21,922 bases of DNA from a virus. The stretch spans positions 1 to 21,922 of the IMG/VR virus record IMGVR_UViG_3300044701_003550; one strand, written 5' to 3'. The notes below the pieces were generated by a model. It made no database searches. It was given only the letters and a program-made list of their open reading frames with translations, and was not told the DNA's origin. The position numbers and the translations under genes are program-made. This document shows, in pieces, positions 1 to 21,922 of the stretch (positions are counted from its first letter, which is position 1; every line of letters begins with the position of its first letter).

Positions 1-1
1 A

Positions 2-763
2 TACACGGGGAACGGGTCGACGACGACCTTCTCGGTCCCGTTCCCGTACCTGCTGAAGGCGCACGTCAAGCTCTACACAGGCTTCAACATCGTTGATGGC
101 ACATTCGCCGCCCAGCTGGTGGATGGCACGGATTACACCTGGGTCAGCGGTACACAGGTGCAGAGCACTGTGGCTCCAGCTGCTGGCGTGGTGCTCACAA
201 TCATCCGCGACACGCCAGACAATGCGCTGCTGGTGCCGTGGCAAGACGGCTCCAACCTGACCGCCGATGACCTGACCACCTCCGACCTGCAAAACCTGTA
301 CGTGGTGCAGGAGCAGCAGGACAGGAATGACGCCTCGGTGATTGCCACGGCCAATGCCACGGCAGCAGCAGCGGCTTCCGCAGCGGCGGCAACCGCAGCC
401 GCGCAGCAGGCCAGCGCCGACGCCCAGGGCGCGGTGAGCACCGCCAACAGCGCGGTCGGCACGGCCAATGGCGCGGTGTCAACGGCGAACGGTGCGGTGT
501 CGACCGCCAACAGCGCGGTGTCAACGGCAAACGCCGCCACCGCCACCGCCAACAACGCAGTGGCCGTCGCCAATGGCGTGGCATCGCTGTCGCGTTCTGC
601 GATCGAGGCCGCGGCAATCCTGCTCAACGCCGCCTTCAGCGTCGGGCAACCGGGCGCCACGCCATTTGGGGTGGGCCCAGTGCTTCCCCCAGGCGCTGCG
701 TTTTCTGGCGTGAGTCAGAGCGACTACAACCCTGTTCACCACGCATCCGGGAGCTTCTGCTGA
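2..763 (+). CDS. T7-type tail fibre protein, 5' end missing
   Basis: The open frame runs in from the window edge (first full codon at 2), so the true start is upstream and about 253 residues are visible. The first ~100 visible residues (YTGNGSTTTFSVPFPYLL, then an IIRDTPDN...DGSNLTADDL...LQNLYVVQEQQDRND pattern) match the N-terminal domain of T7 gp17-type tail fibres, which attaches the fibre to the tail. A long Ala/Thr/Asn heptad-repeat segment follows, likely a trimeric coiled coil. The last ~45 residues (NAAFSVG...PFGVGP...PPGAAF...SGSFC) form a module that recurs at the end of the protein at 960-1223. The stop overlaps the next start (TGATG). Role: virion component in host adsorption. The family call is confident from the N-terminal domain; the tip function is inferred. 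Confidence 0.85.
   Translation, partial: YTGNGSTTTFSVPFPYLLKAHVKLYTGFNIVDGTFAAQLVDGTDYTWVSGTQVQSTVAPAAGVVLTIIRDTPDNALLVPWQDGSNLTADDLTTSDLQNLYVVQEQQDRNDASVIATANATAAAAASAAAATAAAQQASADAQGAVSTANSAVGTANGAVSTANGAVSTANSAVSTANAATATANNAVAVANGVASLSRSAIEAAAILLNAAFSVGQPGATPFGVGPVLPPGAAFSGVSQSDYNPVHHASGSFC
428..574 (+). repeat. Seven tandem 21-bp repeats encoding heptads
   Basis: Seven consecutive 21-bp units encode [GS]-A-V-[SG]-T-A-N-like heptads. The first five are close copies (GAVSTAN, SAVGTAN, GAVSTAN, GAVSTAN, SAVSTAN) and the last two have drifted. The array lies in the shaft of the tail fibre. The 7-residue period with Val/Ala positions suggests a coiled coil. Unit number could change by slippage or recombination and so alter shaft length. 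Confidence 0.8.
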
Positions 764-957
764 TGGCAACTCAACCCTATGGATTTTCAATTCCTGGCCT
801 GGCAATTCCAGAGCATGACCACGTATCGATGTCGTACACAGGCACAAACATGACTGGGGTCGTCTATCGCCAGGGCGGAGCAGGTGGCACTGTCGTGACC
901 ACGCTGGCTCTCACCTACGACGGCAACGGCAACGTCACATCCATCGTCAAGAGCTAG
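763..957 (+). CDS. Small putative tail/adhesion protein
   Basis: A 64-aa protein starting at the ATG that overlaps the fibre stop codon (TGATG), so translation is probably coupled. It is rich in Gly, Thr and Val with alternating beta-like segments (SMSYTGTNMTGVVYRQ, TVVTTLALTYDGNGNVTSI), and has no signal peptide, membrane segment or catalytic motif. The T-Y-D-G-N-G-N pattern is common in small phage structural proteins that sit beside tail fibres. It is followed closely by another fibre-like gene. I do not recognise a named family; a virion or fibre-accessory role is inferred from position. Confidence 0.65.
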   Translation: MATQPYGFSIPGLAIPEHDHVSMSYTGTNMTGVVYRQGGAGGTVVTTLALTYDGNGNVTSIVKS

Positions 958-959
958 CC

Positions 960-1223
960 ATGCCGTTTGATTACAACCCGTTCACAGGCAACCTTTCGCC
1001 CACGCGCCCAGGGCCTGCTGGCCCGCAAGGGCCGGCCGGCTCGACAGGCTCAGTGCTGCTCGATGAGCTCACGGCGATCTATCGCAACGCGGCTTTTTCT
1101 GTTGGCACGCCAGGCAAGGTGCCATTTGGAGTTGGACCAGTGGTGCCTCCTGGTGCCGCCTTCCACTACATCGGGGCCGACGCCTACAACCCCATCCACC
1201 TCGCATCTGGGAGCTTCTGCTGA
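960..1223 (+). CDS. Short collagen-like fibre protein with shared C-terminal module
   Basis: An 87-aa protein. Residues ~18-30 carry Gly-Pro-x triplets (GPAGPQGPAGSTGS), a short collagen-like triple-helix seed. Residues ~42-87 (YRNAAFSVGTPGKVPFGVGP, then VVPPGAAF...YNPIHLASGSFC) repeat almost exactly the C-terminus of the tail fibre at 2-763, including the SGSFC ending and a TGATGGC junction. It therefore looks like a miniature fibre: a trimerising stalk plus the same tip or docking module. It lies 2 bp after the preceding stop. The paralogy of the C-termini is directly visible; trimerisation and virion location are inferred. Confidence 0.7.
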   Translation: MPFDYNPFTGNLSPTRPGPAGPQGPAGSTGSVLLDELTAIYRNAAFSVGTPGKVPFGVGPVVPPGAAFHYIGADAYNPIHLASGSFC

Positions 1224-1396
1224 TGGCCCTCCTTCCTTCCACCGGATTTCCCGCAACGGCTTACCCGTTGCTGCCTTCGCATAGCGACAACGCACTCCGT
1301 CAGTTCGATCCAGACACTCTGCCGATTGGCAGGCCTGGCGGCCGCAGCTTTGGCGGCCGTTCCGCGATCGATCCCACGACCTCCTCTCACATGTGA
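1223..1396 (+). CDS. Very small ORF in the tail cluster (57 aa)
   Basis: A 57-aa frame opens at an ATG overlapping the previous stop (TGATG, as at 763) and ends 3 bp before the next ATG at 1400. It is Pro/Ser/Gly-rich (MALLPSTGFPATAYPLLPSH at the start, IGRPGGRSFGGRSAIDP later) with no recognisable domain. Support comes from gapless packing and coupled start/stop, not homology. If it is not translated, this interval is the only untranslated gap (about 175 bp) in the tail operon. Confidence 0.5.
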   Translation: MALLPSTGFPATAYPLLPSHSDNALRQFDPDTLPIGRPGGRSFGGRSAIDPTTSSHM

Positions 1397-1399
1397 CCC

Positions 1400-1669
1400 A
1401 TGGACTTTCGTTTTTTCAAGGCAGCGCCAGACGCCAGCGTTCAGTGGCCGGCCCATCCCTTTGGGCAAGAGCCTGATTTCACCCTTGTGGCTCTTGAGCG
1501 CACAAACGACCCTGATGCCAACAACCACACTGGCTTCGACTTTCTCGGTGCCTACGGAGATGGCGACGCCATTGACACGTGGGCCGCTGATCAGCCGGCA
1601 GAGGCAGTGACCAAAAACGATCTGCCCGATCCGATCACTTTCTACCCGTCCCCCTTCGACCAGGCCTGA
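1400..1669 (+). CDS. Small unknown protein upstream of the DGR target
   Basis: An 89-aa, acidic, aromatic-rich protein (MDFRFFKAAPDASVQWPAHP at the N-terminus; repeated D-A and D-P pairs later). It ends 3 bp before the DGR target gene and follows the 1223-1396 ORF by 3 bp, so it is probably in the same late transcript. No signal peptide or membrane segment is visible. Candidate roles from position are an adaptor or chaperone linking the variable adhesin to the tail, or a virion subunit. The family is not recognised. Confidence 0.6.
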   Translation: MDFRFFKAAPDASVQWPAHPFGQEPDFTLVALERTNDPDANNHTGFDFLGAYGDGDAIDTWAADQPAEAVTKNDLPDPITFYPSPFDQA

Positions 1670-1672
1670 GCC

Positions 1673-3211
1673 ATGACGACTATCACCCCATTGCTTCGCG
1701 TCAAAGAGCGCATTGTTGGACCCTCTGGGTTCTTCAACATCCAGAACGAGTGGTACGGCTACGCCGACGAGTTCAAGTACACGATCGGCCTGGCCGGCCT
1801 GATGGGCTTCGGGGTGGGCTGCTGCCCGCCTGACCTGCTGCCCGCCGACATGGGGCTGCTGCCAGGCACAGAAGATCGATTTAGCCCTAACTACGGCACC
1901 TACATTCACCTGCCGAGCGCTTCAATTCAGTGCTTCATTCCGGCGCACTACATTGATGTACAAGCCCCTGGCAACACCAGCGCGCCGTTCTTCGGCACCA
2001 AGGTGGTGATCTCGGACACCCAGTCCGGCAACGCTGTGCTGGCACGTCCCTTTACCGATGGTGGCGGCTCGGTGATTGGGGTGTTCATCGACAAATACCA
2101 GGGCAGCAACTGCCGGGCCGATGGCAGCGGCTTGCCAAACCACACGAACGGCCCTGGTGGCACCCCACTGACTGGCGGCATCTTTGCCAGCCGGCCGCTG
2201 CAGTGGCCCGTCAGCGCCACCACCAAGGACGACGGTGGCACTGACTTCAACAGCCCGTTCAGCTTGTGCGACAGCACTGCGCTGAACACCAACGCGACCG
2301 CCCCGACCAACAACCTTGGCGGCATCTGGGCTCTGTGCAAGACCCGTGGCACGGACTTCCTCCCCTGCCCGATCTGGACTTACACGCAGATCGGCTACCT
2401 GTCACTTGCTCACGCTCAGGCTTTGCTGGATGGCGCTGGCGCCCCGATCAGCGGCGCCACCACAAACGCCGCCTGGATGGACGTTGCCCCCTATGCGCCC
2501 AAGGGGAACAACAACGGCGGCTCCGACGTGAACAAGTCGAGTCTGCAGTTCGCTCGCACCGACTTGACCGGCAACGTGTCGGGTTGGGCCGGCCGCAGCG
2601 CTCGGTCCTTTACCGGCGCAGCGCGGATTAGCGGCGCCTCTGCGGTTGAGCACACCACCCACAACGGCCAGCTCAGCGGCATCGTGGACGTCAATGGCAA
2701 CCAGTGGGGCATCGCCCCGGGGCTGACTTCGGTGACCAGCGCCATGGCCGCCAACGGCTACCGGATGCTGCCGGGGTCTGCGGCTTGGAGCTCGATCTCC
2801 AGCAACAACGACATCCGCGCTGCTGCTGGCTTGATCTCCCTGGCGGCCGAGAGCACGGCTAGCGCCGACGACGGCATCTGGCACACCAATGCCAACGCCT
2901 GGACCTATCTGCAGGCGGCCACCAGCGGGACGTTCCACCCCTCAAGCACCTGGGCGGCCAACGCCACCCGGCGGGCCATGGCGGAGTGCGGCCTGCCCCG
3001 CGAGCTGGGCACCAACACCTCTCAGACCAGCACCAACATCTACGGCGGCGACGGCTTCTTCCGCTCGCTGACTGCAGACTGCGTGCCGCGTGTTGGGGGC
3101 GACTGGGGCGACTCCGCCTTTGCGGGTGTGTTCTCCCGGAGTCTCGACGTCACCCCGTCGAGCCCCGGCAACCGCCTTGGTGCGCGGGCCGTGCGCCTTC
3201 TGTCCGCGTGA
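1673..3211 (+). CDS. DGR variable (target) protein, C-type-lectin-like receptor-binding adhesin
   Basis: A 512-aa protein whose last ~40 residues (472-508) are encoded by the variable repeat. The C-terminus (PRVGGDWGDSAFAGVFSRSL, then ...RLGARAVRLLSA) has the layout of DGR target proteins: a CLec-fold scaffold with conserved G-x-W, F-x-R and G-A-R-A-V-R positions between surface residues encoded by AAY codons in the template. The N-terminal ~300 residues are Gly/Asn/Ser-rich without a membrane segment, fitting a virion protein. By analogy to Mtd of Bordetella phage BPP-1 it should form the receptor-contacting tip, and the neighbouring tail-fibre genes support this. Its stop TGA lies inside the avd start (GTGA). 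The DGR target call is near certain; the receptor-binding role is inferred. Confidence 0.93.
   Translation: MTTITPLLRVKERIVGPSGFFNIQNEWYGYADEFKYTIGLAGLMGFGVGCCPPDLLPADMGLLPGTEDRFSPNYGTYIHLPSASIQCFIPAHYIDVQAPGNTSAPFFGTKVVISDTQSGNAVLARPFTDGGGSVIGVFIDKYQGSNCRADGSGLPNHTNGPGGTPLTGGIFASRPLQWPVSATTKDDGGTDFNSPFSLCDSTALNTNATAPTNNLGGIWALCKTRGTDFLPCPIWTYTQIGYLSLAHAQALLDGAGAPISGATTNAAWMDVAPYAPKGNNNGGSDVNKSSLQFARTDLTGNVSGWAGRSARSFTGAARISGASAVEHTTHNGQLSGIVDVNGNQWGIAPGLTSVTSAMAANGYRMLPGSAAWSSISSNNDIRAAAGLISLAAESTASADDGIWHTNANAWTYLQAATSGTFHPSSTWAANATRRAMAECGLPRELGTNTSQTSTNIYGGDGFFRSLTADCVPRVGGDWGDSAFAGVFSRSLDVTPSSPGNRLGARAVRLLSA
3084..3200 (+). repeat. DGR variable repeat (VR)
   Basis: A 117-bp segment aligns without gaps to the template repeat at a constant offset of 541 bp. 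Every one of the 23 mismatches is at a position that is A in the TR (A to G, C or T); none is at a C, G or T. Eleven of the twelve AAC/AAT codons of the TR are changed here (to Asp, Gly, Phe, Ser, Ser, Asp, Val, Ser, Gly, Arg, Leu). The last adenine-free stretch before the end, GGTGCGCGGGCCGTGCG (3179-3195), is identical in both copies and is the likely IMH (initiation of mutagenic homing) region. Confidence 0.96.
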
Positions 3212-3218
3212 GCGGACA
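3201..3218 (+). promoter_or_regulatory. Inverted repeat (hairpin/cruciform) just downstream of VR
   Basis: TGTCCGC-GTGA-GCGGACA is a perfect 7-bp stem with a 4-nt loop, starting one base after the VR ends. The BPP-1 DGR needs a short-stem, 4-nt-loop hairpin or cruciform just 3' of VR for efficient target recognition; this element has the same position and shape. Its loop holds the target gene's TGA stop and the proposed GTG start of avd. Confidence 0.75.
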
Positions 3219-3618
3219 TGTGGGGGAGGCGAGAGCCTCCCCTTCCCCCCCAGAAGGCCTCGACAAGCGCCAGGAGCGCTATTGGCTCATCGAGCGGCGC
3301 TGCAAGGACCTGTGCCTCTACCTCGACGTGCTCACGCGCAACATGCCGCGCTACGAGAAGTACGTGCTCAGCGCCAAGATGCGAGAGATCGGCTACCTCT
3401 GCCTGGAGCTGGCCATCGCCGCCAACAAGAAACAGCACAAGAAGACCGACCTCACCCGCTTCAATGTGCAGCACGAGTTCCTGCGGCAGCTGCTCAACCT
3501 GGCGGTCGAGGCCAAGTTCATCGAACCCAGGCGCCACCGCATTGCGTCCGAGAAACTCGACGAAGTGGGCAAACTGCTTGGCGGCTGGCTACGCTCAGAG
3601 CTCAGGGCAGATTCCTGA
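3208..3618 (+). CDS. avd: DGR accessory variability determinant (Avd)
   Basis: A 136-aa basic, helix-rich protein. Predicted helices include RQERYWLIERRCKDLCLYLD, YVLSAKMREIGYLCLELAIA, RFNVQHEFLRQLLNLAVEAK and IASEKLDEVGKLLGGWL, matching the four-helix bundle of Avd, which forms a pentameric ring that binds the DGR reverse transcriptase and template RNA. It lies between the target gene and the TR, the BPP-1 order. No ATG is available in frame; the best start is GTG 3208, overlapping the target stop (GTGA), with GTG 3220 as the alternative. The start may extend or shorten the poorly conserved N-terminus; the core is secure. Confidence 0.88.
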   Translation: MSGHVGEARASPSPPEGLDKRQERYWLIERRCKDLCLYLDVLTRNMPRYEKYVLSAKMREIGYLCLELAIAANKKQHKKTDLTRFNVQHEFLRQLLNLAVEAKFIEPRRHRIASEKLDEVGKLLGGWLRSELRADS

Positions 3619-3624
3619 AATGCT

Positions 3625-3741
3625 TGCCGCGTGTTGGGGGCAACTGGAACGAATCCGCCAATGCAGGTGTGTTCAACCGGAATCTCAACAACACACCGTC
3701 GAACACCAACAACAACAATGGTGCGCGGGCCGTGCGACTTC
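3625..3741 (+). ncRNA. DGR template repeat (TR) / template RNA core
   Basis: An adenine-rich, otherwise GC-rich segment 6 bp after the avd stop and 137 bp before the RT start. It is the invariant donor for the VR. It holds twelve AAC/AAT codons (in the VR frame it would read NWNESANAGVFNRNLNN..., ending NNNNGARAVR). AAY codons can be randomised at the two adenines without creating stops, a known DGR property. 23 of its 31 adenines are changed in the VR. It is transcribed as part of a structured template RNA rather than translated. Confidence 0.96.
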
Positions 3742-3878
3742 GACACCATCACGCCCAGCGTCGATCCTCACGGGGATCGGCCGTGACGTGTTGAAGGGAG
3801 GGAATCTGTCCATGAGCCCACCCTGGGCTCTCAATAGCCGGGTCGGGCGATTCCAGTAGCGCAAGCGACCGTCTCGCC
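3742..3878 (+). other. TR-RT spacer with hairpin
   Basis: 137 nt with no supported gene between TR and the RT start. In BPP-1 the spacer of similar length after TR binds RT-Avd and primes cDNA synthesis. A clear stem lies at 3814-3830 (GAGCCCA-CCC-TGGGCTC, 7 bp, 3-nt loop). The segment is likely the 3' structural part of the template RNA and the leader of the RT gene. No strong Shine-Dalgarno is visible before the RT ATG. Confidence 0.65.
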
Positions 3879-4892
3879 ATGCCCCACAAACTCGGCAACC
3901 TTTGGCCCCAGATCGCAGACTACGACGCGCTTCTGGATGCTTGGCGGGAAGTCAAAAAGGGCAAGGCATCCAAGCCAAACATCCTCGCCTACCAGAGCAA
4001 TCTGGCGGTCAATCTCTCACGGCTAGAGGCCAAGTTGCAGGCCTGTGAGTATCAACCATCGCAGCATTACGAGTTCTGGATTAAAGACCCCAAGCCACGG
4101 CTAATTCAAGCGCCGTTCTTGGAGGATCGCATCGTTCAACACGCGGTCTGCAATGCGTTGCGCGTGCCGTTGCAGCAGCGGCTGATCTTCCACACCTACA
4201 GCTGCCTGATCGGCCGCGGCACCCATCGCTGCAGCGCTGAGCTGCAACGGATGCTGCGCAACCCACACTGGAAGTATTACCTCAGCCTCGACATCAGCAA
4301 GTTTTTCTACAGCATCAACCACGATGCGCTGTATGCAGAGATCTGCCGGCACATCAAATGCAAGCGCACGCTCGATCTGCTGTGGCAATACATCACCATC
4401 AACGGCAACGGGGTGGGCATCCCGATCGGGGCGAGCACCAGCCAGATCATGGCCAACATGGCGCTCAATCCGGTGGATCACTTTGCCCGGCGCGAACTCA
4501 AGCTCGGCACCTTTCTGCGCTATTGCGACGACATGATCGCCCTGTTCGAGACGGCGGCCGAGGCGCACGCCGCCCACCAGGCGATCGAGGCCAAGGTGCA
4601 GGAGCTGGGGATGCAGCTCAACAGCAAGAGCGGGGTGGGCTGGATCGCTGATGGCGTCGACTGGGTGGGCTACCGGCACTGGAGGCACTACAAGCTGATC
4701 CGCAAGCGAGCAATCAAGCGGCTCAAGCGCCGCTCAAAAGGCGGCTGCAGCCTGGAGACAACGATGGCCTACCTCAGCCACGCCAAGACCACCTCCAGCC
4801 TGAAACACGTCACCGGAGTGCTGTGGCGCGCCAATCCAGATCAGCGACCGGAGATCTATGCCTGGGTTTGCCGGCACCGCCGCAGCCGATAG
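3879..4892 (+). CDS. DGR reverse transcriptase
   Basis: A 337-aa group-II-intron-like reverse transcriptase. Palm motif A is LSLDISKFFYSIN with catalytic Asp138. The DGR signature IGASTSQ lies at ~183-189; other retroelement RTs usually have QGxxxSP here. The catalytic box is YCDD at 215-218. A basic thumb region (KLIRKRAIKRLKRRSKGG) follows near residues 270-290. Length fits the family (about 280-400 aa). It should copy the TR RNA into adenine-mutagenised cDNA together with Avd. No endonuclease or maturase domain is present, as expected for DGRs. It follows the TR directly, completing target-avd-TR-rt order. All catalytic residues are intact, so it is probably active. Confidence 0.96.
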   Translation: MPHKLGNLWPQIADYDALLDAWREVKKGKASKPNILAYQSNLAVNLSRLEAKLQACEYQPSQHYEFWIKDPKPRLIQAPFLEDRIVQHAVCNALRVPLQQRLIFHTYSCLIGRGTHRCSAELQRMLRNPHWKYYLSLDISKFFYSINHDALYAEICRHIKCKRTLDLLWQYITINGNGVGIPIGASTSQIMANMALNPVDHFARRELKLGTFLRYCDDMIALFETAAEAHAAHQAIEAKVQELGMQLNSKSGVGWIADGVDWVGYRHWRHYKLIRKRAIKRLKRRSKGGCSLETTMAYLSHAKTTSSLKHVTGVLWRANPDQRPEIYAWVCRHRRSR

Positions 4893-4909
4893 GCTTGAGC
4901 CAAGTGTTC

Positions 4910-4921
4910 TGCACCAGTGCA
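4910..4921 (+). promoter_or_regulatory. TGCA-N4-TGCA motif before a GTG start
   Basis: TGCACCAGTGCA followed by ACT and the GTG start at 4925. The arrangement (12-bp motif, 3 nt, GTG) is repeated at 6105 and 21765. It is one member of a motif family across the window. Function unknown; operator, phage promoter element or RNA-level signal are all possible. Confidence 0.55.
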
Positions 4922-4924
4922 ACT

Positions 4925-5179
4925 GTGCCCGAGCCACTGACTGCAATCCTGGCTGCCCTCGCAGGAGTGGTCTTCGGCAGCGCCAGCAACTGGTTCGCCA
5001 ACCTCCGCAAGTCCGACGACGCCGCCACGGTGGCGCTGATCGAATTGTCGGCCTCGGTGAAGCACATCGACAAGACGCTGGAGCGCTTCGAGACCGCGTT
5101 CGATGGCGTCTACACGACGCTGCAGAAGCACGACAACCGCATCACCCGCCTGGAGGCGATAGATGGGCGCTCTGAGTAA
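4925..5179 (+). CDS. Small membrane-anchored coiled-coil protein, candidate holin/lysis component
   Basis: An 84-aa protein from GTG 4925 (upstream in-frame GTG 4904 is an alternative). An N-terminal hydrophobic segment (LTAILAALAGVVFGSASNWF, residues 4-23) would span the membrane, and residues ~35-80 are a charged helical region with heptad spacing (IELSASVKHIDKTLERFETA, then LQKHDNRITRLEAI). T7-like phages place the class II holin (gp17.5) right after the tail fibre and before TerS, which is this gene's position. Its stop overlaps the next gene by 17 bp. Holin or spanin-like function is inferred; no family motif is certain. Confidence 0.5.
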   Translation: MPEPLTAILAALAGVVFGSASNWFANLRKSDDAATVALIELSASVKHIDKTLERFETAFDGVYTTLQKHDNRITRLEAIDGRSE

Positions 5180-5399
5180 TGCCGTCGAGCATCAAGAGGT
5201 TCTGATCGGCTTCGGCCTGTTCATGCTCTCCGAGCTGATCGGGATGAGCAAAGCCAAGGACAACTCAGTCCTGCAGCTGGTGCTGCACATGGCCCGCGAG
5301 TTGTTCCCCTACGAGCTGCAGCGCCGCGAGCCGCCCAGCCGCCAGAACCGTCCCCGCCGCCGCCGCGACGCCAACGGCCGCTTCACGGACGGCAAGTGA
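5163..5399 (+). CDS. Small protein with N-terminal hydrophobic helix, lysis-region unknown
   Basis: A 78-aa protein overlapping the upstream gene by 17 bp. Residues ~12-28 (VLIGFGLFMLSELIGM) form a short membrane-compatible helix, the middle is amphipathic (VLQLVLHMARELFPYELQRR), and the C-terminus is a very basic tail ending in DANGRFTDGK. Together with the preceding gene it could form a two-component holin/antiholin or holin/spanin pair. Its 3' end overlaps the 3' end of the minus-strand peptidase by 17 bp, so the two transcripts are antisense to one another at their tails. Confidence 0.55.
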   Translation: MGALSNAVEHQEVLIGFGLFMLSELIGMSKAKDNSVLQLVLHMARELFPYELQRREPPSRQNRPRRRRDANGRFTDGK

Positions 5400-6090
5400 G
5401 ATACCAGCCGCCGGAGCCCCCGGGCATCCAGCGGGGGTTCCAGTTCCTGCGGCTGTAGACCAGCCCAGCGCCCTTGGTGTTCTTGGTGTAGCCGCCCTGC
5501 ACCAGCAGTGCTTCGCCGTTGGGGTCGTTGTGGATCCAGGCGGCCTCGGTGTAGCCAATCACCACTGACCAGTGCCCACCGCCGCTGGGGGCGCTCACAG
5601 GCCCCCTGTGGAGCCAGCCGACAGCCACGGGCCGGCCGGCGTCGATCTCCTGCTCCAGGGCCTTGGGGGTGCCGCTGGTGTGGAAGTTGGCCTTCAGCCC
5701 CAGGGACCGCAGCGCCGACAGCTGGGCCTCGGCCGAGGTGGTGTCGCCGTACTTGGCGCGAATGGCGTTGTAGGCGTCGTCATTGACAACCTTCCCCCAG
5801 AACATTGCCAACATGGCGCAGGAGCTGGAGAAGCACTCGCGGTAGCCAGTGCCGCTCTTGTTGTCGAGCTGGCTCTGCCACTTCACCGGCAGCGGATTGC
5901 GCACCAGGGCCGCCTGTTGCTGGGCTTTGTAGCCCTCCACCCATTCGGCGCTCTCGGTCAGCAAGCACGGGTCCGCCTGCTTGATGTGCCGGCCGAGCTT
6001 GATGACGGCCTTCTTCTGGTGATCGAGGCCCTTGTAGTTCTCCCAGAATTGGAGCCAGCGCTCGTCAGTGAACTGGACTTCCTGGATCAT
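5383..6090 (-). CDS. C39-family (papain-like) cysteine peptidase, probable endolysin
   Basis: A 235-aa protein. Residues ~70-95 read WQSQLDNKSG...YRECFSSSCAML, the pattern of Peptidase_C39_2 domains with the nucleophile at Cys86. GGHWSVVIGYTEAAWIHNDP gives His173 and Asp189 to complete a Cys-His-Asp triad. An ~65-residue helical N-terminal region may bind the wall or partners. No signal peptide is seen, so export would need a holin. Position next to small membrane proteins and the terminase supports a lysin that cuts cross-link peptides; a virion or host-takeover protease is the alternative. It is on the minus strand, opposite its plus-strand neighbours, and diverges from TerS across a 29-bp gap holding a TGCA-type motif. 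Confidence 0.7.
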   Translation of the reverse strand: MIQEVQFTDERWLQFWENYKGLDHQKKAVIKLGRHIKQADPCLLTESAEWVEGYKAQQQAALVRNPLPVKWQSQLDNKSGTGYRECFSSSCAMLAMFWGKVVNDDAYNAIRAKYGDTTSAEAQLSALRSLGLKANFHTSGTPKALEQEIDAGRPVAVGWLHRGPVSAPSGGGHWSVVIGYTEAAWIHNDPNGEALLVQGGYTKNTKGAGLVYSRRNWNPRWMPGGSGGWYLTCRP

Positions 6091-6104
6091 GGGAACAGAA
6101 GCTC

Positions 6105-6116
6105 TGCACCTGTGTA
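6105..6116. promoter_or_regulatory. Divergent TGCA-type motif between peptidase and TerS
   Basis: TGCACCTGTGTA (one base from TGCA-N4-TGCA) lies in the 29-bp gap between divergent starts: ATG 6090 on minus and GTG 6120 on plus. On plus the spacing is again motif, ACT, GTG. The near-palindrome could serve both directions. Confidence 0.5.
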
Positions 6117-6119
6117 ACT

Positions 6120-6383
6120 GTGGCCGATCTCCGCGACAAGCTCGAACAGCTCCACGAAGACGTGGTTCAAGTGCTCTCAGGCCGGCTCAAAGCCGAAGAG
6201 GTGGCCAACGACGACCTGAAGATGGCGATGCAGCTGCTCAAGCAGAACAGCATCTCGGCGGCAGCGATGCCCGACACGCCCGCCAGCGATCTGGCGCGGA
6301 TGGCCGGCAAGCTCAACTTCTCCACGCTGGAGGAGAAGACCAAGGTGGTGCCACTGCGCGCCGAGGATCGCCTCAGCGCTTGA
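6120..6383 (+). CDS. Terminase small subunit (DNA maturase A-like)
   Basis: An 87-aa protein from GTG 6120 with N-terminal MADLRDKLEQLHEDVVQVLS, then GRLKAEEVANDDLKMAMQLL and KQNSI. This resembles small terminase subunits of T7-like and related phages, where a short helical DNA-binding region precedes a charged tail. It matches gp18-type length (T7 gp18 is 89 aa) and sits next to TerL. It is on the plus strand while TerL is on the minus strand, and their 3' ends overlap by 11 bp, unlike T7 where both are co-directional. It would recognise phage DNA ends and stimulate TerL. Confidence 0.75.
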   Translation: MADLRDKLEQLHEDVVQVLSGRLKAEEVANDDLKMAMQLLKQNSISAAAMPDTPASDLARMAGKLNFSTLEEKTKVVPLRAEDRLSA

Positions 6384-8142
6384 TGCCCCCGTAGGCCTGG
6401 TTGCGTGGCTGGGGGCGGAAGCCCAGGGCCAGCGAGTCGATCTGGCTGCCGGTCTCATCGAACCAGGCATCGCGGATCGCGTCGTCGATCTCTTCCTGCC
6501 GGGCGGCCTTGGCTTTCTCCTGGTCTTGGGCCGCGGCCTCCACGAAGTAGGCGCAGCCCAGGGCCAGTGCATCAATCCGGTCATCGAACTGCAGCGCGCC
6601 GCGCTCGATCGTGATCCGGCTCATCTGGTACAGCAGTGAGCGGGGGTGGCCAGTTTCCGGGTCACGCTCAGCGCCAGCCCAGTCGCTCTGGATCAGCTCG
6701 GTGTTGAAGATCAACCGGTGCTGCTGGGCCAGCGGGGCCAGGGTGTCGACGATGCGGCGCTCCTTCTGGCCGCTGACGCGCCGCTCCTCCACCGCGCAGG
6801 GATGCAGTTTCTGCATAACCGGCTGCAGGAGGGCGGTGAACATGCCGTCGCCGAGATTGCTCTCCGCCACCACGTCGGAGACGTTCCAGCGCTTGGCGCG
6901 CTCGGCCAGCAGCCGCAGCACCTCCGGCTCGTAGCCGCGAGTGGTGCCGCCGCTCTCCAGTACAAACAGGTTGCCGTTGAGCTCAGCGATCACCGCCCAG
7001 GCCAGCTCGTCGCTGCCGCGGCCGGAGGGGTCGATCGCCAGGATGCAGCGCCAGGTCTCGCTGGCCGGCACCCAGCCCTGCACAACAGCTGGGGAGTGGT
7101 AGAAGCGATCCGCACCCAGGCCGACGCACGGCAGGCTCTGGATGCGGTGCTCGCTGCTGGCGGACCAGGCGACCACCTCCGGCAGCGCCTTGCCATCGAG
7201 GGGCATGACGATCAGATCGCCCAGCCGGATCGGGAACTTGTCGAGGGTCGACAGGCGGCAGTTGAGCATGAACTGCAGCTGCCAGCTCACCTTCGTGCTG
7301 CCCATCTCGCGGCGCAGCAGCTCGTCTTCACCAAAGCGCTCGGGGTCAGTCGGCTGGCCGGCCAGGTGCGGCCGCTCTTCGAGCTCCTCCACCATCAGCG
7401 GGTCCAGGTGCCCCTCGTAGGCATCCCACTGCTCCGGATCAGCCGGGTTCGGGTAGCGGCACGGCCACAGGCGGATCTTGTAGCCCCGCTCGCGCACCAG
7501 CCGCCAGTACATGGAGGTTTCCAGGTGCGGCGTGCCCAGGTAGGCAATCACCCGCGGCAGCACCTGCTCCTCGCTGTCGGGCTTGAGGATGGCCTCCAGC
7601 TCCGTTGATGCCGTCCAGAGCCGCTCCTGTTTGAGCGGAGTGATCGAGTTGTTGAGCGTCTCGATGTCGTCCGGGTAGATGGCGGTGGCCCGTTTGCCGG
7701 TCAGCGACGGCGACAGGATTCCCACAGCGCGGACACTCGGGCTCTGGTCCACCACCGAGGGGCCCACGTCGAAAGCCTTGGTTGAGCTGCGCCCATCGGC
7801 GCGGGGTTCCAGGCAGCGGAGGATGTCGATGTCACGGATGCACCGCGCCATGAAGGTGGTGATCTCCATCGCCTTCTCAGCGGTGGAACCCGGGATCAGG
7901 ATCTTCTCGTTGAAGGGATCCACCCGTAGCCGGTGCAGTGCACGGAAGGCGGTGATCGTGCTCTTGGCCACGCCACGAAAGCCCACCGTGATCGAGCGGT
8001 TCGGGCCGGTCTCCAGCCAATCGCAGATGCGCAGCTGCTGTTTGGTCGGCTCATCCGCCAGGTTGAGCTCCCGCAGCAGGTAGCAGGCGAAGTAGGCGAA
8101 CCGCCCAGCGCCCAGCTCCGGCGGGATCGGAACCCAGCTCAA
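6373..8142 (-). CDS. Terminase large subunit (T7 gp19-like packaging ATPase/nuclease)
   Basis: A 589-aa protein, the size of T7-like large terminases. An ATPase P-loop-like motif VGFRGVAKST lies at ~53-62, in the variant form seen in gp19 relatives, with Walker B ATAIYPDD at ~152-159. The nuclease domain starts near 368 with LAIDPSGRGSDELAW (Asp371), continues with VAESNLGDG (Glu427) and ends with FDDRIDALALG (Asp521/Asp524), the RNase H-like acidic set. It pumps DNA into the prohead and cuts concatemers. The start is TTG 8142, preceded by GGGAGGGG on the minus strand, and that site is partly buried in an inverted repeat (8144-8182). The gene is inverted relative to TerS and the tail genes. 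Confidence 0.93.
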   Translation of the reverse strand: MSWVPIPPELGAGRFAYFACYLLRELNLADEPTKQQLRICDWLETGPNRSITVGFRGVAKSTITAFRALHRLRVDPFNEKILIPGSTAEKAMEITTFMARCIRDIDILRCLEPRADGRSSTKAFDVGPSVVDQSPSVRAVGILSPSLTGKRATAIYPDDIETLNNSITPLKQERLWTASTELEAILKPDSEEQVLPRVIAYLGTPHLETSMYWRLVRERGYKIRLWPCRYPNPADPEQWDAYEGHLDPLMVEELEERPHLAGQPTDPERFGEDELLRREMGSTKVSWQLQFMLNCRLSTLDKFPIRLGDLIVMPLDGKALPEVVAWSASSEHRIQSLPCVGLGADRFYHSPAVVQGWVPASETWRCILAIDPSGRGSDELAWAVIAELNGNLFVLESGGTTRGYEPEVLRLLAERAKRWNVSDVVAESNLGDGMFTALLQPVMQKLHPCAVEERRVSGQKERRIVDTLAPLAQQHRLIFNTELIQSDWAGAERDPETGHPRSLLYQMSRITIERGALQFDDRIDALALGCAYFVEAAAQDQEKAKAARQEEIDDAIRDAWFDETGSQIDSLALGFRPQPRNQAYGGIKR

Positions 8143-8143
8143 A

Positions 8144-8182
8144 GTGAAACCCCTCCCACCACAAAGGCAGAAGGGGTTTCAC
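8144..8182 (-). promoter_or_regulatory. 11-bp inverted repeat over the TerL ribosome-binding region
   Basis: GTGAAACCCCT (8144-8154) and AGGGGTTTCAC (8172-8182) are perfect inverted repeats with a 17-nt loop. In minus-strand mRNA the stem includes part of the purine-rich GGGAGGGG just before the TerL TTG start, so folding could limit TerL translation. No T-run follows in either direction, so a simple terminator is less likely. Confidence 0.55.
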
Positions 8183-8246
8183 CAACCACCAACCGCCACA
8201 TGACGGCTGGAACGCAACAGCACCACCTGTACACGCTGATCACAGC

Positions 8247-8474
8247 TTAGGCCTCCTCGACCACCCAGGCTTCGTTGACATCTGGGGTGGCGGGGTCATC
8301 GCCCTTGAACTCACCCTTTGCGGTGCGTGAGCGCTTCTTCGTTGCGGGCTTCGGCGCTGGCAGAGGACAACCACCTCCCAGAGCCGCTTCCGCAGCGCGG
8401 ACCACTTCTTCGGGAACGTCGCTGCCATAGCTCTGCAGGCCGAGACGAATCCGCTCGTCATTGGTGACGTACAC
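8247..8474 (-). CDS. Small acidic-tailed unknown protein upstream of TerL
   Basis: A 75-aa protein from GTG 8474; an in-frame TAG lies 24 nt upstream with no other start in between. It has a helical N-terminus (NDERIRLGLQSYGSDVPEEV, then VRAAEAALGGG), a Pro/Ala/Lys linker (APKPATKKRSRTAKG) and an acidic C-terminus (DVNEAWVVEEA). The layout resembles small phage proteins beside the terminase, but I do not recognise the family. The start codon sits inside a TGCA-type motif. It is co-directional with TerL, about 100 bp upstream of it. Confidence 0.6.
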   Translation of the reverse strand: MYVTNDERIRLGLQSYGSDVPEEVVRAAEAALGGGCPLPAPKPATKKRSRTAKGEFKGDDPATPDVNEAWVVEEA

Positions 8475-8481
8475 AGGTGCA
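8470..8481 (-). promoter_or_regulatory. TGCA-type motif overlapping a GTG start
   Basis: On the minus strand TGCACCTGTGTA spans the GTG start of the 8247-8474 gene. It is identical to the 12-mer at 6105-6116, and both are one base from TGCA-N4-TGCA. Confidence 0.5.
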
Positions 8482-8516
8482 AAGCAGATAGTCCCACGCT
8501 ACCCATTGACAGTCGG

Positions 8517-8891
8517 TCATTCCAGCGAGGATTGGAACTGAGCCCATAGATGGCCGCGGCGCTTTGGCCCACCCACCGATGCCAGGTAGGGGTTCACCAG
8601 GTAGTAGCTCTCGCCGGTGCGTTGGTCCAACACCTTCGACACCAGGCCCTCCCGCTTGAGGCGGGTGATGGCACTGACGCAGACCGGCAGCTTGATGCTC
8701 AGCCGCTCGGCGATGTACTTGGCCGTCACGTGCGCTCTACCGCTGCGCCAGTTGACGTAGTTGAGCAGGGTCAGGAACACCGCAGCATCCCGCAGCTCCA
8801 GCTTCCGCTGCCCCAGCAGGGCAATGGTCGAATCCAGATCTCGTTGATGGACCATCACGAAACCCTCGTCACCGTCCTCTCTAGACTTCAT
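8517..8891 (-). CDS. Winged-helix protein, RepL-like
   Basis: A 124-aa protein starting at ATG 8891, chosen because GGAGG lies 8 nt upstream; a TTG at 8906 is weaker. The centre reads LELRDAAVFLTLLNYVNWRS, then HVTAKYIAERLSIKLPVCVS, AITRLKREGLVSKVL and SYYLVNPYLASVGG: a winged helix-turn-helix followed by a Y-x-x-N-P strand, the layout of RepL-type plasmid replication proteins and related phage regulators. It could be a transcription regulator or replication initiator. It faces the non-coding region 8892-9579, which has an inverted repeat (GAGTC-ATTC-GACTC) near 8920-8935, a possible own operator. The fold is fairly sure, the role is not. Confidence 0.7.
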   Translation of the reverse strand: MKSREDGDEGFVMVHQRDLDSTIALLGQRKLELRDAAVFLTLLNYVNWRSGRAHVTAKYIAERLSIKLPVCVSAITRLKREGLVSKVLDQRTGESYYLVNPYLASVGGPKRRGHLWAQFQSSLE

Positions 8892-9074
8892 CCAGTCAGC
8901 CTCCAACTGACGAGCCCCAACGAGTCATTCGACTCATCCGCCCATGAAGCCTCTGACCAGGCCAGTGGGCGGAAGGGGTTTGGCAAGGCTCAGATTAACC
9001 CCCAAGCAACAGAGGTGCAGAGCAAACCGGTCTCCCACTGCCCTGTTTCCCGGACTCTCTGATCTCTCTACTGG

Positions 9075-9094
9075 TACACAGAGGCGTAGGACAG
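9075..9094. promoter_or_regulatory. Composite regulatory site (TACACAGAGG + GGCGTAGGACAG)
   Basis: TACACAGAGGCG (a TGCA-type half site) runs into GGCGTAGGACAG, the reverse complement of CTGTCCTACGCC found at 11017-11028 and (minus its first base context) at 16707-16718. Both motif families are placed next to each other here, as at 12291-12322 and 16686-16749. Confidence 0.45.
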
Positions 9095-9279
9095 CGAATC
9101 CACCCCAGGGATCCCCCGTATGCAGATACGCAGGACAGAGATCGGGGAAGACCTGCGGCAGATGGGTGCGGGATTGGGAGAAGGTCGGGGAATAAGGGGA
9201 GGTCCGTTTTGGGGTCGCGTGTTGTGGTGGTGACCCCAGCGCTGGGAGCAGCGGGTTCCCCCCCGTAGGGGGTGACCTA

Positions 9280-9300
9280 GGCGCCCCTGGGCGCCGTTCT
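9280..9300 (+). terminator. Possible intrinsic terminator
   Basis: GGCGCC-CCTG-GGCGCC is a 6-bp GC stem with a 4-nt loop followed by GTTCTTCT, a weak T-rich tail. It could block read-through into the early region. No plus-strand gene ends just upstream, so function is uncertain. Confidence 0.3.
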
Positions 9301-9494
9301 TCTGGCTGTTGCTGCCCTGCAGGCATCCGGCAGCCGAGAAGGCAGGCCACCCCTGGCATTGATGCGGATTTGAGATCCGCTGTAGTGGGCTGGGCCTGGA
9401 TCGTCACGCCTGCCGTGGCCAGGTGCCGGGCCGCGCAGTGTGACTGAATGTAAAGAGTTATTACAGATTGAAGAACGGCAGCCCCTGCCATCCA

Positions 9495-9506
9495 TGCACA
9501 GGTGCA
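9495..9506 (+). promoter_or_regulatory. TGCA-N4-TGCA motif at the start of the accessory gene string
   Basis: TGCACAGGTGCA, an exact family member, lies 74 bp upstream of the first small gene (9580) and 9 nt before an ATG at 9516 whose frame is otherwise unsupported. Confidence 0.5.
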
Positions 9507-9556
9507 ACACAGGCCATGATGTCGGCAGATGCGCTGCACTACTGCAACGCATTGCC

Positions 9557-9571
9557 AACCACCAACCACCC
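9557..9571 (+). promoter_or_regulatory. (AACCACC)n leader before the gene at 9580
   Basis: AACCACCAACCACCC ends 8 nt before the ATG. It is a member of the leader family also seen before 9775, 10217 and 12682. No purine-rich Shine-Dalgarno is present. Confidence 0.55.
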
Positions 9572-9579
9572 AACAACAG

Positions 9580-9735
9580 ATGACCTCCAACGCTCGCGCC
9601 TACGCGTTCGTCTCCCTGGCTGTGCTGGCCCATGCCGGGCTGCCGCTGCTGCTGACACCGGCCGCACCCATCGGCGCCGCCCTGCTGCTAGTGGCCACGC
9701 CTGCCGCCGCCGCTGTAGGCGCTTCCCTCCGCTGA
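9580..9735 (+). CDS. Small hydrophobic membrane protein
   Basis: A 51-aa protein from the ATG after the AACCACC leader. Almost all of it is hydrophobic: YAFVSLAVLAHAGLPLLLT (residues ~8-26) and GAALLLVATPAAAAVGASL (~32-50), two likely membrane helices in a hairpin. No charged functional site is present. It could be a membrane moron or holin-like protein. Support is the leader, length and composition; no family is recognised. Confidence 0.5.
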   Translation: MTSNARAYAFVSLAVLAHAGLPLLLTPAAPIGAALLLVATPAAAAVGASLR

Positions 9736-9739
9736 TCAC

Positions 9740-9767
9740 AACCACCAACCACCAACCACCAACCACC
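9740..9767 (+). repeat. Four perfect 7-bp AACCACC repeats before the gene at 9775
   Basis: AACCACC is repeated four times head to tail without a mismatch, ending 7 nt before the ATG. It is the longest example of this leader family and lies wholly between the stop of one gene and the start of the next. Confidence 0.8.
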
Positions 9768-9774
9768 GCGACCC

Positions 9775-9963
9775 ATGACCTACGAAGAATCGGTCCTCGA
9801 CTACTGCGACCAACACGGCAGCCTCAGCCTTGGGGACGCCTCGCAGCTGCTGGCCGACCACGGTTTCAGCCTTGCCGACGTCTACGAGGACGACCACGGG
9901 GTGAGCCCTGTGGCCCTCGACGAGCGCAACGGCGAAGCCCTGCTGGCCTGGCTGGGGTATTGA
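9775..9963 (+). CDS. Small acidic protein
   Basis: A 62-aa, strongly acidic protein (MTYEESVLDYCDQHGSLSLG, later SLADVYEDDHG and ALDERNGEALLAWLGY) with a helical pattern and no membrane segment. Acidic small phage proteins are sometimes DNA mimics or inhibitors of host enzymes, but nothing here proves that. It starts after four AACCACC repeats and ends 3 bp before the next ATG. The family is not recognised. Confidence 0.55.
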   Translation: MTYEESVLDYCDQHGSLSLGDASQLLADHGFSLADVYEDDHGVSPVALDERNGEALLAWLGY

Positions 9964-9966
9964 GCC

Positions 9967-10149
9967 ATGCGCAGCACCGCCTCCGCCCTGTCCGCTGGGC
10001 TCCTGACGCTCTGGGCCCTGGTAGCCCTCGCCGACAAGCCCGCACCACTGCCCGCCGCGGCCACCACACCAGCGCCACTGGTGACCGCTCCGGCGGCTCC
10101 CAGCGCTCTCGGGGACGTCCGCACCCTCAGCCGCTACCCCGGCAACTGA
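9967..10149 (+). CDS. Small secreted or membrane-tethered protein
   Basis: A 60-aa protein with a signal-peptide-like N-terminus: MRSTASALSAGLLTLWALVA then LADK, with Arg2, a ~14-residue hydrophobic core and a plausible A-x-A-like cleavage region near residue 22. The mature part is Pro/Ala-rich (LPAAATTPAPLVTAPAAPSA). It could be a periplasmic moron protein. It starts 3 bp after the previous stop, so it probably shares a transcript, and its stop is followed by the first of three similar hairpins. Confidence 0.5.
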   Translation: MRSTASALSAGLLTLWALVALADKPAPLPAAATTPAPLVTAPAAPSALGDVRTLSRYPGN

Positions 10150-10158
10150 TCCCATCCC

Positions 10159-10176
10159 GGAGGGCCTCGGCTCTCC
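10159..10176 (+). terminator. Post-stop hairpin 1 of 3
   Basis: GGAGGGC-CTCG-GCTCTCC (7 bp with one G-T pair) begins exactly 9 nt after the TGA at 10147-10149 and is flanked by CCC...GGG. There is no clear T-run. It is the same element as at 10700 and 10955. It may terminate transcription or protect the 3' end. Confidence 0.5.
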
Positions 10177-10196
10177 CTGCTGGGTTCACCAGCACC

Positions 10197-10210
10197 AACC
10201 ACCAACCACC
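10197..10210 (+). promoter_or_regulatory. (AACCACC)2 leader before the gene at 10217
   Basis: Two perfect AACCACC units ending 6 nt before the ATG; no Shine-Dalgarno is visible. Confidence 0.55.
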
Positions 10211-10216
10211 CAATCC

Positions 10217-10690
10217 ATGACCACTGCAACCATGACCAAAGAGCTCAGCCACGCCGAGCAAAACGCCACCGGCTGGGCTGAAGGCATCGCCACCGCCTAC
10301 GAGACCCACGCGTTCTGCGCCGAAGAAGGCCAGGGCCGTTACCTGAGCCAGGCCGCTAAGGCCATGCTCCGGGAGCTCGGCTACGACGGCACCAACCACG
10401 CCCAGGTGCTGGAGGCAATCGAAGAGCAAAGCCGCGAGCAGCCCCTGTCGGTCGAAGTGCGCAACGGCTGGCACACCCCAGGCGAGCAGGACGAAGACGG
10501 CCCGGAAGAGTTCTGCATCCTGCTGAGCACCGGCGGGCCAGCCCTGCGCATCCGAGGCGAGCTCAGCCACGGCGAGCCCGACCGCTGCTGGCTGGAGCAC
10601 CAGGACTGGGGCACGCCCTGGACCCGGTTCTACGACGCAGACCGCGAGGCGCTGCTGTGGTTCGCCGGCCTGTTCTGGTTCGGCGCCTGA
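10217..10690 (+). CDS. Conserved-type phage/plasmid protein of unknown function
   Basis: A 157-aa soluble protein. The N-terminal half is helical and Ala-rich (residues ~8-75). The C-terminal half has a beta-type pattern with conserved-looking stretches: SVEVRNGWHTPGE (~75), EEFCILLSTGGPALRIRGEL (~95-114), then LEHQDWGTPWTRF and EALLWFAGLFWFG at the end. I have seen this C-terminal layout (W-H-x-P, LSTGGPA, DWGTPWT) in uncharacterised phage and plasmid proteins, but no function is known to me. Second in-frame ATG at codon 6. A standard AACCACC leader precedes it and a nested hairpin follows its stop. Confidence 0.75.
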   Translation: MTTATMTKELSHAEQNATGWAEGIATAYETHAFCAEEGQGRYLSQAAKAMLRELGYDGTNHAQVLEAIEEQSREQPLSVEVRNGWHTPGEQDEDGPEEFCILLSTGGPALRIRGELSHGEPDRCWLEHQDWGTPWTRFYDADREALLWFAGLFWFGA

Positions 10691-10694
10691 CCTC

Positions 10695-10727
10695 AGCCCG
10701 GAGGGCTCCGGCCCTCCCTGCTGGGCT
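10695..10727 (+). terminator. Post-stop nested hairpin 2 of 3
   Basis: The inner stem GGAGGGC-TCCG-GCCCTCC (10700-10717) is a perfect 7 bp with a 4-nt loop, enclosed by AGCCC...GGGCT (10695-10699/10723-10727). The inner stem begins 9 nt after the TGA. No T-run follows. It is the strongest member of the family. Confidence 0.55.
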
Positions 10728-10756
10728 CTCCCAGCGACCAACTGCAACTTCAACCC

Positions 10757-10945
10757 ATGGAACCCATCGCCAAGCGCTACGGGCCCACGGCCCCAGCCTT
10801 CAAGCACCCGCAACGAATCAGCGTCACCGTCTCGTGGCACGTCCTGCAAGCCCTGCAGCAGCGCGCCGACCTCGAAGGCCGCAGCCTGTCCAACCTTGCC
10901 GCCTACGAGCTGGAGCGGGCGCTGGCCACCAGAACGCAGCGCTGA
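10757..10945 (+). CDS. Ribbon-helix-helix-type DNA-binding protein
   Basis: A 62-aa protein. Residues ~18-56 (QRISVTVSWHVLQALQQRAD, then EGRSLSNLAAYELERAL) follow the CopG/Arc pattern: a short beta strand with alternating residues, helix A, a turn at G-R-S, and helix B beginning S-L-S-N-L. Such proteins bind DNA as dimers through the paired strands. It is a candidate regulator of the surrounding genes and could read one of the palindromic motifs described here. The upstream region is C/A-rich (CAACTGCAACTTCAACCC) but without perfect AACCACC units. Confidence 0.75.
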   Translation: MEPIAKRYGPTAPAFKHPQRISVTVSWHVLQALQQRADLEGRSLSNLAAYELERALATRTQR

Positions 10946-10954
10946 ACCTCACCC

Positions 10955-10976
10955 GGAGCCGTTGGGGACCGGTTCC
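10955..10976 (+). terminator. Post-stop hairpin 3 of 3
   Basis: GGAGCCG (10955-10961) pairs with CGGTTCC (10970-10976) with one G-T pair and an 8-nt loop. It again starts 9 nt after the TGA and is followed by CTGTGGGG, echoing CTGCTGGG of the other two copies. Confidence 0.45.
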
Positions 10977-10994
10977 CTGTGGGGCTCACCCACC

Positions 10995-11048
10995 AACCAC
11001 CAACCCACCCCTACGCCTGTCCTACGCCAGGCCTAGGACAGTCCTACG
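10995..11048 (+). promoter_or_regulatory. AACCACC leader plus TAGGAC-A-GTCCTA operator-like site
   Basis: AACCACCAACCCACC (10995-11009) is followed by CTGTCCTACGCC (11017-11028) and the 13-bp palindrome TAGGAC-A-GTCCTA (11034-11046), with TGTCCTA/TAGGACA also paired across a 9-nt spacer. The palindrome ends 10 nt before the ATG at 11057, a good place for an operator. Confidence 0.55.
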
Positions 11049-11056
11049 TCACACCT

Positions 11057-11317
11057 ATGCACGACCCTGCACCACTGCAAAGCAACGGCCAAAGCGCGGC
11101 CTGCAGCACCTACCGCGGCTGCCTGCTCACCACAGGCGCCGATTTGCTGGGCCAGCCCCTGATCACCGTCTACCGCCACGACGGCGCCGCCCTGGGCCAG
11201 TACGGGTCCCAGCAGCAGGCCCGCCAGGCCATCGACCACGCCTGCCCCAAGCCCGCCGCGGCCCAACAGGCGCTGCCGTTCAGCGACGGCGCGCAGCTGG
11301 GGCCGCTCTTCCACTGA
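11057..11317 (+). CDS. Small unknown protein under the operator-like site
   Basis: An 86-aa soluble protein (MHDPAPLQSNGQSAACSTYR at the start; then LLTTGADLLGQPLITVYRHD, and a helical QQQARQAIDHACPKP). The middle looks like two beta strands with Y-R-H-D followed by a helix. The start is ATG 11057, 10 nt after a perfect palindrome; a GTG/ATG further upstream would lie inside the operator-like site. It is followed 9 bp later by the next gene. The family is not recognised. Confidence 0.55.
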   Translation: MHDPAPLQSNGQSAACSTYRGCLLTTGADLLGQPLITVYRHDGAALGQYGSQQQARQAIDHACPKPAAAQQALPFSDGAQLGPLFH

Positions 11318-11326
11318 GAAAACGCC

Positions 11327-11515
11327 ATGAACCACATCTCACCAGCCGAAGCCCATTTACTGGCCCAGGCCCTGCGGCCCCGGCTGCAGGCCCTGCTCGA
11401 CTTGCGCGCCGCCCAGGTGCAGACCCTCCCTGCAGGAGATACGGCCTGGGCCGACACCGAGGAGGCGATCGAGCTCTGCACCGGCGCTATGCAGAAGCTG
11501 GAGGCGATCGCATGA
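11327..11515 (+). CDS. Small helical protein
   Basis: A 62-aa protein, almost wholly alpha-helical by sequence pattern (SPAEAHLLAQALRPRLQALL, then DLRAAQVQTLP and a final helix TEEAIELCTGAMQKLEAIA). It overlaps the next gene by ATGA (ATG 11512, TGA 11513-11515), so translation is likely coupled. No known family. Confidence 0.6.
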   Translation: MNHISPAEAHLLAQALRPRLQALLDLRAAQVQTLPAGDTAWADTEEAIELCTGAMQKLEAIA

Positions 11516-11796
11516 CCAACCTTCAAGCCCTCGCGTGGTTCTGTTTCCCGCTTGCGCTGATCCCGCTTGGCCTGCTGTGGCCGCTGTGGCTGCTGCTGGG
11601 GATCGGCTGGGGGATCGCCCGCTGCTTCCGCCCTGCTGGGGTGAAGGCGACGGAGCGGAACCGGGCCAAGGCAAAGGCAAATCTGCAGCGCCAACGCGTG
11701 CGCACCATGGTGCAGATGCACCTCGCCGCCCAGGGCCTGCCTGACACCGCCCGGAACCGGGCGCTCGTGGCCATGCACCTCGGGGGCCAGCAATGA
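11512..11796 (+). CDS. Small inner-membrane protein with basic cytoplasmic tail
   Basis: A 94-aa protein. Residues ~5-36 (LAWFCFPLALIPLGLLWPLW then LLLGIGWGIARCF) form a long hydrophobic stretch able to make two closely spaced membrane helices. Residues ~40-94 are basic and helical (KATERNRAKAKANLQRQRVR, then TMVQMHLAAQGLP). It overlaps both neighbours by ATGA, placing it in a tight operon with the wHTH gene that follows. Possible roles are superinfection exclusion or a membrane-tethered regulator partner, neither proven. Confidence 0.6.
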   Translation: MTNLQALAWFCFPLALIPLGLLWPLWLLLGIGWGIARCFRPAGVKATERNRAKAKANLQRQRVRTMVQMHLAAQGLPDTARNRALVAMHLGGQQ

Positions 11797-12203
11797 CGCA
11801 GCCCAACGACGTGGCCGCCCTGCTGAAGGGGCTGCGCGGAGTGTTCCGCGACCACATGAAGACCACAGGCCGACACGTGGGCCATCCGCCGCTGGTGGCC
11901 GCCGAGGCCCTGCTGTGGATTGCCGGCGGCATCGACCACGGCAGCGACCTGGCCGACGCGATGGGGATGGACCGGAGCACCGCGAACCGGACCATTGCCC
12001 TGCTGCGGGGACGCACCCGCTGGCGGGAAGGGCGCTCGATGCCCAGCCCATTTGGGCTGGTTGAGCTAAGGAAGCACCCGCACCGAAGGGGCTACCAGCT
12101 ATCCCTCACCAGCGACGGAAAGGAGCTGATCGCTAGTACATTTGCATCACATACGGGGCACCCGTACACACCTGGAGAGCAAACCGAATGCGAGTCGCTC
12201 TAA
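11793..12203 (+). CDS. Winged-helix DNA-binding protein 1
   Basis: A 136-aa protein with a MarR-like winged-helix core. HPPLVAAEALLWIAGGIDHG (~residues 31-50) is followed by DLADAMGMDRSTANRTIALL, in which S-D-L-A-D-A-M and D-R-S-T-A-N-R-T-I form the helix-turn-helix. A basic loop and the wing RRGYQLSLTSDGKELI come next. It is probably a phage repressor or transcription switch protein, since it sits just upstream of a second wHTH gene and the integrase. It overlaps the membrane protein by 4 bp. The C-terminal ~20 residues run through a segment similar to the 9011 motif (AGAGCAAACCG). Confidence 0.7.
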   Translation: MTQPNDVAALLKGLRGVFRDHMKTTGRHVGHPPLVAAEALLWIAGGIDHGSDLADAMGMDRSTANRTIALLRGRTRWREGRSMPSPFGLVELRKHPHRRGYQLSLTSDGKELIASTFASHTGHPYTPGEQTECESL

Positions 12204-12290
12204 TCGCCTCGGCCTCAATCCCCTTGGGCCAGTGCTGGCGCGAGGTTTCGGTGTTCCTAGAGGACCACGGAGGCCGGCCGCGACTATCTG

Positions 12291-12322
12291 TGCAGAGGTG
12301 GCAGAGTCCTAGGACTGTCCTA
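12291..12322 (+). promoter_or_regulatory. Composite operator-like site before wHTH gene 2
   Basis: TGCAGAGGTGGCA is followed by the 12-bp perfect palindrome AGTCCTAGGACT and, overlapping it, TAGGAC-T-GTCCTA (12310-12322). The last A is the first base of ATG 12322. This layout is typical of an autoregulated repressor gene; binding is not shown. Confidence 0.6.
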
Positions 12323-12654
12323 TGCCACAGCCCATGGATCTGGATCAATTTGCGAGGGGTCTGGACGCTTTTGCGGTTCACGACCCGACGCACCTTTACA
12401 TCCATCACGTCCAGGCTTTTCTCGAAGTGGCCCGCCACGGCAGGCGCACCTACGAGGAGATCGCTGCGGCCCTGAGCATCACGCCCGCTTCCGTCTCCCG
12501 CATCGCTCAATCGTTGTCGGACACCCACCGCAACGGCACGCCAGGCCACGGCCTGCTGAAGATCGACCGGGACCCAGGAGAAGGGCGCCGCTACGTGTTG
12601 CGGCTGAGCACCAAAGGCGAAGCCATGGCCCGCCAGCTGCGCAACATCAAATGA
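12322..12654 (+). CDS. Winged-helix (MarR-like) regulator 2
   Basis: A 110-aa protein. HHVQAFLEVARHGRRTYEEI then AAALSITPASVSRIAQSLSD form the helix-turn-helix with the recognition helix near S-V-S-R-I. The wing is GEGRRYVLRLSTKGEAMARQ. This matches small MarR-type phage regulators. ATG 12322 lies within the palindromic site; ATG 12334 (MDLDQFARG) would leave the whole palindrome upstream and may be the true start. It sits immediately upstream of the integrase, so control of lysogeny is a reasonable inference. Confidence 0.75.
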   Translation: MPQPMDLDQFARGLDAFAVHDPTHLYIHHVQAFLEVARHGRRTYEEIAAALSITPASVSRIAQSLSDTHRNGTPGHGLLKIDRDPGEGRRYVLRLSTKGEAMARQLRNIK

Positions 12655-12658
12655 CACC

Positions 12659-12672
12659 AACCACCAACCACC
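12659..12672 (+). promoter_or_regulatory. (AACCACC)2 leader before the integrase
   Basis: Two perfect AACCACC units, 9 nt before the ATG, filling the gap between the regulator stop and the integrase start. Confidence 0.55.
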
Positions 12673-12681
12673 AAGCCCACC

Positions 12682-13671
12682 ATGGCCGGATCAGTTCGCC
12701 GACACAGCGACGGCTGGATCGCTGATGTAACCGTTGACGGGGTGCGCCGCACCCGCAAAGCCAAGACCAAAGCCGAGGCCCTGGCCCTCAAACGCCTGCT
12801 GCTGGAGCAGCTCATGGCCCGGCCCTCGGGGCCCGGCAACGGCATCACCCTTCAGGAAGCCCGCGACCTGTCCCTGCGCATCCGCTGGCGGGGCCTGGCC
12901 TACGAGCGCACGGCCGCCATCTACAGCCAGGAGGCGGTGGACCACTTCGGCCCGCACGCCCCGCTCTGCTCCATCACCGCCCCAATGGTGGAGGAGTGGC
13001 GCCAGAAGCTGCTGGCCAAGGGGAACCGGCCGGGCACGATCAACATGAAGGTCGGCACCATCCGCTCGATGATGTCTGACGCAGTGCTGCACGGCCGGCT
13101 CGATGCCATCGCGGCGCTGCCCCGGCAGCTGACCAAGCGCAACACCAAGGACCGGGTGTTCAGCGACGAGGAGGTGGCCGGCTTCTGCCAGTTCTTTCGG
13201 GCCCTGGGCCAGCCCGCCGCGGCCGATCTGCTGGTGTTCCTGCTGGAGAGCTGCTGCCGCTGGGGCGAGGCCGAGAAGCTCAAGGGCCAGGACGTCGACT
13301 TGGAGCGCGGGACCGTCACGTTCTGGAGCACCAAGAACGGCCGGCCTCGGTCGGTGCCGCTCACCCGCAGGGCAATTGACGCCCTGGCCCCGCACATGCC
13401 GGCGGTGCCCACCCATCGGGTGTGGCCCTACAAGTACGGCACCTTCCGCTGGTATTTCGCGCAGGCCAAAGAGGCCCTGGGCCTGGCCGACGACGAGGCG
13501 CTCACCATCCACACCACCCGCCACACCTGCGCCAGCAAGCTGGCCAGCCGGGGTGTGAGCCAGGGCCAGCTGATGGCCTTCGGCGGATGGGAAAGCCTGG
13601 CAGCGGTGCAGCGCTACATGCACCTCCAGACCGGGGCGCTGGCGGCCTGCGTCGCAGCGCTGGAGGCCTGA
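12682..13671 (+). CDS. int: Tyrosine recombinase (phage integrase)
   Basis: A 329-aa site-specific recombinase. The N-terminus SVRRHSDGWIADVTVDGVRR is an arm-binding-type strand region, a SAM-like core-binding domain spans ~60-150, and the catalytic domain ~155-329 carries Arg193 (CCRWGEA), Lys218 (STKNGRPRSVPL), His277-x-x-Arg280 (HTTRHTC), Trp303 (FGGWESL; the usual His is often Trp, as in Cre) and the nucleophile Tyr312 (QRYMHL). All catalytic positions are present, so it is probably active. It lies upstream of the RNA polymerase, as in P-SSP7-type cyanopodoviruses, and 244 bp before a tRNA gene, a favoured attachment target. Confidence 0.93.
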   Translation: MAGSVRRHSDGWIADVTVDGVRRTRKAKTKAEALALKRLLLEQLMARPSGPGNGITLQEARDLSLRIRWRGLAYERTAAIYSQEAVDHFGPHAPLCSITAPMVEEWRQKLLAKGNRPGTINMKVGTIRSMMSDAVLHGRLDAIAALPRQLTKRNTKDRVFSDEEVAGFCQFFRALGQPAAADLLVFLLESCCRWGEAEKLKGQDVDLERGTVTFWSTKNGRPRSVPLTRRAIDALAPHMPAVPTHRVWPYKYGTFRWYFAQAKEALGLADDEALTIHTTRHTCASKLASRGVSQGQLMAFGGWESLAAVQRYMHLQTGALAACVAALEA

Positions 13672-13674
13672 CCC

Positions 13675-13878
13675 ATGGTTGAGCTGCTGCTGCTCGCCCA
13701 GCTGTCCGGCCCGCCCTGCGGGTGGAACTACGGGGTGGAGATCACGCCGGAGAACATGCCCCTCACCGGCTGCACGGTGCCCAGCAAGACCGACCCCTAT
13801 GGGGTGCGGCTGCGCATGGATCCGTTCTCGCCCAGCGGGGTGCGGGCCGAGCCCGCCAGGCCACCGCTCTACGAGTAG
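13675..13878 (+). CDS. Small unknown protein after the integrase
   Basis: A 67-aa protein starting 3 bp after the integrase stop. The N-terminus is hydrophobic (MVELLLLAQLSGPPCG), and the rest is Pro-rich with Y-G-V-E-I-T-P-E-N-M and Y-G-V-R-L-R-M-D repeats of a beta-strand type. It might be an excisionase or directionality factor by position, but it has no helix-turn-helix and little positive charge, so this is weak. The family is not recognised. Confidence 0.5.
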   Translation: MVELLLLAQLSGPPCGWNYGVEITPENMPLTGCTVPSKTDPYGVRLRMDPFSPSGVRAEPARPPLYE

Positions 13879-13897
13879 GGCCCGGTTTACTGTTGCC

Positions 13898-13913
13898 GCC
13901 CGGCACGCCGGGC
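13898..13913 (+). terminator. GC hairpin before the tRNA
   Basis: GCCCGG-CACG-CCGGGC, a perfect 6-bp stem with 4-nt loop, ends 1 nt before the tRNA 5' end. No T-run follows because the tRNA begins. It may end int-operon transcripts or help processing of the tRNA 5' end. Confidence 0.4.
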
Positions 13914-13914
13914 C

Positions 13915-13987
13915 GGGGGATTAGCTATCTGGTGAAAGCACCCGACTCATAATCGGAGTCAGGCCGGTTCGATCCCGGCATCCCCCA
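13915..13987 (+). tRNA. tRNA with CAU anticodon (Met or Ile-lysidine type)
   Basis: A 73-nt cloverleaf. The acceptor stem GGGGGAT/ATCCCCC is 7 bp and perfect, and the discriminator is A13987. The D-arm is GCT...AGC with GG in the loop. The anticodon loop CTCATAA is at 13946-13952 with CAT at 13948-13950, on a stem whose outer pair is a C-A mismatch. The variable loop is 5 nt, and the T-arm GCCGG-TTCGATC-CCGGC is perfect. CCA is not encoded. CAU with this loop could be elongator Met or Ile2 (C34 modified to lysidine); the CCCGACTCATAATCGG segment resembles plastid/cyanobacterial trnI-CAU. It may be phage-borne or tied to the attachment site. Confidence 0.88.
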
Positions 13988-14071
13988 TCCAATCAGCTCT
14001 GACAGCGAGCGCGTTCACCGAACCGGGTGGAGATGCAGCCTCGATGCGCACCCGATGCGCCTGCCGCACAT

Positions 14072-14181
14072 GCTGCAAACCGCTGCAAACCGCGCATCAG
14101 CTGCAGCGGAACCGATCCGAAAGGTTTGCGGATCTGCAAAGCAAACTCATAATTCGCTGTAGCGCCTTGCACATCTGCAAA
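14072..14181 (+). repeat. CTGCAAA repeats upstream of RNA polymerase
   Basis: GCTGCAAACC occurs twice in tandem (14072-14081, 14082-14091), and TCTGCAAAGC (~14135) and TCTGCAAAAC (~14174) follow. The 247 bp between the tRNA and the RNA polymerase hold no gene. Candidates are integrase arm-binding sites of attP, or an operator array controlling the RNA polymerase. ACTCATAATTCG near 14147 gives a weak -10-like CATAAT. Confidence 0.55.
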
Positions 14182-14234
14182 ACACTTGCTCCGAGCGCGT
14201 TTCAATAGGACGCAGCCAGCCGTGCAGAGGTGCA
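14168..14234 (+). promoter_or_regulatory. Two TGCA-N4-TGCA motifs upstream of RNA polymerase
   Basis: TGCACATCTGCA (14168-14179) and TGCAGAGGTGCA (14223-14234). The second directly touches the GTG start at 14235, leaving no room for a Shine-Dalgarno between motif and start. Confidence 0.55.
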
Positions 14235-16682
14235 GTGAAAAAAGTGCCAAAAGACGCCATTCGCGCACACGGCAGGCATACGGCATTTTCTTCACCTCCT
14301 CCAAACGGCCTCCAAGCATCGCGGGAGGAGGCCGAAACGGAGGCCGCCAAGGCCCGCGCCAAGGCCAACCGGGCGGCGCTGGTGGCCCAGGGGAAGGAGG
14401 GCGCCACCGAGTACGGCCGGCTTCTGTTTGACCGCTGCGGGGAGAAGGTCCAGATCGGGATCGACGCCCTGCTCACCCGCTTTGCGGCCAACCCGGCGAT
14501 GGCCGGGCCGCACTACGAAGCGCTGCCCCTGCTGCTGCACTTCAAGGACAAGGGCCTGGCGCCGATTGCGGCCGTGGCCCTGGGCGCTGTGCTCGACACC
14601 CTCACCCGCCGGCAGAGCTACGGGGTGCTGGCCGCCACGATCGGCCGCCGCATTGAGGACGAGGTGCGGGCCATGGCCATCGAGGACCGGGGCGGCGATC
14701 TGCTGCGCCTGCTGAAGAAGCGCGCCGGCGGCAAGAAGAAGGAGGTGGTGGGCACCCGGGTGATGGGCCAGCTGCAGCTGGACGAGGAGCCCTGGACCAA
14801 CGGCGACCGCCGGGCCGTGGGCTCTCTGCTGCTGGACGTGGTGGTGCGCGAAACCAGCCTGGTGCGGGTGGTCTACGTCTCCCAGCGCAAGCCAATGGTG
14901 GAGCCCACGCTGGAAACCCTGACCCTGGCTAAGTCCTGCCCGCCTCAGGTCGGGCCACCGAGGCGACTGCCGATGCTGGCGCCGCCGCGGCCGTGGACTG
15001 GGCTCTATGGCGGCGGGCACTACAGCAACAGCCAGCCGCTGGTGGGCTGCCGCACGCCCCGGGACCTGAGCTACCTGGACGAGGCGGCGCTGGCCCCGGC
15101 CCTGAAGGTGGTCAACACCCTGCAGGAGCAGCAGATGCTGATCGACCCGTGGATGGTCGACATGCAGCGCCAGGCGTGGGACGCGAACCTGCCTGACCTG
15201 TTCCCCGTGCGCCGCAATCCGCTGACCCCGCCGCCGCGGCCGGAGAACGAGCAGGACCGCAAGGCCTGGAAGGAGTGGCAGAAGGAAGCGACCCGGGCCT
15301 GGCACGACGAGAGGGAAGGCAAGAAGCAGCGGGTGCGCATCGAGCAGGCGTTGCGCCAGTGCGAGCAGGTGGCCGGCCAGCCCGTGTGGTTCGCCTACGA
15401 CCTGGACTTTCGCGGCCGGGTCTACAGCTCCAACCGCTACGTCACCCACCAGGGGCCGGACTGGGAGAAAGCAGCGGTGAGCTTTGCCGCCGGTGAGCGC
15501 TGCGACGAGGAGGCCGCCAACTGGATCCTCAAAGCCGCGGCCGGGCACTTCGGGCTGGGCCGGGCGACTTGGGAGGAGCGGCTGCGCTGGGGGATGAGCA
15601 ACATCGAGCGGATGGTGGCGGTGGCCGAGAGCCCCCTTGACCAGCTCGACCTGTGGGCCGGTGCCAAGGAGCCGTGGCAGTTCCTGCAGATGGCGCGAGC
15701 CTTCCGCGGTTGGCTGGCTGATCCGAGCCAGCCGATCGGGGTGCCGATCCGCTTTGACCAGACGACCAGTGGGCCGGGGATCCTGGCTGCCCTGGTGCGG
15801 GACCGGCGCATCGCCGAGAGCTGCAACCTGATCGGCGATCGCCCCAACGATCTCTATGCGGTGGTCGCCGCCCGGGTGCAGCAGGTGCTGCGCGGCGACC
15901 TGGAGGCCGGCAGCGACCGCGCCCAGCGGCACGCCGCGTTCTGGCTGGAGCTCGGCATCGACCGCAAGCTCACCAAGGGGCCGGTGATGACGACCACGTA
16001 CGGCGCCCAATACCAGGGCCTGGTCGATGGGCTGGTGGAACTGCTCACCCAGGAGGTGGGCCTGCTGCAGCCGTGGGAATACGAGAGCAAGCTGCTGGGG
16101 CCGAGCCGGTATCTGGCCAAGCGGCTGCTGGCCACGCTGAAGGAAGAGGTGCAGCCCTGCCTGGCGATGCAGGAGTGGCTGCGCAAGGTGTCGGCCGCGG
16201 TGGTGAAAGAGCAGAAGCCGGTGGAGTGGACGACCCCGATGGGTTTTCCGATCCGGCTCGGCTCGCCAACCCCAACGCGCAGCAAGGTGCGGACGCTGCT
16301 GAGCGGGGCGCCCAGCTGGCAGAGCGTGATGGATCGGCCCCAGGCCGGGGAGCTCAGCGCCCGGGCGACGAACCGGAGCATCACGGCCAACCTGGTGCAC
16401 AGTTTTGACGGAGCGCTGGCTCACGCCGTTGTTCACAGAGGTGCAACGCATTGCGTCCAGCTACTGACCAATCACGACTGCTTTGCGGCGATCCCGGCTC
16501 GATGTGGCTGGCTGCACCACACGCTGCACGACGAGCTGCGCGCCATGTACATGACCGACTGGCTGGCAGAGATCACAGCCGAAATCAAGGCCAGCTCTGG
16601 GGTTAAGCGGCTTCCGCCGCCGCCGATGGTGGGCGACCTGTGCCCTGGGGAGATCGGCCAGAACCCCTATTGCTTCTCCTGA
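14235..16682 (+). CDS. T7-like single-subunit DNA-directed RNA polymerase
   Basis: An 815-aa protein (T7 enzyme 883 aa) from GTG 14235. The T/DxxGR region FAYDLDFRGRVYSSNRYVTH lies near 390-410. Motif A is IRFDQTTSGPGILAAL with catalytic Asp508. Motif B is KLTKGPVMTTTYGAQYQG with Lys581 and Tyr589, the same 8-residue spacing as T7 Lys631/Tyr639. Motif C is TNHDCFAAIP with Asp748, after LVHSFDGALAH. The C-terminus NPYCFS matches the aromatic 'foot' of the family. It transcribes middle and late phage genes from its own promoters. Motif A departs from the T7-type SG(I/L)QH. It heads the replication operon, with operator-like sites on both sides. Confidence 0.95.
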   Translation: MKKVPKDAIRAHGRHTAFSSPPPNGLQASREEAETEAAKARAKANRAALVAQGKEGATEYGRLLFDRCGEKVQIGIDALLTRFAANPAMAGPHYEALPLLLHFKDKGLAPIAAVALGAVLDTLTRRQSYGVLAATIGRRIEDEVRAMAIEDRGGDLLRLLKKRAGGKKKEVVGTRVMGQLQLDEEPWTNGDRRAVGSLLLDVVVRETSLVRVVYVSQRKPMVEPTLETLTLAKSCPPQVGPPRRLPMLAPPRPWTGLYGGGHYSNSQPLVGCRTPRDLSYLDEAALAPALKVVNTLQEQQMLIDPWMVDMQRQAWDANLPDLFPVRRNPLTPPPRPENEQDRKAWKEWQKEATRAWHDEREGKKQRVRIEQALRQCEQVAGQPVWFAYDLDFRGRVYSSNRYVTHQGPDWEKAAVSFAAGERCDEEAANWILKAAAGHFGLGRATWEERLRWGMSNIERMVAVAESPLDQLDLWAGAKEPWQFLQMARAFRGWLADPSQPIGVPIRFDQTTSGPGILAALVRDRRIAESCNLIGDRPNDLYAVVAARVQQVLRGDLEAGSDRAQRHAAFWLELGIDRKLTKGPVMTTTYGAQYQGLVDGLVELLTQEVGLLQPWEYESKLLGPSRYLAKRLLATLKEEVQPCLAMQEWLRKVSAAVVKEQKPVEWTTPMGFPIRLGSPTPTRSKVRTLLSGAPSWQSVMDRPQAGELSARATNRSITANLVHSFDGALAHAVVHRGATHCVQLLTNHDCFAAIPARCGWLHHTLHDELRAMYMTDWLAEITAEIKASSGVKRLPPPPMVGDLCPGEIGQNPYCFS

Positions 16683-16685
16683 GCC

Positions 16686-16749
16686 TGTCCTAGGACTTGC
16701 GTACGACTGTCCTACGCCTTAGGGTCGCCAAGTACGTTGCAGATCTGCA
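16686..16749 (+). promoter_or_regulatory. Composite operator-like region between RNA polymerase and SSB
   Basis: TGTCCTAGGAC (16686-16696), TGTCCTACGCC (16708-16718) and TGCAGATCTGCA (16738-16749, a fully palindromic family member) fill the 73-bp gap, ending 6 nt before the SSB ATG. Both motif families appear together. Confidence 0.55.
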
Positions 16750-16755
16750 GCACAA

Positions 16756-17445
16756 ATGGCGCGACAAATGCTGACCACCCCCGTGGGCAATGCCTACTGG
16801 GCCAAATGTTTCGAGCCTGAGGAAGACCGATTCGACGAAGGCAAGCCCCGCTGCTGGTCCATCAGCTGGTGCGGCGACCAGAACGACGCCGAAACCCTGG
16901 CTCTGATGCAGACCATCGAGGCCGAGTTCACCCGGATCCATGGCGATGGCGCCAAGCCCAGCAAAAACGCCTGGCCTTTCCGCGAGCAGAACGACAGGGA
17001 CGGCAAGCCCACGGGCTTGATGGAGTTCCGCTTCAAGAAGAACGAGACCACCAAGAAGGGGATGGTTCTCCAGGCCCCGGCCGTCTACGACAGCCACAAG
17101 AACCTGTGGCCAGCCGGTGAGCTGATCGGCAACGGCAGCAAGGTGAAGGTGGCCTTCACCGCCTGGGGCTGGGAGGACAAGTTCGGCAAGAAGGGCGTGA
17201 GCCTGAGCTTCGAGGCCCTGCAGGTGCTCGACCTGGTGCCCTACGAGCGCAAGGCCCCGGCCGATGCCTTCGGGGTGGAGAACGGTTACGTGGTCGACAC
17301 GCCGGCGGATTCCTTCACCGATCAGGTGCAGGAAAAGGCAGAGGCATTGACCCCGAGCCAGCGCCTGCAGCAGCGCGCTGCCCAGGTGGCGGCCGAGGCC
17401 CCCGCGGCACTGGCCTCGGCCGACGCTGACGAGGTGCCGTTCTGA
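16756..17445 (+). CDS. T7 gp2.5-like single-stranded DNA-binding protein
   Basis: A 229-aa protein (T7 gp2.5 is 232 aa). The N-terminal ~165 residues have the OB-fold pattern of the gp2.5/DUF2815 group: MLTTPVGNAYWAKCFEPEED, then KNAWPFREQNDRDGKPTGLM, PAVYDSHKNLWPAGELIGNG and VKVAFTAWGWEDKFGKKGVS. The C-terminus is an Ala-rich linker ending ADADEVPF: an acidic tail with terminal aromatic, which in gp2.5 contacts polymerase and helicase. It coats ssDNA during replication and recombination. ATG and TGA overlap with the next gene (TGATG). The operator-like region upstream suggests separate control from RNA polymerase. Confidence 0.88.
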   Translation: MARQMLTTPVGNAYWAKCFEPEEDRFDEGKPRCWSISWCGDQNDAETLALMQTIEAEFTRIHGDGAKPSKNAWPFREQNDRDGKPTGLMEFRFKKNETTKKGMVLQAPAVYDSHKNLWPAGELIGNGSKVKVAFTAWGWEDKFGKKGVSLSFEALQVLDLVPYERKAPADAFGVENGYVVDTPADSFTDQVQEKAEALTPSQRLQQRAAQVAAEAPAALASADADEVPF

Positions 17446-17804
17446 TGCGCACCGCCGACTTCGAGCTCCGCGTTCCGCTGATGTCCAAGGCGCGGCCCCG
17501 CTCGCCCCGCGGCGGCGGCCGGCCCTACATGCCCAAGGCCTACATGGACTGGAAGGCCAACGTTCGCGCTGTGCTCGGCGAGTGGTGGACCATCGAGCCG
17601 CTCGATGAAGTCCGCTGCCTGCTGCTGTCTTTCCGCGGCCCGGCCCGGGGCGACCTGGACAACCTGGCGGGCGCGGTGCTCGACGCCGGCAACGGTCTGA
17701 TCTGGCGCGACGACCGGGTGGGCGTGCTGCCCACCCTCGCCTTGCGCTGGACGAAGACCCACAAAGAAGACCAATCGATCTACATCAAGGTGATCTGGGA
17801 ATGA
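17445..17804 (+). CDS. RusA-like Holliday junction resolvase
   Basis: A 119-aa protein, the size of RusA (120 aa). The start has PLMSKARPRSPRGGGRPYMP then KAYMDWKANVR. The core GDLDNLAGAVLDAGNGLIWR followed by DDRV gives Asp70, Asp72 and Asp90; E. coli RusA uses Asp70, Asp72 and Asp91. It should cut branched DNA during replication or before packaging, taking the place of T7 gp3 endonuclease I, which normally follows gp2.5. It is coupled to SSB (TGATG) and to the following gene (ATGA). Confidence 0.88.
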   Translation: MRTADFELRVPLMSKARPRSPRGGGRPYMPKAYMDWKANVRAVLGEWWTIEPLDEVRCLLLSFRGPARGDLDNLAGAVLDAGNGLIWRDDRVGVLPTLALRWTKTHKEDQSIYIKVIWE

Positions 17805-17986
17805 CCGATCTCTACCCGCCCCTGCTTGATCAGCGGTGCGGCAACTGCAGGTATTTCAGGTACGACCAGTGCCGCCGACACGCGCCCAGGCCGGAGCACC
17901 GAGAGCGCTGGCAGCGCTGCAGCTGGCCAAAGGCCTACAGCGGCGAGTGGTGCGGCGAGTGGGCCCCACAGGAGGTAGGCCAATGA
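17801..17986 (+). CDS. Small Cys-rich metal-binding protein
   Basis: A 61-aa protein with Cys13-x2-Cys16-x7-Cys24, then Cys near 41 and Cys51 in the context WPKAYSGEWCGEWAP. The layout C-x2-C...C...W-x(n)-WCGEW is common in small phage and prophage proteins expected to bind zinc or an Fe-S cluster. It overlaps both neighbours (ATGA at each end), so it is translated with the resolvase and the zinc-ribbon protein. Function unknown; a DNA-metabolism accessory is inferred from the operon. Confidence 0.7.
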   Translation: MTDLYPPLLDQRCGNCRYFRYDQCRRHAPRPEHRERWQRCSWPKAYSGEWCGEWAPQEVGQ

Positions 17987-18558
17987 ACTGCCCCAAGTGC
18001 AACCACGAACAGAGCCGCGTCATTGATCTGAAGCGGAAGTCGGACGGGCTGCGGCGCGGGCGCATCTGTGCAGGCTGCGGCCACAAGTTCAACACCCTGG
18101 AGCGGATCGAAATCTGGGACCCGACCGTGCACGGCTATGTGGCGCCAGGAGAGGGCCGGCCCGCCCTGGAGGTGGTCCCCGACCATTTTGTTGAGGTGCC
18201 CAAAAAGGTCGCGGCCTCCGCCCGGCACGAAGCTTCCGTCGACGAGGAGTGTGTGTCCTTCGTCTCCCCCGAGGCCCGGCTGCTGCTGGTCCAGTGGTGG
18301 AACGAGAGCCGCAAGAGCAAGCACGGCGCCAAGGCCACCTGGACCCGGGCGGCGTGGGAGGCCAGCGTTCAACGCGTCGCCAACCTGCCGACCGACCTGC
18401 AGTTGGCCCTTTGCCGGGCTGGCGTTGAGCACGGCTGGCAGGCCCTGAAGCTCGACTACATCAAAGACGAGCTGGCCAAGCCCACCGCTGCTGGGCGGCC
18501 GATGCCCAAGGACCCCTCGATGCGCGCTGCGCTGGAGTCATGGCCCAAACCAGCCTGA
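17983..18558 (+). CDS. NrdR-like zinc-ribbon protein with replication-type C-terminal domain
   Basis: A 191-aa protein; GGAGG lies ~8 nt before ATG 17983. Residues 1-43 (MNCPKCNHEQSRVIDLKRKS, then RRGRICAGCGHKFNTLERIE) copy the N-terminal zinc ribbon of NrdR (Cys3, Cys6, Cys29, Cys32; basic R-R between the pairs). NrdR's ATP-cone is absent. Instead residues ~95-170 form a helical domain (PEARLLLVQWWNESRKSKHG, later TWTRAAWEASVQRVANLPTD and AGVEHGWQALKLDYI) reminiscent of phage replication-accessory proteins. A DNA-binding replication factor or a regulator is plausible. It overlaps the next gene by 19 bp. Confidence 0.65.
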   Translation: MNCPKCNHEQSRVIDLKRKSDGLRRGRICAGCGHKFNTLERIEIWDPTVHGYVAPGEGRPALEVVPDHFVEVPKKVAASARHEASVDEECVSFVSPEARLLLVQWWNESRKSKHGAKATWTRAAWEASVQRVANLPTDLQLALCRAGVEHGWQALKLDYIKDELAKPTAAGRPMPKDPSMRAALESWPKPA

Positions 18559-19091
18559 CCCCCGAGACCTTCTTGGCCGTGGCCGAGATGATCGCCGCTC
18601 ACCTGCGGATCAAGGAGGCGGATCGGTGGAGCCCGCACATCTGCCGGCTCAAGTTCCATAGCTTCAGCTCCGAGTTTCCCGAGATCAACGAGCCCCAGTT
18701 CATGTGGGCCGCTGAGCAGTGGGTGCAGGGCACCGAGGCCGGCAGCTTCCTGCGCTACCCCACCTGGGGCGAGCTCATGGCACCGCTGTACCGGTCGGAA
18801 GGTGGCCGGGCCAACCGCAGCTGGGGGCCCCGGGAGGGGCTGCCCGGCTTCGTGAAGTTCCGGCCCGAGCAGGTAGCACAGCTGCCGAGGATTCCTCGGT
18901 CGCTGGCTGCGCCGCCCGATCAACAGAACCTGGCCGCTTATCAGACGGTGGGCCGGGCCGGTGAGGCCGAGGCCCAGGGCCTGGCGCTCAAGCCGATCGA
19001 GGAGCAGCGGCTGTTGGCCAGCAGCGGGCTGACCGATGAGGAGTGGCAGGCCTACCTCGCCCGAGTGGAGGAGGCCGAATGCAACCCCTGA
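18540..19091 (+). CDS. Putative replication accessory protein (helicase-loader-like?)
   Basis: A 183-aa protein. The N-terminal ~80 residues are helical with a repeated pattern (TPETFLAVAEMIAAHLRIKE, then HICRLKFHSFSSEFPEINEP, QFMWAAEQWVQG and FLRYPTWGELMAPLYR), similar in layout to phage helicase-loader/G39P-type domains with a conserved 'F-P-T-W/I-x-E-L' end. The rest is Pro/Ala-rich with a final helix (TDEEWQAYLARVEEAE). The operon setting fits replication. The family match is by pattern only, so the role is tentative. Confidence 0.5.
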   Translation: MAQTSLTPETFLAVAEMIAAHLRIKEADRWSPHICRLKFHSFSSEFPEINEPQFMWAAEQWVQGTEAGSFLRYPTWGELMAPLYRSEGGRANRSWGPREGLPGFVKFRPEQVAQLPRIPRSLAAPPDQQNLAAYQTVGRAGEAEAQGLALKPIEEQRLLASSGLTDEEWQAYLARVEEAECNP

Positions 19092-19297
19092 TCACCTTCA
19101 AGGAGCGGCAGCAAATCCTGGAGCGCGGCCTGGTTGGCGGGCTGTGGTCCATCGACCAGTTCAACAAGACCAGCGCCAAGGGCGAGCCGGTGCTGCCCAG
19201 CCCTGGGTTTCTCACCGATCACCCGCAGTTCTTCGACAAGGCATTCCGCGACATGGAAGCGTTCAACCAAGGCGTGGGCGTGAGGGCCCCGTGGTGA
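19079..19297 (+). CDS. Small unknown protein
   Basis: A 72-aa protein from ATG 19079, overlapping the previous stop by 13 bp. It begins MQPLITFKERQQILERGLVG, followed by G-L-W-S-I-D-Q-F-N-K and a C-terminal helix (FFDKAFRDMEAFNQ). It is soluble and neutral. An upstream ATG at 19043 would add 12 residues but lies deeper in the preceding gene. No family recognised. Confidence 0.6.
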   Translation: MQPLITFKERQQILERGLVGGLWSIDQFNKTSAKGEPVLPSPGFLTDHPQFFDKAFRDMEAFNQGVGVRAPW

Positions 19298-19527
19298 GCA
19301 AGTGGACCGATGGCTACTCGATTGGCCAACCGGTGAAGGTGCGCCACCAGGGCAGCTGGCGTCGCGCCCAGGTGTGCGCCATCCGCGGCAGGAGCTGCAT
19401 GGTTGTGCTGGTCAAATCCGGCGAGCAGACGACCGCAAACATTCACGACCCCAGAAACATCGAGCCATGCCAAATCGAAAGCCCGAGCGAACAGTCGACG
19501 TCGAACGATCAGCTGTCCTTCGGATGA
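19294..19527 (+). CDS. Small SH3/Tudor-like basic protein
   Basis: A 77-aa protein from GTG 19294 (GTGA overlap with the previous stop). Residues ~9-55 (YSIGQPVKVRHQGSWRRAQV, then CAIRGRSCMVVLVKSGEQTT, IHDPRNIEPC) have the strand order and G-x-x-V-x-V...W-x-x-A-x-V spacing of small SH3/Tudor/KOW-type barrels. Possibly nucleic-acid binding. The C-terminal 20 residues are polar and overlap the next gene by 61 bp in another frame. Confidence 0.6.
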   Translation: MSKWTDGYSIGQPVKVRHQGSWRRAQVCAIRGRSCMVVLVKSGEQTTANIHDPRNIEPCQIESPSEQSTSNDQLSFG

Positions 19528-19646
19528 TGGAACAGGCCCGCGCTCGTGTTGAAGAAGCCGAGAGCGAGGACGCCAACTACGTCTCGACCTGGTGGGGCGG
19601 CTACCACCGGGCGTTGGAAGACCTGCTCGCCATGGAGGGGGAGTGA
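19467..19646 (+). CDS. Very small helical protein (59 aa)
   Basis: A 59-aa protein from ATG 19467, lying partly inside the preceding gene in another frame. It has a basic start (MPNRKPERTVDVERSAVLRM), then a helix (MEQARARVEEAESEDANYVS) and TWWGGYHRALEDLLAMEGE. Coupling to the next gene by TGATG and the GGAGGGGGAG before that start support translation through here. No family recognised. Confidence 0.5.
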   Translation: MPNRKPERTVDVERSAVLRMMEQARARVEEAESEDANYVSTWWGGYHRALEDLLAMEGE

Positions 19647-19873
19647 TGGGCTGGTCCAAGCCCCGGCGCTATGCCTTCGAGGGCCCCGAGCCCAAGCTCG
19701 GCCCCGGTGTGAGCAGGGCCAAGAACGACGAGCCCACCCGCGACTTCCGGCTGCAGGTGAAGCTCCCCGGTGCGCCCCCGCTGCGGATCACAATCCCGGC
19801 GCCGACCAAGGCCAAGGCGCTGATGTATTGCCGCAACCGCTGGCCCGACTCTGAAGTGGAGGTGCTCACGTGA
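19646..19873 (+). CDS. Small unknown protein
   Basis: A 75-aa protein from ATG 19646, with a strong GGAGGGGGAG ribosome-binding site. The first half is polar (MGWSKPRRYAFEGPEPKLGP, ...SRAKNDEPTRDF). The second half alternates strand and helix (RLQVKLPGAPPLRITIPAPT, KAKALMYCRNRWPDSEVEVL), like a small alpha/beta fold. It overlaps the next GTG start (GTGA). No family recognised. Confidence 0.6.
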   Translation: MGWSKPRRYAFEGPEPKLGPGVSRAKNDEPTRDFRLQVKLPGAPPLRITIPAPTKAKALMYCRNRWPDSEVEVLT

Positions 19874-20115
19874 AGGTGCAGCGGTTCTCCGCTCCCGGCG
19901 TGTGGGTGGAACGGCAGCAACGCAAGGGCGAGCCGATCACCTATGTGGCGTGGAAGCCCTGCGTCAGCCAGGGATTCAACGAGCCCGCCGAGCTGCTGCG
20001 CTGGTTGAAGTGGCCAGCCGGCACGCCAACCGGGGATGCGCTGCGCAGCTGGCTGAAAGACGAGGGCCCCGAGGAGGGGCCTGAGCCCAGCGACAACACC
20101 AAGACGATCATCTGA
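19870..20115 (+). CDS. Small unknown protein
   Basis: An 81-aa protein from GTG 19870 (GTGA overlap). It has a beta-rich N-terminal half (MKVQRFSAPGVWVERQQRKG, then ITYVAWKPCVSQGF), a helix (EPAELLRWLKWPAGTPTG, then DALRSWLKDEG) and an acidic tail. It may be DNA- or protein-binding. No family recognised. Confidence 0.55.
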   Translation: MKVQRFSAPGVWVERQQRKGEPITYVAWKPCVSQGFNEPAELLRWLKWPAGTPTGDALRSWLKDEGPEEGPEPSDNTKTII

Positions 20116-20118
20116 ACT

Positions 20119-20556
20119 ATGAGCGACCAAATCGACTACAGGGCCAGGCCGGAACAGTGGTCTGCATTGGCCGATTGGGCCAAGCACAGCGGTGCCGAGG
20201 TTGACACCTGCATCTTGGAGCTGCGTAGCCGCATTGAGGTTCTAGAGGCTAAGTACGAAACGCAGCGCCTTGCCACACTGGAGTGGGGCAAGGATGTCGA
20301 GAGGCTGCAGCGCTGGAGCGATGGCCACCTAAAGCGAATCATGGCGCTAGAGGTCAACTCCAAGCCAATTCCTAATCCGAGCCAAATTAGGAGTTCGCTG
20401 GTGGAGCGGGTGGCAGGCGCCATTGCCGACGATGACGCGCCGGTTGACCTCTGGCACGACGACGCCCGCGCCGCGATCTGCGTAATAGCAGGAGAACTCA
20501 GAGCGCAGTGCTTTGTGTACGCCGCCGATTGGCTTGAGCAGGAGGCCAAGCGATGA
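20119..20556 (+). CDS. Coiled-coil protein with cyanophage-type C-terminal helical domain
   Basis: A 145-aa protein. Residues ~15-75 are helical with heptad-like spacing (CILELRSRIEVLEAKYETQR, then LATLEWGKDVERLQRWSDGH). Residues ~90-145 (SSLVERVAGAIADDDAPVDL, then WHDDARAAICVIAGELRA, ADWLEQEAKR) resemble a domain I associate with uncharacterised marine cyanophage and picocyanobacterial proteins. Its middle part is less GC-rich than the neighbours (e.g. CTAGAGGCTAAGTACG), hinting at a separate origin. ATGA overlap with the next gene. Function unknown. Confidence 0.6.
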   Translation: MSDQIDYRARPEQWSALADWAKHSGAEVDTCILELRSRIEVLEAKYETQRLATLEWGKDVERLQRWSDGHLKRIMALEVNSKPIPNPSQIRSSLVERVAGAIADDDAPVDLWHDDARAAICVIAGELRAQCFVYAADWLEQEAKR

Positions 20557-20813
20557 AGAAGCGCGTCATCCGCACCCGCTGCCCCAACTGCGGGTCCTGT
20601 GTTCACAACGTGGTCAGCACGCACCATCTTGATGATGGCCGCCGAGTTCGCCGCCGGCACTGCCCCGGCTGCGACCATCGCTTCTATACAGAACAATCCA
20701 TGGAGACGGTAATAGATCCGGCGCGAGTGTCTTGGGCGAGAGGCGAAGATCGCCACTCCAAGTTATTTCTGGCTGATCCTCAACCAACCCCAGCAACAGA
20801 GGCCAAGCGATGA
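20553..20813 (+). CDS. Second NrdR-like zinc-ribbon protein
   Basis: An 86-aa protein from ATG 20553. Residues 8-50 (TRCPNCGSCVHNVVSTHHLD, then RRVRRRHCPGCDHRFYTEQS) carry Cys10-x2-Cys13 and Cys37-x2-Cys40 with an R-R-V-R-R-R stretch between, the NrdR/Ogr-type zinc ribbon. The C-terminal half is short and polar. It is a likely DNA-binding regulator, smaller than the 17983 protein and without its extra domain. ATGA overlaps at both ends. Confidence 0.65.
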   Translation: MKKRVIRTRCPNCGSCVHNVVSTHHLDDGRRVRRRHCPGCDHRFYTEQSMETVIDPARVSWARGEDRHSKLFLADPQPTPATEAKR

Positions 20814-21019
20814 ATCTTCTCGATCAACTCACCGAGCTCTATTGGGGCCTGGGCGAATACAGCATCGACGACCGCCGCCGAATGAAGGCGGTGGTGCATG
20901 AGCTCAGCCAGACCATCCGCAGCTGGGCGCCGGACGAGGGACAGGCCCGCATCTGCTTCCTGGCCATCAACGAGGTGGCCGATCGGCTGATCAGGGAGAC
21001 CGAGGAGGTGAAGGAATGA
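20810..21019 (+). CDS. Small helical protein upstream of exonuclease
   Basis: A 69-aa protein, wholly helical by pattern (MNLLDQLTELYWGLGEYSID, then DRRRMKAVVHELSQTIRSW, ARICFLAINEVADRLIRETE). Overlaps both neighbours by ATGA. GGAGG with AAGG follows near its 3' end and serves the exonuclease start. No family recognised. Confidence 0.6.
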   Translation: MNLLDQLTELYWGLGEYSIDDRRRMKAVVHELSQTIRSWAPDEGQARICFLAINEVADRLIRETEEVKE

Positions 21020-21756
21020 AGGCTCTAATCGACACCGAGGTCTACCTCTACCGGGCCGCGGCGGCCTGCGAAATGGAGGCCGAGTGGGCGCCGGATGACT
21101 GGACCTACATCTGCCGCCACGGCGATGCGCAGGCCCTGTTCCAGGACGCCATCGGCGAGATCCGCGACACCCTCCCCGACCGCAAGCCAGTGCTGGTGTT
21201 TAGCGATCGGGTGTCCTTCCGCTATGGCGTGTGGCCCCAGTACAAAGCCAACCGCAAGAAGTACCGCAAGCCGGCTGGCTACCGGCAGCTGGTCGACTGG
21301 GTGGACAAGGCCGGCCCCGCCCGCGGGTGGGAGGTGGTGCGGCTGCCCGACGTGGAGGGCGACGACGTGCTCGGGATCCTCTACGAAGAAGGCGACGTGA
21401 TTGCTTCGATCGACAAGGACATGCTCACCCTGCCCGGCCTGCATCTGCGGGACGGGGAAGTGCAGGAGGTCAGCCGATTGGAAGCCGACCGCAACTTCTA
21501 CGGCCAGGTGCTCACCGGCGACACGAGTGACAACTACCCCGGCTGCCCGGGTGTTGGCGCGGTCGGCGCGCAGAAGCTGCTGGCCGGCTGCACTGCAGAG
21601 GTGCAGATGTGGCAGGAGGTGCTCAAGGCCTACGAGAAGAAGGGCTACGGCGAGGCCTACGTGATCGCCCAGGCCCGGTGTGCGCGCATCCTTCGGGCTG
21701 GCGAGTACGACTTGACGGCCTGCACTCCCCTGCTATGGAGTCCGCCGGTAGCCTGA
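21016..21756 (+). CDS. T7 gp6-like 5'-3' exonuclease (FEN-type)
   Basis: A 246-aa protein (T7 gp6 is 300 aa). Metal-binding acidic residues are seen in MKALIDTEVYLYRAA (Asp6), VFSDRVSFRYGVWPQYKANR (PIN-like D plus a K-A-N-R arch), LPDVEGDDVLGILYE, VIASIDKDMLTLPG and TGDTSDNYPGCPGVGAVGAQ. The last is the helix-hairpin-helix G-x-P-G-V-G-x-x-x-A-x-x-L that grips DNA. It removes RNA primers and degrades host DNA or makes recombination ends. It is a little short at the C-terminus relative to T7 but all motifs are intact. It carries an internal TGCA-N4-TGCA copy at 21594-21605. Confidence 0.9.
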   Translation: MKALIDTEVYLYRAAAACEMEAEWAPDDWTYICRHGDAQALFQDAIGEIRDTLPDRKPVLVFSDRVSFRYGVWPQYKANRKKYRKPAGYRQLVDWVDKAGPARGWEVVRLPDVEGDDVLGILYEEGDVIASIDKDMLTLPGLHLRDGEVQEVSRLEADRNFYGQVLTGDTSDNYPGCPGVGAVGAQKLLAGCTAEVQMWQEVLKAYEKKGYGEAYVIAQARCARILRAGEYDLTACTPLLWSPPVA

Positions 21757-21764
21757 GCTTGGTC

Positions 21765-21776
21765 TGCACATCTGCA
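21765..21776 (+). promoter_or_regulatory. TGCA-N4-TGCA motif before the last gene
   Basis: TGCACATCTGCA, identical to 14168-14179, then GAA and the GTG start at 21780: the same 3-nt spacing as at 4910 and 6105. Confidence 0.55.
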
Positions 21777-21779
21777 GAA

Positions 21780-21922
21780 GTGCTACAGCCGATTGTTACC
21801 GACGAGCTGATCGAGAAGTTGCGGGCCATCTTCCCTGATGTCCCCAGCCGGTCGATGTCCCATCGGGAGATTGACCACTGGATCGGCACGCAGGAGGTGA
21901 TCGGCTACCTGATCAAGCTGCG
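21780..21922 (+). CDS. Partial gene cut by the window edge
   Basis: From GTG 21780 (TTG 21759 is an in-frame alternative) about 47 residues are visible: VLQPIVTDELIEKLRAIFPD, then VPSRSMSHREIDHWIGTQEV and IGYLIKL. Helical, with P-S-R-S-M-S-H-R-E-I-D suggesting a helix-turn-helix-like or partner-binding region. Too short to name. Its start is set by the TGCA-type motif and the stop of the exonuclease 23 bp upstream. Confidence 0.55.
   Translation, partial: MLQPIVTDELIEKLRAIFPDVPSRSMSHREIDHWIGTQEVIGYLIKL

Follow-up and report, generated by a model that had tools for sequence, protein, structure and literature searches.

The window, the whole 21,922-nucleotide stretch of DNA analysed here, is read with high confidence as carrying a diversity-generating retroelement (DGR) that is complete and very probably functional; the element is of the BPP-1 type, and its carrier is a T7-like phage whose hosts are Synechococcus-like cyanobacteria (Table 1). 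Phage DGRs of this kind are already well known, with more than 30,000 metagenomic DGRs described and the phage elements found to be broadly active and to diversify attachment proteins (Roux et al. 2021, PMC8144416). What the present element adds is a compact, complete DGR in T7-like phages that bear an integrase and whose probable hosts are Synechococcus-like cyanobacteria, with a cultured relative lacking the element (Synechococcus phage S-SRP02) standing beside the DGR carrier.

Table 1. Coordinates of the DGR and of marker genes of the carrier phage within the window
Feature	Position	Strand	Basis
T7-type tail fibre N-terminal protein, truncated at the left window edge	2..763	+	Pfam PF03906, E = 7.4e-16 on 119-763
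DGR target gene, 512 aa, with C-terminal VR	1673..3211	+	ORF; PHROG and weak 5VF4 matches
VR	3084..3200	+	Gapless 117-bp alignment to TR
IMH-like VR 3' end: 18 bp free of TR adenines, followed by the fixed C3196/A3737 (VR/TR) difference	3178..3196	+	C/A in the nine pairs first compared
Inverted repeat 1, TGTCCGC-GTGA-GCGGACA	3201..3218	+	Pairs in every aligned row
avd, accessory variability determinant, 136 aa	3208..3618	+	Pfam bAvd, PHROG 3206
Inverted repeat 2, GGGGAGGC-GAGA-GCCTCCCC, 8-bp GC-rich stem, GRNA loop	3223..3242	+	22 bp past VR
TR, 31 adenines, AAY-rich	3625..3741	+	Alignment; starts 7 nt past the avd stop codon
TR-RT spacer of 137 nt, predicted to form a structured DGR RNA	3742..3878	+	RNAalifold covariation; BPP-1 layout
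DGR reverse transcriptase (RT), 337 aa	3879..4892	+	Profiles; motifs D138, IGASTSQ, YCDD
Terminase large subunit	6373..8142	-	PF22530, 9.1e-35; 69.5% identity to Synechococcus phage S-SRP02
Tyrosine integrase	12682..13671	+	PF00589, 1.4e-18; 70% identity to S-SRP02 integrase
T7-type RNA polymerase	14235..16682	+	PF00940, 5.8e-48; nearest isolate S-SRP02, 49.7%

The anatomy of the DGR is complete and the differences between its VR and TR are adenine-specific. Realignment reproduced exactly the gapless 117-bp VR/TR match reported in the first-pass annotation, as well as its count of 11 altered AAY codons among the 12 present. The 23 adenine-only mismatches that it had listed stand as far as their placement is concerned, with all 23 at TR adenines and none at the 86 other positions (A>G, n = 11; A>C, n = 7; A>T, n = 5), but only 22 are to be counted as mutagenesis signal because the C/A mismatch at VR 3196 and TR 3737 is a fixed VR-TR difference, present in nine of nine pairs. 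This last count is confined to the nine pairs first compared, and contigs fetched with VR/TR patterns were excluded from it because the patterns demanded the difference. A single VR is present, with no second copy found within the 21.9 kb window.

Both accessory and catalytic genes were recovered where the first-pass annotation had placed them, in the target-avd-TR-RT order it described, here resolved as target-avd-TR-spacer-RT, as in BPP-1. The Avd-like product matches Pfam bAvd (E = 9.5e-24) and PHROG 3206, ‘Avd protein of DGR’ (E = 1.5e-27), and its start codon is backed by alternation between GTG and ATG at that codon in relatives. The predicted RT is of the DGR type and has intact catalytic motifs, with the three boxes named earlier found as stated (D138 within LDISKFF, IGASTSQ at residue 183, and YCDD at residue 215), and profile searches returned an unbroken protein (RVT_1, 1.3e-17; PHROG 1423, 1.1e-93) whose best solved relative is the reverse transcriptase 8ub7 (7.9e-51). 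It is homologous to Brt of Bordetella phage BPP-1 (37% over 78% of its length), and the likeness to the BPP-1 system (mtd-avd-TR-brt) extends to the gene order, a TR just past avd, an adenine-specific VR, a TR-to-RT spacer of similar layout (137 nt here, 144 nt in BPP-1), and a post-VR hairpin with an 8-bp GC stem and a GRNA loop. The present element differs in its T7-like carrier and in its target, which was unrelated to Mtd in the sequence searches run. Under the BPP-1 model, the biochemical steps would begin with an avd-TR-spacer transcript copied by an RT-Avd complex that misincorporates opposite TR adenines; the mutated cDNA would then replace the 3'-terminal VR of the target gene, leaving the TR unchanged.

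The target is proposed to be a tail-associated, receptor-binding protein on the basis of its position by the T7-type tail fibre gene and of weak tail-protein profile matches. The tail fibre N-terminal protein, with a frame open from base 2, is likely to be the virion anchor upstream of the target, and the target itself matches PHROG 2889 (1.9e-10) and, in its C-terminal part, PHROG 5302, ‘tail protein’ (0.0013). In contigs of another lineage, a homologue of the target is found near a gene related to a virion structural protein of cyanophage S-TIM5. Most likely the target would act as a virion-surface adhesin, with a C-terminal ligand-binding face randomised at up to ~16 codons. A C-type lectin fold may be present, as suggested by one weak, sub-threshold profile match of the C-terminal 200 aa, with the VR in register, to the DGR variable protein TaqVP of Thermus aquaticus (E = 0.026; PDB 5VF4; PMC6328139); a single hhalign comparison with 5VF4 gave an E of 3.8e-4 and a probability of 36%. 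AlphaFold2 models of the full-length target and of its C-terminal 308 aa (25–26 rows) had pLDDT values of 29 and 31, too low to interpret, and a below-cut-off Pfam match to HEPN_SAV_6107 (E = 0.005) was rejected as chance. It is unlikely that a working DGR instead diversifies some other variable surface or decoy protein, or a face that binds a non-host partner: a Pfam profile search returned no receptor-binding domain in the target and no fold was confidently assigned, as such a role would allow, but the closeness of the tail fibre gene, the C-terminal tail-protein match, the S-TIM5-related neighbour in the other lineage, and the general service of phage DGRs in host attachment (PMC8144416) all argue for the adhesin.

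Comparison of closely matched contigs indicates that sister elements are very probably active in nature. Two contigs of a sister phage (L029 and L036) have 14 differences over 10,645 aligned bp, all 14 at TR-adenine sites in the VR, and two contigs of a more distant DGR (L071 and L072) have 12 differences over 7,253 aligned bp, all in the VR and nine of them at TR adenines, so that the VR is seen to vary among relatives. VR-only, TR-adenine-only divergence of otherwise identical contigs is indirect evidence of unidirectional mutagenic retrohoming in vivo in the sister phage, and such near-identical contigs show adenine-directed diversification cleanly in a natural setting. The VR can also stay clonal, since two phage pairs (L032/L038 and L035/L039) share identical VRs. 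For the present phage, the window is the only contig covering the VR, with the nearest relative (L009) beginning inside the RT, and ongoing activity of the element is suggested by the absence of mismatches between its VR and its own TR across the 77 never-A columns, compared to 2–16 mismatches with the TRs of other genomes. Judged from these alignments, VR and TR evolve in concert.

The cassette has been lost repeatedly from related contigs that retain the target, by fusion of Avd residues 1–40 to RT residues 276–334 (L042), by a stop in avd at about residue 57 (L066), or by removal of the cassette, leaving an avd stub at most or nothing (L015 and L028). That loss with a kept target is common in relatives, and that some pairs have identical VRs, would fit a DGR that is structurally complete but now inactive in this lineage, its VR a frozen product of past retrohoming. 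Such inactivity is nonetheless distinctly improbable, with avd, RT, hairpins, and spacer all intact and 0/77 non-A mismatches despite clear divergence of target and RT from those of L027, the nearest relative (81% and 91% DNA identity, respectively). A frozen VR is disfavoured because, if long frozen, it should gather non-A changes, as in the uncoupled VR/TR pair of L013 (7/77 mismatches at never-A columns). Relatives in which the cassette is deleted, swapped, or absent provide a way to ask when a phage gains from keeping a mutator. The notion that the adenine-biased differences arose by chance or through faulty assembly, as might happen with duplicate gene ends that have diverged, found nothing in its favour and can be discarded, as the probability that 23 mismatches placed randomly on 117 sites all fall on adenines is 5.6e-18 for the window alone and the same A-only pattern occurs in most pairs from other contigs, with nine independent pairs refuting it.

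The carrier of this very probably functional DGR is, from its gene content, an Autographivirus-like (T7-like), integrase-bearing phage, as indicated by a single-subunit RNA polymerase, a T7-type terminase, a tail fibre N-terminus, and synteny with S-SRP02 (C39 peptidase, terminase, MarR-like, integrase, RNA polymerase, SSB, RusA, NrdR-like, and polymerase/exonuclease genes). S-SRP02 differs in that neither the DGR genes nor the target had a match in it, and in carrying other genes between the tail fibre and the C39 peptidase. The host is probably a freshwater Synechococcus-like cyanobacterium. Searches with the RT or the target found no prophage copies in GTDB genomes, no psbA-like Photo_RC was present in 14 related records, and an Rfam search returned only a tRNA.

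The 3' end of the VR carries an IMH with its IMH* counterpart in the TR, an A-free block (3178–3195) followed by the C/A difference, and beyond it lie two inverted repeats. DGR hairpins/cruciforms are characterised by a GC-rich stem of 7–10 bp, a GRNA loop, and a distance of 4–34 bp from the VR (PMC3240598). Inverted repeat 2 (8 bp, GAGA loop, 22 bp from the VR) has these properties, is, with both strands of the window considered, the sole stem of at least 7 bp that carries a GRNA loop, and has compensatory changes in three stem pairs; it is a canonical DGR target hairpin/cruciform. As a control, the hairpin finder recovered the BPP-1 hairpin (GCGGGGCC-GAAA-GGCCCCGC). The A-free IMH stretch and this downstream structure would together mark the recipient site. 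Inverted repeat 1, a 7-bp repeat that is absent from BPP-1, precedes the canonical hairpin and was rejected as the DGR cruciform, its RTGA loop (GTGA or ATGA) being unlike the GRNA that inverted repeat 2 fits; compensatory changes are found in two of its stem pairs. In the loop, the stop codon of the target overlaps the start codon of avd, and therefore a recognition or coupling role is possible. Tentatively, the recipient site of this clade may comprise two conserved tandem hairpins, of which the first could be a second target-recognition element or could link the synthesis of Avd, and through it retrohoming, to target translation. Across the spacer and the 3' end of the TR, RNAalifold identified two-sided compensatory changes in 17 of 45 pairs, a covariation exceeding all 500 shuffles and all slides, with some bias, as the structure was derived from the same alignment. 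Both inverted repeats and the structured spacer had been omitted from the first-pass annotation.

Realignment of the variable repeat (VR) and template repeat (TR) bore out the first-pass claim of a gapless match with adenine-only differences: all 23 mismatches over 117 bp fell at TR adenines and none at other bases (P = 5.6e-18 under random placement), with 11 of the 12 AAY codons differing, as also claimed. No further VR was found in the window. The reading of these mismatches as mutagenic held for 22 but not for the last (VR C3196, TR A3737), which was C/A in each of the nine initially compared VR-TR pairs, from diverged genomes, and is best read as a fixed difference between IMH and IMH*, the marks at the VR and TR 3′ ends, so the mutagenesis signal comprises 22 changes. 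The A-free block at 3178-3195, just before C3196, is likely the IMH. Profile searches upheld both Avd and the reverse transcriptase (RT), and the RT motifs D138, IGASTSQ (183) and YCDD (215) were all found as described. Gene order is common to the window and Bordetella phage BPP-1 (mtd-bbp7-TR-brt in its own record, bbp7 occupying the avd position), with a TR-to-RT gap of 137 nt against 144 nt (TR to brt) in BPP-1 and 37% identity between Brt and the window RT over 78% of the query. Relative to three related loci (L027, L045 and L032), DNA identity was higher for avd (86–96%; window region 3208-3618) than for RT (78–91%) or target (73–81%).

Features of the retroelement and its carrier in the window
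Feature	Positions	Details
VR	3084-3200	gapless 117-bp alignment with TR
Inverted repeat 1	3201-3218	TGTCCGC-GTGA-GCGGACA; loop is target stop overlapping avd start codon
Avd	3208-3618	Pfam bAvd 9.5e-24; PHROG Avd 1.5e-27
Inverted repeat 2	3223-3242	GGGGAGGC-GAGA-GCCTCCCC; 8-bp stem, GRNA loop, 22 bp from VR
TR	3625-3741	31 adenines
RT	3879-4892	RVT_1; PHROG 1423; solved reverse transcriptase 8ub7 at 7.9e-51
tRNA-Met	13915-13987	downstream of integrase

Among relatives, the VR was variable rather than invariant. Two IMG/VR records with differing data-set numbers, L029 and L036, had 14 differences over 10,645 aligned bp, all 14 inside the VR at TR adenines (log10 P about -37), and a pair with a more distant diversity-generating retroelement (DGR), L071 and L072, had 12 over 7,253 bp, all in the VR and nine at TR adenines. 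For L063 and L064, 27 of 35 differences were in the VR (by the alignment used), while VRs were identical within the pairs L032/L038 and L035/L039. At the 77 never-A columns, the window VR had no mismatches to its own TR and 2–16 to the TRs of other genomes, a concerted evolution implying that VR and TR have exchanged sequence since this phage diverged from L027, its nearest relative (target identity, 81%). In the exception, L013, the VR was mismatched to its own TR at 7 of 77 columns, a pattern that a recent exchange of the target gene by recombination would be expected to produce. On that contig (L013:5549-6240), VR and TR differ at 10 non-A positions. No other contig spanning the window phage's own VR was found; L009 (97.8% identity over 929 bp) starts within RT. 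Collectively, these comparisons are good natural evidence of activity for DGRs of this kind.

Inverted repeat 2 fits all limits published for phage DGR hairpins (stem 7–10 bp, GRNA loop, 4–34 bp from VR; PMC3240598) and no other GRNA-loop structure with a stem of at least 7 bp is present on either window strand. The loop of inverted repeat 1 alternates between GTGA and ATGA among relatives, supporting the avd start at 3208; this repeat may function at the DNA level or within the mRNA, where it could, for instance, link translation of Avd to that of the target. Stem cells of both repeats were paired in all 16 distinct rows, with compensatory changes in five stem pairs, and pairing fell to 40–54% in slid controls. 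BPP-1 has a single hairpin and lacks inverted repeat 1, L018 and L061, which are more distant, have one hairpin each, and both repeats are broken in L028, where avd and RT are absent beside the target. On these comparisons, the tandem hairpin is clade-specific. The consensus fold of the TR 3′ end and spacer (15 loci) comprised 45 pairs, of which 17 showed compensatory changes on both sides, and had covariation above all 500 shuffles and all slides, a result favored by deriving the fold from the same alignment.

Some target homologues have the cassette beside them and others do not. L042 carries an in-frame fusion of Avd 1-40 to RT 276-334, in L066 avd stops at about residue 57, L015 retains nothing beyond the first avd residues, L021 has an avd fragment and L028 has no cassette. 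The fusion (L011:3629-3964, on the L042 contig) represents a naturally occurring loss of the DGR core in which both hairpins are retained. L024:5001-8188 holds two target homologues in tandem, with no avd or RT in the stretch examined. Because L020 lies close to a relative of a virion structural protein gene of cyanophage S-TIM5, and L019, L021 and L022 have a similar neighboring ORF, the target family seems common to different phage lineages.

The window, a linear IMG/VR record of 21,922 bases, encodes a T7-type tail fibre N-terminus, terminase, RNA polymerase and tyrosine integrase (profile search). Among the phage records searched, Synechococcus phage S-SRP02 was nearest for terminase (69.5%) and RNA polymerase (49.7%), and some twenty window ORFs have S-SRP02 matches in largely conserved order; we infer a Synechococcus-like cyanobacterial host from this relatedness to S-SRP02, which infects Synechococcus sp. 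SR-C1 and came from a freshwater lake in Singapore. The DGR genes and target had no match in S-SRP02, where the interval between tail fibre and C39 peptidase is filled by other genes. DGRs are well known from phages, as are their hairpins and their natural activity (PMC3240598, PMC8144416), and no DGR in a T7-like cyanophage was found in the open-licence papers searched. The window element is a well-supported new case of an established kind. The integrase followed by tRNA-Met (12682-13987), in a T7-like phage, raises the possibility of lysogeny or of attachment linked to the tRNA; the genomes searched yielded no prophage form.

Similarity of the target C terminus to a tail-protein PHROG, the gene's position 3′ of the fibre gene and a below-threshold match to TaqVP 5VF4 with the VR in register (PMC6328139) suggest that the target is lectin-like and associated with the tail. 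The receptor-binding role proposed in the first-pass annotation agrees with the PHROG similarity and gene position, though we infer both fold and binding. Two short tail-region proteins (617-763, 1080-1223) share a C-terminal motif, NAAFSVG.PG..PFGVGPV.PPGAAF...YNP.H.ASGSFC, which recurs in relatives and may be a module for docking, encoded 5′ of the DGR target gene.
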